From Deltaproteobacteria bacterium (GTDB taxonomy: Bacteria; Myxococcota_A; Polyangia; Nannocystales; Nannocystaceae), in assembly GCA_003696955.1 (NCBI GenBank), contig RFGU01000194.1, positions 1 through 64,000 of the forward strand: a stretch of 64,000 nucleotides of DNA. The letters run 5' to 3'. Under the pieces are notes generated by a model that worked only from the letters and a program-made list of their open reading frames with translations, was not told the origin of the DNA and made no database searches. The translations under genes and the position numbers were made by a program. This document shows, piece by piece, positions 1-64,000 of the stretch; the stretch's first letter is position 1, and each line of letters opens with the position of its first letter.

Positions 1-1
1 C

Positions 2-217
2 CTCGGCACCGTGCGCGTCGCCCTCGCCTACGACGGAGGCGTCCTCCAGAAGGTGGCCCCCAAGGCTCCCCGCCGCCCCCCCGATGCCTTCCTCGCGTGC
101 ATCCACGCGACCTTCGGACCGGTGCGCCTGACGCGACACAAGGAGTCGTTCACCGTCCTGCTCGAAGCCGACGTGCCCCCGCCGGAGCCGGGGCAGCCCC
201 CCGGCGAGGGGCTATGA
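2..217 (+). CDS. C-terminal end of a truncated protein, function unknown
   Basis: The reading frame is open from the left edge to a TGA at 215-217, so only the last 71 or so residues are present. The visible part has a short beta-like stretch (G-G-V-L-Q-K-V), a single Cys in F-L-A-C-I-H-A-T-F, a second strand-like stretch (F-T-V-L-L-E-A-D-V) and a Pro/Gly-rich tail. The spacing of strands and lone Cys is loosely like the C-terminal domain of myxobacterial AgmX/PglI-type proteins, but this is only a resemblance. The stop overlaps the next start as ATGA, so the two genes are probably co-translated. Confidence 0.55.
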   Translation, partial: LGTVRVALAYDGGVLQKVAPKAPRRPPDAFLACIHATFGPVRLTRHKESFTVLLEADVPPPEPGQPPGEGL

Positions 218-1863
218 TGTCGGCCGTGCCTTCCCGCAGCGGCGTGCTCGAAAGCTTTGTGTTCGCCGGTGCGCTCGCCCTGTCGTGCGGAGGCCGGGCC
301 GACCCGAAGACGGCGCCGCAGGCCGAGGCCGAACGAGCCCCGTTGCCGCCCGCCGCCGAGCGTCACCAGGCGGCCTTCGAGGCGGCGCTGCCGACCGCCG
401 AGGATTTGCTCGCGGACATGGACCCCATGGCCGCGGCCCGTATCGGACGCGCCTCCCTCGAACCTCCATCCTTCGATCCCGGCCGGGTCGACGAGATCCT
501 CGGCCGGCGCGACGCCCTCTTCGCCGAACTCGCGGACATCCGGATCGACGTCCTCGAACCCATGCAGGCGGCCCTGCTGCGTGCCGTTCGATTCGCGCTC
601 TCGGCCTACTCGGACCGGTGGCGGAGGCGGCGACCGACCCGGCGCTCGCCCGGCTGGATCGTGGCCGAGTTCGATCGCTTCGTCACCGAACTCGAAACCC
701 GCTCTGCCGCGGGCCGGACGGAGGGCTTCGACGCGGCCCTCGCGGCCGTCCCTGCGGCCGTCGCAGCCGCCTTCGACGATCTCGGGGGCACGTCGATCCC
801 CGAAGGTCGCGCGGCCGTCGCCGACCTTCGGACCCTCGCAAGACGCCTGCGCCGCCTCCCCCTCGACGGCCCGAGTGCAACGAAGGCCGCCCACGCAGCC
901 GAGGCCTTCGTGCGGGCCGCCACGAGCCTGAAGGACGCCCTGCCGCCGCCGGACGCCGCCGCCCGCCCCTACGATCTCTCGGATCTGCGGCCTCGGGGCG
1001 CGGAGGACACCCTCGTGCGGCTCGAATCGTCCTGGGGCCCGCGCGCCCTCGAGGCCTTCCTGGCCGACCAGGAGGCCGTCTACGTGCCGGCGCCCCGTTT
1101 GCTCGCCACCCTCGAGGCGACTGCGGCCCATCTTGCGGCCCTGCGGGTCGCCCCCCCCGGCAAGACCCGGGCACGGCCGGTCACGCCCGAACGCTGCTCC
1201 GCCTTGGTGGAGGAACTTGCGCCCGCCTTTGCACGTTTTCCGCAGGTCGCCGGGGTCGACATCGACTGCCGCGCGTTCGCCCGGACCTACGGCGAGCCCA
1301 TGTCCGACGCCGAACTGGCCTTTCGTCTCACGCGGGACGGGTACGCCCGGGCGGCCGCCCGTGCGCGTCAACGGGCGGAGCTTCCGGTGCTGGCCCTGGT
1401 GACCGGCCGGATCGCCGAGGCCGTCCAACCCCTGGCCCAGAGCATCGCGCTGCTCCTGCACGCGAAGCGTCGGGGCGCCGCCTTCCTGGCCGTCGCCGAG
1501 GCCCGGTCGAGGGTGTGCGCCGCGATGGCCGCCGTGTACCTGCACGGCCGCGTCGGGCCCCCCGAGGCCATCGAGGACAAGCTCTCGGGCACGTGCCCAT
1601 CGCCCGCGGCGGCCCTCGAAGCGGCGTACGCCCGGCCCCACGCGGCCTTCGCGGGGATCGCCCTCGCGTCGATCGCCGGGGGACCGGCCGAACTCGCCGC
1701 CCTCGACCGTTACCCCTGGCTGCCGTACGGGCTGATCGCGACGATCTCGCGTCCCGAGGCGAACACGTCACCGCCCCCCGTCCGGGTCGAGCCCCTCGAT
1801 GGCGCGTCCGACGACACCACGCCGACGTCCAGCGGGTCCGAGGCCCCGCGGACCTCCCGATGA
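214..1863 (+). CDS. Putative lipoprotein, helical, function unknown
   Basis: This encodes 549 residues. ATG at 214 overlaps the upstream stop as ATGA; a second ATG follows directly. Residues 1-24 are a plausible signal peptide ending A-L-A-L-S before Cys25, a weak lipobox, so a lipoprotein is likely but not certain. The rest is Ala/Arg/Leu-rich and looks almost entirely alpha-helical, with a Pro/Ser/Thr-rich tail. No catalytic motif or known domain could be recognised. It is sandwiched between an unknown C-terminal fragment and a pseudokinase-like protein with 4-bp overlaps on both sides, which suggests one transcript and related jobs. The envelope location is inferred from the signal alone. 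Confidence 0.7.
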   Translation: MMSAVPSRSGVLESFVFAGALALSCGGRADPKTAPQAEAERAPLPPAAERHQAAFEAALPTAEDLLADMDPMAAARIGRASLEPPSFDPGRVDEILGRRDALFAELADIRIDVLEPMQAALLRAVRFALSAYSDRWRRRRPTRRSPGWIVAEFDRFVTELETRSAAGRTEGFDAALAAVPAAVAAAFDDLGGTSIPEGRAAVADLRTLARRLRRLPLDGPSATKAAHAAEAFVRAATSLKDALPPPDAAARPYDLSDLRPRGAEDTLVRLESSWGPRALEAFLADQEAVYVPAPRLLATLEATAAHLAALRVAPPGKTRARPVTPERCSALVEELAPAFARFPQVAGVDIDCRAFARTYGEPMSDAELAFRLTRDGYARAAARARQRAELPVLALVTGRIAEAVQPLAQSIALLLHAKRRGAAFLAVAEARSRVCAAMAAVYLHGRVGPPEAIEDKLSGTCPSPAAALEAAYARPHAAFAGIALASIAGGPAELAALDRYPWLPYGLIATISRPEANTSPPPVRVEPLDGASDDTTPTSSGSEAPRTSR

Positions 1864-3677
1864 TGGCACGGCTGTCCGACGACCCTGAGCTTACGCAGGA
1901 GGAACGAGTAGGCCTGGCCCAGGGACGTCACGCCGACGTGGCCGAGGCCCTGCGGGCGCGGGGGCGCCCGGACCTGGCCGGGCGGGTGTACGAGGCCATT
2001 TGGGACTTTTCGCGTGCCGTCGAGGCGTACCTGGCCGCCGGCGCGGCCATGGCGGCCCTCGAGGCCGCCCTGGCGTCCGAGGACGCGGCCCTCCTCGGCC
2101 GCGTCGTCGAAGCGTGCCGAGCGGAGGATGCTGCGGTTCGCGTACGCATCGCCGAGACGTTGCAGGCGCGTGGCCGGGCCTCCGAGGCCGCAGCCTTGCT
2201 CGCGGATCACGCCGACCCCGAACCGAGGATCCGGGCCCTCGCCTCCGCGGGCCGCGTCGTCGAGGCGGCCGAAGCCGCCGTGGACGCGGGACTCGACGCC
2301 ATGGCCCTCGAGTTGCTCGCCGAGACGGCGGACACGGTGTCACCCCGAGCCTGGGCCATCGAGGCCCGCGCCCGTTGGAACCTCGGCGACGTGGAAGGCG
2401 CCGTCCGAAGCGCGCAACGCTGCCTGCGCGAAGGCGGCGACGGCGACGACGTGCGCCGGATCCTGTCGGCGGGGCTCGCCGCCCTCGGGTACGTGACGGC
2501 GGCACACCGGGTCCGGCCCGAGGCACCTCCGGCGCAGGAGGCCGCCCCGCCGGCACGCTTTCGCGTGACCGCCCCCCTTGCTCCTCGGTTCTGCGGCGCG
2601 GCCTACCTGGCGCAGGATCGGTTCACCCTCGAGGACGTGGAGGTTCATCTGTTGCTCGCCGATGCGCCGCCGGACGACCCCGAAGCCCGCCGGATCGTGG
2701 CCGAGGCGCTCTCCGACGCCCTTGCCGGGGACGCCCTCGCCCACCCGGCGGTCACCCAGGTACGGTTCGCCGATCCGCGCTCCGGGTTGCTCGTCCTTCC
2801 CCACGAGGGAGCAAGCCCATTGCCCACCCCCGAGATGGCGCCCCCGCTCGGACTCGTCGCGACGTTCTTCGCGTTCCTGGCCGCCGGTCTCGCTGTGGGA
2901 CACGGGGCGGGGCTTGCGAACGGTGGTCTCCTTCCGACCCAGTTCGGCCGCGACGCGCTGGGTCGCCCGCGCCTTCCCCCGTTCGGCGTCCACCGGCTCG
3001 TGCCCCTCGCCGGAACCCAGACGGCGGGCCTCGAGGCGAGGCTGCGGCTTTCGCCCCCCGAAGTGCGCACCGGCAGGCCCTGGACGCCGGCCGCCGACGT
3101 CTACGGCCTCGTGCGCGGCTTCGTCGCCTTCGCGACCCGTACGTGGACGGACGAGGATCTGGCCGGCGCCCTCGCCGGGACGCGGGCGCCCCGAACCGCC
3201 ATCGACCGACTTGTCGCTGCACTCGCCTCGGACCCGGTCGAACGGCCGACGGCGGCCGAGGTGGCCGAGGCCCTGCGTGCAATCGCTCGGGCCGTGGGGG
3301 AGGCGACGACCGGAGCCGAGCCGGCCTCGTTCGCCCCGCAGCCCCTTCGGCCCTCCTCCATGCCCACCGTGTGGGTGGAGGCGGCCCCGACCTGGACGGC
3401 GTCGGAACTCGACGCCCTCGCGGCCGCAGAGGACCCGTACCTGCAGCCGGTGCTCGACCGTCACGGCCGTCGTTTCGGGCTTGCGACCTGGCCGCCCGGC
3501 TCGGCGGTGATGGCGTCCCGTGACGCGGGCGCCGAGCGGCGATTGCCGCGAGGGGCGCTCGCCCATCTGACCGGCCCGCTTCGCCAGGCCATCGTGACAC
3601 GCCTCGGGCCGCGCAGCCTCGTGCGCGTGCCCGGCGGTCACGTTCTCGTCGCCCTCGACGACGTGCTCACGAGATGA
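1860..3677 (+). CDS. Helical-repeat protein with a degenerate Ser/Thr kinase-like domain
   Basis: This encodes 605 residues. ATG at 1860 overlaps the preceding stop, with a second ATG right after. Residues 1-225 are short helical repeats resembling TPR/HEAT. From about 230 to 475 the layout follows a eukaryotic-like protein kinase: a V-H-L-L-L strand near 260, V-G-H-G-A-G-L-A-N-G-G near 345-358 where the catalytic H-R-D...N loop would sit, L-S-P-P-E-V near 397 (APE-like), A-A-D-V-Y-G-L (like D-V-Y-S-L-G), and D-P-V-E-R-P-T-A-A-E-V near 456, the usual C-lobe ending. The VAIK lysine, HRD aspartate and DFG are not recognisable. I infer a pseudokinase acting as a scaffold or sensor. Its 3' end overlaps the convergent TetR gene by 11 bp. 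Confidence 0.72.
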   Translation: MMARLSDDPELTQEERVGLAQGRHADVAEALRARGRPDLAGRVYEAIWDFSRAVEAYLAAGAAMAALEAALASEDAALLGRVVEACRAEDAAVRVRIAETLQARGRASEAAALLADHADPEPRIRALASAGRVVEAAEAAVDAGLDAMALELLAETADTVSPRAWAIEARARWNLGDVEGAVRSAQRCLREGGDGDDVRRILSAGLAALGYVTAAHRVRPEAPPAQEAAPPARFRVTAPLAPRFCGAAYLAQDRFTLEDVEVHLLLADAPPDDPEARRIVAEALSDALAGDALAHPAVTQVRFADPRSGLLVLPHEGASPLPTPEMAPPLGLVATFFAFLAAGLAVGHGAGLANGGLLPTQFGRDALGRPRLPPFGVHRLVPLAGTQTAGLEARLRLSPPEVRTGRPWTPAADVYGLVRGFVAFATRTWTDEDLAGALAGTRAPRTAIDRLVAALASDPVERPTAAEVAEALRAIARAVGEATTGAEPASFAPQPLRPSSMPTVWVEAAPTWTASELDALAAAEDPYLQPVLDRHGRRFGLATWPPGSAVMASRDAGAERRLPRGALAHLTGPLRQAIVTRLGPRSLVRVPGGHVLVALDDVLTR

Positions 3678-4269
3678 TGCCGCGAAGGGCGTGGTGCAGG
3701 TAGCCGTCGACGAATTGGTCGGTGTCCGCGATGGGCAGCGACGGGTGCTTCTCGCTGATCCGTCCGGTGCGAAGCAGGGACGCGATGCCGTGGACCACGG
3801 CCCACAGTTCGTAGGCCGCCGTGGTCGGGTCGAGGTCCGCACGAAACGAGCCCCGACGCACGCCTTCCCGCAGGGCCTCACGCACCACCTCGAGGGGCTC
3901 GAGAAAGGCCCGAGCCTCGGCTTCGAGCAGGCTCTTCCATTCGGGGGCATCCTCGTCGGCGAGCACGGTGTAGAGCCAAGGGTTGTCGCGGGCGAACCGC
4001 ACGTACGCCCGGGCCATCTCCGTCACCTGCTCGGCCGGATCGTCCGAGACGTCGCGGGCGGCCCTGAGCCGCTCGGCCAGGCGGGAAAGCCCGGTGCGGC
4101 GAATCTCGTCGAGGATCGCCGCCTTGCTGTCGAAGTGCTGGTAGAGCGCCGTCGTGCTGATCCCCAGGCGGGCGGCGAGTCCTCGCATGGTGATGCCCTC
4201 GGCCCCGTGTTCGGTGCCGAGTGCCAACGTCGCCTCGAGGATCCGGTGGCGCAGATCGTCGGTTTGCAT
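3667..4269 (-). CDS. TetR/AcrR family transcriptional regulator
   Basis: This is a 200-residue protein, typical of the family. The N-terminal helix-turn-helix covers about residues 25-48 (I-T-M-R-G-L-A-A-R-L-G-I-S then A-L-Y-Q-H-F), the classic TetR pattern of recognition helix followed by Y-x-H-F. The C-terminal half is the variable ligand-binding/dimerisation domain and contains V-V-H-G-I-A-S-L. The ATG at 4269 was chosen because it gives the usual 8-10 residues before the first helix. It is divergent from a DUF2723 membrane protein, the most likely target besides itself. The ligand cannot be deduced. Its stop lies inside the 3' end of the convergent kinase-like gene. Confidence 0.9.
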   Translation of the reverse strand: MQTDDLRHRILEATLALGTEHGAEGITMRGLAARLGISTTALYQHFDSKAAILDEIRRTGLSRLAERLRAARDVSDDPAEQVTEMARAYVRFARDNPWLYTVLADEDAPEWKSLLEAEARAFLEPLEVVREALREGVRRGSFRADLDPTTAAYELWAVVHGIASLLRTGRISEKHPSLPIADTDQFVDGYLHHALRGIIS

Positions 4270-4394
4270 TTGATCGGGGGGCACGGTCGCACGGTACCAT
4301 CGTCGTCCCGAATGGAAACCCCCGTTCGAGTCAATTCGCTGCCGTGCTTGGGTCGATGTCGACCGTCTCGCGGGGCACGCGTCCAAGGCGGACC
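4270..4394. promoter_or_regulatory. Divergent TetR / DUF2723 intergenic region
   Basis: These 125 bases separate two divergent starts and presumably hold both promoters and a TetR operator. A TACCGT hexamer reads leftward at 4296-4291 and a TACCAT hexamer rightward at 4295-4300; they overlap around a GGTACC palindrome. This would be an economical place for a repressor to block both promoters, but no long dyad typical of a TetR operator is obvious, so the site is only a suggestion. Confidence 0.3.
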
Positions 4395-6323
4395 ATGGCC
4401 GGCGCAGCCGCGGCGCGGCGGGGCGTGGCGAGCCGCGCCGGGGAGGAGACGCCCAGCGTGGTGACGGTCGCGAACGCCGTTATTCGCCGGTACAACGCGG
4501 CCCTCGGTTTCGGCGTCGCCGTCGCAGCCACCTACCTGGTGGCATGTGCGCGCACGGTGCAGCCGGGGGACAGCGGCGAGTTCGCCACGATCCTGCTCCG
4601 GGGGGGGATCCCCCATCCACCTGGCTATCCCCTCATGCGCATGCTCGGCGGGATCGCCCGGACCATCGAGGCGGCCGGGGTGCCGTCCATGTGGGCGGCC
4701 GCGCTGCCCTGTGCCCTCTTCGGGGCCGCCGGCTTCGCCGTCCTCGCCCGGATCGTCGCCCCGCCTCGTGTGGGATGGACGGGGCTTGCCCTGGTGGCCC
4801 TCGCGGGGGTCTCGCCGACGGCCCTCGGCCACGTTCCCGATGCCGAGGTTTGGGGGCTGTCGGTGTTCCTGGCCTCCCTCGTGGTCGCCTCGGTGCTTGC
4901 CGATCCCGCTCCGCCCCCGTGGCGCACGGGCCTGTTGCTCGGCCTTGCCGGCGCCCATCACCAGACCTCGGTCTTCCTCGTGCCGATGGTGGCTTGCGCC
5001 GAGATCCACCGCGCAAGCGGAACGACCTGCTCGGCCCGCGCACGTTCGGCCATTCGTCGAATCTCTGCCGTGGCGGCCGGAGCCCTGCTGGGGCTTTCGG
5101 CCTACGCGACCTTGGCCGTGGGCGAAGGCGGCGCGTTCCGGTGGGGCGATCCGAGTTCCCCGGCCGGCCTCGTCCACCACGTGCTGCGGCGGGACTTCGG
5201 CACGTTCGATCTGGGCCTATCGGGCCTCGACCTGCCGGCGGGTCTGCTCGTATCCGGCGCACTTTCGCGTATCGCGAACGTCTTCACCCTCGGGCTCGTC
5301 GATGCGCCGACGGTGGGTGCCCTCGTCCTGTTGCTCGCCGGTGTGCCGGTCTTGCGGCCGGCGCGACCGTTCGCTGGAAGGCTCGTCGCCTTCGGCAGCT
5401 ACGTCTCGCTCCTGCTCTCGTCGGTGGTGTTCGCCGCCCTCGGCAACCTGGATCCGCGAAGCCCCTTCGCACGGTGGATCCTCGAACGTTTCGACCTCTT
5501 GCCCCTGGTCCTGGTCGTGCCGCTCCTTGCCGCGGCGCTGCACCCGGTCCTTGCGCGCGTCGGTCGGCTCCGAAGCATCTCGCCCCGACTCGCGGGCGCC
5601 GTGCTCGTCTCGGGCCTCTTCGTGACGCAGGCGGCCCGGGGATTCGCCCACGGCGTCCCGGCCGACGAACGCACCACGGAGGCCTACGCTCGGGCCGCCT
5701 TGGCCTCGGCGGCCGCCGGTGCCCTTCGGGCCCCACCCAAGGGCCTCCCCGGTGCAATCCTGCTGGGTTTGGACGACCACCGCACGTTTCCCGTGCTCTA
5801 CCGCCAGGCCGTAGGTGGTGATGCCCCACAGGTTCTCTACCTCGACGCCAGTCTGCTCGCCCACCCGTGGTACCGGGCGCGGGCGCGGGCGCGCTTCCCC
5901 GCCGTGCCGGACGTGGACCGGCCGGTGCGCCTCATCGGAAGCCTGTGGACCACGCCCGAGGGGCGCACGATCCCGGTGTTCGTCACCCATCGCTTCTCCC
6001 GCCCCCTCGTCCGGGACGTGGGGCTCGTCCCCCACGGGACCATCTATCGCGTGACGGGCCCGGCGTCGGCCCCTCCCCCGCCCCTCGACGCATCGGCGGC
6101 CGCCCACCTGCGCGCCCTCGAAGCCGTGCGCACCGCCCTCGGGCGGCCCGCGGGGGCCCCGTTGCTGGACGCCGCGCCAGTGCCGGCCGGGCACCCCTTC
6201 GCCGGCGATCTCCTGCTCGCCGCCGCGGACCCGACCCGAGAACTCGTCGAGGCCCTGCGCCGCGCCGGCCGCGACGCCTTGGCCGACCGGGTCGTCAAGG
6301 CCTTCTCGGGGCGCTCCCCCTGA
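4395..6323 (+). CDS. DUF2723-type polytopic membrane protein, probable lipid-linked-sugar glycosyltransferase
   Basis: This encodes about 642 residues. After the first membrane helix comes the DUF2723 signature: Q-P-G-D-S-G-E-F (Asp59) followed by G-I-P-H-P-P-G-Y-P (His74-Pro-Pro-Gly). This is the first-loop acidic motif of GT-C-type enzymes that use polyprenyl-phosphate sugars. About ten hydrophobic segments follow, then a soluble C-terminal part from about residue 450. Acceptor and sugar cannot be read from sequence. ATG 4395 has a weak AAGGCGG upstream; GTG 4458 is an alternative with a strong GGAGGAG nine bases before it, which would trim 21 residues. A paralogous family member lies at 40503-42581. 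The gene faces a TetR regulator. Confidence 0.75.
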
Positions 6324-6399
6324 GTCCGACGATTTTTTTCGGGCAAACGTGCAACGCCGGCCGGCGAGGGCCGACCTAGGGGGCGGAGGTACGAACTAC

Positions 6400-7836
6400 A
6401 TGACATCCCACGTCTCCCACGATCGATTCACGATCCCCCATCCTTCGCCCCGGCAGGGCTTCGCGGTCGCATCCGCCCTCGCGTCCGCCCTCGCGTTCTC
6501 GGCCTGCACCACCGAGAACCCGAATCGTTTGCCGGAGACCACCGGCACCTCCGCAGGCACCGGCGAGACCACCGGGGGGAGCACGTCCGAAGGCGGCGAC
6601 ACGGCGGGCACGACCGAAGGCGCCGGCACCACCGAAGGCAGCGGCACGACGGGCGCGCCAGGCCCCGTGTGTGGCAACGGCATCGTCGAGGAGGGCGAAG
6701 CCTGCGACGACGGCAACGACGTGGACGGAGATGGCTGCGAGAGCGACTGCACCGAGACGCCGTCGACGTGCGGCAACGGGGTCTTCGAACCGGACGAGAC
6801 CTGCGGGATCTCCCTGAACCTCGAGGTGCCCGCCCCCGTCACGTCGATCGCCGCCGCGGATCTGGAAGGTGACGGCGACCTCGACCTCGCGCTCGCGATC
6901 CCCGGCATCTCTCGAACCGTCGTGGTGGAACTCGAATCGGCGGCGGAAGTCGCCCGCCAGGAGGTCCTGAGCGGCACGCCGCCGGAACGGGTGCTCTTCG
7001 ACGACTTCACGGCGGACTTCGCGACCGATCTGGTGGTCACGGGGGACGACGGGATCTTCCTGGTCGAAGGGGACGGGGCAGGCGACTTCGGCGTCGCCAG
7101 CAAGATCGGCGCCCCCGCCCGCCACCTCGCCGCCACCGACGTCTCCCCCGACGGCCGCCGAGACATCCTGTCCGTTTCCGGCACGTCGGGACAGCTCATC
7201 ATCTGGCAGATCCATCACTACGTAAGCCAAGGTGGCGGCACCTTCGATCTCCAGCCGGCATTCGATGGTAACAACATCCTGAACTATCCGCCGCTGCCCG
7301 TGCTGTCGGCCGACCTCGACGGCGACGGGCTGGCCGATCTCGTCTACCAGCGTCCCTATGCCGACGAGTTGGTCGTCGCCGTGGCGACGGCGCCCGCCGC
7401 CTTCGACATGCCCAACGGCGGCATGTCCCTGCCCGATACGGCGCAGGATGCGGTGCTGCACGACGCCAACGACGACGGCAACCCCGACCTCGTCGTGGCG
7501 CTCGAGGGCACTGCGGGACTCTACCTCCTTCGCGGGACGGGCGCGGCCACCTTCGGCTTGCCGAATACCCTCGCCGTCGACGCACCGGTCGAGCGCCTGG
7601 CCGCGGCGGACGCCGACGGGGACGGCACGGAGGATCTCGTCGTCGGGTACGTCGGCGGCGGAGTCCAGGTGCTTCGCCGCAGCGGCCCGCTGGCCTACGA
7701 AGTCCTCGTGGACGAGCCGACCGCGGACACCGTGGCCGACCTGAAGGTCGCCGACCTCGACGGCGACGGCGCAGCCGATCCCATCTTCGCCGTCAAGGGG
7801 GCGGACGAGCTGACCATCCTGCTGAGCAATCGTTGA
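6400..7836 (+). CDS. Surface lipoprotein with DUF4215 module and FG-GAP/VCBS beta-propeller
   Basis: This encodes 478 residues. The ATG at 6400 is fixed by GGAGGT at 6385-6390, nine bases upstream. A signal peptide ends in F-S-A-C, so Cys36 is the predicted lipidation site. Then comes a Thr/Gly/Ser-rich linker of about 50 residues, a DUF4215 Cys module at about 89-130 (C-G-N-G...E-A-C-D-D-G-N), and from about 150 seven repeats of the D-x-D-G-D-G-x-x-D-L type (such as [11 protein letters not shown]), as in calcium-binding seven-bladed integrin-like propellers. Family knowledge suggests display on the outer surface and protein or glycan binding. It lies 41 bp upstream of a paralogue in the same orientation, suggesting tandem duplication. 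Confidence 0.85.
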
Positions 7837-7877
7837 ACGAGATGGGAAACGAACATCGACAACAGGAGCATTCGACC

Positions 7878-9302
7878 ATGCAACGTACCATCGCAATGTA
7901 TACTTTGAGTCTGGTGTGTGTCGTCGGAGCGTGTTCCGAGGGCATGGACGGCGAGGCCGGGGGGATGAACCCCACCAACGGCATGCAGACCGCCGGAAGC
8001 ACCGGGGACACCACGGGGGAGACGGAGGGGGCGACCGCGGGCGGTACCGGCACCGAGGGCACCGCGGGGGGCTCGGGAACGAGCGGGGGTGTCTGCGGCG
8101 ACGGCATGCTCGATCCCGGTGAGGCCTGCGACGACGGCAACCTCGAGGACGGCGACGGCTGCCAGGCGGATTGCACCCTTCCTCCGCCGGGTTGTGGCGA
8201 CGGCACGGTCGATCCCGACGAAATCTGCCACGCCATCGAGCCCCTTCGTGTCGTGGACTTCACGCCGACCGGCATCGAGGCGGCGGACCTCGACGCGGAC
8301 GGCCGCGTCGACCTCGTCGTATCCGACCTCGAGGGCCACGCCGTCCATCGGTGGGCCCTCGACGCCGATGGTACGGCCATCGAGTCCGAGAAGTCCCATC
8401 CCGCGGGGATGTCTCCCCTGCAGCTTCGCCTTCTCGATGCCGACGACGTGGAGGGGCTCGACCTCTTCGTGCTGCGCGAGGCCACCGACGCGTGGGGGCT
8501 TTCGGCGCTCCAGGGGCTTCCCGGCGGGCTCTTCGCGGCCCAGACGGAGGTTGCGGCCGACGCGGTGCTCGCCTTCGATGCCGGGCACTACGACCTCGAC
8601 GGGGCGCCCGACCTGATCGTGAGTCTCTCCCAGTTCTTCACCGATCCCGTGCTCCTCGTGGTGACGAACCTCGACCTCGGCGACGTGAACCTCGCCTCCC
8701 AGATGGCCGGGGGACTGAACGTCTACGACGAGATCCCCTACGCGTGTCTCGCGGACCTCGACGGCGACGGCCGAGAGGACGTGGCCTTCGTCACCACGGA
8801 CGAGGCGACGGAGGTCTCGTCGTTCTACGTGGCGCGATCGAACCCGGCATACCAGGACCAGGACATCCTGGGCTTCGATCCTCCCGTCAAGGTGGGATCC
8901 TTCCCCGAGGCCGCGGGGGCGCACTGCGCCGATCTCGACGGCAACGGTCTCGAGGACTTCGTGGTGGCCCATGGTGACGGATCCCTCACCGCGGTGTTCA
9001 TGGGGGCCGGTCTCACGGTGGACCGATTCGCCTACACCCAACTCGGAGCTGCGGCCGTCGCCCTGGCCACGGGCGACGTCGACGCGGACGGAAGGCCGGA
9101 ACTCGTCGCCGGGGACGCCGACGGCACGGTGCACTTCTTCGACGTGGACGGGCTCGGCGATCCCGTCGAGGTCTTGGCACTCGACGTGGGCGAGGCCCCG
9201 GCACAGATCGCCCTCGCCGATGCAGGTGAGGACGGCATCGACGACGTGTACGTCGCCCTTCCGGCGACGCGCACCATCGTCGCGTTGCGTGCGCGCCCGT
9301 GA
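7878..9302 (+). CDS. Paralogous surface lipoprotein with DUF4215 module and FG-GAP/VCBS propeller
   Basis: This encodes 474 residues. The ATG at 7878 has AGGAG at 7864-7868; the frame opens earlier but that part lacks a signal peptide. The lipobox V-V-G-A-C gives Cys19. Order of parts is the same as in the gene before it: Gly/Thr linker, DUF4215 module at about 72-118 ([16 protein letters not shown]), then D-x-D-x-D-G repeats (such as [10 protein letters not shown] and [10 protein letters not shown]) to the C-terminus. Family knowledge suggests a Ca-binding propeller adhesin or ligand-binding protein. The two copies have diverged strongly outside the motifs, so the duplication is not recent. 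Confidence 0.85.
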
Positions 9303-9336
9303 TCCCGCGGCGGCGGGGACGGGCCTTCGCGGATGC

Positions 9337-9342
9337 TATCTT
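9337..9342 (+). promoter_or_regulatory. -10 element TATCTT for the DUF882 gene
   Basis: TATCTT ends 7 nt before the GTG at 9350, placing the predicted transcription start on the start codon. This supports GTG 9350 over the GTG at 9299. Confidence 0.45.
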
Positions 9343-9349
9343 CGAAGGC

Positions 9350-9931
9350 GTGTCCCCGTCGTCGTTCTTGCTCTCGGCCGGCCTTGCGCTCGGTGCCCCG
9401 AACGCTCACGCGGCGCCCGATCCGGTCACGAAGAAGACGGCCTTCCTCGCGGCGAAGTCGGTGCCCGCCCCTCCCCTCGGCCGACCGGCGCGCGCAGGCC
9501 AACGAGCCGAGCGTCCGGTCTTCGCTCGTCATGCATGGACGGACGAGGTCGTCGCCCTCGAGGGGACGTCCGTCCCCACGATTCGGTCCATGCTGCGGTG
9601 CCACTTCACCGGGCGTTCGGCGCCGATCCCGGCCGAACTCATCGACAAGGTGCGTGCCACGGCCGCCACGTTCGACACGCGCAAGGTCCTCGTCATCAGC
9701 GGCTATCGCTCCCCGAAGTACAACCTCTGGCTGCGGAAGAAGGGACGCGAGGTTGCGCGCAACAGCCAGCACACACGAGGCATGGCCATCGACTTTCGTC
9801 CCGAAGGCGCCGACATCCGGGCCGTGTACCGCCATCTGCGGCGGACCCACGAAGGTGGCGTCGGCTTCTATCCGGTGACACGCTTCGTGCACGTCGACCT
9901 CGGCCCTCGGCGCACCTGGCGCGGGACCTGA
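9350..9931 (+). CDS. DUF882 / peptidase M15A family peptidoglycan hydrolase (YcbK/MepK-like)
   Basis: This encodes 193 residues. The family is a zinc D,D- or L,D-endopeptidase clan cutting peptidoglycan cross-links in the periplasm. The metal motif is visible: S-Q-H-T-R-G-M-A-I-D gives His141 and Asp148, and F-V-H-V-D-L near the C-terminus gives His181. I-S-G-Y-R-S-P before them is also typical. GTG 9350 was chosen because a clean signal peptide with cleavage after A-H-A follows it and a -10 element lies just upstream. GTG 9299, overlapping the previous stop, would add 17 residues including an Arg-rich stretch. Whether export is Sec or Tat is therefore open. Confidence 0.82.
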   Translation: MSPSSFLLSAGLALGAPNAHAAPDPVTKKTAFLAAKSVPAPPLGRPARAGQRAERPVFARHAWTDEVVALEGTSVPTIRSMLRCHFTGRSAPIPAELIDKVRATAATFDTRKVLVISGYRSPKYNLWLRKKGREVARNSQHTRGMAIDFRPEGADIRAVYRHLRRTHEGGVGFYPVTRFVHVDLGPRRTWRGT

Positions 9932-9971
9932 CACCGGGTCCACGGGTGTGCGGCCCGACCTTCTCGCCGCC

Positions 9972-10445
9972 TCACCGCGCATCGTCGAAGGGCCACGGAA
10001 TCCGCCCCGACCGCAGGGCCCCCACGAGGGAGCGATCCGCCTCCAGGAACGCATCGGGGGCGAGAGCTTCGACCCCGAGCACCTCGACCAACCCTGCCAT
10101 GCTGCCGTCGATGGCAGCGAGCAGGGCGTCCTCCGACACCCCTTGGCGAAGGCGGGCATGGAAGACGTGGAGCCGTACGCGGGGGCCACGTGGCCGGTAG
10201 TCGTGCTTGATCGTGTGCAGGTGCGGTCCGATCTCCAGCCACGCGGCCGCGCGTCCCCACTCCTCGGCAATCTCGCGCACCACGGCCGCCTTCGGGGTCT
10301 CCCCGGCCTCGATCTTGCCACCGGGCAACTCGAGGGCACCGCCTCCGAAGCTCGCGTTCGCCGGGCGTCGTTGCACGAGGATACGGCCGGGAGCCGACCA
10401 GACGAGGGCGGCGCCGACCTCCAGGGGGTTCACAGCGTCGTGCAC
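9972..10445 (-). CDS. Nudix (MutT-like) hydrolase
   Basis: This is a 157-residue single-domain Nudix protein. The box is G43-G-K-I-E-A-G-E49...R57-E-I-A-E-E-W-G64, with the full set of metal-binding glutamates; only the last, normally hydrophobic, position is Arg65. Length and the R-R-P-A-N context resemble MutT-type 8-oxo-dGTP or NTP pyrophosphatases, but the substrate cannot be fixed by sequence. The start is GTG 10445, with GTG 10433 as an alternative. A CATACT hexamer 6 nt upstream on the minus strand would give a leaderless message. It is divergent from the DUF507 gene. Confidence 0.85.
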   Translation of the reverse strand: MHDAVNPLEVGAALVWSAPGRILVQRRPANASFGGGALELPGGKIEAGETPKAAVVREIAEEWGRAAAWLEIGPHLHTIKHDYRPRGPRVRLHVFHARLRQGVSEDALLAAIDGSMAGLVEVLGVEALAPDAFLEADRSLVGALRSGRIPWPFDDAR

Positions 10446-10479
10446 GCTTCGAGTATGGACGCACGATGCGCAAATGGCC

Positions 10480-10485
10480 TATGCT
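10480..10485 (+). promoter_or_regulatory. -10 element TATGCT for the DUF507 cassette
   Basis: TATGCT lies 12 nt before ATG 10498, consistent with a very short untranslated leader of about 5 nt. No good -35 box is visible at 16-18 nt spacing. Confidence 0.35.
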
Positions 10486-10497
10486 CACGCCTGCAAC

Positions 10498-11010
10498 ATG
10501 CGCCTTTATTCCGGCAAGATTCCGCACATCGCACGGGCCATCGCCGACACCCTGACGGCCGACGGGCACATCGAACTCGGGGATCGCGACGAGTTCATCC
10601 AGGACGTGGAGTCGATCCTGCGAGAATACCTGCGAAAGGAACGGGAGATCACGGAGCAGGCCAAGGACATCCTCGAACGAAGGGCCCTTCCCTACTCCGA
10701 CCTCTACAAGGTCAAGCGCCAGATCGCCGAGGATCAGGACTTCGGCCTCGGGGACGAGTCGGTCAACTGGATCGCAACCCAGCTCATCGAGCTGTTCATG
10801 CGGTCGGCCTTCGTCGAGGAGGTCTACAGCGACGATCCTACCCTGCGTCGGATCCTCAAGGACATCCTGCGCCGAAACATGCAGCTCGATCAGGATCTCG
10901 ACCGCGAGGTGCGGCGGCACCTCAGGCACCTCGAGGAGGGCACCTCCACCTTCGAGGTCGAGTATCAACGGCAGCTCGAGCGGATCAAGCGCAAGCACGG
11001 ACTCGAGTAG
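10498..11010 (+). CDS. DUF507 family protein
   Basis: This encodes 170 residues, the normal length for DUF507. It begins M-R-L-Y-S-G-K-I with the family's hydrophobic/charged helical pattern after it, and carries W-I-A-T-Q-L-I-E-L, V-E-E-V-Y-S-D-D and a basic tail ending R-I-K-R-K-H-G. It is predicted all-helical, cytosolic and rich in Glu/Arg. The family has no established function. An in-frame ATG at 10474 exists, but the family starts at M-R-L-Y. The gene opens a three-gene run with the ETF-like and ATP-grasp proteins. Confidence 0.85.
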   Translation: MRLYSGKIPHIARAIADTLTADGHIELGDRDEFIQDVESILREYLRKEREITEQAKDILERRALPYSDLYKVKRQIAEDQDFGLGDESVNWIATQLIELFMRSAFVEEVYSDDPTLRRILKDILRRNMQLDQDLDREVRRHLRHLEEGTSTFEVEYQRQLERIKRKHGLE

Positions 11011-11019
11011 TCCCGTCCC

Positions 11020-11859
11020 ATGGCCCACGTCCTCGTCTACCTCCAGCGTACGCCGCTCGGCCTGCACCCGGGGAGTGCCGTTGCGGCGTGCATGGCGCGG
11101 GAGCTTGCGAGCAAACGTGGGGCCTCGGTGCTGGGCATCTGCCCGGGGCTGTCGGATCCTTGGGATCCGGCCATGGAACGAGCCGCCGGCCGCTTCGGCT
11201 GCGATCGCCTGCTCTTCGTCGGTGCGACCGAGGCCCGCGAGTTGGTGCGCCGCCTGCGTCCCGTCCATCTCCTCGTGCCGTGGACCACCGAAGGCCTCGG
11301 TGCGGCCATCGGCACCGGGCTCGGCGAGCCCATGGGGCGGATCGTCGACGGCCCCGGCGTCGGACATGGACCGCTCGATACGGTGACGGCCGTGGCCGCC
11401 GGGACGCATCCGTGGATCGACCTCGAAACGCGCCTCGAGGGGGAGTACACCGCGGACGCGGGCATGGTGCGGTTGCCCGAGTGGCTGGCGACGCCACCGG
11501 AAGGCGCGCCCGAGGCTTTCGTCCCCCTTTCGGGGCCGCCGGTCGAGGCCGTGGTCCATGGCCATTCGAGCCCCGACCTCGATGCCGCACTCGGTGCGTT
11601 GGGAGCTCGGCCCGTCGCGGCCGATGGCGTCGGCTCGTCGCCCGAGGGAACCCTGTTGTGGATCGAACTGGACCGGGAGGTCCCCCTTCCCGACCTCGAC
11701 ACCCGCGGCGCTCGGACGAGCGTCGTGGTCGTATCGCCCCACGTCGGGCCCCATGGTCGGGACGACCTGCGGTTTGCCGACTGGGTCTTTCGAGGCGACC
11801 CGGTCGAGCGCCTTCGCACCCTCGCCCGGCCACCATGGACGACGCCGACGACGGGTTGA
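11020..11859 (+). CDS. Electron-transfer-flavoprotein alpha-like protein, function unknown
   Basis: This encodes 279 residues. The first 110 residues follow the ETF alpha/beta N-terminal fold: V-L-V-Y-L-Q at the start, then P-G-S-A-V-A-A-C-M-A-R-E-L-A, a middle F-G-C-D-R-L-L-F-V strand, and P-V-H-L-L-V-P-W-T-T followed by a Gly-rich helix. The second half does not show the FAD-binding domain of a true EtfA, so this is either a minimal or divergent ETF-like protein or an unrelated alpha/beta protein. It starts 9 bp after DUF507 and its 3' end overlaps the ATP-grasp gene by 25 bp, so the three are probably one operon. Confidence 0.6.
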   Translation: MAHVLVYLQRTPLGLHPGSAVAACMARELASKRGASVLGICPGLSDPWDPAMERAAGRFGCDRLLFVGATEARELVRRLRPVHLLVPWTTEGLGAAIGTGLGEPMGRIVDGPGVGHGPLDTVTAVAAGTHPWIDLETRLEGEYTADAGMVRLPEWLATPPEGAPEAFVPLSGPPVEAVVHGHSSPDLDAALGALGARPVAADGVGSSPEGTLLWIELDREVPLPDLDTRGARTSVVVVSPHVGPHGRDDLRFADWVFRGDPVERLRTLARPPWTTPTTG

Positions 11860-13481
11860 CCCGTGTCCTCGCGCGGTGGCTGGGCGCACCGTCGACGGTC
11901 CCGATCCCGGCGACGTCCACGGTTCCGGCCGACGCCCTTCCCGCGCCGCTCGAGCACCTCTCCGAGTCGAAGTTGGCGGAACGGTTGCGCACGTCCCGGC
12001 CCCCGGACGTCGTCGCGGTCCACGCTCCGGGTGCCCGTCTCCGGCGGGCCCTCGCGGCCCATCCGCCGCCCCTGGTGGTCGTCACGGGCCCCGCCGACCT
12101 CGATCTGGGAGCAACGGCCCACGTGCTCGGCCCGAACGCCCGCGTGGTCGTCGGCGCGGGCACCATCGTCGTGGCCGCCCTGGCAGGCGAGGAACTGGCC
12201 GGTTTCGTGCGGGCCCTCGGTGACGATCTGGCCTTGGGGATCGCCCCGACCCCCGCATGGTGGCCCCGCGTCCATCGGTCCGTGGTCGACGCACGCCGCC
12301 GAGCCTGCATACAGGTCGACCTGGGCGCGGTCGCCACGTTGCCGGAGGCACCGCGCCGCAGGTGGGAGACCCTCGCCGAGGCAGGCGACGATGCGTCCCT
12401 GTGGATCCCGGCGGGGGTCGCCCCCTATCCCCCACGGGACGCGCCGCCCCCCGTCTGGTGGGCGGCCTGCGTCGCCGGCGCGCTCGAGCGACGGACCGGG
12501 CCCGTCTTTCCCTCGCCCAGGGTGGCGTCCCTCGTCCTTCGGCCGCCCCGTGCACGGCCCGCGCCTTCGCCCCGGTGGGCCGAAGCCCTCTTCCTCCAGG
12601 CCGGACGGGCCCTGCCCGAGATGGCACGAGCGCCGGAGATGGATCGTCCCGATCCCGACGCCGGGCTCGACGCCCCCTCCGCGGCGTTCCTCGCCCAGGC
12701 CGTGCGCCGACGCAGGTCGCGGGCCGACGCGCTGCTGGCCGACGCGCGCAAGGCCGTCCCGATGGAAGCCGACGTGGACGGCGATCGGATCGATCAGGTG
12801 TTGGCCGTCGCGGGGACGGAGCTTTCCGAGCACGAAAGCAAGGTGGTCCTACGGGCGGCGGGACTCGCCGTGACGCGACAGGCCGTGGCGACGAGCGCAT
12901 CGGCGGCGGCGAGCTACGCCGAGCGCATCGGCTTTCCCGTGGTGCTCAAGGCCGCAAGCCCGGACTTGCGGCGCAAACAGGACATTGGCGCGGTCGCCCT
13001 CGACCTGCCCACGGCGTCGGCGGTACGACGGGCCTACACGGCGATCCTGCGGGCGGTGGAGACACGGGCCCCCACGGCGCGGATCGACGGCGTCATCGTG
13101 GCCGAGATGATGCCCCCGGGCCTCGACCTGCGGATCGCCGTCCGCCGACTCGACACCGGCGCGCCCGGCATTCGGGTGGATCTGGCCACGGGAGGTGTCC
13201 TCGCGGCTCCGGTCTTCGACCTGTTGCCCACGACCGAATCGGGCGCACGATTGCTCGCTCACCGGGTGCTCGTGGCCCTCGAAGGGCGCACCCGGCGCGC
13301 CGACGATCCGGCTCCCGAGGTGCTCGCGCCGGTCTTCGCGTGCCTGTGGCGGCTGTGGAACCGAACCGGGGACCGGATCCTCGAAGTGGAACTCGACCCC
13401 GTTCGCTACGTGTCCGCCGATGCCCGCCCCGTGGTCCTCGACGCGCAGATCCGGCAACGGGCCCACCTCGAGGGGCTCTGA
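11835..13481 (+). CDS. Protein with C-terminal ATP-grasp_5-like domain
   Basis: This encodes 548 residues; ATG 11835 overlaps the previous gene by 25 bp. Residues 1-320 match nothing I recognise. From about 330 the sequence follows the ATP-grasp_5 domain of ADP-forming acyl-CoA synthetases and Pat-type acyltransferases: L-S-E-H-E-S-K-V-V-L, then I-G-F-P-V-V-L-K-A-A-S-P-D-L with the ATP-binding lysine, R-R-K-Q-D-I-G-A-V in place of H-K-S-D-V-G-G-V, G-V-I-V-A-E-M-M, and a late E-V-E-L-D-P-V. The Gly-rich turn is altered and no CoA-binding (Rossmann) domain is visible. A ligase or nucleotide-binding role is inferred; the substrate is unknown. Confidence 0.65.
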   Translation: MDDADDGLTRVLARWLGAPSTVPIPATSTVPADALPAPLEHLSESKLAERLRTSRPPDVVAVHAPGARLRRALAAHPPPLVVVTGPADLDLGATAHVLGPNARVVVGAGTIVVAALAGEELAGFVRALGDDLALGIAPTPAWWPRVHRSVVDARRRACIQVDLGAVATLPEAPRRRWETLAEAGDDASLWIPAGVAPYPPRDAPPPVWWAACVAGALERRTGPVFPSPRVASLVLRPPRARPAPSPRWAEALFLQAGRALPEMARAPEMDRPDPDAGLDAPSAAFLAQAVRRRRSRADALLADARKAVPMEADVDGDRIDQVLAVAGTELSEHESKVVLRAAGLAVTRQAVATSASAAASYAERIGFPVVLKAASPDLRRKQDIGAVALDLPTASAVRRAYTAILRAVETRAPTARIDGVIVAEMMPPGLDLRIAVRRLDTGAPGIRVDLATGGVLAAPVFDLLPTTESGARLLAHRVLVALEGRTRRADDPAPEVLAPVFACLWRLWNRTGDRILEVELDPVRYVSADARPVVLDAQIRQRAHLEGL

Positions 13482-13493
13482 TCGTACCGCCGA

Positions 13494-14729
13494 TCAACAG
13501 ACCTTGCGGGCATGGGCGAGCAGGGTCTGCCGTTCGTTGCGGGCGGGATCCTCGAGGACGTAGTCGAACAGCCGCGCAAGACAACGCCCCATCTGCGGCC
13601 CCGGCTCCACGATCCCCTCGGCGGCCAGGTCGCGCCCCGAGATCGCAAGTTCCCGCGGCGCCATGGGGCAACCGCGAAGGGCCCGCTCGACCCGTCGTCG
13701 TTGCTCGTCGGGGGCTTCGTGGAACGCGAGGGCATCGGCCACCGCCTCCCGCCCGATCTCGGCCGCCGCCCGGCGGATGGCCGTGTCCGCGGATTCGCAC
13801 GCCACGCGACGGGCGGCGTCCGTCAGGAGCGCCCGGATCCGCGCCTTGTCGCGATTGGAGATCTTCAGGGCCGAAAGGGCGGGCTCGACGCGTCGTCGCT
13901 CCACCGTGTCGAGCAGGGCCGCGAGGCGAAGGGGCGGATCCGGCGGCAGTCGGTCGACGCGCTCCAAGAGCGCCTCGACGTCCGTTTCGGGCTCCGGCAG
14001 GACGTGGCGCCACAACCCCGTTCGCCACATCGGCCGTAGGCCGAGGGAGGCCCGCCGCGCCCCGAGCAGTTTCCACAACTCGTCACGGATTCGCTCCGCC
14101 GCCACCTTGACGAACACGTCGAGGGTCTCGGAGATCGCGTCGTGAGTGTCCGGATCGAGGTCGAACTCCAACGTTGCACAGAATCGAACGGCCCGCATGG
14201 GACGCAGCCCGTCCTCGCGAAACCGCTCGACCGGATCTCCGATGGCCCGGATCCGCCTCCCGCCGAGATCGCCGAGACCGTCGAAGTCGTCGATGAACGT
14301 CCTTGGTCGGGGACGATAGGCGAAGGCGTTGATCGTGAAGTCTCGCCGTGCGAGGTCGGCATGCAGATCTCCGTGGTAGACCACCCGACTCGGTCGCCGC
14401 CCGTCCTCGTACGCCCCCTCCCCCCGGTACGTCGTGACTTCGACGTGCAGCTTCGGGGCCAGGACGACCGTGACCGTTCCGTGGTCGATCCCCGTAGGGA
14501 TCGTGCGCCGAAACGCGGCACGCACCTCCTCGGGCCGCGCGGACGTGGCCACGTCGAAGTCGCCGAGGGGGCGACCGAGCAGCACGTCTCGGACGCAGCC
14601 GCCGACGATGTAGGCCTCGTGTCCGAGGGACGCGAGCCGTTCGAGGAGGCGCAGCAGGGCGTCGGGAAACGGCGCCCGTTCGAGCAGCGCGAGGGCCTCC
14701 TGGGGTGTCCTTGGGGGTACGGGCACCAT
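13494..14729 (-). CDS. CCA tRNA nucleotidyltransferase / poly(A) polymerase family
   Basis: This encodes 411 residues of a class II nucleotidyltransferase. The catalytic head is clear: V-G-G-C-V-R-D at 42-48, then G-D-F-D with Asp57 and Asp59 as metal ligands, and R-R-D-F-T-I-N-A-F. It is followed by R-F-R-E-D-G-L-R and R-A-V-R-F. The rest is the helical tRNA/RNA-binding body. CCA-adding enzymes and bacterial poly(A) polymerases share these motifs and I cannot separate them here; there is no HD domain. ATG 14729 was chosen from the usual distance to V-G-G. TAGGGT at 14749-14744 lies 14 nt upstream. The gene is divergent from the envelope cluster. Confidence 0.85.
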   Translation of the reverse strand: MVPVPPRTPQEALALLERAPFPDALLRLLERLASLGHEAYIVGGCVRDVLLGRPLGDFDVATSARPEEVRAAFRRTIPTGIDHGTVTVVLAPKLHVEVTTYRGEGAYEDGRRPSRVVYHGDLHADLARRDFTINAFAYRPRPRTFIDDFDGLGDLGGRRIRAIGDPVERFREDGLRPMRAVRFCATLEFDLDPDTHDAISETLDVFVKVAAERIRDELWKLLGARRASLGLRPMWRTGLWRHVLPEPETDVEALLERVDRLPPDPPLRLAALLDTVERRRVEPALSALKISNRDKARIRALLTDAARRVACESADTAIRRAAAEIGREAVADALAFHEAPDEQRRRVERALRGCPMAPRELAISGRDLAAEGIVEPGPQMGRCLARLFDYVLEDPARNERQTLLAHARKVC

Positions 14730-14844
14730 CGTCGCCGGCCCGGACCCTACCAGACCGGAGCCCTCCGAGCCGCCGCGCGCCTCGAGGACGAGGCGTTCCG
14801 TTGGGGGCCAGGGTCCCCACGTTTTCCATCGCAGAGGCTTGGGG

Positions 14845-14850
14845 TAGGCT
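14845..14850 (+). promoter_or_regulatory. -10 element TAGGCT for the envelope cluster
   Basis: TAGGCT ends 6 nt before GTG 14857, so transcription should start at or next to the start codon. TTTTCC at 14822-14827, 17 nt upstream of the hexamer, is a weak -35 candidate. Confidence 0.5.
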
Positions 14851-14856
14851 CGTCGC

Positions 14857-15399
14857 GTGCTTCGTGCACGCGCGACGGCAAACGACCCCACGAGGCGACG
14901 CGTCTGCCGATTGCGCGCGCCACGGATCGCTCTGGCCGTGCAACTCCACCTCGCGGCCGCAGGCGTCCTCACGGGCCCTGCAGGGTGCGAGATCGTGGAC
15001 CCCGGCCCCGAGGTCGGGGTGGCCGGCCGGTGCGTCGTGGACAGCGCGTACTTCGTCGAGCGGGTCGTACCCGAGTACCTCGAGAAGTACGACTGTCGGA
15101 ACGCCGGGGACGGGGGATGCCACGACGTGGGCAACGGATCGAGCATCTATCGTCTCCACGACGTAAGCGACGTACTCGCGCCCTCGCCGCTCGATCCCGA
15201 ATCGGCCTGGCCCGAGCCCTGGCAACGCAACCTCGAGGCCACGGTCGCCCAGATCTCCGACTGCGACGATGCTTCCTTGTCGCCCCTCTACTCGGAGCCT
15301 GCCGGTGGAGACACGCGAACCCACGGAGGCGGCGACCTGTTCCCGCCCAACGGCCCGGAACTCGAACTTCTCCAAGGATGGCTGGACGCGGCGCCATGA
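14857..15399 (+). CDS. Putative secreted or lipid-anchored Cys-containing protein, unknown
   Basis: This encodes 180 residues. GTG 14857 is the first start after the -10 element. An Arg-rich n-region is followed by a hydrophobic segment (residues 24-40) and P-A-G-C, so Cys44 could be lipidated, though Pro at -3 is unusual. Two further motifs stand out: G-R-C-V-V-D with Y-F-V-E-R-V-V-P-E-Y-L, and G-D-G-G-C-H-D-V-G-N-G, which recalls a cytochrome-c C-x-x-C-H site reduced to a single Cys-His. No haem site is complete. The stop overlaps the next start as ATGA. Function is unknown; the context says envelope. Confidence 0.65.
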   Translation: MLRARATANDPTRRRVCRLRAPRIALAVQLHLAAAGVLTGPAGCEIVDPGPEVGVAGRCVVDSAYFVERVVPEYLEKYDCRNAGDGGCHDVGNGSSIYRLHDVSDVLAPSPLDPESAWPEPWQRNLEATVAQISDCDDASLSPLYSEPAGGDTRTHGGGDLFPPNGPELELLQGWLDAAP

Positions 15400-16226
15400 G
15401 TTCGGTGCGGCCGACGACCCGATTCGCGACGGCCGTGGCCCTGTGCTGCACCTTGGCCGTGCCCGGCCATGCCCTCGCCGCTGGGAAGCGGCGAGGCGCG
15501 AAGGCGGCACGCGCCCAGACGGACGTCCGGGCCCAGGCACGCGTGATCGTCGAGCGTGCGCCGGTCTATTCGGGGCCCGGGTTCGGCTACCGCGTCATCG
15601 GGACCGTGGAGCGGGACGAGGTGGTGGCCCTGGTGGAACGCGGCCGGCGCGGCGGATGGACCCGGGTCCGGCTGGAAAGCGGCATCGTCGGCTGGATCCT
15701 CACCGAACACGTCCACGTCTTCCTCTACACGGACGACCGGGAGCCGTCGCGCCTGCGCAGGTTCGGCCGCAAGCTCCGCGAGACGCTCCTCGGTCCACCG
15801 AACCTATCGATCCACCGATTCACGGGTGCACTTTCGGCCGGCGCCCTCGGCCGGGAGGGGCTCTTCCTGGTGCGCCCAGGGGTGCTCGTGGCGCCCCACG
15901 TGGGTCTCGAGGCCTTCGTGGGGCCGTCGTCCGGGCGCGAAGCATCCCGCGGGATCTTCGGCCTTTCGACCCAGGTGTTCGTCACCCCCCATCTGCCGGC
16001 GACGATCTTCGTTTCGGTGGGCGCCGGTGCCGTCTACACCAAGGGCAAGGTGGATACCCTCGAGGAGGCGACCTGGTCCGGCCTGGTCAGCCCCGGCGGG
16101 GGCTTTTGGATCGTGTTCAAGTACAACATCGGGATTCGATTCGATGTCCGCAACCACATCTTGTTCCGTGCCGACACGGCACGCTCCATGCAGGAGTACT
16201 CGGGTGCCCTGGCCTTCTCGTTCTGA
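15396..16226 (+). CDS. SH3b-domain protein with outer-membrane beta-barrel-like C-terminus
   Basis: This encodes 276 residues. The signal peptide has a basic n-region and cleavage after H-A-L-A (about residue 28). Residues 45-105 form a bacterial SH3 domain (V-Y-S-G-P-G-F-G-Y-R-V-I-G-T-V then G-W-I-L-T-E-H), a fold that binds peptidoglycan or peptides. From about 150 to the end there are alternating amphipathic strands with many Gly and aromatic residues, ending A-L-A-F-S-F; a C-terminal Phe is the usual outer-membrane barrel signal. So it probably ties the cell wall to the outer membrane. ATG overlaps the upstream stop by 4 bp; DUF4266 starts 13 bp downstream. Confidence 0.75.
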   Translation: MSSVRPTTRFATAVALCCTLAVPGHALAAGKRRGAKAARAQTDVRAQARVIVERAPVYSGPGFGYRVIGTVERDEVVALVERGRRGGWTRVRLESGIVGWILTEHVHVFLYTDDREPSRLRRFGRKLRETLLGPPNLSIHRFTGALSAGALGREGLFLVRPGVLVAPHVGLEAFVGPSSGREASRGIFGLSTQVFVTPHLPATIFVSVGAGAVYTKGKVDTLEEATWSGLVSPGGGFWIVFKYNIGIRFDVRNHILFRADTARSMQEYSGALAFSF

Positions 16227-16239
16227 TCGGACCAACGGC

Positions 16240-16467
16240 GTGACGACGGACCGCAAGGTGCGTCGAGCGCTGCTCGCGGCCTGCCTCGTGGTCGTCTCCG
16301 GCTGCGCGCGCGCCGTGTTGCCGAGCGAGAAGGCCTTCTTGGCCGATCCCATCATGCAGTTCGACGAGGACGACCTCGAGACGGCTGCCGACGAACACGT
16401 GGCGTCCAACCGCGAAGGCGCCTTCGGGGGCCAAGGCGCGGGAGGAGGAGGCTGCGGGTGCAACTAG
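16240..16467 (+). CDS. DUF4266 small lipoprotein
   Basis: This encodes only 75 residues. GTG 16240 begins a short signal peptide ending V-V-V-S-G-C, giving Cys22 as lipid anchor. The mature part matches DUF4266: P-S-E-K-A-F-L-A-D-P-I-M-Q-F near the start, N-R-E-G-A-F-G-G-Q-G in the middle and the hallmark G-G-G-G-C-G-C-N end. It overlaps the next gene by 10 bp. As far as I recall, DUF4266 genes usually sit next to DUF3570, a thioredoxin-like protein and an ApbE flavin transferase; only DUF3570 is present here. Its role is unknown. Confidence 0.88.
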   Translation: MTTDRKVRRALLAACLVVVSGCARAVLPSEKAFLADPIMQFDEDDLETAADEHVASNREGAFGGQGAGGGGCGCN

Positions 16468-17705
16468 GCCCGGCTCGTGCGCGGCCTTGGCGGGCGCCGT
16501 GGCTTCTTGCCGGGCTTGTGGCCGTATGCGCCCCGCGCCCCGCCGACGGCTCCGGCGACAATCGCGTGCGGGCCGGCGTGACCTACTTCCACGAGCCCGC
16601 CCGCAACACGCCCCTGTCCGTGGTCCATCCCCAGGTAAGCTACAGCCAGGACTACACCCGACACTTCGGCATGTCCCTCGGCTACGACGCCGACATCGTG
16701 ACGGGAGCTACGCCCCAGATCTTCGGCGTCGACGTCACCTCCTCGGCGACCAAGTTCCAGGACGTACGTCACAACGGCACCGTGGGCCTGCGCTTCATGT
16801 CCGACCTCGCCACCTTCCGCATCGGCGGCGGCTTCGCCGGCGAGAACGACTATCGGTCGGGAACGATCCAACTCGGCGCCACGGCGGACCTGTTTCAGCG
16901 CAACACCCAGGTTTCGGTGGACTACGTCCACAACATCGATCGGGTGTGCGACGCCGCCAATTCGGCCACCCAGGAACTCCTCGAGCTACGGGCCCTCGAC
17001 AGTTCGGACCTCTGCTTCCGGGACTCGGCCGAGACCACCACCCGCAAGCTCTCCATCGACACCGTGAACCTGTCGATCACGCAGGTGTTGACCCCGTGGC
17101 TCCTCGGTCAGGCGGGGATCGTCGGCCAGCACCTACGCGGGTTCCAGTCCAATCCCTACCGGCAGGTACTCCTCGGACGCCGCGCCGTGCAGGAACACCT
17201 GCCCGACATCCGCAACCGCATGAGCGTATTCGCCCGGCTCAAGTTCGCGTTGCGGCCGGTTCGTGGCAGCATCGAACTGTTCGGCCGTTTCTATGCGGAC
17301 TCGTGGGCCATCGAGGGCGTGACGGTGCAGGCCGCGTGGGACCAGTACCTCGCCCGGCCCCTGATCCTTCGTCTGCGCGGGCGCCTGCACGTCCAGGACT
17401 CGGCCCTCTTCTACCGGGACGGCTCCGAATACGCCTCGTCGGGCGCGGCCGGGAGCTACTGGACGGGCGACCGGGAGCTTTCGGCCCTGATGAACACGAC
17501 CCTCGGCGCCAAGCTCACCTACCTGGCCCGGGTGCCGGCGAACTCCCGGATCCGGAGGATCGAGTCGTTTCGGGTGTCCGCCAAGACGGACCTGCTCTTC
17601 TATCGCTCGCGCACCGACAATCCGGCGTTCTCGCCGAACGCCGAACGCACACGCGGGCTGCTCGACGCCATCGTGATCCAAGCCCAGGCGGGATTCGACT
17701 TCTGA
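16458..17705 (+). CDS. DUF3570 family outer-membrane protein
   Basis: This encodes 415 residues. GTG 16458 lies inside the DUF4266 gene and has GGAGGAGGAG at 16441-16450, seven bases before it, inside the codons for that gene's terminal glycines. Signal peptide residues 1-31. The mature protein is a run of amphipathic strands: V-R-A-G-V-T-Y-F, V-S-Y-S-Q-D-Y, G-M-S-L-G-Y-D, V-G-L-R-F-M-S-D-L, ending I-Q-A-Q-A-G-F-D-F with the barrel-type terminal Phe. Length and pairing with DUF4266 identify DUF3570. It is most likely a beta-barrel that works with the lipoprotein and the SH3-barrel protein upstream. Confidence 0.85.
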   Translation: MQLGPARARPWRAPWLLAGLVAVCAPRPADGSGDNRVRAGVTYFHEPARNTPLSVVHPQVSYSQDYTRHFGMSLGYDADIVTGATPQIFGVDVTSSATKFQDVRHNGTVGLRFMSDLATFRIGGGFAGENDYRSGTIQLGATADLFQRNTQVSVDYVHNIDRVCDAANSATQELLELRALDSSDLCFRDSAETTTRKLSIDTVNLSITQVLTPWLLGQAGIVGQHLRGFQSNPYRQVLLGRRAVQEHLPDIRNRMSVFARLKFALRPVRGSIELFGRFYADSWAIEGVTVQAAWDQYLARPLILRLRGRLHVQDSALFYRDGSEYASSGAAGSYWTGDRELSALMNTTLGAKLTYLARVPANSRIRRIESFRVSAKTDLLFYRSRTDNPAFSPNAERTRGLLDAIVIQAQAGFDF

Positions 17706-17719
17706 CGCCGCAGCCCTTC

Positions 17720-18580
17720 CTACTCGGTGCGGGCCGCCTTCTTCGATCCCTCCGTCGACTTCGGATCGGCGCCCCCTTCCTTACGTGGCACGAGGTCGGC
17801 CGTGCGGCCGCTACGGAGTTCCTCGATGCGCAAGCGGGCCTTGCGCTCCCGTTCGGGATCCTTGCCGCCGGACGCCCGGATGAAGGCCTCGAAGGCCGCG
17901 ATGGCCTCCTTCGACCTTCCGAGCTGTCCCAAGACGACGGCCTTCTCGTGGATCCACGAAGGATCCGCGCGCAGCTCGATCGCCTTGGCGTAGGCGTCCA
18001 CGGCCTCGGAAAGCCGCGCTCGGTCCGTCGACAGTGCCCGGGCGAAGGCCACCCAGTCCTCGGCGGTCGCCCCGTCCGATCCGACGACCCGCGCGTAGGC
18101 TTGGGCGGCAAGGTCGCTGCGACCGCGGCCCATGGCGGCCTCCGCGAGCTTGCGGTCCAGCTCCACCGGGTGCTCCCCCTCTCCGCGGATCGCCTCGGCG
18201 AGATAGTACTCCGCCTCGGCCTTGTAGTTGCGCTCCGGCAAGAGCGCGAGGGCGAGACGCCCTTCGCACTCGATGGACTGCGGCACCTTGTTCGCGCAAC
18301 GACGCAGTAGGATCGCGACCCGAGCCGTGTCTCCCTTGCGCTCGGCCTCCGTCGCCTCGGCGAGGACCTTGGCGAGTTCCTCCGGGGCAAGTTGCGGCTC
18401 GCTGCGCGGTGGCGGCGGGTCGTTGCGCGGCGTGCGGAACGGGCCGGTACGCTCGGGGCGCTTGGGCGGCGCGATGACGGGATTTTCGGTTACGCGCTGG
18501 GGCGAGGGCTCGTCGCGCCCCTTGCAACCCGGCACGAGGGCCGCCGTGGCGGCGAACACGAGAAGGACGGCGCGGTCCAT
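17720..18580 (-). CDS. TPR-repeat lipoprotein
   Basis: This encodes 286 residues. ATG 18580 is chosen over TTG 18589 because of the -10 element 8 nt upstream. Lipobox L-V-P-G-C gives Cys19. A Pro/Arg-rich linker runs to about residue 65, then TPR-like helical hairpins (A-E-Y-Y-L-A-E-A, L-A-A-Q-A-Y-A-R-V-V, A-V-D-A-Y-A-K-A-I-E-L) to about 255, and a charged Lys/Glu/Gly tail. No enzyme motif. It is probably a protein-protein adaptor on a periplasmic membrane face. Its stop is 14 bp from that of the convergent DUF3570 gene. Confidence 0.8.
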   Translation of the reverse strand: MDRAVLLVFAATAALVPGCKGRDEPSPQRVTENPVIAPPKRPERTGPFRTPRNDPPPPRSEPQLAPEELAKVLAEATEAERKGDTARVAILLRRCANKVPQSIECEGRLALALLPERNYKAEAEYYLAEAIRGEGEHPVELDRKLAEAAMGRGRSDLAAQAYARVVGSDGATAEDWVAFARALSTDRARLSEAVDAYAKAIELRADPSWIHEKAVVLGQLGRSKEAIAAFEAFIRASGGKDPERERKARLRIEELRSGRTADLVPRKEGGADPKSTEGSKKAARTE

Positions 18581-18588
18581 GGCGCGCA

Positions 18589-18594
18589 AGTCTA
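18589..18594 (-). promoter_or_regulatory. -10 element TAGACT for the TPR lipoprotein
   Basis: Reading on the minus strand, TAGACT is followed by 8 nt and then ATG 18580, consistent with a leaderless or one-to-two-base leader transcript. Confidence 0.45.
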
Positions 18595-18735
18595 GCAGCC
18601 CGGAAGGCTCCTACGACCGCCCGAAAGCGACGGCGAGCCCGGAACGTGCCACGCCGCGGCAAACCCCTTCGAACCTCGGGTACGGGCCACGAGCCTCCAC
18701 GCTGCGAGGTCGTCGACACCGCGGGGCGGAGCGGC

Positions 18736-21552
18736 CTAGGTCTTGCACTCGGCCCAGGTGTGGCCGACCCCCACGTGGACCTCGATGGGCACGTCGAGCT
18801 CGATGGCCGTGGCCATGATGGGGCGCACCTTGGCGACGATGTCGTCCACGGCGTCCTCGCGACACTCGAAGATGAGTTCGTCGTGGATCGTCAGCAGCAT
18901 CCGGGCCCGTTCGTCGTGCGCAAGCGCCCGCTCCACCCGAATCATGGCGACCTTGAGGGCGTCGGCCGCGCTTCCCTGCAACGGCGTGTTGCGGGCGATC
19001 CGCTCCCCATGGGCCCGGGCCGCGCCCCGGCGATCGAGCTCGGGGATCCGGCGCCTTCGGCCGAGGATCGTCTCCGCGTAGCCGAGCCGGCGCGCCCGGG
19101 CGATGACGTCCTCCATGTAGGCTGCGACCCCCGGGATCTTCTCGAAGTACTTGCGGATGTACAAACTCGCCATGCCCCGCGGGATCCCGAGTTGTCGGGC
19201 CAGGCCGAAGGGCGTCTGCCCGTAGATGACGCCGTAGTTGACCGCCTTGGCGATGTTGCGCATCTCCTCGGTGACCTGGTCGTCCGGCACCTCGAAGATC
19301 TCCGCGGCCGTCCTGCGGTGGACGTCCTTGCCCTCGCGAAACGCCCGAATGAGGTTCTCGTCGCCCGACAGGTGGGCAAGGATCCTCAGCTCGATCTGCG
19401 AATAGTCGAGGGACAGGAGGACGTATCCTTCGGGAGCGTAGAACGCCTCGCGGATGCGCCGCCCGTGTTCGGTGCGCACGGGGATGTTCTGCAGGTTCGG
19501 ATCGATGCTCGACAGGCGCCCCGTCTGGGCCACCGTCTGCCGATACCGCGTGTGCAATCGACCGGTTCGCGGATGGATCAGGCGCGGCAGCGTGTCCAGA
19601 TACGTGCTCTTGAGCTTCGCGAGGGCGCGATACTCCAGGATGAATCCGACGATGGGATCGAGCGCAGCGAGTTCCTCGAGGGCGCGGGCATCGGTGGAGT
19701 AGCCCGTCTTCGTCTTGCGCGTCGGCGGCAGGCCACGCTCTTCGAACAGGAGTTTGCGCAGCTGTATCGGCGAGTCCAGGTTGACCTCGTGGCCCGCTTC
19801 GGCGGCCACCTGGGCCCGGATGCGATCGATCTCTCGCGCGAGCGCCTCGCCCTGCCGTGCGAGGGCCTCGCCGTCGAGGAGGATCCCACGCCGTTCCATG
19901 GCACGCAGCACCGCCGCGAGCGGCATCTCGACCTCCCGGAACAGGCGCTGGATCGCGGGGCTCGACGCTTCGAGCCACCGATCGAGCGGACCCTGTACGG
20001 CGGCGACCGCCTCCGCCCGCGCAAGGACGTAGCGCGCGGCGGCGGCAGGCTCGACCTCGACCCACGGCTTGGCCTTGCGCCCCTTCCCTCTCGCTTCGAC
20101 CTCGGTGGGCAGTGCGGCGTCGAACATGTCGCGCGCGAGGGCCTCGATACCATGGTCCGAGCGTGCCGGATCGATGGTGTACGAACAGATCGCAGCGTCG
20201 AAGAGCGGCAGGGGCAAGGCGCCGTCGTTCTCCTCCCAGCACTCGAAGGGCGCCTTGTGCTCGGCGGTCAGCACGCCACCACCCCCGCGAGGCGCGAGCA
20301 ATGGCCGCAGGGCGTCCATACGCGCGCGCACGTCGGCCCCGACTTCGGCACATGGGTCGGCTGCGACGTCGGCCGTGACCCCGAGCCACACGAACGCGGG
20401 CGCCGGGCCGTCGCTCGCGGCCGCGACGAAGCCCACGCCGAGCGGTCGGGCGCGCATGGCATCGGTTTCCGACGGCAGGATCGCGACGACCCACCGCCCC
20501 GTAGCTTCGAAGGAGGCCGCCAGTTCCGTGAGCACGTCCGGGGATGGCTCGACGAGCACGCGATGGTCGTCGTACCGGGGGACGAACGTCCCCTCGACGC
20601 GGCCGATCTCGATGGGCGCATCCGCGGGTACCGTCCCGGAGCGCCCGTCCCCCGGAGCCTGCCTCGCCATGGCCGCCACGTCCCGCAGCATGGAGCGAAA
20701 GCCGTACTTCTCGAAGAAGATGCGGGCCTTTTCGGGATCCATTCCCGGGTCGCGCATGGCATCGAACGGCGGCACGTCGGCGTCGCGTACCAGCTCCACC
20801 AGGCGGCGGGAGATCCGCGCGTCCTCCGCGTGCTCGATGAGTCGCTCGCGGCGCTTCTTCTGCTTGATCGACGGCGCCGCCGCGAGCACCCCCTCGAGGT
20901 CACCGTACTCGGCGAGCAACGCCGCCGCGGTCTTGGGACCGATGCCCGGCACCCCCGGCACGTTGTCCGACGTATCCCCCGTCAGCGCCAGGAAGTCGGC
21001 GACCTTCTCGGGCGGAACGCCCATCTTGGCCTCGACGGCGGCCGGATCGTAGACGACCCGTTTCATCGTATCGTACAGGTAGATGGGGGGCGGCCCGTCC
21101 GTCACGAGTTGCATGAGGTCCTTGTCGCTCGAGACGACGACCACGGGATGCCCTTCGGCATGGGCGCGGGTCGCGATGGAGGCGATGATGTCGTCGGCCT
21201 CGATCCCCTCCTGTTCGAGGTGGGGGATCGAAAGGGCGTCGAGGGCCTCGCGGACCACCGCGAACTGCGGTACGAGGTCGGCCGGGGGCTCGGGTCGATT
21301 GGCCTTGTAGGCGGGATAGAGTTCGTTGCGAAACGTCTCCTTGCCCGCGTCGAAGACCACCGCCAGGTATGGGGGCGCCGCCTCGCGCCGCAGGGCGTGC
21401 ACCATGCTCACGAATCCGCGGACCGCGTTGGTCGGGGTTCCATCCGGACCGGTCAGCATGGGCAGGGCGTGGTATGCGCGAAACAGGAAATTGTAGCCGT
21501 CGACGAGATAGATGGCGCCGTCGTCCTTGGGCAGCTTGTCCGGAAGGCTCAC
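18736..21552 (-). CDS. polA: DNA polymerase I, proofreading domain degenerate
   Basis: This encodes 938 residues. Residues 1-300 are the 5'-3' nuclease: L-V-D-G-Y-N-F-L-F-R-A, Y-K-A-N-R-P, E-A-D-D-I-I-A, S-S-D-K-D-L, G-D-T-S-D-N-V-P-G-V. Residues about 330-540 occupy the place of the 3'-5' exonuclease, but the Exo I D-T-E motif reads I-L-P-S-E-T, Exo II (N-x-K-Y-D) reads A-E-H-K-A-P, and Exo III Y-x-x-x-D is gone. The polymerase domain is intact: T-G-R-L-S-S, D-Y-S-Q-I-E-L-R (motif A), R-N-I-A-K-A-V-N-Y-G (motif B), I-H-D-E-L (motif C). It should do nick translation and Okazaki fragment repair without proofreading. GTG 21552 overlaps the AI-2E stop by 4 bp. Confidence 0.96.
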   Translation of the reverse strand: MSLPDKLPKDDGAIYLVDGYNFLFRAYHALPMLTGPDGTPTNAVRGFVSMVHALRREAAPPYLAVVFDAGKETFRNELYPAYKANRPEPPADLVPQFAVVREALDALSIPHLEQEGIEADDIIASIATRAHAEGHPVVVVSSDKDLMQLVTDGPPPIYLYDTMKRVVYDPAAVEAKMGVPPEKVADFLALTGDTSDNVPGVPGIGPKTAAALLAEYGDLEGVLAAAPSIKQKKRRERLIEHAEDARISRRLVELVRDADVPPFDAMRDPGMDPEKARIFFEKYGFRSMLRDVAAMARQAPGDGRSGTVPADAPIEIGRVEGTFVPRYDDHRVLVEPSPDVLTELAASFEATGRWVVAILPSETDAMRARPLGVGFVAAASDGPAPAFVWLGVTADVAADPCAEVGADVRARMDALRPLLAPRGGGGVLTAEHKAPFECWEENDGALPLPLFDAAICSYTIDPARSDHGIEALARDMFDAALPTEVEARGKGRKAKPWVEVEPAAAARYVLARAEAVAAVQGPLDRWLEASSPAIQRLFREVEMPLAAVLRAMERRGILLDGEALARQGEALAREIDRIRAQVAAEAGHEVNLDSPIQLRKLLFEERGLPPTRKTKTGYSTDARALEELAALDPIVGFILEYRALAKLKSTYLDTLPRLIHPRTGRLHTRYRQTVAQTGRLSSIDPNLQNIPVRTEHGRRIREAFYAPEGYVLLSLDYSQIELRILAHLSGDENLIRAFREGKDVHRRTAAEIFEVPDDQVTEEMRNIAKAVNYGVIYGQTPFGLARQLGIPRGMASLYIRKYFEKIPGVAAYMEDVIARARRLGYAETILGRRRRIPELDRRGAARAHGERIARNTPLQGSAADALKVAMIRVERALAHDERARMLLTIHDELIFECREDAVDDIVAKVRPIMATAIELDVPIEVHVGVGHTWAECKT

Positions 21553-22817
21553 GCGGTCCCCTCCCCCGCCCGCTCGGCGACGCGGGCGCGCAGGAACAAG
21601 AAGATGGTCTGCACCATGCTGGCGACCGGCACGGCCAGCAAGGCACCGACCAGGCCGTAGACGTGTTCGCCGGCCAGCAGGGCGAAGACGACGACGACCG
21701 GATGGATGTGGGCGGAGTCCCCGATGATCTTGGGATTGAGCACGTTGGCCTCGACGAGGTGGATCCCCGCGATCCAGACGAGGATCCCGACGGCCGGCCC
21801 CAGGGAGGGCCCCCCCTCGCCCGACAGGAGGGCGAGCAGCGCGATGGGGATCGAGGAGATGATCGTGCCGAAGATCGGAATGAGGCTCATGACACCGGCG
21901 AACACGGCCAGCAAGGGAGCGTACTTGATCCGGAAGACCAGCAGGCCGATGTAGGTCAGGACCCCGTTGACGAGGCAGATCATGAGCTGGCCGCGAATGA
22001 CACCGGCAAGCCCCCTGTCGAGGCCGCCGAGCAACTCGTCGAAGTCCTCCCGGTACTCGATCGGGATGAGTGAGCGCACGAAGCGGTTCACGCGGTCGAG
22101 GTCGACGAGGATGAAGGCGGCCAACATGAAGGTCAGCAGGAGCTTCGTCAGGAAGCCGAACGTACCGGTGACCACACGCTGCAACATGGGCCCTATGGCC
22201 TCGGTGACCTCGGCCCCCTTCGCGGCCACGAGGTGCCGCAGTGCATCGGCCACGTCGCGACCTTCCTCCGGCGACGGCGCCCGCACCGACCATCGCCCGT
22301 CCCCCTCCTCGGTGACGGCAAGGCGCGCCCCCGCCAGATCGACGCGATAGCCGCCGTCCGGTAGGGGATGGACGGTAAGTTCCGTCTTCGACACCGGCTC
22401 CGACGGCAGCTCGACGAGGGGCGCCACGTTGGTCTCGACGAAGGCCGACACCTTGGGGATCCACTGCTCGGAGATCGTCGCCTGGATCTGGGGTGCGGCC
22501 ACCTTCAGACGCGACAGGTCGCTGACCACGGCGGGCAGCAAGAGGCCCAGGAACAAGGCGAACGTCCCCCCGATCCCGAGATACAGCACGATGACCGATC
22601 CCACCCGCGAAAGTCGCCCCTCGAGTCGCGCGACCGCCGGTGCGAGCAGATAGGCCACGAGCAACGCGAACACGAAGGGCAGGATGATGCTGCGAAACAG
22701 CAGCACGACGAACACGAGGAAGAACAAGAAGCCCCACAGCCGCGAGAAGCGGCGTACCGTGGTCCACCAACCCTCCCGGCGCTCCCCCTCGAGACCCGAC
22801 GGGCGGTCGTCGCTCAT
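21549..22817 (-). CDS. AI-2E family transporter (permease)
   Basis: This encodes 422 residues of an inner-membrane protein. Two hydrophobic segments lie at about 30-65, a long periplasmic or cytoplasmic segment at 90-215, then five or six helices. The C-terminal signature is clear: H-P-V-V-V-V-F-A-L-L-A-G, then G-L-V-G-A-L-L-A-V-P-V-A, and the P-I-F-G motif of the family. Members have been linked to autoinducer-2 export, antiporting and other small-molecule transport; the substrate is not predictable. It sits between lapB and polA with 4-bp overlaps at both ends, so all are translated from one message. Confidence 0.9.
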   Translation of the reverse strand: MSDDRPSGLEGERREGWWTTVRRFSRLWGFLFFLVFVVLLFRSIILPFVFALLVAYLLAPAVARLEGRLSRVGSVIVLYLGIGGTFALFLGLLLPAVVSDLSRLKVAAPQIQATISEQWIPKVSAFVETNVAPLVELPSEPVSKTELTVHPLPDGGYRVDLAGARLAVTEEGDGRWSVRAPSPEEGRDVADALRHLVAAKGAEVTEAIGPMLQRVVTGTFGFLTKLLLTFMLAAFILVDLDRVNRFVRSLIPIEYREDFDELLGGLDRGLAGVIRGQLMICLVNGVLTYIGLLVFRIKYAPLLAVFAGVMSLIPIFGTIISSIPIALLALLSGEGGPSLGPAVGILVWIAGIHLVEANVLNPKIIGDSAHIHPVVVVFALLAGEHVYGLVGALLAVPVASMVQTIFLFLRARVAERAGEGTA

Positions 22818-23992
22818 GGCTGGGCCTCACGGAGATGGGAGTCCGAGCGATCGGCCGTGGCGACGGCGATGTCCTCGGTCACGGCGCTGTCCCATGCGCC
22901 GCAGTGCTCGCACCGAAATCGGAAGCGTTCCATCCGTCGCCCGCAATTGCGGCACGAAATCGCCGGAGGGTCCACCGGGGTCATGGCCACCTTGCGAGCC
23001 TCCTCGCGGTGCCCCCGGCTCAGGTGAAGGCGTACGAGGGCGAGTTGTGCCAGGGCGCTGCGCCGACCCACCCGCGCCAGGGCGTCGGCGGCCTGGTCGG
23101 GATGCCGCCGGGCCACGCGCTCGGCAAGGGCCACCACCAGGTCGGGGTCGGTGGCGACGCGCAGGCTCGCCAGCATACGCTCGACCATCTCTGCGAGGAG
23201 CCCCTGCTCGCTCGCCCACGACCACGCCTCCGGCACGAGATCGTGGGCGCCCGCCGGCGCGAGTTCCCACGCCCGCTGCCACGCCTCGAGGGCCACCTTG
23301 GGATTGCCGACCGTCGCCTCCACCCGGGCCCTGGCCGTCCATACGTGACCACTGTCGGGGGCCAGTTCCGTCGCCCGCTCCACGAGTTTGCGCGCCTTGC
23401 GATCGTCGCCCTCCACCATGGCGACGAGGGCCTGCCCCGCGAGGGCGTGCCCGCGGCCTACCCTGCTCTCGCGCCGCCGCCGCCCCTCCACGAGCTTCTC
23501 GTGCCGCTCCCACGCGGCCGCCGCCCGCTCCCACGCACCGGCTGCCTCGAGCGCTCGGGCGAGGGACTCGAGGGTGGCGACCGAGCGGGGTGCCAGGCTG
23601 ATCGCCCGCACCAGGGCCCCCACGGCCGCCCGCTCGTTGCCCTGGGCCAAGAGGTCCCGGCCAAGCCCCACCAGGGCCGCCACCCGCTGCTCCTGGGGCA
23701 GATTGGCCGACGCCAGCACCGTGCGATGGATGGACTTGGCCCGTTCGATCCGCCCGCGCCGGCGGTCGAGGGCCGCAAGCGCCAGGAAGCACGTGGTGTC
23801 CTCGGGCTCCGACTCGGCAATCTCCTCGAGCTCGTGGGCCACGTTTTCCCGATCGCCCTCCGCCAACTCGTAGAGCACCCGCGACCTTCGGCGCAGCCGT
23901 TCGTCGAGGGTCTGGACCTTGGGCGCGTATCGGCGACCGAGCACGACGCCGCCCGCGAAGGCGAGCACCGCCAACACGATCCAGCCGGTCAT
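22814..23992 (-). CDS. lapB: LapB-like lipopolysaccharide assembly protein
   Basis: This encodes 392 residues with the LapB (YciM) plan: one N-terminal membrane helix (about 4-20), TPR repeats from 40 to 340, and a C-terminal rubredoxin-type metal site C-R-N-C (347-350) and C-E-H-C (361-364). In E. coli LapB sits on the inner membrane and steers LpxC turnover by FtsH, balancing LPS synthesis. The metal-binding tail is essential there and is fully kept here. A final tail of about 28 residues (T-E-D-I-A-V-A-T...) follows it. The ATG overlaps the stop of the lapA-like gene by 4 bp, the same gene order as in enterobacteria. Confidence 0.88.
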   Translation of the reverse strand: MTGWIVLAVLAFAGGVVLGRRYAPKVQTLDERLRRRSRVLYELAEGDRENVAHELEEIAESEPEDTTCFLALAALDRRRGRIERAKSIHRTVLASANLPQEQRVAALVGLGRDLLAQGNERAAVGALVRAISLAPRSVATLESLARALEAAGAWERAAAAWERHEKLVEGRRRRESRVGRGHALAGQALVAMVEGDDRKARKLVERATELAPDSGHVWTARARVEATVGNPKVALEAWQRAWELAPAGAHDLVPEAWSWASEQGLLAEMVERMLASLRVATDPDLVVALAERVARRHPDQAADALARVGRRSALAQLALVRLHLSRGHREEARKVAMTPVDPPAISCRNCGRRMERFRFRCEHCGAWDSAVTEDIAVATADRSDSHLREAQP

Positions 23993-24474
23993 CGCGCCCC
24001 TCCCCCGCCCGGATCCAGCTTGGGATGTAGACCGCTCTCTTGGACCTTGCGGGCCCGATCCAGCCGGATCTTCTCGGTCATCACCTTCTTGGCGCCGCCC
24101 GTATCGAGGTGGGCCTCGGCCGCAAGAATCTCGTCCTCCTCGTGCTGTCGTAGGGGCAGGGTCCGCAGCTCGAGCACCTCACGCTCGAGCTCCCGCACCC
24201 GGCGTTGCGTCCGCGCGGCCGCCCGGATCCGAAACGGCAGGCGAATCGCCAGGGCGAGCCAGGTGGCGACCGCCACGGCCCACCCGGCCATGAGCGTGGA
24301 CACCTTGGTCTCGTAGCGAACGCGGCGGAGGGGCTCGACGAGATCGAATTGCGGGACCCAAACCAGGATCTCGACCCACGTCTCGTTTTCGTTGAGGGTG
24401 ACCGCCGTCAGGGCGATGCCGCCGATCAAGAGCACGAGGCTTGCGCCGAGGTAGATCTTGCCGACGAGGGACAC
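23989..24474 (-). CDS. LapA-domain-like inner-membrane protein
   Basis: This encodes 161 residues from GTG 24474. Two hydrophobic segments are visible: residues 6-26 (Y-L-G-A-S-L-V-L-L-I-G-G) and about 60-80 (A-G-W-A-V-A-V-A-T-W-L-A-L-A), with E-N-E-T-W-V-E-I-L-V-W-V between, as in the LapA/DUF1049 fold. A cytoplasmic coiled-coil stretch follows (R-R-V-R-E-L-E-R-E-V-L-E-L) and then a charged tail of about 60 residues that is longer than in E. coli LapA. Position directly before lapB supports the assignment. TATCGT 12 nt upstream is the likely -10. ATG 24516 is an alternative start but would overlap the divergent promoter and gene. Confidence 0.65.
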   Translation of the reverse strand: MSLVGKIYLGASLVLLIGGIALTAVTLNENETWVEILVWVPQFDLVEPLRRVRYETKVSTLMAGWAVAVATWLALAIRLPFRIRAAARTQRRVRELEREVLELRTLPLRQHEEDEILAAEAHLDTGGAKKVMTEKIRLDRARKVQESGLHPKLDPGGGGAR

Positions 24475-24486
24475 GGGGGTGCCGCG

Positions 24487-24508
24487 ACGATAGCAAGCGG
24501 TGTACCAT
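24487..24508. promoter_or_regulatory. Back-to-back -10 elements for lapA-like operon and MopE-type lipoprotein
   Basis: On the minus strand TATCGT (24492-24487) lies 12 nt before GTG 24474. On the plus strand TACCAT (24503-24508) lies 6 nt before ATG 24515. The two hexamers are only 10 bp apart, so the two polymerases would compete for the same DNA. Confidence 0.45.
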
Positions 24509-24514
24509 CCCGCC

Positions 24515-25261
24515 ATGGACGCGCAACACGGCATCCACCGTCGTCGTCGCTCCGCGGGGCGTTCGGTCTTGCTGGCCCTCGGGCTCGGCGCCGGCATCTC
24601 CGCGGCCTGTGCGACGAGCGACCAGGTCCTCGAAGCCCAGAAGGAACTCGAGATCGTCGAGCAGAAGAAGCGCGCACCGGCGGAATGCAAGCCCGGGATC
24701 GAAGAGCCCTGCTACTCCGGGCCGGAGAACACGGCGGGACGGGGCCTTTGCGTCGAGGGCATCCGCCGCTGCGGCGAAGATGCCCGCTGGGGGGCATGCA
24801 AGGGCGAGGTCCTGCCCACCCGCGAGGTCTGCGACGGCAAGGACAACGACTGCGACGGCATCGTGGACAATGGATTCGAACGTCACGGTGCCCTGTGCTG
24901 GCGAGGGCAAGGCGCGTGCCGCAGCCAAGGGACCTGGCGCTGCGCCGCCGACGGCAGCAAGTCGGAGTGCGACGCCCCGATCATCAAGCCCACGGCCGAG
25001 ATCTGCGACGGCGTCGACAACGACTGCGACGGCACGCCCGACGACGGGGACGTCCAGGGCACCGGCGAGGCCTGCAGCACCGGCAAGGCGGGCGTCTGCA
25101 ACGCCGGCACGAAGAAGTGCGTCGGCGGTTCCATCCGCTGCGTGCAAAACGTCGCGCCGAGCGTCGAGATCTGCAACAACCTCGACGACGACTGCGACAA
25201 CACCGTCGACGAGGATTGCATCTCCGCCGAAGAGGCCGCCGAGCAGCTCAAGAAGAAGTGA
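24515..25261 (+). CDS. MopE-type Cys/Asp repeat lipoprotein (putative metal-binding motifs)
   Basis: This encodes 248 residues. A basic n-region, hydrophobic core and G-I-S-A-A-C give Cys32 as the lipid anchor. After a charged helical stretch come Cys-rich modules with the putative metal-binding repeat: E-V-C-D-G-K-D-N-D-C-D-G, E-I-C-D-G-V-D-N-D-C-D-G and the degenerate E-I-C-N-N-L-D-D-D-C-D-N. Each is followed by G-x-C-x-x-G-x-x-x-C turns. Such repeats are common in surface proteins of Myxococcota and in the copper-related MopE of methanotrophs. The acidic Lys-rich C-terminus ends Q-L-K-K-K. It is probably on the cell surface and may bind calcium or other divalent metals. Confidence 0.85.
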   Translation: MDAQHGIHRRRRSAGRSVLLALGLGAGISAACATSDQVLEAQKELEIVEQKKRAPAECKPGIEEPCYSGPENTAGRGLCVEGIRRCGEDARWGACKGEVLPTREVCDGKDNDCDGIVDNGFERHGALCWRGQGACRSQGTWRCAADGSKSECDAPIIKPTAEICDGVDNDCDGTPDDGDVQGTGEACSTGKAGVCNAGTKKCVGGSIRCVQNVAPSVEICNNLDDDCDNTVDEDCISAEEAAEQLKKK

Positions 25262-25273
25262 CGGCCACGGCTG

Positions 25274-25345
25274 GCCCGGCGTGCACGACCAGCCCGGCGT
25301 GCACGACCGCACCGGCGTGCACGCCCAGCCCGGTGTGCACGACCG
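25274..25345. repeat. Four tandem 18-bp repeats between convergent genes
   Basis: Four head-to-tail copies of an 18-bp unit (GCCCGGCGTGCACGACCA and variants) start at 25274, 25292, 25310 and 25328. All share GTGCAC at the centre. The third copy contains the perfect 12-bp palindrome GGCGTGCACGCC. They lie in the 123-bp gap between the MopE-type gene and the convergent giant TPR gene. They could fold into alternative hairpins in both transcripts and so serve as a bidirectional terminator, or be a protein-binding array. Confidence 0.85.
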
Positions 25346-25384
25346 CACCGGGCCGCGCCTCGGACGGAACGGCGTCCCGGGCCC

Positions 25385-28300
25385 TCAGGCCAGTTCGGCC
25401 GAGATGGCCTTGAGGCCTTCGTGCTCCGGTGCCTCGTCGAGGCCGCGGCGAATCATGGCCTGGGCCTTCTGCACCTCGCCGAGGGCCCGGTGAGCCTTGG
25501 CCAGATGGTAGTAGAGGTCGCCCCGGTCGACCGCGCCCGTGCGATCCGCGTTCTGCAGCAGCATCGTCCGGTAGACACGTAGGGCCGTGTCCCAGTCCTC
25601 CTCGGCCTCGGCGAGCCGCCCGAGCACGAGGAGCGTCTCGGTATGGGTCGGATCCACCTTGTAGGCCTCGCGGACGAGCGCGGCGGCCTGGGCCGAGTCC
25701 CCGCCCCGTTCGAAGGTCTGGGCCAGCCGAGTCAGGTCGTGGGCGAGCACCTTGGGCGGCCGTGGCGACGAGCGGCCCACGGCGACGAGCCACTCGTACA
25801 TCCCCTTGGCCTCGTCGAATCGTTCCGCCACGAAGAGGGCGTCGGCAATCCGCCGGTTGAGTTCCACGTCGTCCTGCACGTGCTCGTACTCCGCCGCCAA
25901 GAGGCGAAGGGCGGCATCGGCGTCGTCGAGCCGCTGGAGCAGGAGGTCGACGCGCTCGAAGAGAAGGGCCCGCCGCCGTGCCGGGTCGCGTTCCCGTGCC
26001 CCGAGCACCTCGAGCAGATAGGCGACCTTGGGCCAGTCCTCCCGCGCCCGCGCCAGTTCGAGGAGGGCCGCCGCCGCTGCGGCGTTGCCCGGATCGAGCG
26101 CCAGTGCACGCTCGAGGTGCTCGATGCGCGTCGAGGGGTCCGTGGCGAGTTCCGAAAGACGGACGTACAGCCGGGCGCCCTCCTCTCCCTTCGGATCGAG
26201 GGCGGCCGCCCGCTGGAGCGAAAGCCGCATGGCCCCCGTGTCTCCCCGCGCCTCGTACACGGCCGCCAACGCCACGATGGCGGCGACGTCGTCGGGGTGG
26301 GCTTCGAGCAGGTCCTGCAGCAGGGCCTGGGCCCGATCCGTTTCGTCGAGGTAGCGGGCCAGGATCTCCGCCTGTCGTGTGACGAGTCGCGCTGCAAGGG
26401 GCTCGTCCCCGGCTCGTCGGGCCTCTTCGGCCCGGCGCTCGAGCTCTTCGGCGAGGTCCGCCCACCGCTCCTGCTCCACCAACAGACGGTCGAGCCACTC
26501 GATGGACTCGTCCGTCGCTCCCCCCTCCGCGGCCAGACGCCGCAACCAATCGATGGCCGCGTCCGGGTCGTCCCGGCGCTCGGCGGCCAGCCGCGCCAGC
26601 TTTCGCAGGGTCTCGTGGCGATCCGCCGGTTCCGCAAGGACATCCAAGCGGCGTTCGAGCAGGTCGGCCAGGTCGCTCCAGCGCTCGGCCGAGCGTAACA
26701 GCACCTCGAGGGCCGCCGACGCACTCGGATCGGCCGGATCGTCGGTGAGCATGTCCTCGTAGACGGCGATGGCGTCGTCGGTGCGTCCGAGCTTGTCGAC
26801 GTACAGGTGCGCGAGGCGTTCCCGCAACTCGCGGCGCGCGGAGGGATCCGCGGTGCGCTCGATCCGATCCGCCAGCGCGGCGGCGTAGGCTTCGACGTCG
26901 CCCGCCTTCGCGAGCGCCGCCAGATGGGCATCGTCGGCTTCGGCATCGTCCGGCTCGAGGTCGAGCAGGCGTCGCCACAGCTCGGCCGCGCGGGCAGGAT
27001 CCCCAAGCCCCTCGGAGGCGGCGCGGGCCGCCGTCCGCAGTGCTTCGACCTGTTCGGCCGGGTCGTCGAGCACGTCGGCGAGGGCGGCATGGGCATCGAC
27101 CATCGCGGCCGTATCCCCGGCCCGCTCGGCCAATGCCGCCTTCCATCGCAGGACCCCGGGGTGCTTCGGTTCGGCCGCCTCGACCACCGCGAGGACCTCC
27201 CGCGCTCCATCCACGTCCCCGACCCCCTCGGCGATCCGTTCCACCGCGGCCAACCCTGCGACCAGTGGGCTCGCCCCCTCCTTTTGGGCCTTGCCCGTGG
27301 CGTAGACCAACAGCTCGGCGGCCCGCGCTGCAAGGGATGCCTCGCTCCCGAGAGTGGCGATCCGCTCGACCGCGCCTTCGTCGAGGGGATCTTCCGCCAG
27401 GATCGCCCCGTAGACCTCGAGACGATCCGGGGCCGGTGCCGACGATCGCTCGAGCACCTCGGCGAGCCGACGCAAAAGCGACAGACGATCGAATCCCTCG
27501 GCGCGGGCCAGCCGGAAGCGCAACACCGTCGCGATCCCGGCATCGTCACCGGCCGCGTCGTAGACCTCCTCGAGGGCATCGAGCAGGCGCGCCGGGGGAT
27601 CGTTCTGCAGCGCGGCCAACAGGCGCTCCAACGACGTACGCACCTGCGGCGACGACGGTTCGACACCATGGGCGTCGAGGGCGTGGTCGAGGGCCGCTTC
27701 GGCGCGCCCTTGCTCGAGGGCATGATCGGCCAGGCGCAGGTAGGCGCCGACGCGATCGGCAGGGTCGGGTGCCTCCTCCGCGATGCGACGCGCCACGCTC
27801 TCCCACAAGGCGTCGCGTCCCACCTGCTTCGCAAGACGCTCCGCCCACGACAGGTGCTCCACCTCCGCGGTCGCCCCCGGCGTCTCGACGAGATGGCCGA
27901 GCAGGTCCAGCGCGCGCTCCGGGTCCGCAGCGGTCTCCTCGGCGAGTCGCGCGGCGAACACGGCCACGTCCCGGCCGAGGGACGAAGCCCATCCCGCCTC
28001 CTCGCCGACGGCCTCCAATCGACCGAGGAGATCCGCAAGGCTCCCGACGCGCATGGAAAGTCGCGCCACGTGCTCGAGCACCTCCCCCCGCCGCTCCTCG
28101 GGCGCCACCTTCAGCAGATGCAGGTAGGCGTCGAGGGCTCCGTCTGCATCGTCGAGCCGCTCGATGGTCAGCCGGGCCTGTTCGGCCAGGGCCTCGTATC
28201 GCTCGCCGGGGTCTTCCGCCGTCTCCGCCCGTCGCGCCAGCAGGCGGACGAGATCGGACCAGCGCCCCGCCGCCTCGAGCGGGCCCCGAAGGCGCCCGAT

Positions 28301-31300
28301 GGCCTCGCCGAGCACCTCGGGATGGGCCGCCGCGAACGAAACGAAGGCGTCGATCGTTCCCGCATGCTCCGGCGCCGTGTCCAGTGCCTCGACGTAGCGC
28401 TCGAGGGCTCCGTAGACGTCACCGGCCTGCTCGTCGAGCATCCGTGCCGCGTCCACCAAGAACGCGGCACGCCGGCCCGGCTCCTCCGCCAGTCGAGCAC
28501 GATCGACGATGGCGTCGACGGCCTCGGCGTGGCGCCCAATGGCGGCCAGAGCGCGCGCAAGGGCCTCGAGCGCCTCGACGTCCCCCGGATCGTCGACCAC
28601 CATGTCCCGCAACACCTCGACCTCCGCGGCGCGGTCCTTGATCGCCTCGCGCAAGAGGCCTGCGAGCTGCCACCTCAGGTCGCGCCGGGTCGCGGGATCG
28701 GCCGCTGCCTCGATTCGGCGGCGCAACACCTCGGCGAGTTCTTCGCTCGAGCCGCTGCGTTCGTAGGCCCGACCGAGTCGGGACAGCGCCTCCTCGTCGG
28801 CCACGTCGATCTCCACCACCTCGCGCCAGACGCGTTCGGCGGCCTCGGGTTGGACGAGGACGTCCTCGAGCAGCCGCCCGAGTCGGCGCAGCAGCTCGAG
28901 CCGCTCCATGTCGTCGAGGGAGCGTTCGATGCGGTGCTCGAGCACCGTCTTGAGACGTTCGTGGTGACCCAATCGGTCGAGTGCCGCGTCGAGAAGCTCG
29001 AGGGCCTCGGCGTCGTCGGGCACCAGTTCGAGGGCCTCGTCGAGGGCCTCGGCGGCCCGCGCCGGGTCATCGGCTGCGGCAAATCCCCGCGCGGCCGCCA
29101 CCAGCAGGTCGCGCCGGCGTTCCACGTCGTCGGCCAGCGGCTCGGCGCGGCTTGCCGCCGCCCGGGCCTCCGCCAGTGCCACGGTCCGCCCCAGGCGCTC
29201 GGCAATCCGCTCCACCTCGGCATCGAGGGCCTCGTAGACCCCCGGTTCCCCGGGCTCGGCCAGGGCTCGGGTCAAGGTGCGAAACGCGGCCTCCTCACCC
29301 CCTTCCCCACGCAGTTCGAGCGCCGCAATCTCCCGCAGAATCTCGTGACGCCCCACCGGATCCTCCGTGGCCGCCAAGCGCCACTTGGCCAGTTCGACGA
29401 GCCGGTCGATGCGCCCTTGCGTCTCGTAGACCGGGGCGAGCAACTCGGCGACCGTCACCCGCAGTCCCGTGCGCGCCTTGGCCAAGGCCTCGAGTGCGGC
29501 CACGGGCCCCTCGTCGTCGGGTTGTTCGGAGAGCCACGCGGCCAACACGTCGAGCGCGCCGTCGGGGTCGCCGAGGGCGCCGTCGAGCACCTGTGCGAGA
29601 CGCTCGTACAACGCGGCCCGCTCGTGGGGGGCGGTGGCCCGGTCGAGGGTGTCGCGCAGCAGGTCCGCACGCTCGGTGTGACGCCCCGTTCGCTCGTACA
29701 GCGACTCGAGCTGGCGGCGCGCCTTCTCGTCCTCGGGGTCGGCCAACACGATGCGCTCGTAGGCGGCCACGGCCCCGTCGAGGTCGTCGAGCACGTCGAG
29801 ACATACGCGCGCCGCCCGTTCCAGCATGCTCGCCTCGTCTCGCGGCTCGGCAGCGGCGTCCGCAGCTTCCAGGTAGAGCGCCCGCAGGTCCTCCCAGCGC
29901 TCGGCCGCCGTCAAGGTGCGTTCGAGGTCGCCGAACGCATCGGCATCGCCCGGACGCGCCCGATGGATCCGCGCGTACAGATCGGCCGCACGCCCGAGCC
30001 CCGTCCCGATCCGCTCGATGATCTGCGCGGCCTCCCGGGCCACGGCCAGAATCTCGGGACGATCGTCCATGGCGGCCGGCCCCTCGAGCACCTCGCAGAA
30101 GATGTCTGCCAGTCCTTCGAGTTGGCCGAGGACGCCGGCAAGGCGACGGAGATGATCCCGTACCGCGACGTCCGTCGGTTCCTCCTGGAACAGTCGTACG
30201 TAGGAGCTGAAGGCACGGTCGAGATCCTCGATCTGCTCCTCCTCCATGCGGGCAATCCGTAGTAGCAGCGCCCGCCGAGCGCTTGGCTCCGTCGTCTCCG
30301 CCAGGCGGACCTCGTAGACCTTGAGGAGCCGATTCCAGTCCTGGATCGACGTGAACACCGGTTCGAGCATCTCGGCCACACGAAGGCGCATGTTGGGGTC
30401 TTCGAGGTAGCGATCGATGTCCTCGGCCGCGACCGTCCGCTGTGGATCGAGACGCAATGCGGCGGCGAGGTGCCGTACGCCCTCCTCCGGATCCCCGAGA
30501 CGCTGCCCGTGCAGCCGGCCGAGCCGAATGTGGGTGTCCACCGCGTCCGCGCCGGACAGTCGGCCGAGCTTCCCCGCCAGGTGACCGGCCAGGTCCCGAT
30601 AGCGCTCCGTACGCTCGTAGAGCCGTTCGAGACGCTCTTCGACGTCGGGGCGAAGGCGCGCATCGGACGAGAGCGACTCGAGGACCGCGATGGCCTCCTC
30701 CGGATCGTCGAGGGCGTCGCGCAGGAGGTCGGCGGCCTCGAGCAACAGCGCGTCGCGATCGGAGGCATCGTCGACGTGGGCCGCGCGGGTGCGCAAGAGA
30801 TCGGCCAGCGCGGCGTGGTCGCCCTGTCGTTCGAGGATTCGGCGCAGGGCCTCGAAGGCCACGTCGTCGCGGGGATCGGCATCGAACACCCGAGCGTAGG
30901 CCGCGCGGGCCTCGTCGAGACGGCCGAGGCGGTCGAGGGCCACCGATCCCATGGACCGCAGCACCCGACGCTGCAGGTCGGCGTCCAGGATGTGGTCGAC
31001 GGTCTGCGTGTACGCCTCGAGCAAGCGCTCGGCCCGCTCGGGATCCGCACCGAGCCGCTCCACCTCGCCCAGCACCTCCGCAAGCTCGGGTTGATCGGCG
31101 GCCTCGCGCATCGCCGCACAGAGCACCGCGAACGCACGCTCCGGGTCCTGAAGGCGCTCTTCGTGGGTCTTGGCCACCTTGAGCAGCGCCGCGAGACGAC
31201 GGCGGCCGGACGGTTGCATCTTGGCCTGGAGTTCCTCGATGGCCAGCAGGGCCGGCCAATTCTGCTCGGCCTCGTAGAGCGGCGTGAGGATCCGGATCGC

Positions 31301-34300
31301 CCGTTCCCGAAGGTCCTCGTCCTCGAGGAAGGCCGAGACCATCCCGCGCGCCCGCGCATCCGTCGGGGCCAGGTCGAGCACGCGTTTGAGGATGTCGAGG
31401 GCATCGGCGTTGCGGCCGAGGTGCTTCGCCAGCACCTGGGCCGTGCGCAGGGAGTATTCGATGCGCGTGGCATCGTCCGACGAGAGGTTCACGAGGCGGC
31501 GAAGGGCGTCCTCGACGTCCGCCCAGCGCTCTTGGGCCTCGAAGAGTTCCACGAGCCGTTCGAGGGCGTAGACCGCCAACTCTCGGCGCGCGCGCAGATC
31601 CAGGATCGATTGGTAGGCTGCGGTGGCCCCCTCGAGGTCGCCCAGCCGCTCGCGGCGCAGGTCGCCGAGCCGCTTCCACAACTCGGCCGTGTTGCGCGGA
31701 AGGGTGCTGACCGAGATCCGGTGTTGCAGGACCTCGTCGAGACGCGCCCACTCCCCCTCCTCCTCGAACAGACGCTCGAGCGCCGAGAGGGCGGCCTCGT
31801 CCGTCGGGTCCAGATCGAGGATCTCGGCCCAGGTGAGGGCGGCGCCCACACGGTCGTGGAGCTGCTCGATCTGCACCCGCGCAATTTCGTGGAGGTGGGC
31901 CACCTTGTCCTCGGGGGCGTCGAGGAAACCGAGGAAGGCCCGTTTGGCCTCGATCCACGCGATCATGTCGCCCGCCTCGGCATGCAAGCGACACAGGGCC
32001 TCGACGGCCTGGCGGGCCACGCGGACGTCGGCCGGTTCGAGGGCGAGCAGCTCCACGTAGGCATCCCGCGCGCCGGCCGCATCGCCGAGCCGCAGATCGA
32101 GGACCTGGGCCAGGCGCAACACGCGGTCCACCCGGAGCGTGCGGTCCGACAGGGCGGGACCTTCGAGGGCCTCGCGCCACGTCTCGACCACGTCGCGCAC
32201 GCGGCCGAGTTCGAATCCGAGGCGCTCGAGACGTTCGAGGGTATCCTCCCGCGTGGGATCGAGCAGGTACGCAGCGCGGGTATCGGCGAGGGCGGCGTCG
32301 AAGTCCGCAAGATCCCGCTCCTCGATGTCCGCGATGGCCAGGAGACGTCCGACCGCCTCGTCGACGTCGCCACGGGCCTCGGCTTGAGCCTTCTTGACCC
32401 GAAGCAAGCGGATCCGCCCGGCGGCATCCTGGGCGCTCTCGTAGATGGGTTCGAGCAGGGACGCCACCGACATCTGAACGTCCGCCACGTCGAGCAGGGC
32501 CTCGAGCATGCTGCGGGCTTCGGCGTTGGTGGGATCGTCGGCGACGACCTGCCCGAGCAGGTCCACCGCGCCGAAGGCATCCTGCAGATGCTCCATCCGC
32601 AGGGCGGCCCGGCGGATCTGCAGGTCACGGCGCCTGGCCGGATCGTCGACGAGATCGGCCCAACGTCCGAGGAGTTCTTCGAGTTCGTAGCGGTCGGCCG
32701 CGTCCCCTGCCTCCTCGAGCAGGCCGCACAGGCGGGCGATGGCGTCGACGTCGTCGGGCGCCAGATCCACCAACTCCTGGGCCGTGGCGATGGCGCGATC
32801 GAGGTCCGACAGGGCATCACGCGCAAGGTCGATCATGGTCTCGAGCAGCGCGCGCTGTTCGCCGGGATGGAAGATGGCATCGGCTCGACGCCGCAACAGG
32901 TCGAACAACTCCGCGCTCGCCCCCCGGGCCTCGAGCAACTCCCGCAGGGCCTTGTACGCTCCCTCGTGGGTCTCCTCGATGTCGAGCACCGACCGGTAGA
33001 CGGCCTCGGCGTCGGCCGTGCGGCCCAGATCCCGGCGCAGGACGCCCGCCAGCTCGAGCAGGAGGTCCCGGCGCAGGAGTTCCTGCTCCCGGGGCACGGG
33101 CTTGCCCTCCGCTTCCAGGGCCGCCCGAGCCTCCTGCAGCGTGCGGGTTGCGCGCTCGTAGGCTGCGGCGACATCGTCGACCCGGCCGAGTTCTCGGCCG
33201 AGTTGCAGCAGGGACTGGCGGTTGTCCCAGTCCCCCGGCCGCGCATCGAAACGTTCGAGACGGATGCGGAAGGCGTCGGGGCGGCGTTCCTCGATCTCCT
33301 CGAAGATCCCGGCCAGGTCCCCGAGTCGATCGAGGCGGCGTTCGGGGTCGGCCTCGGCATCCACCACGACGGCCAGGGCCGCGGCCTCCTTCTCCCGGCG
33401 ACCGAGGCGGCGGTAGACCGGCAAGAGTCCCTGGGCCACGGGGAGCGCCATCTCCGGACGTGCCTCCCGCAGGGCTTCGAGACGCGCCACCGCGCCTTCA
33501 TGGGCCGGAGACAGCTCGAGCACCTCGAGGAAGGCTCCGAGGGCCCGGTCGGGGGCGTCGAGCTTGCCGGCCCACAGGTCGCCGAGTTCGAGCAGAATCT
33601 CCACCTTGCGGTGGGTCGCTTCCGTTCGATCGAGCAGTGCGGAGAGCGCGTCGGCCAAGGACTCGAGCCGACCGAGGCGCCGCAACAGGTTGGCGTGATC
33701 CTCGAGGGCGCCGGTATCGTCGGGCGCAAGCTCTCGGATCCGCGCGAAGGTCTCCGCCGCCGTCTCCAGATCCCCGAGCCGATCCCGCTCGAGCCGGGCG
33801 AGTTCCCGCAGCAGGGCCAGGCGCTCTTCGTCGTCGGTGGTCGCAGCGATGCGCAAGCGCCGAACCTCCGCCAGATCCTCCCACCTTCGCGTGCTGCGAT
33901 AGATCTCCTCGAGCGCCGCCATGGCCTCCTCGTCGCCCGGCGCGACGTCGAGGATCCGGCGATAGTAGCGCTGGGCGTCGTCCGGTTTGAACAGGCGGTG
34001 CAGCGCAATCTCGGCCAACTTGCGCAGAAGGTCCACGCGCTCGTCGTCTTGCACGTCCTCGGCTGCGAGCCGCTCTTCGAAGCGCCGCGTAAGCTCGTCC
34101 CAACCGTCCGCCGCCTCCGCCGCCCGCTCGAGCCGTCCACGGATCTCCGGATCCTGCGGACGCAGGGCATAGGCCGCTGCCGCGAATCCCAGGGTCAACG
34201 ATGCCGAGCCGATCTTGTCGGCGGCCACGTCCTGCATGGCTTCGTACAGCTCGAGACGCTCGTCGTCCGTCTCCGCCCCGCCGAGCAGTGCCTCGTAGGT

Positions 34301-36064
34301 GGACAACACCCGCGCCCAATTGCCCTGCAGTTCGTAGATCGGCAGCAGTTCCCGAGCGACGTCGAGGGCGTCCGGCGAGATCGCGAGGATACGCTCGAGG
34401 GCCCGTTGGCCCCGTTCCGGTTGTCCGAGGCGGTCGCGCGAGATCTCGGCCACCCGGCGGTAGAGGGCGACGCGGCGCTCCACGTCGGCGATGCGGTCGG
34501 CGGCGCTGTGCAGGATCTCGACGACATCCGCGAGCCGCCCCTGGCTGTCGTAGAGATCCACCAACTCGTCCCACGCCTCGGCCGCGACGTAGGCGTCCCG
34601 CAGGGCCCGCAGGGCACGATCGTGTCCCGGAGCGAGGCGCAGGAGTTCCCGGTGGATCTCGATGGCGGTGGCGTGATCGTGGAGGCGGTCGGCCGTGGTC
34701 GCCCCGAGTTGTTCGAGCAGCGGGATCGCGGCCTCCGTCCCCTCCACCGCCCGAAGCTTGCGCCGGAGCATCTCGGCGACCCCGACCCATCGCCCTTCCC
34801 GCTCGTAGGCCCGCAACAGGGCGTCGAGGGCCTCGGGTTCGTCCCCATGGTGGGTGAGGACCTCGTTCCAGGCGGCGATGGCCTCGCCCCGGTCCCCGAG
34901 CCGGGCTTCGGCGAGCCTCGCAAGTTCGAGTCGGCGCCCACGGGCCTCCGCCTCGTCGAGATCGTCGAGACCTTCGCGCAGCAGGGCGATCAGGGCGCGC
35001 CAGTCCTTCCGCTCCTCGAAGATGGATGCCAGGGCCGAGCGGGCGTCGGCGTGATCGGGCGCAAGCTCCAGGATCCGACGCAAGGGCTCGATGGCCCGTT
35101 GGGGGTTGTGCAGGGCCTCCATCCAAAGGCGAGCGATGTCCCACAGCCGATCGACGATGCGCTCCCGCTCTCCGGCAGCCTCGGCGGCCTCGAGACGCCG
35201 CTCGTAGATGGCCAGCAGATCGTTCCAGCGTTGCTGGTCGGCGTAGGTCTGCGCCAAGGCGGCAAGGGTGGGCTCGTGGTTCGGATCGATCTCGAGAACC
35301 CGCTGCAGCGTCGAAAGGGCCATGGCCTCCATGCCAAGGCGCTCGCGGTAGAGGTTCGCCACCTCCAGCAGCAGGCTCCGGCGCCGGTCGACGTCCTCGA
35401 TCCGTTCCGCCCGATCCTTGAGCAACTCGACCAGGGGACTCCACTTCTCGTGGGTCCGGTACAGCCGTTCGAGCTCGTCGAACGCCTCGTCGGGCGCACC
35501 GTCCTCGCGCAGGACCGCCCGCCAGATCTCGATGGCGCGCTCGGGGCTGGCGAGGGGGCCCTCGCTCAGGGATGCGATCTCCCGGGCCAGCGCCAGCCGG
35601 GTGTCCCGGTCCTCGGACTTTCGTCGTGCCTGGACCAAGATCTGCACGAGCTGGGGCACCTGCCCCTCGCCCCCGAACAACGTGCGGTAGAAGTCCAGCA
35701 CGGCGGGGTCGGTCGGCCGGGTCCTGCGGATCCGGCGGAAGATGGGTTCGGCCACCTTCGGATCGTCCGTCGCACGAAAGAGCACACGACCCGCGAGCAG
35801 CAGGACGTCGTCGCCCGAACCGTCACGCGGCACGCGACTTGCGAGGGCCTTGGCCGTGTCCGCCACCTCGCGCGAACGCAGGCCGTGATCACGCACGAGC
35901 GCGGCGAAGAGCGCGGCCGCGGCCTGGGGATCGGCGGGCTGGCTCCAGGCAGCCTTGCGGCAGGCCTCGACGTCCGCCGATCCGGCGGCGTCGACCAGGT
36001 TCTGGATGTTCTCTTCGGACGGATCTTCGAGGACGGACTTGAGCGCGGAGAGGACGTCGGCCAT
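25385..36064 (-). CDS. Giant TPR-repeat protein (about 3,559 residues)
   Basis: A single uninterrupted frame of 10.7 kb encodes 3,559 residues. ATG 36064 (M-A-D-V-L-S-A-L-K-S) was chosen over an upstream start whose extra residues look unlike protein. There is no signal peptide or membrane segment. Almost the whole length is degenerate 34-40-residue helical hairpins: R-L-A-L-L-R-E-L-A, L-E-R-L-Y, L-A-E-V-L-R-R-R-I-E, D-P-A-D-P-S-A-S-A-A-L-E. The repeats often alternate between a (worker)...W-x-x-L...hairpin and a D-x-x-x-A-I-x-x-Y...L hairpin, suggesting an ancestral unit of two or three TPRs. It is probably a cytoplasmic superhelical scaffold. Codon use matches its neighbours. Confidence 0.9.
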   Translation of the reverse strand: MADVLSALKSVLEDPSEENIQNLVDAAGSADVEACRKAAWSQPADPQAAAALFAALVRDHGLRSREVADTAKALASRVPRDGSGDDVLLLAGRVLFRATDDPKVAEPIFRRIRRTRPTDPAVLDFYRTLFGGEGQVPQLVQILVQARRKSEDRDTRLALAREIASLSEGPLASPERAIEIWRAVLREDGAPDEAFDELERLYRTHEKWSPLVELLKDRAERIEDVDRRRSLLLEVANLYRERLGMEAMALSTLQRVLEIDPNHEPTLAALAQTYADQQRWNDLLAIYERRLEAAEAAGERERIVDRLWDIARLWMEALHNPQRAIEPLRRILELAPDHADARSALASIFEERKDWRALIALLREGLDDLDEAEARGRRLELARLAEARLGDRGEAIAAWNEVLTHHGDEPEALDALLRAYEREGRWVGVAEMLRRKLRAVEGTEAAIPLLEQLGATTADRLHDHATAIEIHRELLRLAPGHDRALRALRDAYVAAEAWDELVDLYDSQGRLADVVEILHSAADRIADVERRVALYRRVAEISRDRLGQPERGQRALERILAISPDALDVARELLPIYELQGNWARVLSTYEALLGGAETDDERLELYEAMQDVAADKIGSASLTLGFAAAAYALRPQDPEIRGRLERAAEAADGWDELTRRFEERLAAEDVQDDERVDLLRKLAEIALHRLFKPDDAQRYYRRILDVAPGDEEAMAALEEIYRSTRRWEDLAEVRRLRIAATTDDEERLALLRELARLERDRLGDLETAAETFARIRELAPDDTGALEDHANLLRRLGRLESLADALSALLDRTEATHRKVEILLELGDLWAGKLDAPDRALGAFLEVLELSPAHEGAVARLEALREARPEMALPVAQGLLPVYRRLGRREKEAAALAVVVDAEADPERRLDRLGDLAGIFEEIEERRPDAFRIRLERFDARPGDWDNRQSLLQLGRELGRVDDVAAAYERATRTLQEARAALEAEGKPVPREQELLRRDLLLELAGVLRRDLGRTADAEAVYRSVLDIEETHEGAYKALRELLEARGASAELFDLLRRRADAIFHPGEQRALLETMIDLARDALSDLDRAIATAQELVDLAPDDVDAIARLCGLLEEAGDAADRYELEELLGRWADLVDDPARRRDLQIRRAALRMEHLQDAFGAVDLLGQVVADDPTNAEARSMLEALLDVADVQMSVASLLEPIYESAQDAAGRIRLLRVKKAQAEARGDVDEAVGRLLAIADIEERDLADFDAALADTRAAYLLDPTREDTLERLERLGFELGRVRDVVETWREALEGPALSDRTLRVDRVLRLAQVLDLRLGDAAGARDAYVELLALEPADVRVARQAVEALCRLHAEAGDMIAWIEAKRAFLGFLDAPEDKVAHLHEIARVQIEQLHDRVGAALTWAEILDLDPTDEAALSALERLFEEEGEWARLDEVLQHRISVSTLPRNTAELWKRLGDLRRERLGDLEGATAAYQSILDLRARRELAVYALERLVELFEAQERWADVEDALRRLVNLSSDDATRIEYSLRTAQVLAKHLGRNADALDILKRVLDLAPTDARARGMVSAFLEDEDLRERAIRILTPLYEAEQNWPALLAIEELQAKMQPSGRRRLAALLKVAKTHEERLQDPERAFAVLCAAMREAADQPELAEVLGEVERLGADPERAERLLEAYTQTVDHILDADLQRRVLRSMGSVALDRLGRLDEARAAYARVFDADPRDDVAFEALRRILERQGDHAALADLLRTRAAHVDDASDRDALLLEAADLLRDALDDPEEAIAVLESLSSDARLRPDVEERLERLYERTERYRDLAGHLAGKLGRLSGADAVDTHIRLGRLHGQRLGDPEEGVRHLAAALRLDPQRTVAAEDIDRYLEDPNMRLRVAEMLEPVFTSIQDWNRLLKVYEVRLAETTEPSARRALLLRIARMEEEQIEDLDRAFSSYVRLFQEEPTDVAVRDHLRRLAGVLGQLEGLADIFCEVLEGPAAMDDRPEILAVAREAAQIIERIGTGLGRAADLYARIHRARPGDADAFGDLERTLTAAERWEDLRALYLEAADAAAEPRDEASMLERAARVCLDVLDDLDGAVAAYERIVLADPEDEKARRQLESLYERTGRHTERADLLRDTLDRATAPHERAALYERLAQVLDGALGDPDGALDVLAAWLSEQPDDEGPVAALEALAKARTGLRVTVAELLAPVYETQGRIDRLVELAKWRLAATEDPVGRHEILREIAALELRGEGGEEAAFRTLTRALAEPGEPGVYEALDAEVERIAERLGRTVALAEARAAASRAEPLADDVERRRDLLVAAARGFAAADDPARAAEALDEALELVPDDAEALELLDAALDRLGHHERLKTVLEHRIERSLDDMERLELLRRLGRLLEDVLVQPEAAERVWREVVEIDVADEEALSRLGRAYERSGSSEELAEVLRRRIEAAADPATRRDLRWQLAGLLREAIKDRAAEVEVLRDMVVDDPGDVEALEALARALAAIGRHAEAVDAIVDRARLAEEPGRRAAFLVDAARMLDEQAGDVYGALERYVEALDTAPEHAGTIDAFVSFAAAHPEVLGEAIGRLRGPLEAAGRWSDLVRLLARRAETAEDPGERYEALAEQARLTIERLDDADGALDAYLHLLKVAPEERRGEVLEHVARLSMRVGSLADLLGRLEAVGEEAGWASSLGRDVAVFAARLAEETAADPERALDLLGHLVETPGATAEVEHLSWAERLAKQVGRDALWESVARRIAEEAPDPADRVGAYLRLADHALEQGRAEAALDHALDAHGVEPSSPQVRTSLERLLAALQNDPPARLLDALEEVYDAAGDDAGIATVLRFRLARAEGFDRLSLLRRLAEVLERSSAPAPDRLEVYGAILAEDPLDEGAVERIATLGSEASLAARAAELLVYATGKAQKEGASPLVAGLAAVERIAEGVGDVDGAREVLAVVEAAEPKHPGVLRWKAALAERAGDTAAMVDAHAALADVLDDPAEQVEALRTAARAASEGLGDPARAAELWRRLLDLEPDDAEADDAHLAALAKAGDVEAYAAALADRIERTADPSARRELRERLAHLYVDKLGRTDDAIAVYEDMLTDDPADPSASAALEVLLRSAERWSDLADLLERRLDVLAEPADRHETLRKLARLAAERRDDPDAAIDWLRRLAAEGGATDESIEWLDRLLVEQERWADLAEELERRAEEARRAGDEPLAARLVTRQAEILARYLDETDRAQALLQDLLEAHPDDVAAIVALAAVYEARGDTGAMRLSLQRAAALDPKGEEGARLYVRLSELATDPSTRIEHLERALALDPGNAAAAAALLELARAREDWPKVAYLLEVLGARERDPARRRALLFERVDLLLQRLDDADAALRLLAAEYEHVQDDVELNRRIADALFVAERFDEAKGMYEWLVAVGRSSPRPPKVLAHDLTRLAQTFERGGDSAQAAALVREAYKVDPTHTETLLVLGRLAEAEEDWDTALRVYRTMLLQNADRTGAVDRGDLYYHLAKAHRALGEVQKAQAMIRRGLDEAPEHEGLKAISAELA

Positions 36065-36166
36065 GACAACTCGCCCCGGCGCGCGGAGCACGGCCGTGCA
36101 TCGACCGGCGGGCACGCGCGGGGCTCCAAGGGTACGGCCGATGCCCCCGTCGGTTCAACGCGCGCC

Positions 36167-36964
36167 CTACGTGGCCCCGGCGGCCGGCAGGCCGAGGCGT
36201 GCGAGGACGACCGCCGCAGCGGCCGCCACGTTCAGCGATCCGACGCGTCCGACCCGCGGTATCGTGACGAGGACGTCGCAGTGCTCCCGCGTACGCCGCC
36301 GCAGACCGGCGTGTTCCCCGCCGAGCACGACGACGCGACGCGCGGGCAGGTGCGGATCGTTGGCCACTTCGTCGAGCCGTTGCCCACCGTCGACCACGGT
36401 GCCGTAGATCCAGTAACCGGCCTCGCGGCAGGCGTCGAGAGCGCGCGCCAGATTCACGACCCTACAAAGCGGCAGGCGCTCGGTGGCCCCAGCGGACGCG
36501 CGAACCGCCACCGGGCCCACCCAGGCGCTGCGGTCCTTCGGGGCGAAGAGCCCCTGCGCCCCGAAGAACTCGGCGGTGCGCACGATGGCCCCGAGGTTGC
36601 CCGGATCCTCGACGCCGTCGAGGGCCACGAGCACACCTCCTGTCGCCAGCAGATCGTCGAAGGCGGCCTCTCGCACCGGCGCGGCCTCGGCCAGCACGCC
36701 ACGGTGCTGCTTGCGGGGGAGCCGCTCGTCGAGGCGTTCCTTGGGTACGACCCGAACGCGGTCGGGCGGAACCCCCGCCTCGATCAGCGCCGCCACCTGT
36801 CCGCGGGCGCGGGGGCCTTCCGCGACGAACACCCGGCGAACGCGTTCAGGGGCTGCGGCTGCCAGTTCCCGCACCGCACGCTCGCCGGGGACGAGGTGGA
36901 GGTCGCCGGCCGAGGGTCGGGACCTGCGGTTGGTGCGCCGGCCACGTTCCGGACGAGGCGACAT
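36167..36964 (-). CDS. SpoU/TrmH-family RNA 2'-O-methyltransferase (RlmB-like)
   Basis: This encodes 265 residues of a SPOUT methyltransferase. An N-terminal substrate-binding domain (H-L-V-P-G-E-R-A-V-R-E-L, about 20-90) precedes the knotted catalytic domain: motif 1 N-L-G-A-I-V-R-T-A-E-F-F-G, motif 2 V-V-L-G-G-E-H-A-G-L, motif 3 I-P-R-V-G-R-V-G-S-L-N-V-A. In the family the Arg of motif 1 and the Ser-Leu-Asn turn act in catalysis and SAM binding; both are present. Architecture is closest to RlmB, which methylates G2251 of 23S rRNA, but tRNA-directed TrmH enzymes share it. ATG 36964 has GAGGG upstream. Confidence 0.9.
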   Translation of the reverse strand: MSPRPERGRRTNRRSRPSAGDLHLVPGERAVRELAAAAPERVRRVFVAEGPRARGQVAALIEAGVPPDRVRVVPKERLDERLPRKQHRGVLAEAAPVREAAFDDLLATGGVLVALDGVEDPGNLGAIVRTAEFFGAQGLFAPKDRSAWVGPVAVRASAGATERLPLCRVVNLARALDACREAGYWIYGTVVDGGQRLDEVANDPHLPARRVVVLGGEHAGLRRRTREHCDVLVTIPRVGRVGSLNVAAAAAVVLARLGLPAAGAT

Positions 36965-37010
36965 CGCCCTCGTGTATCGCGACCGGGGCCCGTACGCCAG
37001 GAGGTGGGCC

Positions 37011-38621
37011 CTACGTACCGGGAGGTCCTGCGGGTTCGAGACCGTCGGAGGCCACACGGACCACCATCGGCCGCGTCTCGCCCGGCAGCGCCGGGTGGCC
37101 GCACGCCCGGCGCAGCGCCCGAAACGCAAGGCGCGCCAAAGGCGACGGAGGCTTCCCCTCCCGACGACGATACGCCGCCTCGAATGCCCGATCGGCCGGC
37201 GACGGCACCACCGGTGGCGTGGCCAGGGCCCCCACGAGTTGCGGGGGGATCCGCGCCGGGTCGAGCCCGTCCCCGAACAACAGGATCCTCGGACCGCCCT
37301 GCTCCGACCCAAGGGGCAAGGCGCCCCGGCGGCGGAGCTGGCGTACGAGGTTGTCCGCGCGCGCGGCGTGATCGAGGACGGCCACGCAACGGCCCGCCCC
37401 CTGTCTCCCGAGAGCATCGGCCACGGGGCGAAACGACGTGGCCTTCGGGTCGTAACGATGGGTCGCAACGGCCAGTCCCCGCCCCCGGGCGGCCTGCTCG
37501 GCCGCTCCCACGGCCCGATCCCCGAAGGCGCCGCTCGGCGCGAGCACGACGATACGCCGCTCGGGGCACGCGCCGACCAACGCCCGCACACGATCCTCGA
37601 AGGGAGGGACGAGGTACACGGCCCCGTGGGACGACGAGCCCGGATCGCCCCACGGAACGAAGGTGGGCAAGGGCAGGGCCTGCTCGGCCTGTGCCACGGA
37701 CCGCGGGTCGAGGGGCCCCACCACCGCCCGGGCCCCGCGGCCGGCCAGGGCTCGGACCGCCGCCCGTGCGCCGCGGGCCGTGTCCACCACCGACAGTTCG
37801 ACGGGCCCGAGGACCTCGGCGGCCACGACCGCGCCGGCGTAGAGATCGGGCCACAACCCCGAAAGGCGCCCCGAGGCCGGCAGGGCGAGCCCGACGCGAT
37901 AGGGCTCGGGGCGACAGTCCGGGCCGCGGCGGCCCGCGGCGTCGATGCCCAAAAGCCCCGCGAGGCAGTCTCGCACCTGCCCTTCGGGGAGCGCCTCGGG
38001 TGCAGGCAACCGCCGATCCGCCAAGGGGATCGTTGCGACCGCCGCCCGGGCGCGGGCCCGGGCGAAGGCCCGCTCGGCCCGATCGGGTGTCGCGCTCGCC
38101 CACGTCAGGAACGCCACCGCCGCCTCGGACGCACCGGAGGTCGCTTCGATGGCGAGGGCTGCAAGGGCCAACATGTTCGCCGTACGAGCTTCGGCCGGCA
38201 CGCGCCCGACGAATGCGACGACCTTCTCGGGCGCGCCCGTACGCCACGCCGCCTCCGCCGCCAACTCGACGAGGGCCATCCGGTCCACCTCGTCGATCCC
38301 GGCGGTGGCCAGCCCCGCTTCGGCCTGGGCCAGGGCGTCGGCGGCATCACCCCGTTCGAGGGCTCGACGGGCGAGCACCACCCGGGCGCGACCCGCCGTA
38401 GGGCCTTCGTCCCGTCTCGCCAGCGACCGACGGGCCCGGGCCGCTTCGACGGCCCCTACCGTCGGCTCGGAGCCACCCGGAACCTGCTCCGCCGAACGTG
38501 CCGACGGCGGGGCACTCGCCCCCCCCGGCGTGGTCGTACGACAGCCGCCGACGAGCCCCCATGCCACGAGGCAGACGCCGAGCCACCGTGCCGGCCGCAG
38601 GACGGGTGGTCGCTCGCCCAC
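37011..38621 (-). CDS. LpoA/LppC-like lipoprotein (periplasmic-binding fold, PBP activator family)
   Basis: This encodes 536 residues. GTG 38621 gives a lipoprotein signal (L-V-G-G-C, Cys27) and has a -10 element 7 nt upstream; ATG 38684 would add 21 residues and bury the signal. Residues 60-215 are TPR-like helices. From about 245 the pattern is a type I periplasmic-binding fold: Y-R-V-G-L-A-L-P-A-S-G, G-A-R-A-V-V-G-P-L-D, P-T-F-V-P-W-G-D, R-R-I-V-V-L-A-P-S-G-A-F-G. This TPR plus binding-protein plan is that of LpoA, which activates PBP1A from the outer membrane. A plain ABC-transporter binding protein is less likely because of the TPR half and lack of nearby permeases. Confidence 0.75.
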   Translation of the reverse strand: MGERPPVLRPARWLGVCLVAWGLVGGCRTTTPGGASAPPSARSAEQVPGGSEPTVGAVEAARARRSLARRDEGPTAGRARVVLARRALERGDAADALAQAEAGLATAGIDEVDRMALVELAAEAAWRTGAPEKVVAFVGRVPAEARTANMLALAALAIEATSGASEAAVAFLTWASATPDRAERAFARARARAAVATIPLADRRLPAPEALPEGQVRDCLAGLLGIDAAGRRGPDCRPEPYRVGLALPASGRLSGLWPDLYAGAVVAAEVLGPVELSVVDTARGARAAVRALAGRGARAVVGPLDPRSVAQAEQALPLPTFVPWGDPGSSSHGAVYLVPPFEDRVRALVGACPERRIVVLAPSGAFGDRAVGAAEQAARGRGLAVATHRYDPKATSFRPVADALGRQGAGRCVAVLDHAARADNLVRQLRRRGALPLGSEQGGPRILLFGDGLDPARIPPQLVGALATPPVVPSPADRAFEAAYRRREGKPPSPLARLAFRALRRACGHPALPGETRPMVVRVASDGLEPAGPPGT

Positions 38622-38628
38622 GCCCCGG

Positions 38629-38634
38629 AAGGTA
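38629..38634 (-). promoter_or_regulatory. -10 element TACCTT for the LpoA-like gene
   Basis: On the minus strand TACCTT is followed by 7 nt and GTG 38621, so the transcript should begin at the start codon. This decides the GTG over the upstream ATG. Confidence 0.5.
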
Positions 38635-38698
38635 CCAGCCGCCGGACGGCGCCGCCGACCCCCTGCCGCCCGCCGTGCACCCATGCTATAGGATGGCC

Positions 38699-40009
38699 AT
38701 GCAGCAACGTGGCGGGGATACCGATCCCGGCTGGGGCGAAGCCAGTCGCTACGCGGCGCACCTCGACCGGGGCTGGGACCACCTGGACCGCGGTGCGGTG
38801 GACGCCGCGCGCCGGTCGGCCGAGGAGGCCCACCGTCTTCGCCCCGAGGATCCGGACGCCCTCTACCTGCTCGGTCAGGTGGCGGCCGCCGCGGGGTCGC
38901 CGGACGAGGCCCTCGCCTGGTTCGAGCGGGCCCTCGAGGTGGAACCGACCTACGTCTCCCCGGCCATCGCCTCGGCCCTCGTGGCCCTCTACGATCTCGA
39001 TGCCCCCGAGCAGGCCGTGGATGCCGCGGAGCGAGCCTTGGGCATGGAGACCCTCGGCCCCCTCGATGCCCTCGACATGCAGCTCGTGGCCGCCGAAGCC
39101 GAGATCCGGCTCGGGCGGGAAGGACATGCGATGGCCCGCCTGTCCGAGATGCCCGAACACGAAACCCTGGAAGCCGCCTGCCGGTTGGTGGCCCTGCGCC
39201 GCGACAACCCCGATGCGCCGCTTCCCCACCCGGACGAGATGCCGGACCCGGCCATGGCGGAGGCGGCCGCCGCCCTGTTCTACGATCCGGACGGCGAACC
39301 CAACGACCCCGAGGAATTCGAAGGCGTATGCCAGCGGATCCTCGAACTCGGCGCGCGCCTGGCCCGTACGTGGCAGCGGCTCGATCGCCCGGACGCGGCC
39401 ACCTACGTGGCGCGGCTTCTGGTCCACGGCATGCCGAACGCGGCAGACGCCTGGTACACCCTGGCGGACGCCCACATGGCCTCGGGCGACCCCGAGACCG
39501 GCATCCGGGCGGCGCTGCGCTCGGCGATCCTCGAGGCGTCGGACCCGATCCCCGAATTCGTACCGGACGCCGACACCTTGCGCGGCAAGGTGGTGGAGAT
39601 GCTCGCCACGGCGCCCCACCCGGCCGTACGGCAACTGGTGGAGCGGCCGGTCCCGGTCTTCGTCCACGTCGCCGACCGGGTGCCGCCGGAACTGCTGCTC
39701 GATGGCGTGGACCCCCGGGTCGCGGTGCTCGCCCTCGGACCGCGCGGCGGGGAGCGCGACCACGAGATCATGGGGCTTTCCGTGTACCGCCGAGGCCTTG
39801 CCCACCATGCGGGACACGGCGACGCGGTGCTCGGTGTGCTCCACGAGCTGCTCTACGACGAGGTGGGCCACGCCCTGTCCCTGTCCGACGACGAACGAAG
39901 GGCCCTGCTCGACGACGCCTGGGAGCGTTCGGGACGGCGCGTCCCGGCCTCCGACGGTACGGACGACGATCCGCAGGACGCCCCCGGCGGACGGCGCTAC
40001 GACGCCTGA
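38699..40009 (+). CDS. TPR protein with zincin-like domain, first metal His replaced
   Basis: This encodes 436 residues (ATG 38693 would add two). Residues 20-120 hold TPR hairpins (A-L-Y-L-L-G-Q-V-A-A, A-L-A-W-F-E-R-A-L-E). The last 150 residues match the layout of zincin_1 metallopeptidases: F-V-H-V-A-D-R-V-P-P-E, then M-G-L-S-V-Y-R-R-G, then the helix L-L-Y-D-E-V-G-H-A-L-S-L-S-D-D-E. In the family the last part is H-E-x-G-H-x-x-G-L-S-D-E; here the first His is Asp387 while Glu388, His391 and the downstream Asp remain. Either the enzyme uses an unusual ligand set or it is inactive. TATAGG directly upstream may be its -10. Confidence 0.72.
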   Translation: MQQRGGDTDPGWGEASRYAAHLDRGWDHLDRGAVDAARRSAEEAHRLRPEDPDALYLLGQVAAAAGSPDEALAWFERALEVEPTYVSPAIASALVALYDLDAPEQAVDAAERALGMETLGPLDALDMQLVAAEAEIRLGREGHAMARLSEMPEHETLEAACRLVALRRDNPDAPLPHPDEMPDPAMAEAAAALFYDPDGEPNDPEEFEGVCQRILELGARLARTWQRLDRPDAATYVARLLVHGMPNAADAWYTLADAHMASGDPETGIRAALRSAILEASDPIPEFVPDADTLRGKVVEMLATAPHPAVRQLVERPVPVFVHVADRVPPELLLDGVDPRVAVLALGPRGGERDHEIMGLSVYRRGLAHHAGHGDAVLGVLHELLYDEVGHALSLSDDERRALLDDAWERSGRRVPASDGTDDDPQDAPGGRRYDA

Positions 40010-40021
40010 ACGCCCCCACGA

Positions 40022-40063
40022 CGGAGGAACTCCGCCCGCGGCGGCCCGCCCTTCGGTGGGGCG
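40022..40063. terminator. Two hairpins between convergent genes
   Basis: CGGAG-GAA-CTCCG (40022-40034) and CGCCC-(7 nt)-GGGCG (40047-40063) can form GC-rich hairpins in the 59-bp gap between convergent stops. There is no T-run, so factor-independent termination is unproven; either hairpin could cap or pause transcripts from both sides. Confidence 0.35.
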
Positions 40064-40068
40064 TGGCC

Positions 40069-40479
40069 TCACCGGGCCAGCGGCGCCGGTTCGGCGGCCT
40101 TGGCCTCCACCTGCTCCCGTTCCATGCGGGCGACGTTGGACCGCATGGACTCGAGGCGCTTCTTGCGCTCGAGGGCGCGGGCGTAGGTCCGCTCGAAGGC
40201 CGGATCCCCCTTCATGCCCATCTCGGCGGCACGCTCGTACTCGGCGATGGCGGCCTCCTGCATGCGCAGGCACTCGTTGATCTGGGCCGACGACAGCACC
40301 TGGGCCCGCATGCCCCCGTCGAACGTCAACTTGCACGGGCCGCGCTCCGCCTCGCCTTCGATCTGCAGCCCCTTCATGTAGACGTCGTGGCGCGTCTCCC
40401 CCGAGGGACAAGCAACGAGGGCCGGTGCCGACAGCGACAGCGCGCACGCGAGGGCGACGCGACGGCGAAGACGGACCAT
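40069..40479 (-). CDS. Small lipoprotein with C-terminal coiled coil, unknown
   Basis: This encodes 136 residues. ATG 40479 was chosen because the upstream starts spoil the signal peptide and a -10 element lies 7 nt before it. Signal peptide with L-V-A-C gives Cys24. The next 45 residues hold one further Cys (G-P-C-K-L-T-F-D-G-G-M), and the rest is a continuous charged helix (I-A-E-Y-E-R-A-A-E-M-G, L-E-R-K-K-R-L-E-S-M) likely to form a coiled coil. No family recognised. It is followed on the same strand by a gap of 23 bp after the stop of the DUF2723 gene, but has its own promoter. Confidence 0.72.
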   Translation of the reverse strand: MVRLRRRVALACALSLSAPALVACPSGETRHDVYMKGLQIEGEAERGPCKLTFDGGMRAQVLSSAQINECLRMQEAAIAEYERAAEMGMKGDPAFERTYARALERKKRLESMRSNVARMEREQVEAKAAEPAPLAR

Positions 40480-40486
40480 GGGATCG

Positions 40487-40492
40487 AGGGTA
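40487..40492 (-). promoter_or_regulatory. -10 element TACCCT for the small lipoprotein
   Basis: On the minus strand TACCCT, 7 nt, ATG 40479: the spacing expected for a leaderless message. Confidence 0.5.
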
Positions 40493-40502
40493 GCAGACCG
40501 CA

Positions 40503-42581
40503 TCACGGCGCGGCCGCGCGTGCGCCGTAGATGCGTCCGACGTGGTCGAGCACGGCCGGATCCCGGGCCCGGGCGAGGCGTGCGCCGACGGCGTCACCTT
40601 CGGCGGCGAGAAGGTTCGCGAGGGCGTCCCACGGACGGTCGTGGTGGGGACGCAAGGCCACCGCGCGGGCGAGTAGCACGATGGCCTCGGCGTGCTCGGC
40701 GGTGCCGGGACCGGCCCGAGACAGATAGAGCGCGAGGTTCGAAAGGGCCCGCTCGCCGGCCGGAGCCCTGGCCAGGGCGGCGCGGGCCGCCTCGACCGCA
40801 CGTCGCCGGTCGCCGAGGCGGTCGAAGATCGCCGCGACCACGGCGTAGGCGTGCGCGTGGTCCGGATCGACCGTCTCGAGCACGAAGCGGCCGGCCGACA
40901 GGGCATCGGTCAACAGGTCGGCCGAGGCGAGACCGAGGCCTCCCGCCACTTCGATCCACAGGGCAATCCGGCGTGTGGCTGCATCGGCAAAACGCCGGCG
41001 ATCCTCGTAGGTTGCCAGCAACGGTTCGAGTCGCATCCAAGCTCCTCGAACGTCCGCGAGGGGGCCTTCGGCCGCGACGCCGTGCCCGACGACGAACCCC
41101 ACGGGCAGGCGCCCCGACGGCGGTCCCGTACCGGCGATCCCCTCGAACAGGCCGCTTCCGGGATGTTCGAGGGCCACGGGGCCTTCGTGGACCGAGGTCA
41201 CGGCCCGAACCCGCTCGGCATCGTTGGCGCCCCGCCGGGCCGCGCGGTGGAGTCGGACGATCACCGGATCGTGGGACGCCGCGCCCATGGGCGGCCGGTA
41301 GAGGTGTTGGGCGGGGATCGTGCGGACGCCGGGGGGGAGCCCCTCGGCGACCCGCATCATGCGGAGCCCTGCGGCCAGATCGTCGCTTTGGGTCAACAAG
41401 AGGCCACCTTCCGGGATCTGATCCACCGCGGCGGCGGTCCAGTGGCGAGGAGCGAAGGTCGCGGTCACCTTGGCCTCGTGGAAGCTGCCGAGGGCTGGGG
41501 GGAGCACGATCATGGCCAGGGCCAAGGGCAGGACGGCCCAACGCGCGCGCCCGAGCCGGCCGACGAAGCGTGCGAGGACGAGCCCCGCGGCCATGGCGGC
41601 GACGGGGGCGATCACGATCCCGGTCTGGCGGTCGGCCTCCCCCATGGGATTGATCCCGATCGCGTAGAACGTGTGCACCACGACGATCCATGCGAGCAGG
41701 CGACCGAGGGCCGCGGTGCGGGGCCGCCGGCCTGCGAACGGCAGGGTGACGAGGCCCCACCCCGCGATGGCGAGCCCCATGGGGCCGAGGTCGTCGGCCA
41801 TGCGGGTCGCGAAGCGCGTCGCTGCCTCGCGCCAAGCGGCCGCGGAGGCCGGTAGGATCTCGGTGGCGAAGCTCTCCCGGATCGACCGGGCGGTCAGGTG
41901 ATCGACGAGTCCACCGAGGTTCGTCGGATCCCCCCAGGCCGCCACGGGCTCGCGCCGGGCGGCGAGGAGTACGGCGAGCGCCGTCCCGAGGGCCATGGCC
42001 GCGACCACCGGCAGCCAGGCGGCGATCCTTGCCCGGCGGCGGACCGCGAGGACGAACAGCCCGAGGAACCACGGGGCGAAGGCCAGCCGCAGGTCGCCGT
42101 ACCCCAAGGCCGCCCACGTCGCGACGAAGGCCCCGCAAAGACGCATCCTGTCGGCGCGCCCCCGCCCCCATCGCGGGTCGAGGGCCCAGACCACGTACAC
42201 CGCCAGCAGGGTTCCGAAGGCGTAGATCTCCGCGATGCGGGCGGCTCGCACGAAGGTCGGGTTCGACAGCGGCCAGAGGGCGAGCACGAAGGCCGCGGGG
42301 GCCGGCAGCCGGTGGCGACGAAGTAGATCCGCCACGAGTCCGCACGCCGCCGCGGCACAAGCGGCCGAGGCCAAGGCCACCCGGAAGCCCAGGGCGCCGA
42401 TGGGCAGTGCCGCCGCGAGGCGGCCCAAGTGCGCCCAGCCCGGAACCCCCGGCGGATGGGGGACACCCAGTTCGACGGCGGCCGCCGACAACTCGCCGCT
42501 GTCGAGCCACCACGCCACCGGCGAGACCCCGGGCAGGAGGAGCAGGAAGGCCGCGACGGCCGTGACGATGCCGATGCGCAC
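40503..42581 (-). CDS. DUF2723-type membrane protein with C-terminal TPRs
   Basis: This encodes 692 residues. The start region reads ATG-GTG-ATG-GTG; GTG 42581 is preferred because TACCAT ends 7 nt before it, but ATG 42590 or 42584 are possible. The first loop has the DUF2723 signature W-L-D-S-G-E-L (Asp27) and V-P-H-P-P-G-V-P (His42-Pro-Pro-Gly), followed by about ten hydrophobic helices to residue 370. A soluble part and then TPR hairpins (R-A-V-E-A-A-R-A-A-L-A, W-D-A-L-A-N-L-L) close the protein. This matches bacterial transmembrane O-mannosyltransferase-like proteins that carry TPRs. It is a distant paralogue of the protein at 4395-6323. Confidence 0.78.
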   Translation of the reverse strand: MRIGIVTAVAAFLLLLPGVSPVAWWLDSGELSAAAVELGVPHPPGVPGWAHLGRLAAALPIGALGFRVALASAACAAAACGLVADLLRRHRLPAPAAFVLALWPLSNPTFVRAARIAEIYAFGTLLAVYVVWALDPRWGRGRADRMRLCGAFVATWAALGYGDLRLAFAPWFLGLFVLAVRRRARIAAWLPVVAAMALGTALAVLLAARREPVAAWGDPTNLGGLVDHLTARSIRESFATEILPASAAAWREAATRFATRMADDLGPMGLAIAGWGLVTLPFAGRRPRTAALGRLLAWIVVVHTFYAIGINPMGEADRQTGIVIAPVAAMAAGLVLARFVGRLGRARWAVLPLALAMIVLPPALGSFHEAKVTATFAPRHWTAAAVDQIPEGGLLLTQSDDLAAGLRMMRVAEGLPPGVRTIPAQHLYRPPMGAASHDPVIVRLHRAARRGANDAERVRAVTSVHEGPVALEHPGSGLFEGIAGTGPPSGRLPVGFVVGHGVAAEGPLADVRGAWMRLEPLLATYEDRRRFADAATRRIALWIEVAGGLGLASADLLTDALSAGRFVLETVDPDHAHAYAVVAAIFDRLGDRRRAVEAARAALARAPAGERALSNLALYLSRAGPGTAEHAEAIVLLARAVALRPHHDRPWDALANLLAAEGDAVGARLARARDPAVLDHVGRIYGARAAAP

Positions 42582-42588
42582 CATCACC

Positions 42589-42594
42589 ATGGTA
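42589..42594 (-). promoter_or_regulatory. -10 element TACCAT for the second DUF2723 gene
   Basis: On the minus strand TACCAT overlaps the first in-frame ATG and lies 7 nt before GTG 42581, which argues that the GTG is the real start. Confidence 0.4.
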
Positions 42595-42638
42595 CCCGCC
42601 GACGCCGCCGACGAGGGGCGCGGTCGCGTTCCTCCTGG

Positions 42639-42644
42639 TAGGTT
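42639..42644 (+). promoter_or_regulatory. -10 element TAGGTT for ribF
   Basis: TAGGTT lies 11 nt before ATG 42656, giving a predicted leader of about 4-5 nt. There is no room for an FMN riboswitch. Confidence 0.4.
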
Positions 42645-42655
42645 ACGGCGGCCCC

Positions 42656-43624
42656 ATGCCGTCCGTGGCCGTCCACACCGCCGTCGCCCCCCTGCCGCCG
42701 GGGACCGCCCTCGCCATCGGCGCCTTCGATGGACTCCACCTCGGTCATCAGGCTCTCGTGGAACAGGCGCGCCGCAAGGGGACGGCGGCCGGCCTGCTCA
42801 CCTTCGATCCGCATCCGGCCGAGATCCTCGCCCCCGAAAGGGCCCCACCCCGCCTCGCCACGGCCGGGCAGCGCATCCGCCTCCTCGAGCGCTTCGGTGT
42901 GGCGCACCTCGTGCTCCTGCCCTTCGACCGCACCCTCGCCGCCCTGACCCCCGAGGCCTTCGTCGAACGGGTGCTCCTCGACGGCCTGCGGCCCCGGGCG
43001 GTGATCGTGGGAGCCTCGTTCCGATTCGGCCGGGGACGGAGCGGCGGTCCGAAGGATCTCTCGCGCCTTTGTGCCCGGGGGGACGTCGAGGTGGTCGTGG
43101 TCGACGAGGTGCCTCCCCCACCCGAGTGCGGCGGCGGCTTCCTGAGCAGCACCGAGATCCGCCGGCGCCTCGCCGCAGGTGACGTGGCCGGCGCGGCCTG
43201 TCTGCTCGGCCGGCCCCACGCCGTCGAGGGCGTGGTGGAACGCGGTGCCGGGCGAGGACGCGCCCTCGGGGTGCCGACCGCCAACGTGGGCTCCATCGAG
43301 AACGTGCTCCCGGCGCCGGGGATCTACGCCGGGGCCCTCGCCGTCCTCGCGCCGGAGCGCGTAGGGCCGATGCCCGCCGCCATCAGCCTGGGCCGCAACC
43401 CCACCTTCACCGATCCCGGAGCGCCCCTGGTGCTCGAGGTCCACGTCCTCGACCGCGACCTCGACCTCTACGGTGCGCGCGTCGAGGTCTCGTTCGTCGA
43501 GCGGTTGCGGGACGAACTCGCCTTCGACGACGTGGCCGCCCTCTTGCGGCGCATCGAAGACGACGTGGCCCGAACCCGCCGCATCGTCACCCCGTCGGTC
43601 CTTGCGAACGTCCTTGCGCCATGA
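42656..43624 (+). CDS. ribF: Bifunctional riboflavin kinase / FAD synthetase
   Basis: This encodes 322 residues. The enzyme phosphorylates riboflavin to FMN and adenylylates FMN to FAD in the cytosol. The N-terminal nucleotidyltransferase half (about 18-190) shows I-G-A-F-D-G-L-H-L-G-H-Q, T-F-D-P-H-P, V-G-A-S-F-R-F-G and S-S-T-E-I-R. The C-terminal kinase half (about 195-322) shows G-R-G-R-A-L-G-V-P-T-A-N, P-G-I-Y-A-G and S-L-G-R-N-P-T-F. All key motifs are kept. It is divergent from the DUF2723 gene and its stop overlaps the next start as ATGA. It leads a stretch that also holds dapA and dapB. Confidence 0.95.
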   Translation: MPSVAVHTAVAPLPPGTALAIGAFDGLHLGHQALVEQARRKGTAAGLLTFDPHPAEILAPERAPPRLATAGQRIRLLERFGVAHLVLLPFDRTLAALTPEAFVERVLLDGLRPRAVIVGASFRFGRGRSGGPKDLSRLCARGDVEVVVVDEVPPPPECGGGFLSSTEIRRRLAAGDVAGAACLLGRPHAVEGVVERGAGRGRALGVPTANVGSIENVLPAPGIYAGALAVLAPERVGPMPAAISLGRNPTFTDPGAPLVLEVHVLDRDLDLYGARVEVSFVERLRDELAFDDVAALLRRIEDDVARTRRIVTPSVLANVLAP

Positions 43625-44058
43625 GCGAAGATCCCCTCGCGAGCGCGACCTTGGCCCGGCTGTACCTCGAGCAGGGGCACCTCGATCGGGCGCGCGGGGT
43701 GATCCGAGCGGCCCTCGAGCGCTCGCCCTTCGACGGTCGCGCCCTGGTGTTGGCCGAACGCCTCGAGACGCTCCACCGGGCGAGCCTCGTGCTCTCCTCG
43801 GACGGTGAACGCCTCGTCGCCCGCTGGCACTACGTGCCTCGGCCGCGAACGGCCTACATGACGATCCAGTGGTTCGACGATCGGGGCGAGGCGCTCGGAG
43901 GTCACACCCTTGCCTGCGAGACGACGGGAGGCGAGCGGGAGTTTCCGTGGCCGTCGGTCGCCGCGGCCGCCGCCGCGGCCATCCGGCGCTGCGACGGGGA
44001 TCGGTGGATCCCCGTGGCCGTAGCCCGAGCCGTCGCCCGCCGGGACGGGGCGCCGTGA
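43621..44058 (+). CDS. Small protein with TPR-like N-terminus, unknown
   Basis: This encodes 145 residues translated from an ATG that overlaps the ribF stop. Residues 5-45 form one TPR-like hairpin (L-A-R-L-Y-L-E-Q-G-H-L-D-R-A-R-G then A-L-E-R-S-P-F-D). The remainder is beta-like: L-V-A-R-W-H-Y-V-P, Y-M-T-I-Q-W-F-D-D, L-G-G-H-T-L-A-C. No family recognised with confidence. Coupling to ribF suggests it is at least co-expressed with flavin cofactor synthesis. No signal peptide. Confidence 0.7.
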   Translation: MSEDPLASATLARLYLEQGHLDRARGVIRAALERSPFDGRALVLAERLETLHRASLVLSSDGERLVARWHYVPRPRTAYMTIQWFDDRGEALGGHTLACETTGGEREFPWPSVAAAAAAAIRRCDGDRWIPVAVARAVARRDGAP

Positions 44059-44077
44059 AGCCGCTCGGTGGCTCTGG

Positions 44078-44083
44078 TAGGGT
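44078..44083 (+). promoter_or_regulatory. -10 element TAGGGT for dapA
   Basis: TAGGGT lies 21 nt before ATG 44105, with GAGG at 44094-44097 between them. This is the leadered arrangement, unlike the leaderless promoters elsewhere in the window. Confidence 0.35.
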
Positions 44084-44104
44084 CGGGGCCCACGAGGTCG
44101 TTCC

Positions 44105-45004
44105 ATGTCGTTCACCGGCGCCCTGACCGCCATCGTCACCCCATTTTCCAACGGACGCATCGACGAGGATGCGCTTCGCCGCCTCGTCGAGACCCAGATC
44201 CAGGCCGGGATCGACGGCCTGGTCCCCTGCGGCACCACGGGCGAATCCCCCACCCTCTCCCACGCCGAACACGCCGAGGTCGTGGCCAAGGTCGTGGAGG
44301 CGACCAAGGGGCGGGTCCCCGTCCTGGCCGGCGCGGGCTCGAACTGCACCCGCGAGGCCATCGATCTGGCCCGGGCCTGCCGCGAGGCCGGGGCCTCGGG
44401 CACGCTGCAGATCACGCCCTACTACAACAAGCCCACGCAAGAGGGGCTCGTGGCCCACTTCACGGCCATCGCCGACGCCGTGGACCTGCCCATGGTGCTC
44501 TACAACGTTCCCGGGCGTACGGGAGTGGATCTTAGGCCCGAGACCGTCGCCCGGCTCGCCCGCCATCCGAACATCGTAGGGATCAAGGAGGCGACGGGGG
44601 ACATGACGCGCGTTCCCGAGTTGCGCCGGTCCTGCGGACCCGATTTCTCCATCTTGAGCGGCGACGACGCCACCGTCCTGCCCCTGCTCGCCTGCGGGGG
44701 CGACGGCGTGATCTCCGTGACCGCCAACGTCGTCCCCGGACGCATGGCGCGTCTGTGTGCGGCGGCCCGGCGCGGCGATCTCGAGACGGCGCGCCGTCTG
44801 CACGACGAGCACCTACCGCTGACCCGGGCCCTCTTCGCCGTCACGAACCCCGTTCCGGTCAAGGCGGTGCTCGCCATGCTCGGTCGCATCGAGGACGAGC
44901 TGCGCCTGCCCCTCGTGCCCCTGGACGAAGACCATCCGGTACGCAGCCGCCTGCGTGAACTCGTCGTCGAGCTCGGACTGGCCACCGCCACCACCCCCGC
45001 CTGA
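44105..45004 (+). CDS. dapA: 4-hydroxy-tetrahydrodipicolinate synthase
   Basis: This encodes 299 residues. The enzyme condenses pyruvate with aspartate semialdehyde, the first committed step to lysine and meso-diaminopimelate. The catalytic residues fall at the canonical numbers: Thr44-Thr45 in C-G-T-T-G-E-S, Tyr133 in L-Y-N-V-P-G-R-T-G, and the Schiff-base Lys161 in G-I-K-E-A-T-G-D. It is a TIM barrel of normal length with G-D-D-A near residue 186. dapB follows 9 bp downstream, so the two steps are made together. The product feeds peptidoglycan cross-links as well as lysine. Confidence 0.96.
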   Translation: MSFTGALTAIVTPFSNGRIDEDALRRLVETQIQAGIDGLVPCGTTGESPTLSHAEHAEVVAKVVEATKGRVPVLAGAGSNCTREAIDLARACREAGASGTLQITPYYNKPTQEGLVAHFTAIADAVDLPMVLYNVPGRTGVDLRPETVARLARHPNIVGIKEATGDMTRVPELRRSCGPDFSILSGDDATVLPLLACGGDGVISVTANVVPGRMARLCAAARRGDLETARRLHDEHLPLTRALFAVTNPVPVKAVLAMLGRIEDELRLPLVPLDEDHPVRSRLRELVVELGLATATTPA

Positions 45005-45013
45005 GGTCCTGCC

Positions 45014-45829
45014 ATGTCACAGCGTCTGCTCCCCATCGTCATCGTCGGCGCCCGCGGGCGCATGGGCACCACCCTCATCCGCAACGTCCTCGAGAGCGAC
45101 GATCTCGCCCTCGTCGGCGCGGTGGATCGCACTGGGGCGCCGGGGGTCGGCCAGGACGCCGGGATCCTGGTGGGGCTGCCCCCCGTGGACGTCACGGTGG
45201 GCGACCGGATCAACGCCCGACCGGGGACCGTCGTCGTGGACTTCTCCCTGCCCGAGTCGACGGAGCGCACGGTCGAACGCTGCGTCGAGGGGGGCCTGCC
45301 CCTGGTGCTCGGCACGACGGGCCTCGCCCCGGCGACCCGCTCGCGCATCGAGGAAGCCTCCACCGAGATCCCCATCGTGTACGCGGCCAACTACAGCGTC
45401 GGGGTCACCTTGCTCACGCGTCTTTCGGCCCTCGCGGCCCGCGCCCTGGGCACGGATTGGGACGCGGAGATCGTCGAGCTGCACCATCGGTTCAAGCGCG
45501 ATGCGCCGTCGGGGACGGCCCTGCGGATCGCACGGGCCGTGGCGGAGGCCACGGGCCGGGGAGAGGACGCCATCGTCACGGACCGAACCGGGCGTTCCAC
45601 GCCCCGGGAGCCGGGCGAGATCGGGGTCGCGGCGCTGCGGGGCGGCGCCTCGGTGGGCGAGCACACCCTCATGCTCCTGCATCCCGACGAACGCATCGAG
45701 CTGACCCACCGGGCCTACGACCGCTCCATCTTCGCCCGGGGGGCCCTTCGGGCGGCTCGCTGGGTTTCGGGCAAGGCCCCCGGCCTCTACGACATGGCGG
45801 ACGTGCTCGGATTGTCCGAACTCGCCTGA
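45014..45829 (+). CDS. dapB: 4-hydroxy-tetrahydrodipicolinate reductase
   Basis: This encodes 271 residues. It reduces the DapA product with NAD(P)H. The Rossmann start is V-G-A-R-G-R-M-G at 11-18; L-G-T-T-G-L and Y-A-A-N-Y-S-V-G follow; the catalytic segment is E-L-H-H-R-F-K-R-D-A-P-S-G-T-A, with the conserved His pair and the Lys used in proton transfer. The ATG has GAGG seven bases upstream (45003-45006). It forms a two-gene unit with dapA. No terminator with a T-run was seen in the 41 bp before the convergent CoA-transferase gene. Confidence 0.96.
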   Translation: MSQRLLPIVIVGARGRMGTTLIRNVLESDDLALVGAVDRTGAPGVGQDAGILVGLPPVDVTVGDRINARPGTVVVDFSLPESTERTVERCVEGGLPLVLGTTGLAPATRSRIEEASTEIPIVYAANYSVGVTLLTRLSALAARALGTDWDAEIVELHHRFKRDAPSGTALRIARAVAEATGRGEDAIVTDRTGRSTPREPGEIGVAALRGGASVGEHTLMLLHPDERIELTHRAYDRSIFARGALRAARWVSGKAPGLYDMADVLGLSELA

Positions 45830-45870
45830 AGGCGGCCCCGGGCCGGTCCTTCGGCGTGCGCGACGGCGCC

Positions 45871-47169
45871 TCAGACGGGAAGGCCGAGGGCGTGGGCCGA
45901 CCGCTCCAGATCCTCGCGAAAGCGCGGATCGGCCAGGCCGAGCAGGGCTCGTACCCGCTCGCGCAGGGAGCGGCCGTGCAGGTCCGCGACGCCGTGCTCC
46001 GTCACCACGTAGTGTACGTCGCCGCGGGTGGTCACGACGCCCGCGCCCGGTCGAAGTGACGGCACGATCCGTGAGACGGTGCCCCCCTTGGCCGTCGAGG
46101 GCAACGCGATGATGGCCCGGCCGCCTCGGCTGCGCGCGGCCCCCCGGACGAAGTCCACCTGCCCGCCGATGCCGGAGTAGATGCTCGTGCCGAGGGAATC
46201 GGCGCAGACCTGCCCCGTGAGGTCCACCTCGAGGGCGCTGTTGACCGCGACCATCCGATCGTTGCGCGCGATGACGAAGGGGTCGTTGACGTACTCCGTA
46301 GGCCGGAACTCGAACAGGGGGTTGTCGTCGACGAAGTCGAAGAGCGCCCGCGAGCCCAGGCAGAAGCCGGTCACGGACTTGCCCGGATGCAGGCTCTTGC
46401 GGGCGTTGGTCACCACCCCCTTCTCGACCAGGGCCATCAGGCCGTCGGAGAACATCTCGGTGTGTAGGCCCAGATCCCGGTGACCTTCGAGTTCCGCCAA
46501 CACGGCGTCCGGAATCGCCCCGATCCCGAGCTGGAGCGTCGCGCCGTCGTCCACGAGGCCCGCCACGTGCCGCCCGATGGCGCGGGTGGTCTCGTCGTGG
46601 CCCCCCGGCTCGAGTTCCGGGAGCGGGTCGTCCACCTCCACGATGGCGTCGAGCCGTGAGACGTGCAGGAAGCTGTCGCCCAAGGTCCGGGGCATCCGGG
46701 GGTTGACCTGGGCGACGATCCGGCGAGCCGACTCGGCCGCCGCCTTGTGGATCCCCACGTCCACGCCGAGACTGCAGAAGCCGTGTTCGTCGGGCGGCGA
46801 CAGGTGCAGGAGGGCCACGTCCACCGGATAGGCACCGCTGCGAAACAGGGCCGGCACCTCGGAGAGGTGGATCGGCACGTATTCGGCTCGGCCCTCGCGG
46901 ACCGCGGCGCGCACGTTCCCGCCCGTGAAGAAGGCCCGATGACGAAAGCTCCGCGCCAGGTCCGGCGCGACGTAGGGGGCGGGACCGAGGTGCAGGATGT
47001 GGGCGATCTCCACGTTACGCAGTTCGGCGGCCCGTGCCACGAGTGCGTCCACCAAGCGAGACGGCACCGCACAACCGCCGTGAACCACCACCTTGGCCCC
47101 GGACGGGATCCGGGCCACGGCCTCGCGGGCCGTGGTGCACCGGGCGCGGTAGAGGTCGCTCCAGCTCAC
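45871..47169 (-). CDS. Acetyl-CoA hydrolase / 4-hydroxybutyrate CoA-transferase family protein
   Basis: This encodes 432 residues of a class I-type CoA-transferase. V-V-V-H-G-G-C-A-V-P sits near the start; G-I-G-A-I-P-D-A and G-L-H-T-E-M-F-S-D hold the catalytic Glu (about residue 238), which forms the glutamyl-CoA thioester. Q-V-C-A-D-S-L-G and G-I-G-G-Q-V-D-F-V-R-G-A form the CoA-binding half, and V-V-T-E-H-G-V-A-D-L-H-G is typical near the end. Acetate, succinate or 4-hydroxybutyrate are possible partners. GTG 47169 overlaps the stop of the alanine-dehydrogenase-like gene by 4 bp, so the two are translated together. Confidence 0.88.
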   Translation of the reverse strand: MSWSDLYRARCTTAREAVARIPSGAKVVVHGGCAVPSRLVDALVARAAELRNVEIAHILHLGPAPYVAPDLARSFRHRAFFTGGNVRAAVREGRAEYVPIHLSEVPALFRSGAYPVDVALLHLSPPDEHGFCSLGVDVGIHKAAAESARRIVAQVNPRMPRTLGDSFLHVSRLDAIVEVDDPLPELEPGGHDETTRAIGRHVAGLVDDGATLQLGIGAIPDAVLAELEGHRDLGLHTEMFSDGLMALVEKGVVTNARKSLHPGKSVTGFCLGSRALFDFVDDNPLFEFRPTEYVNDPFVIARNDRMVAVNSALEVDLTGQVCADSLGTSIYSGIGGQVDFVRGAARSRGGRAIIALPSTAKGGTVSRIVPSLRPGAGVVTTRGDVHYVVTEHGVADLHGRSLRERVRALLGLADPRFREDLERSAHALGLPV

Positions 47170-48323
47170 GTCGGATCGTCCCACCAGTCCGGCGGCGGCA
47201 CGGGCGGCTCCGCGGCTCGGTTCCACCACCCCGGCCGGCGCTCGGGCGGCAAGGCCCGTCCCTCCCCGTCCTCCCCGAAGGCCGCGGCCCCTGCCGCCGG
47301 AGCCAGTTCGGGACACGACCGGGCGGCATCCTCGAGTCCGAGATCGGCGAGCAGGCGCACGTACGGCAAGGCGACGTGGGTGAGGGCTCGGGTGGCGCTG
47401 CGAGCCACGGCCGACGGCAGGTTCGGCACGCACACGTGCACCACACCTTCGTCCACGTAGTCGGGCTCCGAAAGCCGCGTCGGCCGGGACGTCTCCGACG
47501 CGCCCCCTTCGGTGATCGACAGATCGACCAGCACGGCCCCGGGCTTCATGCGTCGCACCAGGGCGCGATCGAGGATCCGCGGGGCCCGACCCGAACCGTC
47601 GGAGACCGCCAGCAGGAGCAGATTCGCGGCCTCCACCGCCCGTTCGAGGGCGAATCCGTGGGCGTAGACCGTCTTGACGCCGCGGTCGAGGAGGAAATGG
47701 GCGTCGCGCAGGCGGCCCGGGTCGAGGTCGAGGATCGTCACGTCCGCACCGAGGCCCACGGCCACCTGGGCCGCGGCCCACCCGGCGACCCCGGCCCCGA
47801 TCACGACGACCTTCCCCGGCGGAACCGTCGATGCACCGCCGAGCAGGATCCCGCGGCCGCCGCCGTGGGATCCGAGCCGGGCCGCGCCCATCTGCACCGC
47901 CACCGGCCCCGCGATCTCGCTCATGGCGGCCATCACGGGGTGGACCCCACCCGGCAGCCGGATCCGTTCGTACGCCAGGGTCCGCACCTCGAGCTCGCGC
48001 ACCTTGGTACGCAGGGCCGGTGGGGCCGTCGCAAGGTGCAGAAAACCCGCCACCATCTGCCCCTTGCGCAGCAGATCGAACTCGTCGACCGTCGGCGCGA
48101 GCACCTTCACGACGAGGTCGGCCCGGGCGAAGACCTCCTCGTGCCCGAAGACGACGGTGGCCCCTGCGGCCTCGAAGTCCCCGTCGCGAAAGTGCGCCCC
48201 CGCCCCGGCACCGGCCTCCACGTACACGCGGTGGCCCTGTTCGACCAGGGTGCGCACCCCTGGCGGCGAAAGGGCGACCCGGTACTCTTCCGGTCGGACT
48301 TCCGTGGGGATTCCGATGTCCAT
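47166..48323 (-). CDS. Alanine dehydrogenase-like protein lacking two catalytic residues
   Basis: This encodes 385 residues, collinear with AlaDH/PntA-type dehydrogenases. Present: Arg15 (E-Y-R-V-A-L), His96 (F-L-H-L-A), the NAD-binding V-V-V-I-G-A-G-V-A-G (172-181) and L-D-L-D at 199-202. In M. tuberculosis Ald the pyruvate-binding Lys75 sits in K-V-K-E-P; here it is K-V-L-A-P, so residue 75 is Leu. The catalytic Asp270 of I-D-Q-G-G is Thr271 in I-T-E-G-G. NAD binding is likely but ordinary alanine deamination is doubtful. A Trp/Pro-rich tail (W-W-N-R...W-W-D-D) is extra. AGGAAGG upstream supports ATG 48323. Confidence 0.82.
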   Translation of the reverse strand: MDIGIPTEVRPEEYRVALSPPGVRTLVEQGHRVYVEAGAGAGAHFRDGDFEAAGATVVFGHEEVFARADLVVKVLAPTVDEFDLLRKGQMVAGFLHLATAPPALRTKVRELEVRTLAYERIRLPGGVHPVMAAMSEIAGPVAVQMGAARLGSHGGGRGILLGGASTVPPGKVVVIGAGVAGWAAAQVAVGLGADVTILDLDPGRLRDAHFLLDRGVKTVYAHGFALERAVEAANLLLLAVSDGSGRAPRILDRALVRRMKPGAVLVDLSITEGGASETSRPTRLSEPDYVDEGVVHVCVPNLPSAVARSATRALTHVALPYVRLLADLGLEDAARSCPELAPAAGAAAFGEDGEGRALPPERRPGWWNRAAEPPVPPPDWWDDPT

Positions 48324-48434
48324 GGCGGTACCTTCCTGCGTGCACGGCAGCCATAGCGGAGATGCCGCTTCGGCGCCACCTTCCCGCCCCGGTGGGATCC
48401 GAATCGCCGTCCGTGCGACGATCCACGGGCTCCC

Positions 48435-49970
48435 GTGACGAACGCCCCCGAGCCGCCCGGTACGCCCCGCGACGAAGACCTGCACCGCAAGCTCGCGGGC
48501 AGGTCGGTCACCAACGTCCTCGGTGCGCTGGCCAAGGGCCTCTATCCCCTCTACGTCCTGATCGCCACGCGCATCTTCGGCGCAGACGCCGCCGGGCTCT
48601 TGCTCCTCGCCCTCGGCGTCGTGCGCTTCACCTCCGGGCTCGTGGGGGCCGGATACAAGTCCGGGATCGTGATGTACGGCGGGCGCTACCTCGGCCGCGA
48701 CGACGCCCGCTTCATGGACGCCATCGCCAACGGCCTGTGGGCCGTCCTCTTCGTCTCCGCGGCCGTCGTCGGTGCGTTGTGGAGCTTCGGTGACGCCCTG
48801 GTCGCTTGGTACAACCCCGAGTACGCCGCAGCCGGGCTGGACCGGGTGCTCCTTCTGGCCGCCCTGGCCCTGCCCCTCCTCGGCGCGGCCGAGATGGCGA
48901 TCGCCGCCCTCGGCGCCGGGTTGCGCATGCGCTACGACGCCCTCGTGATGGGGCTTGCGCGGCCCCTGTTGCTCGTCGTGTGTACCGTGGCGGCCGCGTT
49001 CGTGGATCGCTCTCCCGCGGGACTCGCCGCGGCGTTCGCGGTGGCCCACGGCGGGGTCTTCGTCCTGGCGTGGATGGCCTTCGCCCGTCACCACCGGCTG
49101 ACCGACCTCGCGGGCCGCATCGTGCGTCCCCGGTTCGACGCCGCGTTGTTCCGCTACGCCCTGCCCCAGTCCCTGAACATGACGTTCAACTACTTCATGG
49201 CCGACGTGGACCTGTTCATGCTGGGAGGATTCGGCGTCGGCCAGGCCCAGCTCGCCCTCTACGGCATCGGTGCCCAGGTCGTGCGCAACATCCGGCAGGT
49301 CAAGCTGGCCATCGGCGGGGCCTACGCCCCGGTCGCCGCCCGGCTCGTACACGACGGCGAGCACGCCCGGCTGGCCGACGTCACGGGCATGCTCTCCCGA
49401 TGGGCCCTGCTCGTCGCGATCCCCCTGGCCGTGCTCGTCCTGGGCCTGCGCGCCGAAATCCTGGCCATCTTCCACCCCTCCTTCTACGATCCCGAAGCCG
49501 CCGACTTCATGCTCTACCTGGTGACGATCCCGCTGCTGAGCTGCGGGCTCGGTCTTGCGGGAAACCTCGTCACCATGGCGGGCAAGAGCCACCTCAACCT
49601 GGCGAACGCCGTCATCGGCGGCGTGACCAACGTCCTGCTCGACCTGGTCCTGATCCCGCGCATGGGGCTCGCCGGCGCCGCCCTGGCCTCGCTGCTCGCG
49701 AGCGTCGGCGTGAGCCTGGCGCAAGTGGTCGAGGCGCGACGCATCGTCGGCGTGCCCCTCTCGCCCCGCCCCCTCGTCGCCCCCGCCACGGCCGGCCTGC
49801 TCTCCGGACTCGTGCTGTGGGCGAGTTTCGCCGTTCCCACGGCCCTTCCACCCCTTGCTGGCCATGCCATGGGCGTGGGTGCGGCGCTTCTCGTCTACGT
49901 CCTGGTCCTGCGCGCCCTCGGCCTCGAAGCCCGGGATCTCGCGGCGTTTCGACGTCCGGAGTTGGGATAG
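48435..49970 (+). CDS. Flippase of the MOP superfamily (polysaccharide biosynthesis, Wzx/MATE-like)
   Basis: This encodes 511 residues with about 12-14 membrane helices and no signal peptide. The N-terminus S-V-T-N-V-L-G-A-L-A-K-G-L-Y-P-L and the A-T-R-I-F-G-A-D-A-A-G motif after helix 1 are typical of the oligosaccharide flippase family, as is F-R-Y-A-L-P-Q-S at the start of the second half and the late G-L-A-G-A-A-L-A-S-L. It likely moves a lipid-linked saccharide across the inner membrane. No other polysaccharide genes flank it, so the substrate is open; the two DUF2723 proteins may use related lipid-linked sugars. GTG 48435 is the first plausible start. Confidence 0.82.
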   Translation: MTNAPEPPGTPRDEDLHRKLAGRSVTNVLGALAKGLYPLYVLIATRIFGADAAGLLLLALGVVRFTSGLVGAGYKSGIVMYGGRYLGRDDARFMDAIANGLWAVLFVSAAVVGALWSFGDALVAWYNPEYAAAGLDRVLLLAALALPLLGAAEMAIAALGAGLRMRYDALVMGLARPLLLVVCTVAAAFVDRSPAGLAAAFAVAHGGVFVLAWMAFARHHRLTDLAGRIVRPRFDAALFRYALPQSLNMTFNYFMADVDLFMLGGFGVGQAQLALYGIGAQVVRNIRQVKLAIGGAYAPVAARLVHDGEHARLADVTGMLSRWALLVAIPLAVLVLGLRAEILAIFHPSFYDPEAADFMLYLVTIPLLSCGLGLAGNLVTMAGKSHLNLANAVIGGVTNVLLDLVLIPRMGLAGAALASLLASVGVSLAQVVEARRIVGVPLSPRPLVAPATAGLLSGLVLWASFAVPTALPPLAGHAMGVGAALLVYVLVLRALGLEARDLAAFRRPELG

Positions 49971-49992
49971 GATCGCCGCCGCGCCGAAGTCG

Positions 49993-49998
49993 TATCCT
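49993..49998 (+). promoter_or_regulatory. -10 element TATCCT for nadE
   Basis: TATCCT, 7 nt, ATG 50006: leaderless spacing. No Shine-Dalgarno sequence is present before the start. Confidence 0.5.
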
Positions 49999-50005
49999 CG
50001 CGGCC

Positions 50006-51040
50006 ATGCCCGTCGTCGATCCCGAACGACTCGTCCAAGCCCGCGTAGCGGCGATCCGCGCGTTCCATGAGGGCCTGGGGATCGGTGGGGCCGAGATCGA
50101 CGTCAGCGGCGGCGTCGACTCGGCGACCCTCCTTTGCCTGCTCGCCCGCGCCCTCGGCCCCGATCGCGTGGTCGCCGTCTACTCGAGCATCCAGAGTACC
50201 GAGGCCAGCCGCCGCCGCGCACGGGAGGTGGCGGCCGTGGCGGGCGTGCCCCTGCTCGAGTTCGATCTCGGCGGGGTCTTCGACGACGTCGTACGCCAGT
50301 GCGAACACCAGATCGAGCGCGCCTACGGGCGCGAGGCCCTCGAGGCCATGCGACGGCGACGGGTCGAGGATCGCACCATCGACGGCAGCCTGCGTTCGTG
50401 CCTGCGGGCGCCCCTCGGACGGTACGTCAACCGGCTGCGCGGGGGGATCCGTCACGGGACCGGCAACGAGGACGAGGACCGGTTCCTGCGCTTCTACCAG
50501 AAGGGCGGCGACGGCGAGGTGGACACCAACCCGAACGCCATGCTCAGCAAGGGGGAGGTCTACCAGATGGCCGTGGCCCTCGGCGTGCCCCGGTCGATCC
50601 TCGAGGCGCCACCCACCCCCGATCTCTGGGGCATCGGGGAGCGCCACACGGACGAGGACGAATTGTCGCGAATCTCGGGCGTGCGTTGGACGTACAGCCG
50701 GGTGGACCCGGAAAGCGGCGCGTACGTACGCCTCGGTACGATCGAGCGCATGAGCCGCCTGCTCGACCAACGGTGCCCCGACACCGGGCGGACCTTCGAG
50801 ACCATCTTGTTCGACACCGAGGACGACGACGAAGCCCTGGGTTCTCCGACGCTCCTGCGGGCCGCGGAAGCCATGGGGCTTTCGGCCGAGCACCTGCGAT
50901 CGGCCCGCCACTGGGAGCGCTCGACCCGGCACAAGGCGAATCCCAACATCCCGACCCTGGGCACCCGTCGCCGGCTTCGTGAGGCGGGCCTCGTCACGGA
51001 CGAGCTTCCCCTGGACCTGCCCGCCGAGGGCGCGCCGTGA
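50006..51040 (+). CDS. nadE: NH3-dependent NAD+ synthetase
   Basis: This encodes 344 residues, somewhat longer than the usual 270-280. The enzyme amidates deamido-NAD with ATP and ammonia. The PP-loop S-G-G-V-D-S-A lies at 34-40. Further family motifs are G-T-G-N-E-D-E-D, K-G-G-D-G-E-V-D, L-S-K-G-E-V-Y and P-P-T-P-D-L-W before D-E-D-E-L. There is no nitrilase-type glutaminase domain, so free ammonia must be the donor. An insertion of about 35 residues (R-R-R-R-V-E-D-R...) follows the first third. The stop overlaps the Nudix gene as GTGA, linking NAD synthesis to a NAD-related Nudix protein. Confidence 0.9.
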   Translation: MPVVDPERLVQARVAAIRAFHEGLGIGGAEIDVSGGVDSATLLCLLARALGPDRVVAVYSSIQSTEASRRRAREVAAVAGVPLLEFDLGGVFDDVVRQCEHQIERAYGREALEAMRRRRVEDRTIDGSLRSCLRAPLGRYVNRLRGGIRHGTGNEDEDRFLRFYQKGGDGEVDTNPNAMLSKGEVYQMAVALGVPRSILEAPPTPDLWGIGERHTDEDELSRISGVRWTYSRVDPESGAYVRLGTIERMSRLLDQRCPDTGRTFETILFDTEDDDEALGSPTLLRAAEAMGLSAEHLRSARHWERSTRHKANPNIPTLGTRRRLREAGLVTDELPLDLPAEGAP

Positions 51041-51753
51041 CGTACTGCTATCCCTACCCGCTCCCGGCGGTGGCCGTCGACGTCGCCGTCTTCTCCGTCG
51101 ACCCCGACGACCTGTCCCTCGTCATCCTCGTGATTCGCCGCGGGCGCCCCCCTGCGGCCGGGGCCCACGCCCTGCCGGGCGGCTTCGTGGAGGTGGGCGA
51201 GGGGTATCGGCCCGGGGCGCCCCAGGGCGAGGATCTGCCCGATGCCGCATCGCGCGAGCTCAGGGAGGAGACGGGGCTCGACGTCGAGGCCTGCGGGGGG
51301 GCGTCGTTCCAGGTTGGGGCCTTCGGCACGCCCGGACGGGACCCGCGGGGGCGCGTCGTGTCGGCCCTCTACGCCGCCCTCGTCCCGACGACCGCCCGAC
51401 GCGGCGTGCGGGCCTCGGACGATGCCGCGGACGCGGCCTTCGTCCCCGTCGCCCGTGCCGCGTCCGACGGCTTCGATTGGGCCTTCGACCACCGCGAGTT
51501 GCTCGACTCCGCCCGGTGCGCGCTGGCCCGGCAGGTTCTGCTCGACGCACGGATCCTCCGGCCGTGGATCGGCTCGGGCCTGCGCGAGCACCTGGCCGTG
51601 CTCTATCCGCAGCTCGTCCGCCCCTTGGGCGGGGCCCCGTCCTTCGAACGGTGGCTTGCGCGCCAGGTGGAGGACGGCCACGTCCAACGCACGGCCACGG
51701 GGCACCGCCTCGCACCGGGGCGCCCCATCGGAGGCGTGGTGCCGAACCCGTAG
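51037..51753 (+). CDS. Nudix protein with winged-helix tail (NrtR-like)
   Basis: This encodes 238 residues. An N-terminal Nudix domain (about 10-140) is followed by about 90 residues that look like the winged helix of NrtR-type proteins (L-L-D-S-A-R-C-A-L-A-R-Q to the end). The Nudix box is stretched: G49-x5-E55 is normal, but 17 residues rather than 7 precede R73-E-L-R-E-E-T-G80-L, the extra part being G-Y-R-P-G-A-P-Q-G-E. NrtR proteins repress NAD-synthesis genes and sense ADP-ribose. The GTGA overlap with nadE fits either a regulator or an ADP-ribose/NADH pyrophosphatase. Confidence 0.78.
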   Translation: MTYCYPYPLPAVAVDVAVFSVDPDDLSLVILVIRRGRPPAAGAHALPGGFVEVGEGYRPGAPQGEDLPDAASRELREETGLDVEACGGASFQVGAFGTPGRDPRGRVVSALYAALVPTTARRGVRASDDAADAAFVPVARAASDGFDWAFDHRELLDSARCALARQVLLDARILRPWIGSGLREHLAVLYPQLVRPLGGAPSFERWLARQVEDGHVQRTATGHRLAPGRPIGGVVPNP

Positions 51754-51771
51754 CGCCCCGCCGGGCCGCCT

Positions 51772-52425
51772 TCAGAATCGACTGCCGGGCTGTTCGAGGA
51801 AGGCCAGCTCCTCGGCGGTGGACCGTCGGCCGAGGATCTCGTTGCGATGGGGATAGCGGCCGAAGCGCGCCACGATGTCGCGGTGCTTGTGCTCGTAGTG
51901 CAGGAAGTTGCGGTAGAGGTCGGCGCGGGGGGAGTCGGCGGCGTCTTCCACCAGGGCCTCGAAGCGCGCCACGGCCTCGTCGTGGTCCTCGATGGACTCG
52001 CTGTGCATCAGCGGCATCAACACGAACGCACGGTGGATCCGCGGCATCTTCGCGTACCAGGGGCCGTCGAGAATCGTCCGCGCCACGTCCCGGGCATGGG
52101 CGTCCTCGGCGAACGCCTCGGGGCGGCCCCGGTACAGGTTCCGAGGCAGTTGGTCGAGAGCCAGCACGAGCGCCACCGCAAGCTCCGGCTGCCCGCGTGG
52201 AGGCGCCGCCCAGCCGTCGAGGGTCCCGGCGGCGGCCGCCTCGGCCAGCGCCCCGAACCGCCGTCGGAGCATGGCATCGAAGGCGGGGTCGGCGACGAAC
52301 CAGCGCCGGGCGATGGGATCGCCTTCCTCGGGGGCAGGCCGCGTGTCGTCGAAGTCGCCGAACCACTCGGCGAGGAGATCGCGAGCGGCCGGTTCGTAGC
52401 GAGCGGGCGGGTCGTCCGAGGTCAT
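51772..52425 (-). CDS. DUF924 family protein
   Basis: This encodes 217 residues. ATG 52425 was chosen from the -10 element 7 nt upstream; the frame opens nine residues earlier. Family motifs: L-A-E-W-F-G near the start, R-R-W-F-V-A-D-P-A-F-D, L-D-Q-L-P-R-N-L-Y-R-G, F-V-L-M-P-L-M-H-S-E, and F-G-R-Y-P-H-R-N-E-I-L-G-R. DUF924 proteins are helical, TPR-like in fold and have no settled function. It is convergent with the Nudix gene and divergent from the tRNA. Confidence 0.9.
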   Translation of the reverse strand: MTSDDPPARYEPAARDLLAEWFGDFDDTRPAPEEGDPIARRWFVADPAFDAMLRRRFGALAEAAAAGTLDGWAAPPRGQPELAVALVLALDQLPRNLYRGRPEAFAEDAHARDVARTILDGPWYAKMPRIHRAFVLMPLMHSESIEDHDEAVARFEALVEDAADSPRADLYRNFLHYEHKHRDIVARFGRYPHRNEILGRRSTAEELAFLEQPGSRF

Positions 52426-52432
52426 GGCGGCG

Positions 52433-52438
52433 AGCCTA
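52433..52438 (-). promoter_or_regulatory. -10 element TAGGCT for the DUF924 gene
   Basis: On the minus strand TAGGCT is followed by 7 nt and ATG 52425. The same hexamer is used at 14845 and 52632. Confidence 0.5.
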
Positions 52439-52472
52439 CCTTCGCGGGCCACTCCGTGCGAACGGACCGGAC

Positions 52473-52502
52473 TTGCCAGGCCGAAGGCGACCGTGGTATC
52501 AG
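52473..52502 (+). promoter_or_regulatory. Sigma-70-type promoter of the tRNA-Gly gene
   Basis: TTGCCA (52473-52478, five of six consensus bases), an 18-bp spacer and TATCAG (52497-52502). The predicted start is near 52509, a leader of about 8 nt before the mature tRNA. This is the best -35/-10 pair seen in the window. Confidence 0.5.
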
Positions 52503-52516
52503 CCTTGGCCCAGCTC

Positions 52517-52592
52517 GCGGGAGTAACTCAGTTGGTAGAGTGTCAGCTTCCCAAGCTGAATGTCGCGGGTTCGAGTCCCGTCTCCCGCTCCA
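52517..52592 (+). tRNA. tRNA-Gly (anticodon CCC)
   Basis: All parts of the cloverleaf can be read: acceptor GCGGGAG pairs with CTCCCGC (52582-52588); the D arm carries AGTTGGTAGA; the anticodon stem TCAGC/GCTGA closes the loop TTCCCAA with anticodon CCC at 52550-52552; the T arm carries GGTTCGAGTCC. The discriminator base is T and CCA is encoded (52590-52592). CCC reads GGG glycine codons. Confidence 0.95.
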
Positions 52593-52631
52593 TCCCTTCC
52601 GGGGCCCCTTCCGCCGGCGTGGGCGGTCCGG

Positions 52632-52637
52632 TAGGCT
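52632..52637 (+). promoter_or_regulatory. -10 element TAGGCT for the TPR membrane protein
   Basis: TAGGCT, 7 nt, GTG 52645: leaderless spacing. It lies 39 bp after the tRNA, so this gene need not depend on read-through. Confidence 0.5.
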
Positions 52638-52644
52638 ACGCGCC

Positions 52645-53565
52645 GTGAGCGCTGCTCGAATCCCGTGCCGCCCACTCGTCAGCCTCGCGGTGGCGGCGGG
52701 TCTCGCGTTGGGCCCGTCGGCGAGGGCGGTGGCAGGGCCGGCCACGGCGGCGGAAGCCGAAACTCCGGCGCCGAACGACGAGGTCGAAGTCGCCAAGCAG
52801 CTCTTCTACGAGGGCAGCGCCCGCTACTCCGCGGCCGACTACACCGCGGCCATCGACCGTTTCACCCGAGCCCTCGAGATCGTGACGCGCATCGGCGCGG
52901 AGCCGAAGGTCCGCGGGGCCCTGCTGCTCAATCTGGCCAAGTCCCACGTACGAGCCTACGACGTGGACACGGACGTACGGCACCTGCGGGCCGCCCGGGA
53001 GATCTACCGCCGGTTCCTGCGGGAAGCCGACGAACTCCACTACGACGCGGAAGGACGGGCCGAGGCGGAGCGTGAGTTGGCGGCGCTCGAGACCCGCATC
53101 GCCGAACTCGAGGGCGCCGGTGGTGCCGAAGATGCGGTCGGCCGACGAGAAGGCGCCACCGCGGCACCGGACCCGCAGCCGCCACCGGAGGCCGACCGTC
53201 CCAAGCCCCCCCGCGAGAAGGTCGTGGGCGGCGCGCTCGTCGGCGTGGGCGCGGCCTTGGCGCTGGCGAGCATCGGTCCCTTCGTCTACGGCGGCGTGGT
53301 ACTGCCGCGGCGTACCGAGGACGAGATCGCGAAGAAGGACCCCCCTCCCGACGAGGAACGGGACTTTCGAGACCAGGAGAAGAAGAAGCAGATCGCCTGG
53401 TTCGTCGGGGGCTCCCTCATGGTGGCCGCGGGTGTCGGACTCGTGGCTGGAGGTGCGGTCCTGCTTCGCCGCGCGAAGAAGACCGGCCACCAGGCTCGCC
53501 GGCCACGCCTCATGCCCATGGCCGGCCGTCACGGCGTGGGGCTTGCACTTTCGGGCAGGTTCTGA
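52645..53565 (+). CDS. TPR-containing exported membrane protein, unknown
   Basis: This encodes 306 residues. A signal peptide (L-V-S-L-A-V-A-A-G-L-A-L then A-R-A) is followed by TPR hairpins from about 52 to 155 (A-K-Q-L-F-Y-E-G-S-A-R-Y, A-I-D-R-F-T-R-A-L-E-I). After a Pro-rich linker come two hydrophobic Gly-rich segments at about 194-219 and 250-274, split by a strongly charged stretch (E-K-K-D-P-P-P-D-E-E). This plan (TPR, linker, helical hairpin) is common in myxobacterial envelope proteins. The 3' end overlaps the convergent pseudouridine synthase gene by 56 bp. Confidence 0.78.
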   Translation: MSAARIPCRPLVSLAVAAGLALGPSARAVAGPATAAEAETPAPNDEVEVAKQLFYEGSARYSAADYTAAIDRFTRALEIVTRIGAEPKVRGALLLNLAKSHVRAYDVDTDVRHLRAAREIYRRFLREADELHYDAEGRAEAERELAALETRIAELEGAGGAEDAVGRREGATAAPDPQPPPEADRPKPPREKVVGGALVGVGAALALASIGPFVYGGVVLPRRTEDEIAKKDPPPDEERDFRDQEKKKQIAWFVGGSLMVAAGVGLVAGGAVLLRRAKKTGHQARRPRLMPMAGRHGVGLALSGRF

Positions 53566-54313
53566 ACCGGAGGTGGGCGGCGAATTCGGCCCGGGCCCGC
53601 GAAAGTTCGGCCTCGACGACCCCCTCGGAGAGCCCGAGGGAGGCCAGCACGCGGCGCAGGTCCGGGGCAAGGTCCGCCACGGCCTCCACCCGCTCCTGCG
53701 CCTGCGTCGGCGACGGGAAGGCGAGGAGCCGAGCGTGCAGCCCCAGCCGGGCAAGCCCGTGGCGAGCCCGAAACGCCCGGTTCTGCCTGCTGTTGCCGTA
53801 GTTGGCGTCCATCAACACGGGTCGGCGAAGGTGGGCCATGTGGCGCCGGATCTGGTGAGTCCGCCCGGTCAGCGGTTGGCACGCGACGACCGAGACGGGG
53901 AACGGTTCGACGTCCGCCACGGCGAGGGTACGTACCAAGGTCCACGCCGGCACCGCGGCTCCGTCCCGTCCGGGCCGTAGGGCGTGCTCGACGTCCGCGA
54001 ACGGCGGGGCCACGCCGCGGACGATGGCCACGTAGAGCTTCTCCACGGCTCGGGCGTCGAACGCCCTGCGCAAGGTGCGAGCCGCCTCGGCATCCTTCGC
54101 GAAGAGCACCACGCCCGAGGTCTGGCGGTCGAGTCGATGGATCGGATGCACCGTCCTGCAGCCCAGATACCTCCGAACCCGCGCCACCAGGGTGTCGCGA
54201 TCGTTGCATGGGCCCCGATGGACCAAAAGACGCGGCGGTTTGTCGACGACGAGACAGCGGTCGTCTTCGTAGAGCACGCCGATGGCGGATCGCACCGGGG
54301 CGTTCGTCACCAT
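53510..54313 (-). CDS. RluA-family RNA pseudouridine synthase
   Basis: This encodes 267 residues. The catalytic motif is H-R-L-D-R-Q-T-S-G with Asp62 as nucleophile; V-D-K-P-P-R-L-L-V-H precedes it and L-T-G-R-T-H-Q-I-R-R-H-M follows. There is no S4 domain, so size and plan are like TruC or RluA rather than RluD. The exact uridine target (23S rRNA or tRNA 65) cannot be decided. ATG 54313 lies inside the stop region of the upstream lipoprotein gene (7-bp overlap), so expression is likely coupled. Confidence 0.9.
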   Translation of the reverse strand: MVTNAPVRSAIGVLYEDDRCLVVDKPPRLLVHRGPCNDRDTLVARVRRYLGCRTVHPIHRLDRQTSGVVLFAKDAEAARTLRRAFDARAVEKLYVAIVRGVAPPFADVEHALRPGRDGAAVPAWTLVRTLAVADVEPFPVSVVACQPLTGRTHQIRRHMAHLRRPVLMDANYGNSRQNRAFRARHGLARLGLHARLLAFPSPTQAQERVEAVADLAPDLRRVLASLGLSEGVVEAELSRARAEFAAHLRFRTCPKVQAPRRDGRPWA

Positions 54314-54837
54314 GTGAAGGCAAACGCCGGGGACGTGGCCCCTTCCTGCGCCGGCAAGGAGCCCGACCACGTCGCAAGCTCGTCCCCTTCGAGGGTCACG
54401 ACCTCCACGCGGTAGTCCGAGGCGCGCAGGCCGTCGAAGTTGACGACGAAGACGGTGTACTCACCGCGATCCGCCCCGCTGGAGAAGAAGATGTTCTCGA
54501 CATGGGTCGCGTCCGGGTCGGCGCAAAAGCCCCCCACGCAGTCGTCCACGTCCAGGGTCAGACCGGCCGCCTCGGGGTTGCCGTAGTACACCTCGATACC
54601 ATCAGGGGTGATGACGTGCAGATCGAGGTCCGTCACGATCTCCCACGCCAACGAGACGCGAACGAGCCCGGTCCCCACGCACGTGCCCTCGAAGCACACC
54701 TCCCCTTCGGCGCACTCCCCTTCCTCGCACACCTCCACGTCCCCCTCCGTCGCGGCCTTCGCCTGGTAGGGCACCGGGCGGGCCGTGCAACCCACGGCGG
54801 TCGCGACCACGAGGACGAGGATCTGCCTTCGCATCAC
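54307..54837 (-). CDS. YfaP/DUF2135-like lipoprotein
   Basis: This encodes 176 residues. The start is GTG 54837, which has a -10 element 6 nt upstream; an ATG follows as codon 2. Lipobox A-V-G-C gives Cys17. A Cys-rich stretch (C-E-E-G-E-C-A-E-G-E-V-C...C) precedes a beta-sandwich resembling the YfaP domain: T-D-L-D-L-H-V-I-T-P-D-G, D-V-D-D-C, H-V-E-N-I-F-F, G-E-Y-T-V-F-V-V-N-F. The D-L-D-L-H-V signature and G-E-Y-T-V strand define that fold. It is probably an outer-membrane or surface binding protein; function unknown. Confidence 0.78.
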   Translation of the reverse strand: MMRRQILVLVVATAVGCTARPVPYQAKAATEGDVEVCEEGECAEGEVCFEGTCVGTGLVRVSLAWEIVTDLDLHVITPDGIEVYYGNPEAAGLTLDVDDCVGGFCADPDATHVENIFFSSGADRGEYTVFVVNFDGLRASDYRVEVVTLEGDELATWSGSLPAQEGATSPAFAFTW

Positions 54838-54843
54838 GCCCGG

Positions 54844-54849
54844 ACCATA
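54844..54849 (-). promoter_or_regulatory. -10 element TATGGT for the YfaP-like gene
   Basis: On the minus strand TATGGT, 6 nt, GTG 54837 and then ATG 54834. The spacing favours the GTG as the first base of the transcript. Confidence 0.45.
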
Positions 54850-54947
54850 GCACGGCCACGCCCGCGCCCATGGTCCCTCGTGGAGCCAAACCCGGCGAGT
54901 CCTTCACCCGGACGCAAGGAGGCGCGCAACGCCCCTGCCGTGGTCGC

Positions 54948-56204
54948 TCACCCCCCGGCCTTGGCCTCGCCGGCCTTGGTCTCGCCGGACTTGGCCTCGC
55001 CCCCGGCTCCGAGGGTGCGCTTGGCGGCAGGTGGCTTCGGGCGCCGTGCCCGGGGATCCGGACCTAGGGTGGGTTCGATGTTGTTCTTGATCTCGTACTT
55101 GGACAGAAGTTCCTTCTTGAGGTCGCGCTTGCCCTCGAAGAGCTTGCGCTGTTCGAGGCGTTTGCGAATCTGATCCTCGAGGGCGTCGAGGGGCAGCGTG
55201 CCGGCCGGCCACTTCCCCGTGACCTTGATGATGTGGTAGCCGAACTTGGTCTTGACGGGCTTGGAGACCTCGCCGACGCCGAGTCGGAACGCAGCCTCGG
55301 CGAACTCCTCGACCATGCGGTCCTTGGTGAAGATCCCGAGGTCGCCGCCCTTGGGGCCCGACGGCCCCTCCGAGTACTCGCGGGCCAGGGCCGCGAAGTC
55401 GGCGTCGGGGGCCTTGGCCTTCTCGTAGATCTCCTTGGCCTTGGCCAGGGCCTCGGCCTCCCACTTCTTCTTCTCCTCCTCCGTGGGCTCGGGGGGCGGA
55501 GGCTTGCCCGGCTCGGGCCGCAGGCGGTCCTTGGGGCCGACCGGGATCAGGATGTGGGAGGCCCGCACCCGAGGCTTGTCCGACTTGTAGTGGTCCTTGA
55601 CCTTCTCGTACTCGGCTCGGATCTCCTCGTCGGTCACGGCGAGACGGCCGAGCTTGTTCAAGATGGCCTTCTCGAGCAGCTCGATCTCCACGAGTTCGCG
55701 CAAGCTGTCTTCGGTCTCCCCGCGCCGTTCGAGGTGCTTCTCCCAGTCCTTGATGCCCTCGCGTTGCTTCTGCAAGCGGGCCTCCACGTCCTTGGGATCG
55801 ATGGTGACACCGAGCTTGGCGGCCTCCTGGCGCAATACTTCCGCCCAGATGAGCCGATCGATGATGGACTTGCGATAGCGCCGATCGGAGGCCGTCGGCA
55901 CCTCACGGCCGCGATCCACGTACTTCTTGAGCTTGAGTTCGTAGATCGCCATGAACTTCTCTCGCGGGATCTCGACGCCGCCGACGACCGCGGCCGGCCC
56001 GTCGGGGATCGGGGGCAGCTTGCTCTTGGCCGCGGCCCCCTTCTCGTCCTGCTGGGGCTGGATCCGTTCGAGGTCGGTCGCCTTCTCGGGTTCGGGCGTC
56101 TTGTTGCAGCCGACGGCGGCCCCGAGCCCCATCGGAACGGCGAGCGTCACGGCGAGCAAGCGGATGCGCAGCGGAGAGGTGGTCGAATACCCGGTTCGAT
56201 ACAT
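54948..56204 (-). CDS. PpiC/SurA-type peptidyl-prolyl isomerase lipoprotein
   Basis: This encodes 418 residues. Lipobox A-V-G-C gives Cys33. A SurA-like helical N-terminal region (about 70-200) has [13 protein letters not shown], then the parvulin domain at about 205-345: [23 protein letters not shown] and F-G-Y-H-I-I-K-V. A charged insert (E-P-T-E-E-E-K-K-K) lies within it. It likely folds outer-membrane proteins in the periplasm while anchored to a membrane. The tail has short G-E-A-K/G-E-T-K-A repeats. GGAGG upstream supports ATG 56204. It is divergent from miaB. Confidence 0.88.
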
Positions 56205-56345
56205 GGTGCCTCCGAGGATTGGCGTGGCGCGGCCCAACCGGGCCGTCGGCGCGACAAGGTACGGGATCGGGGCGCCGCTGCCAAGCGCCCAGCGCGCGCA
56301 GGTGGTGGCACCTCGCCTTGCGGTTTGCCAAGATGGGCGTCCGCC

Positions 56346-57770
56346 GTGGCAGACCTCGTTCAGATCCGCCGACCGGGCGTGCCCTCGTCCGGTACCCCGC
56401 CGGCCGACCCGACGCACGCCTCGGCTCCCGAAAAGGGCACCGTCTACGTGGAGACCTATGGCTGCCAGATGAACGAGGCGGAGAGCGCCCTCGTGCGCGG
56501 CCAACTGCGCCGTGCGGGCTACCGGCTCGTGCGCGACCCCGCCGAGGCCGACGTGGTACTGCTCAACACCTGCGCCGTACGCGAACGGGCCGAGGAGCGG
56601 GTGTTCGGCCGAACGACCCAACTGCTCGCCCACCGTCGCCACCGCCCGGACCAGGTGATCGGCATCCTCGGGTGCATGGCCGAGCATCTGCGGGCGTCGA
56701 TCCGCACCCGTGCGCCCCACGTGGGTCTGGTCGTAGGTCCCGACGGGTACCGCCGCATCGGCGAGATGGTGGACGCGGCACGGGACGGCCGGCCCGTGGT
56801 GGACGTGACATTGGACCGACGGGAGGACTACGCGGGCCTCGACGAATCGGAGGGCATCACGGGCCCGCGGGCGAACGTGACGATCCAGCGCGGCTGCGAC
56901 AAGTTCTGCACGTTCTGCGTGGTGCCGTTCACCCGGGGCCGCGAGCGCAGCGTGCCTCCCCGCGAGGTGCTGCGCCGGGTTCGCGGCATGGTCGAGGCGG
57001 GCGCCCGCGAGATCGTGTTGCTCGGCCAGACGGTGAACTCCTACCGACACGAGGACGCCACGTTCGCCGATCTGCTGCGGGCCGTGGCCCGTGTCGACGG
57101 GGTGGCCCGGGTGCGCTTCACGAGCCCCTACCCCGTAGACTTCGACGACGCCCTCATCGAGGTCATGGCGACCGAGCCGGCCGTCTGCCCCCAGGTGCAC
57201 CTGCCCCTGCAGTCGGGGTCCGATACCGTCCTCGACCGCATGGGCCGGGGCTACGACCTCGCGACCTTCGTCCACCTCGTCGAGCGTCTGCGGGCCGCCA
57301 TCCCGGGGATCTGCCTGTCGACCGATCTCATGGTCGGATTCTGCGGCGAGACCGAGGACGATCACCGCGCCACCTTGGCCGCCATGGAAGCCATCCGCTT
57401 CGATACGGCCTTTTGTTTCGCCTACAGCGACCGGGGAATCACCCGGGCGAGCAAGCGACTTTCCGACGACGTGCCGCCCGAGGTGAAACGGCGCCGGCTC
57501 GCCGAGGTCATCGAGTTGCAGGACGGGCACACGCGCGCAAGCCTTTCGCGTCGTGTCGGCGACGAGGTCGAAGTGCTGGTCGAGGGCACGGCACGCCGCG
57601 GCGACCGTCTCCTCGGTCGCTGCCGCCACTTCTGGAACGTCCTCCTCCCCCTCGGAAGCGCGCAGCCCGGCAGCATCGTCCGTGCCCGGGTCGAGGGATC
57701 GACCGGCAGAGCCCTTTTGGCGCACCCGATGGAGGGTCCATCGAGCCATCCTGCGAACGCCGCCCCATGA
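56346..57770 (+). CDS. miaB: tRNA-2-methylthio-N6-dimethylallyladenosine synthase
   Basis: This encodes 474 residues. It adds the methylthio group to i6A37 of tRNAs. The N-terminal MTTase domain carries three iron-sulfur ligands, C40 (Y-G-C-Q-M-N), C76 (N-T-C-A-V-R) and C110 (L-G-C-M-A-E). The radical-SAM cluster is C184, C188, C191 in [15 protein letters not shown] is the conserved central motif, and a TRAM domain closes the protein ([11 protein letters not shown]). Q-M-N-E and the motif order separate it from RimO and MtaB. GTG 56346 is assumed; no strong Shine-Dalgarno is seen. Its stop overlaps the GroES-like start by 4 bp. Confidence 0.93.
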
Positions 57771-58192
57771 CCGACGAATCCAAGCAGCACGCACCGCGCA
57801 TCGAGCCGCCACCCAAGGTGGCGCGACACGTCCAACCCCTCGGTCCCCGGGTCCTCGTCCGGATCGTGCGCGACTCGAACCGCTCGGATGCCGGCCTCTA
57901 CCTGCCGCCGGGCGCGCGGGAAGCCACGGCCCAGGCCCTGCTCGGCGAGGTGGTGGAGGTCGCGCGCACCCTGCCCAAGACGCCGGACCCCATCGAGGTG
58001 GCCGCCGAGGACGACGAGGTCGAGGGGAAGGCCGATCTCGGCGAGAACGTAAGTGGAATCCCCCTCGGCGCCCGGGTCCTCTTCCTCAAGGATCGCGCCA
58101 TCTCCCTGCCCTGGGACGACGACCTGCGGATCCTGGAAGTCCGTCACGTCCTGGCCATCGTCGACCTCGTCCCGGAGGACGAACTCCAGTAA
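57767..58192 (+). CDS. GroES-like co-chaperonin family protein
   Basis: This encodes 141 residues, longer than the usual 95-100. The Cpn10 core is readable: [13 protein letters not shown], then the mobile-loop region [29 protein letters not shown] and R-H-V-L-A-I-V-D. An acidic insert ([10 protein letters not shown]) of about 20 residues sits mid-domain, and both ends are extended. No groEL is adjacent, so it is probably a second, divergent co-chaperonin rather than the main GroES. The ATGA overlap couples it to miaB. Confidence 0.85.
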
Positions 58193-58217
58193 CCCCAAGT
58201 TGGGGGCTCCTGCCCCC
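58193..58217 (+). terminator. Two overlapping hairpins after the GroES-like gene
   Basis: CCCCA-AGT-TGGGG and GGGGGC-TCCT-GCCCCC share the same G run, so only one can form at a time. No T-run follows. This may be an intrinsic-type terminator of a GC-rich genome, or a switch; the next promoter lies just downstream. Confidence 0.4.
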
Positions 58218-58257
58218 GCAGGCGGCAGGCGGCGTTGCACGGGGCGCTCCGGTTGGG

Positions 58258-58263
58258 TAGCGT
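58258..58263 (+). promoter_or_regulatory. -10 element TAGCGT for the IgGFc-binding-type lipoprotein
   Basis: TAGCGT lies 10 nt before ATG 58274. TTGCAC at 58235-58240 is a possible -35 box with a 17-bp spacer. Confidence 0.45.
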
Positions 58264-58273
58264 GGCTGGTGGG

Positions 58274-59986
58274 ATGGGGAACGATCGACCAAACTACGCA
58301 CACTACCTGACGTTTGCGGCCGCAGCGGTCCTTTCGCCCTTCGTCGTCGCCTGCAGCGGCGGCTCTTCGTGTGAGCGCGGGGGACGGTGTGTCGATACCG
58401 CGGACAGCGACGTGACGTCCCTTACGGCCACGGACTCGGTGACGAGCACGAGCGGTGGAGCAACTTCCGCGACCGGACAGGGGAACACGAGCCAGGGATC
58501 GGATTCGGCGACGGGGGCGACCACGGCGACGTCCGTGACGACGGGGCCGCCCAAGTTCGATCTGCCGCCGGAGCCGCCGCCGCCCGACATGGGCGAGAAG
58601 GGGCCGATCATCCCCGAGACGTGCGCCCAGGCGGAGGCCGGCGAGAGCACGGTGGGTTGTCTGTTCTACGCCGTGGACCTCGACTCCCACGATCTCGCCG
58701 AGAACCTCCCCTACGCGGTGGCGGTCGCCAACGTCCAGCTCGCCCAGGACGCGGAGGTCCTCATCGAGCAGAAGGTGGGCGGCGCATGGCAGACGGTGGC
58801 CGGCCCCCAGACCGTCGGCGCGCTGCAGCTCGCGACGTTCCAGCTCCCCGACAAGCACGCCAACAAGAGCCAGTTGCTCGCCGGCGGAGCCTATCGGGTG
58901 TCCTCGACGGTGCCGGTCATCGCCTACCAGTTCAATCCGGTGGACGGCCAGAGTTCGTATCTGTCCGACGCATCCATGCTCTACCCGGCCCCGACCCTCG
59001 ACACGATCAACCGGGTGACGGGGCTCATCGGCCTCGTCGACAACACGAACACGAATCTCTACGCCTACGCCACCTTGGTCGGCACCCAAGACGGCACCCA
59101 GGTCGAGGTGACGCCGCTGGCCGCCACCCAGGCCGGGCCGGGCATTCCCGCCGGGAGCCCCAACACCCCCTTCAACATCACCTTGAACGAAGGGGACGTG
59201 GCCAACATCGCGGTGGCGCAGCTCGGCACGTCGATCTCGGGCCTCAAGGCCAACAGCACCGCCCCCATCGCGGTGTTCTCGGGCCACGAGTGCGCCCTGA
59301 TCCCGAACCCGACCTGCTGTTGCGACCACACGGAGGAGCAACTCGCCGGCGTGCGCCTTTGGGGTACCAACTTCATCGCCTCGCGCCTCCCCATGCGAAA
59401 CCCGGGCAACCCCGAGGCCGTCTTCTGGCAGATCCAGGCGTCGGAGGACGGCACCCAGGTGACGCTGACCGCCGATCCCAACGTGACGGGTCTGCCCCCG
59501 AGCCCCATCAACCTCAACGCTGGGCAAGTCGTGGAGTTCAACGCCACGGGGCCGGCGGGGGCGCCCGGGGACTTCGCGGTGGCCTCCAACAAGCCGATCA
59601 ACGTCGTCGGCTACATGATTGGCTCGGAGGCCTGCTGCGGCAGCACCGGCGATCCGGCCATGGTGCAGATGAGCCCCATCGAGCAGTACCTGCCCCGCTA
59701 CGTGGTGCTCGTCCCCGGCACGTGGATCAACGACTACCTCGTCATCACCCGCCCGGAGGGAGCGCCCATCACCATCGACGGCGCGCCCGTCAACGACGGC
59801 GACTTCCTGCCGGTCCCGGGGACGGGATACGAGGTGGGACGGATCTCCATCCCCGACGGCGTACACGTCCTGGACGGTGGCAACACGCCGTTCTCCGTGG
59901 TGGTCGTCGGCTTCGACGCCTACGACAGCTACGCGTACCTCGGGGGCACGGGGACCGGGATCATCAATCCGAACCCGCCCGGTTGA
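58274..59986 (+). CDS. IgGFc-binding-domain-type surface lipoprotein
   Basis: This encodes 570 residues. The signal ends F-V-V-A-C, giving Cys27. A Ser/Thr/Gly-rich linker of about 65 residues and a Pro-rich stretch (P-P-E-P-P-P-P-D) follow. The rest matches the IgGFc_binding N-terminal-type domain: F-Y-A-V-D-L-D, V-A-V-A-N-V-Q, V-I-A-Y-Q-F-N-P, S-D-A-S-M-L-Y-P, F-S-G-H-E-C, P-I-N-V-V-G-Y-M-I and V-L-V-P-G-T-W-I-N-D-Y. Cys-rich spots (T-C-C-C-D-H and A-C-C-G-S) probably form disulfides. In bacteria this family is secreted and its ligand is unknown; the name comes from a mammalian mucin-like protein. Confidence 0.85.
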   Translation: MGNDRPNYAHYLTFAAAAVLSPFVVACSGGSSCERGGRCVDTADSDVTSLTATDSVTSTSGGATSATGQGNTSQGSDSATGATTATSVTTGPPKFDLPPEPPPPDMGEKGPIIPETCAQAEAGESTVGCLFYAVDLDSHDLAENLPYAVAVANVQLAQDAEVLIEQKVGGAWQTVAGPQTVGALQLATFQLPDKHANKSQLLAGGAYRVSSTVPVIAYQFNPVDGQSSYLSDASMLYPAPTLDTINRVTGLIGLVDNTNTNLYAYATLVGTQDGTQVEVTPLAATQAGPGIPAGSPNTPFNITLNEGDVANIAVAQLGTSISGLKANSTAPIAVFSGHECALIPNPTCCCDHTEEQLAGVRLWGTNFIASRLPMRNPGNPEAVFWQIQASEDGTQVTLTADPNVTGLPPSPINLNAGQVVEFNATGPAGAPGDFAVASNKPINVVGYMIGSEACCGSTGDPAMVQMSPIEQYLPRYVVLVPGTWINDYLVITRPEGAPITIDGAPVNDGDFLPVPGTGYEVGRISIPDGVHVLDGGNTPFSVVVVGFDAYDSYAYLGGTGTGIINPNPPG

Positions 59987-60009
59987 CCCGGTGCCGGCCG
60001 CCGCGCCCG

Positions 60010-62202
60010 CTAGGGGGAAGGTGGTGTGGCCGGCGCGTCGACCGGGGCCGCGTCCGGCTGCTTGGCGGGCGGCTTGGCCTGGGCGACGAACCGCTTGGCC
60101 TCCGCGTTGTTGGGATCGACTCCGAGCACGCGCTCGTAGAGCCGAAGCGCCCGCTCCTTCTGCCCCATCTTGGCCGCCAATCGGGCTGCCCCGAGCAGGG
60201 CCGTGCGGTGCTTGGGGGAACGTCGGAGCGCCCGGTCGTAGTACCCCTGGGCGACGGCCCCCCTACCGAGGGCTGCATTGCCCTTGGCCAGGCACACCAG
60301 CACGTCGAGATCCCCGGGCCTCCGGTCGAAGGCCCGCAGGAGCAACTCGATGCCCTTGCGGGCCTGGCCCCGATCCACGAGGTCGCAGCCCCGCTCGATG
60401 AGGCGATCCGTACTCATGCCGGAACCGCCCGGCGCCCCCTTCTTCGGCGCCGTCGTGGACGCTTCCGTCGGCGGTGCCGGCGCGTCGGGCTCGGCGGTAG
60501 CGCCCGACGTCCCGGAAGGTGGCCCCTCGGCTTCCTGGGCGCCGGTCCCCGCGCCCGAGGTGCCAGCCGGCGCGCCGCCGAGGATCCTTTCGAGCAGGGG
60601 GTGGGATGGGGAGACGGCCCGGGCCGCTTCGAGGGCGGCGCGCGCCCCCGCCTCGTCCCCGGCCCGCCGCATCGCAAGGGACAGGACCAACTGGCTGAAG
60701 AGATCGTCGTGGCCGTCTCGAAGGGCCGCGATGGTGCCCGGCGGCACGGGCGCCTTCGGATCCCGCCACAGGGGCGCCGCTCGTACCCACGGCGCGAGAA
60801 CGTCGCGCTCGCCCCCCGGCAAGAGCGGGAGCACCTCCTCCGGGCCGCGCCCGGTTGCGAGGCGTACGAGGGCGCGCGTACGGCGAAGCGCGTCGCGGTC
60901 CGGCACCTGCTCCACGTCCACCCGACCGAGAATCTCCGCCGCCTGTCGAGCGAGCTGGTCGCCTTCCTCCGCCATCGATGGCTCGTTCGCCAGGGCCGCG
61001 CCCACCTGGGCCGCGAGGGCCCGCATGGCCAGAAGCCGCGCCTGGGCGACCTGCACGGCCGCCTTCTCGGCGGCCGAAAGTCCCCCCTCGTCGAGCCGTG
61101 CTTGCAGTGCCGCTTCCGTGCGTCCCACGCCCGCGGGGTCGAGGGTCTCGAGGACGGCATCGACCTCGGCAAGTTCGGGGACGTCGACCCGTCCCGCCGC
61201 CTTCGGGCGGACCATGTCGGCGATACGCCCGGCCTGCTCGAACACGACGCTGCGCACGGCGGGCACGCCGAACACCAGCCCGGCAGCCCCGAGGGTCCCG
61301 ACCAGGGCCCACAGGATCGGGCGGCTGCGCCGTCGCCTGCGGCGGCCCCCGAAGTTCTCGTAGTCCTCGATGGACTCGCCGGCCAGGGAACCTGCGGCCC
61401 AGGACGCCGACGCGGTCGTCGATCCGGGGACGTCCACCCGTTGCGAGTCGGCCAGGCCCATCTCGCGCATGATGCTGCTGGGCCTGCGCCGGGACGGCGA
61501 GGAGGGAGATTCGGTCCCGGCGGCGGACGACGGCTCGGCCGGCGGCGCAGGCGGCGGCCCAGGTGGCCCCGGCGGGGCGGCGGGGCGATTCGTAGGCGCC
61601 ATGGGTGCCCCGCCGAGGATCTCCGGCCGTGGGGTGATCGCCGGTTGGGTGGGTGCGTGGGCCTCGGGGTCGTCGTAGGTCATGGTGTGGCCTACGCGGG
61701 GGGGCGTCGGGGAAGGACCGCCCGCGATGGCCACGGGGCCACTGCCTGGCTTGGCCATGGAGGAGACCGCGTCGAGCATCGACGCAGCTCCCGGGCGCAC
61801 GTCGGAGGCTTCGCTACCGAAGTCCGGTGGAGGACCGAGTTCGGCCGCCGAACGCTCCGCAGGTGGCGCGACCGGCTCCACGAGCCGTGGCCCCGCCCCG
61901 AAGATCCCGGCAAGCTCCGGCATGTCGCCCACCCGCAGCCAATGCTGGCCCGTGCGCGAGATCCGGTCGTCGGGGTGCAGGCGGCCCTCCTCGGCCCACT
62001 GGCGCAAGGTGGCGAGATCGGGGGCCGTAAACAGCAGATCCTCGACCGTGCGGACCTGCCACGTTCCGCCCTCGCCGCCGTCCGGGGGGGCCACCGTGAA
62101 GACGTGGCCGCACACCGAGCACCGCAGCGACACCCCCTCGGGGCCGACTTGCTCGTCTTCGAGGGAAAACTCGGCGTGGCAGCTTGCGCAACGTACGATC
62201 AC
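60010..62202 (-). CDS. Zinc-ribbon / GYF-like / TPR membrane protein
   Basis: This encodes 730 residues. The N-terminus is an MJ0042-type zinc ribbon: C5-A-S-C8 and C28-S-V-C31. Residues about 46-95 (W-Q-V-R-T-V-E-D-L-L-F, W-A-E-E-G-R-L, H-W-L-R-V-G-D) resemble the GYF_2-type domain common in myxobacterial proteins. A long Pro/Ala-rich disordered stretch follows, then one membrane helix (about 290-317) and TPR hairpins to the end, split by a second Pro/Ser/Thr linker. Known myxobacterial proteins of this plan act in gliding or polarity, but no specific homologue is claimed. GTG 62202 with TAGGAT 16 nt upstream is the likely start. Confidence 0.8.
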   Translation of the reverse strand: MIVRCASCHAEFSLEDEQVGPEGVSLRCSVCGHVFTVAPPDGGEGGTWQVRTVEDLLFTAPDLATLRQWAEEGRLHPDDRISRTGQHWLRVGDMPELAGIFGAGPRLVEPVAPPAERSAAELGPPPDFGSEASDVRPGAASMLDAVSSMAKPGSGPVAIAGGPSPTPPRVGHTMTYDDPEAHAPTQPAITPRPEILGGAPMAPTNRPAAPPGPPGPPPAPPAEPSSAAGTESPSSPSRRRPSSIMREMGLADSQRVDVPGSTTASASWAAGSLAGESIEDYENFGGRRRRRRSRPILWALVGTLGAAGLVFGVPAVRSVVFEQAGRIADMVRPKAAGRVDVPELAEVDAVLETLDPAGVGRTEAALQARLDEGGLSAAEKAAVQVAQARLLAMRALAAQVGAALANEPSMAEEGDQLARQAAEILGRVDVEQVPDRDALRRTRALVRLATGRGPEEVLPLLPGGERDVLAPWVRAAPLWRDPKAPVPPGTIAALRDGHDDLFSQLVLSLAMRRAGDEAGARAALEAARAVSPSHPLLERILGGAPAGTSGAGTGAQEAEGPPSGTSGATAEPDAPAPPTEASTTAPKKGAPGGSGMSTDRLIERGCDLVDRGQARKGIELLLRAFDRRPGDLDVLVCLAKGNAALGRGAVAQGYYDRALRRSPKHRTALLGAARLAAKMGQKERALRLYERVLGVDPNNAEAKRFVAQAKPPAKQPDAAPVDAPATPPSP

Positions 62203-62290
62203 TGGTGTTCGGCCGCGGATCCTAGCACGAAAACCGGGATTTTCCGTGCAGCGGTCGATCCGGCCGCCATCGCGAACGTCCGCGGCTCCC

Positions 62291-62488
62291 CTATCCGTTC
62301 AGCCGCGCGACGATGCCGCCGACCAGGGCCGTGCAGGCGGCGGCCGCGAGCACCGTCCCGAACAGGCGCATGGGCAGACCGGCACGATGCACCGGCTCGA
62401 TCCCGCTCTCGGCGTGGCAGGTGGGGCACCGGGGGGTGTCTTCGTCCGAGGAGAACTCGGTATGGCAGCGGGCGCACCGGTACTTCAC
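62291..62488 (-). CDS. Small zinc-ribbon membrane protein
   Basis: This encodes 65 residues from GTG 62488. The first 25 residues form a zinc ribbon (Y-R-C-A-R-C-H-T-E-F and P-R-C-P-T-C), closely resembling the ribbon of the downstream 730-residue protein. One membrane helix follows (L-F-G-T-V-L-A-A-A-A-C-T-A-L-V-G-G). It looks like a stripped-down relative: ribbon plus anchor with no TPR. TACTTC 7 nt upstream may be its -10. Function unknown. Confidence 0.65.
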   Translation of the reverse strand: MKYRCARCHTEFSSDEDTPRCPTCHAESGIEPVHRAGLPMRLFGTVLAAAACTALVGGIVARLNG

Positions 62489-62549
62489 GCCAGGTGAAGT
62501 AGGCCGATGCGCCCGGATCGTCAAGGCCCCGGCCGAAGGCCACGGGCGT

Positions 62550-63125
62550 TCAGTCCTGGATCGCCGCCACCTTGCCGTCCTCGCCGAAGAGCACGATGAA
62601 CGTGTCGAAGCGGTTCTTCCAGTACTTCCAGCGGGGGCTCTTGGGGCTCGGGGTCTCGTGGGCCGGTGGCAGGCCGATGGCGATGGCCACGCCCTTCTTG
62701 GTCATGCCGACGAGGGCCTCGCCCCTCCGGATCCCCTCGCGGTCGCGCTCGGAAAGCCGCGACAGATCCGGGCACCTCTCGCCGAAGTACCGGGTCAGAT
62801 GGTCGAAGAAGGGCTCCCGGAGCGACTTGTGGGTGTAGTAGGTGTAGGTGCGACCGGTCTCGAGCACCGTGAACACCATGGCCTTCCTGGTGACCTTCTC
62901 CACCCGCACCTTCGTGCACACCGGGATCAGCCCGTCCTGTTGGAAGTTGGCCGCATAGAGGCGGGCACGCGCCTCGTCCGGATGCAGGTTCTTCGTGGTG
63001 ACCAGTTCGCGGCCCACCCAGGTCCGGGCGTCGCCACTGGCCATCGCGGTCGGAGACGCCGCCGAGAGGGCAAGGGCGGAAAGGGTCATTGCCGCCACGG
63101 TCTGCAGGAACGATCGTCGTTTCAT
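62550..63125 (-). CDS. Tat-exported BamE/SmpA-like protein
   Basis: This encodes 191 residues. The start ATG 63125 (second of two) is set by GGAGGG nine bases upstream. The signal has a twin-arginine motif, K-R-R-S-F-L-Q, with A-M-A cleavage near residue 30 and no lipobox Cys. The C-terminal 60 residues have the SmpA/OmlA pattern (G-E-A-L-V-G-M-T-K-K-G-V then I-G-L-P, and F-I-V-L-F-G-E-D-G-K-V). True BamE is a Sec lipoprotein in the BAM complex, so this is a soluble periplasmic relative. The middle (Y-T-Y-Y-T-H-K-S-L) is not recognised. It lies downstream of dnaK on the same strand. Confidence 0.75.
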   Translation of the reverse strand: MKRRSFLQTVAAMTLSALALSAASPTAMASGDARTWVGRELVTTKNLHPDEARARLYAANFQQDGLIPVCTKVRVEKVTRKAMVFTVLETGRTYTYYTHKSLREPFFDHLTRYFGERCPDLSRLSERDREGIRRGEALVGMTKKGVAIAIGLPPAHETPSPKSPRWKYWKNRFDTFIVLFGEDGKVAAIQD

Positions 63126-63249
63126 GGTCATGGTCCCTCCTGGTGAGCGCCCGAGGGCGCCACGGACCCAAAGACGCTAGCAGCGCCGCACGGCTTCACC
63201 GAAGCGCCGGGCGGTCCGTGGTGATCTCGGTCACGGCCCCGCAAGCGGC

Positions 63250-63282
63250 GCGAGCGAAGGCCCATCGTGGACCTTCGCTCGC
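63250..63282 (-). terminator. Strong hairpin downstream of dnaK
   Basis: A perfect 11-bp inverted repeat, GCGAGCGAAGG and CCTTCGCTCGC, with an 11-nt loop, begins 20 bp after the dnaK stop. No T-run follows on the minus strand. It probably ends or stabilises the dnaK transcript. Confidence 0.6.
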
Positions 63283-63302
63283 CGCACGTCACGGTGAGAC
63301 CG

Positions 63303-64000
63303 TCAGTTCTTCTCCTCGAACTCGGCGTCGATCACGTCGTCGCCACCACCACCGCTCGCGGATCCGGCATCGGCCCCTGCCGACGGTCCCTCGGCCCCGG
63401 GCTGGGCGCCCTCGGCACCTCCCTGGGCCTGGCCGTACATGGCCTGCCCCACCTTGCTCGACACCTCGGACAGGCGGTTCTTGGCCGCCGACACCCGTGC
63501 CGGATCCTGGGACTCCACGGCCTCCTTGGCGTCGCGGACCGCCTGTTCCACCTCGCCGCGCAGGTCCGCCGGGATCTTGTCCCCGTGCTCCTCGAGGAGC
63601 TTCTCGGTCTGCAGCGCCATGGCCTCGAGGGCGTTTCGCTCCTCGATCTCCTGCTTGCGCCGCCGGTCCTCCTCCTCGTGCTTCTTGGCCTCCTCGACCA
63701 TCCGTTGGATCTCCTCCTCGGACAGTCCGGAGTTGGCCGTGATGGTGATCTTCTGCTCCTTGCCCGTGGCCTTGTCCTTGGCGGAGACGTGCACGATGCC
63801 GTTGGCGTCGATGTCGAACGTCACCTCGATCTGGGGCACGCCACGCGGTGCCGGTGGGATGCCCGTCAAGCTGAACTTGCCGAGGGTCCGGTTGTCCTTG
63901 GCCATGGCGCGCTCGCCCTGCAGCACGTGGACCTCCACCGAGCTCTGGTTGTCAGCGGCCGTGGTGAAGATCTCGGACTTGCGCGTGGGGATCGTGGTGT
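63303..64000 (-). CDS. dnaK: Chaperone DnaK, C-terminal part (runs off the window)
   Basis: The frame is open from the right edge to TGA at 63303-63305, giving the last 231 or so residues. It starts in the substrate-binding beta domain ([38 protein letters not shown]), continues through the alpha-helical lid, and ends in the Gly/Ala-rich disordered tail with [10 protein letters not shown]. This is the canonical Hsp70 end, so it is the housekeeping chaperone. The N-terminal ATPase half lies beyond position 64000. No dnaJ or grpE follows it inside the window. Confidence 0.97.

Follow-up and report, generated by a model that had tools for sequence, protein, structure and literature searches.

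Layout and products of the four-gene cassette

The window, by which we mean the whole 64,000-nt stretch of DNA analyzed, contains four closely packed genes on one strand, all for exported proteins. They encode a cysteine-containing lipoprotein (the Cys protein), a protein that combines a bacterial SH3 domain with a barrel-like C-terminus (the SH3b-barrel protein), a small DUF4266 lipoprotein, and a DUF3570 protein (Table 1). The ORF coordinates agree exactly with the gene order and spacing described in an initial annotation of this DNA: the Cys and SH3b-barrel genes overlap by 4 bp, a 13-bp gap precedes the DUF4266 gene, and the DUF4266 and DUF3570 genes overlap by 10 bp. The single shared promoter that had also been proposed was not confirmed, as no match to a sigma-70-like promoter was found for the cassette.

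Table 1. Genes, domains, and conserved residues of the cassette, in window coordinates
Feature	Position	Strand	Description
Cys lipoprotein gene	14857-15399	+	Mature protein begins at the Cys codon at 14986
Invariant residues of the Cys lipoprotein	Cys 15094-15096; Cys-His 15118-15123; distal His 15322-15324; Trp 15379-15381	+	
SH3b-barrel protein gene	15396-16226	+	Signal peptide, bacterial SH3 domain, barrel-like C-terminus
Domains of the SH3b-barrel protein	SH3 15558-15713; C-terminal region ~15798-16223	+	C-terminal region resembles a small beta-barrel and ends in Phe
DUF4266 small lipoprotein gene	16240-16467	+	PF14086, E=3e-19
DUF4266 C-terminal GGGCGCN	Cys codons 16453-16455 and 16459-16461	+	CGCN tail kept across 50 relatives
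DUF3570 gene	16458-17705	+	PF12094, E=2e-33; predicted 16-strand outer-membrane barrel and predicted ApbE substrate
DUF3570 flavinylation site 1, DIVTGAT	16692-16712	+	Full match to D-x-x-[ST]-G-A-[ST]
DUF3570 site 2, DVTSSAT	16731-16751	+	Gly replaced; degenerate in nearly all SH3-type DUF3570s

Compared to the nearest relative, which belongs to the same genus, dN/dS is 0.08 for the Cys gene, 0.17 for the SH3 gene, 0.02 for DUF4266, and 0.11 for DUF3570. All four genes evolve under purifying selection, and these ratios, together with the conserved synteny described below, rule out chance ORFs or a fortuitous cluster.

Pfam profile searches confirmed the SH3_3, DUF4266, and DUF3570 identities that had been assigned to the last three proteins. 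The SH3_3 domain is found in the window's SH3b-barrel protein (E=4.6e-8) and in 10/10 relatives. The C-terminus of this protein gives weak matches to barrel profiles, TIGR04565 in 7/10 relatives (with the window copy below the curated cut-off) and OMP_b-brl in 2/10, and its final Phe is invariant, which supports the barrel-like C-terminus suggested earlier. Our guess, from the domain assignment, is that the SH3b domain may bind the cell wall. DUF4266, with its C-terminal C-x-C, is encoded together with DUF3570, as the ApbE-DUF4266-DUF3570 system requires.

The Cys protein is a lipoprotein with the conserved start C-x-T-V-[DE]-x-G. It has no Pfam or NCBIfam family and no sequence relative in the PDB. 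Across 43 aligned Cys proteins, a Cys, a Cys-His pair, a distal His (His113), and a Trp are invariant. What had been read as a lone C-H-D motif is really C-X7-CH with a distant invariant His; the spacing between the two cysteines is CX7CH in the window and ranges from n=4 to 13 in relatives, and the CXXCH heme motif has no match. Conserved candidates for axial ligands are distal His113 and the His that follows the second Cys. The AlphaFold model (pLDDT 86) consists mainly of three helices in a cytochrome-like helix-loop-helix layout; a Foldseek search with this model returned no PDB match and no cytochrome fold. Two other profiles gave weak matches, PSCyt1 in 1/43 members (E=0.11) and CueP in one relative (E=0.024). 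Since cytochrome-assembly genes are present in 12/12 cassette genomes tested, heme delivery is possible. Given the lack of a PDB relative by Foldseek and the non-canonical spacing, we describe the Cys protein as cytochrome-like in sequence rather than as a c-type cytochrome.

The only match to PSCyt1, a planctomycete cytochrome profile, in the window's own genome (contig C167:10894-11067, locus L290) carries CX6CHG and not CXXCH, so a family-level cytochrome match of this genome likewise has its two cysteines far apart. A profile comparison between this protein and the Cys protein was not significant.

Conservation and distribution of the cassette

With a profile of the SH3b-barrel protein, 115/318 genomes of the class were positive (56/152 genera, 13 families), nearly every one of them with a single copy. 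About a third of the sampled genomes of one myxobacterial class thus contain the cassette, with its gene order preserved. At all 50 of the 50 loci opened, the order is Cys lipoprotein, SH3b-barrel, DUF4266, DUF3570 on one strand, with a relative of the Cys protein in every cassette; one of these loci lacks DUF3570 only because the contig ends there.

An independent search with the SH3-type DUF3570 scanned 84,980 named species genomes, and 80 loci were kept. All 80 come from Myxococcota or from deltaproteobacterial or myxobacterial MAGs. Seventy-two are complete cassettes, and five are cut by contig ends; in the other three, which lack an SH3b gene, the Cys gene and DUF3570 are accompanied by a DUF4266 gene in convergent orientation. 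The nearest named relative is a MAG labelled Polyangiaceae. In a phylum-wide sample, 41/41 matches fall within the window's own class, and no cassette was found outside this class in the sampled phylum.

The conserved synteny (50/50 and 72/80 loci) strongly supports the partnership of the SH3b-barrel and Cys genes with DUF4266 and DUF3570 that the initial annotation had proposed: relatives have both genes adjoining the DUF4266/DUF3570 pair. In a tree of 80 DUF3570s, built by a quick method with SH-aLRT support and no bootstrap, the 21 SH3-type entries and the 3 loci without SH3b form one group with 100% SH-aLRT. From this single SH3-type clade, the conserved synteny, and the class-restricted distribution, we conclude that the cassette is one old unit that has been vertically kept.

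There is no fifth constant partner beside the cassette, only lineage-specific neighbors such as a sigma-54 activator. In 11 loci (L190 and 10 others), as in the window, the cassette adjoins a divergent gene for tRNA nucleotidyltransferase, which points to an old fixed location. In nine Polyangiaceae-type loci (L241:7794-8453 and 8 others), the opposite strand close to the cassette encodes a cbb3-type cytochrome c lipoprotein. In locus L045, an intact cassette is followed downstream by two fragments (6722-6958 and 8469-8591) that resemble the C-terminal half of DUF3570 and are perhaps a decayed duplicate.

The predicted DUF3570 barrel and its probable flavinylation by ApbE

An AlphaFold model of DUF3570 built with 57 sequences has 16 long strands (pLDDT 93, pTM 0.88), and Foldseek matched it to AlgE and porins (best E=6e-9). 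As modeled, DUF3570 is an outer-membrane beta-barrel, with a closed barrel, a strand number within the range of 8-26, and a C-terminal aromatic residue. Both chain ends and the short turns share one side of the model; both motif copies are in the hairpin of strands 3 and 4, on the long-loop side, with site 1 at the end of strand 3. From the strand order and the usual topology of such barrels, we infer that the flavin site would be located on the outside or in the lumen.

In Chlorobium luteolum, ApbE has been shown experimentally to flavinylate DUF3570 at two [S/T]GA[S/T] sites (Meheust et al. 2021, PMC8238504). The usual clusters encode ApbE, a thioredoxin-like protein, DUF4266 with a C-x-C tail, and sometimes DsbD (PMC8238504). 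The canonical ApbE/thioredoxin/DUF4266/DUF3570 order is also present in other classes of the phylum. The statement in the initial annotation that DUF4266 and DUF3570 usually accompany ApbE and thioredoxin is right.

Neither apbE nor a thioredoxin-like gene lies within 5 kb of the cassette at any of the 80 loci, and inspection of the recurrent neighbors turned up neither DsbD nor an inner-membrane electron donor close to it. The initial annotation had read ApbE as replaced by new partners. We found instead that ApbE is unlinked and not replaced, with the flavinylation motif intact. ApbE is encoded elsewhere in 108/115 cassette genomes compared to 148/203 other genomes of the class (Fisher p=2e-6, with no correction for kinship of the genomes), which rules out its loss from the cassette lineage. 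In the cassette genomes opened, each ApbE gene stands alone, the surroundings vary, and many of the products carry lipoprotein-type signals. The only ApbE of the window genome, encoded on contig C95, also has such a signal.

The [ST]GA[ST] motif is intact in 79/79 and 48/48 readable copies of cassette DUF3570s in two counts, and the second site has lost its Gly in nearly all cassette copies. Neither FMN_bind nor DUF2271 was found in 28/41 cassette genomes. In the window genome, no FMN_bind or genuine DUF2271 target was found; DUF2271 is ruled out as an ApbE target there because its sole match is FlgD. This leaves the one ApbE without another recognized target family, and the two DUF3570s of this genome are its only recognized candidate targets. 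By homology with the characterized system, flavinylation of the cassette DUF3570 by ApbE in vivo is likely.

The second of these DUF3570s is encoded on contig C268 (L036:8835-10351) in a DUF4266-DUF3570 pair without SH3b, Cys, or ApbE genes or an adjacent thioredoxin, and its motif, DAITSAS, has lost the Gly. Similar pairs are found repeatedly in the family and form one clade.

The ApbE motif has been defined as D-x-x-[S/T]-G-A-[S/T], and in another system about half of the activity survives the replacement of Gly by Ala (PMC12052999). At loci L044, L111, and L127, ApbE adjoins DUF3570s with Gly-less motifs (TSAS, TSSS, TCAS), and the DUF2271 proteins of the same lineage have TSAT, TAAT, or TSAS. 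These relaxed motifs in related DUF2271/DUF3570 clusters, some of them ApbE-adjacent, suggest that ApbE in Myxococcota may tolerate Ser or Ala where the motif has Gly. If so, the second DUF3570 site may also carry FMN.

Possible function of the cassette

We propose that the cassette is a previously undescribed variant of the ApbE/DUF4266/DUF3570 system, serving as an outer-membrane flavin electron-transfer module, and we put the chance that this is correct at about even. The initial annotation had offered a variant or a different envelope machine. The first part stands: with ApbE unlinked but present and the flavinylation motif intact, the evidence argues for a variant of the flavin system and against a flavin-free machine.

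In the mechanism we envisage, the unlinked, exported ApbE would attach FMN to DUF3570 at DIVTGAT. DUF3570 is predicted to fold into a 16-strand outer-membrane barrel, and its flavin would face the lumen or lie on the extracellular-loop side. The C(n)CH lipoprotein, a probable heme or metal electron carrier, would be a cytochrome-like lipoprotein in thioredoxin's place. Together with the C-x-C lipoprotein DUF4266, it would pass electrons through or along the barrel, presumably toward the flavin. The SH3b-barrel protein would form a second, small outer-membrane barrel, and its periplasmic SH3b domain may anchor the resulting complex to peptidoglycan or to a partner.

Several points count against this mechanism. 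ApbE modifies its substrates in the periplasm, and a surface-side flavin would therefore need to be attached before the barrel folds. The variable 4-13 spacing departs from CXXCH, Foldseek returned no cytochrome fold for the Cys protein, PSCyt1 matches only 1/43 members (E=0.11), and no DsbD or inner-membrane donor was seen nearby.

Compared to the published system (PMC8238504), the cassette shares a C-x-C-tailed DUF4266 immediately before DUF3570 and the ApbE motif in DUF3570. It differs in having no linked ApbE, thioredoxin, or DsbD, in the SH3b-barrel protein and C(n)CH lipoprotein upstream, and in the degenerate second flavin site. A literature search on SH3/DUF3570 or myxobacterial flavinylation found nothing relevant, and the only open paper found that names DUF3570 or DUF4266 (PMC8238504) is silent on a barrel or SH3b partners.

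The cassette could go further and constitute an outer-membrane electron conduit complete in itself: a covalent barrel flavin would replace multiheme cytochromes, a free-spacing cytochrome-like lipoprotein would feed it, and the dedicated SH3b barrel would lock the conduit to the wall. We hold this extension to be doubtful. If true, it would represent a new, non-multiheme form of surface electron transfer in about a third of the sampled Polyangia-like myxobacteria. Porin-cytochrome conduits of the MtrCAB type combine an outer-membrane barrel, the 26-strand MtrB, with redox lipoproteins and a multiheme cytochrome. The cassette resembles them in pairing a barrel with redox lipoproteins that are proposed to carry electrons across the outer membrane, whereas its predicted barrel has 16 and not 26 strands, a multiheme cytochrome is lacking, and the flavin is expected on the barrel itself. 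OmpA is a wall-tethered outer-membrane barrel with a C-terminal OmpA-like domain; the SH3b-barrel protein similarly appears to join a small barrel to a soluble domain that could bind peptidoglycan, but here the soluble domain is an N-terminal SH3b.

Three other explanations were weighed. The Cys protein might carry no cofactor; its Cys pair would instead form a disulfide, and the protein would serve the DUF4266 C-x-C as a thioredoxin-like or disulfide partner. The free 4-13 spacing is easier to accommodate in a disulfide than in heme c, and thioredoxin occupies this very place in the canonical system (PMC8238504). We nevertheless find this unlikely, as a plain disulfide needs neither the invariant His after the second Cys nor the distal His, and the modeled helix-loop-helix arrangement resembles that of cytochromes.

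The conserved C-x-C and the C...CH with its His are also plausible metal ligands, and the cassette might capture and reduce metal: DUF4266 and the C...CH/His lipoprotein would bind Cu, Fe, or Zn at the surface, the barrel would pass the metal or a chelate, and the flavin would reduce the metal. This reading draws on the weak CueP match in one relative (E=0.024) and on 25 published DUF3570 clusters with a VIT1 iron transporter (PMC8238504), but no metal transporter or TonB-dependent receptor was seen among the recurrent neighbors of the cassette, and we rate it as distinctly unlikely.

Quite improbable is a non-redox machine in which two barrels, a lipoprotein acting as a plug, and an SH3b domain that binds the wall would serve as an outer-membrane tether, channel, or stress sensor, with the flavin motif as a relic: although an SH3b domain with a small barrel resembles wall-tethered outer-membrane proteins and other ApbE-less DUF3570s have lost the motif Gly, the cassette clade keeps the motif in every readable copy, the C-x-C and C...CH are invariant, and exported-type ApbE genes are retained.

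For the flavin electron-transfer module that we favor, the cassette provides a small testable system: its four genes are strictly conserved as a unit, they include one predicted ApbE substrate, and the genome often lacks another recognized substrate family. It could address the role of a flavin on an outer-membrane barrel and whether a lipoprotein is able to hold heme when the Cys-Cys-His spacing varies freely.

Relatives of the Cys protein also occur in other DUF3570 clusters. By profile comparison (probability 97.7, E=2e-12), the Cys protein is homologous to CX4CHG lipoproteins encoded in the DUF2271/DUF3570 clusters of Nannocystaceae-type relatives. These lipoproteins likewise adjoin DUF3570/DUF4266 but differ in their fixed spacing and in their partners, DUF2271 and a TlpA-like thioredoxin. 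In Nannocystis-like relatives (L040-L051), the cluster comprises DUF2271, DUF3570, the TlpA-like thioredoxin, DUF4266, and the CX4CHG lipoprotein, and several of these clusters also include an apparent membrane-embedded spermidine-synthase-like gene.
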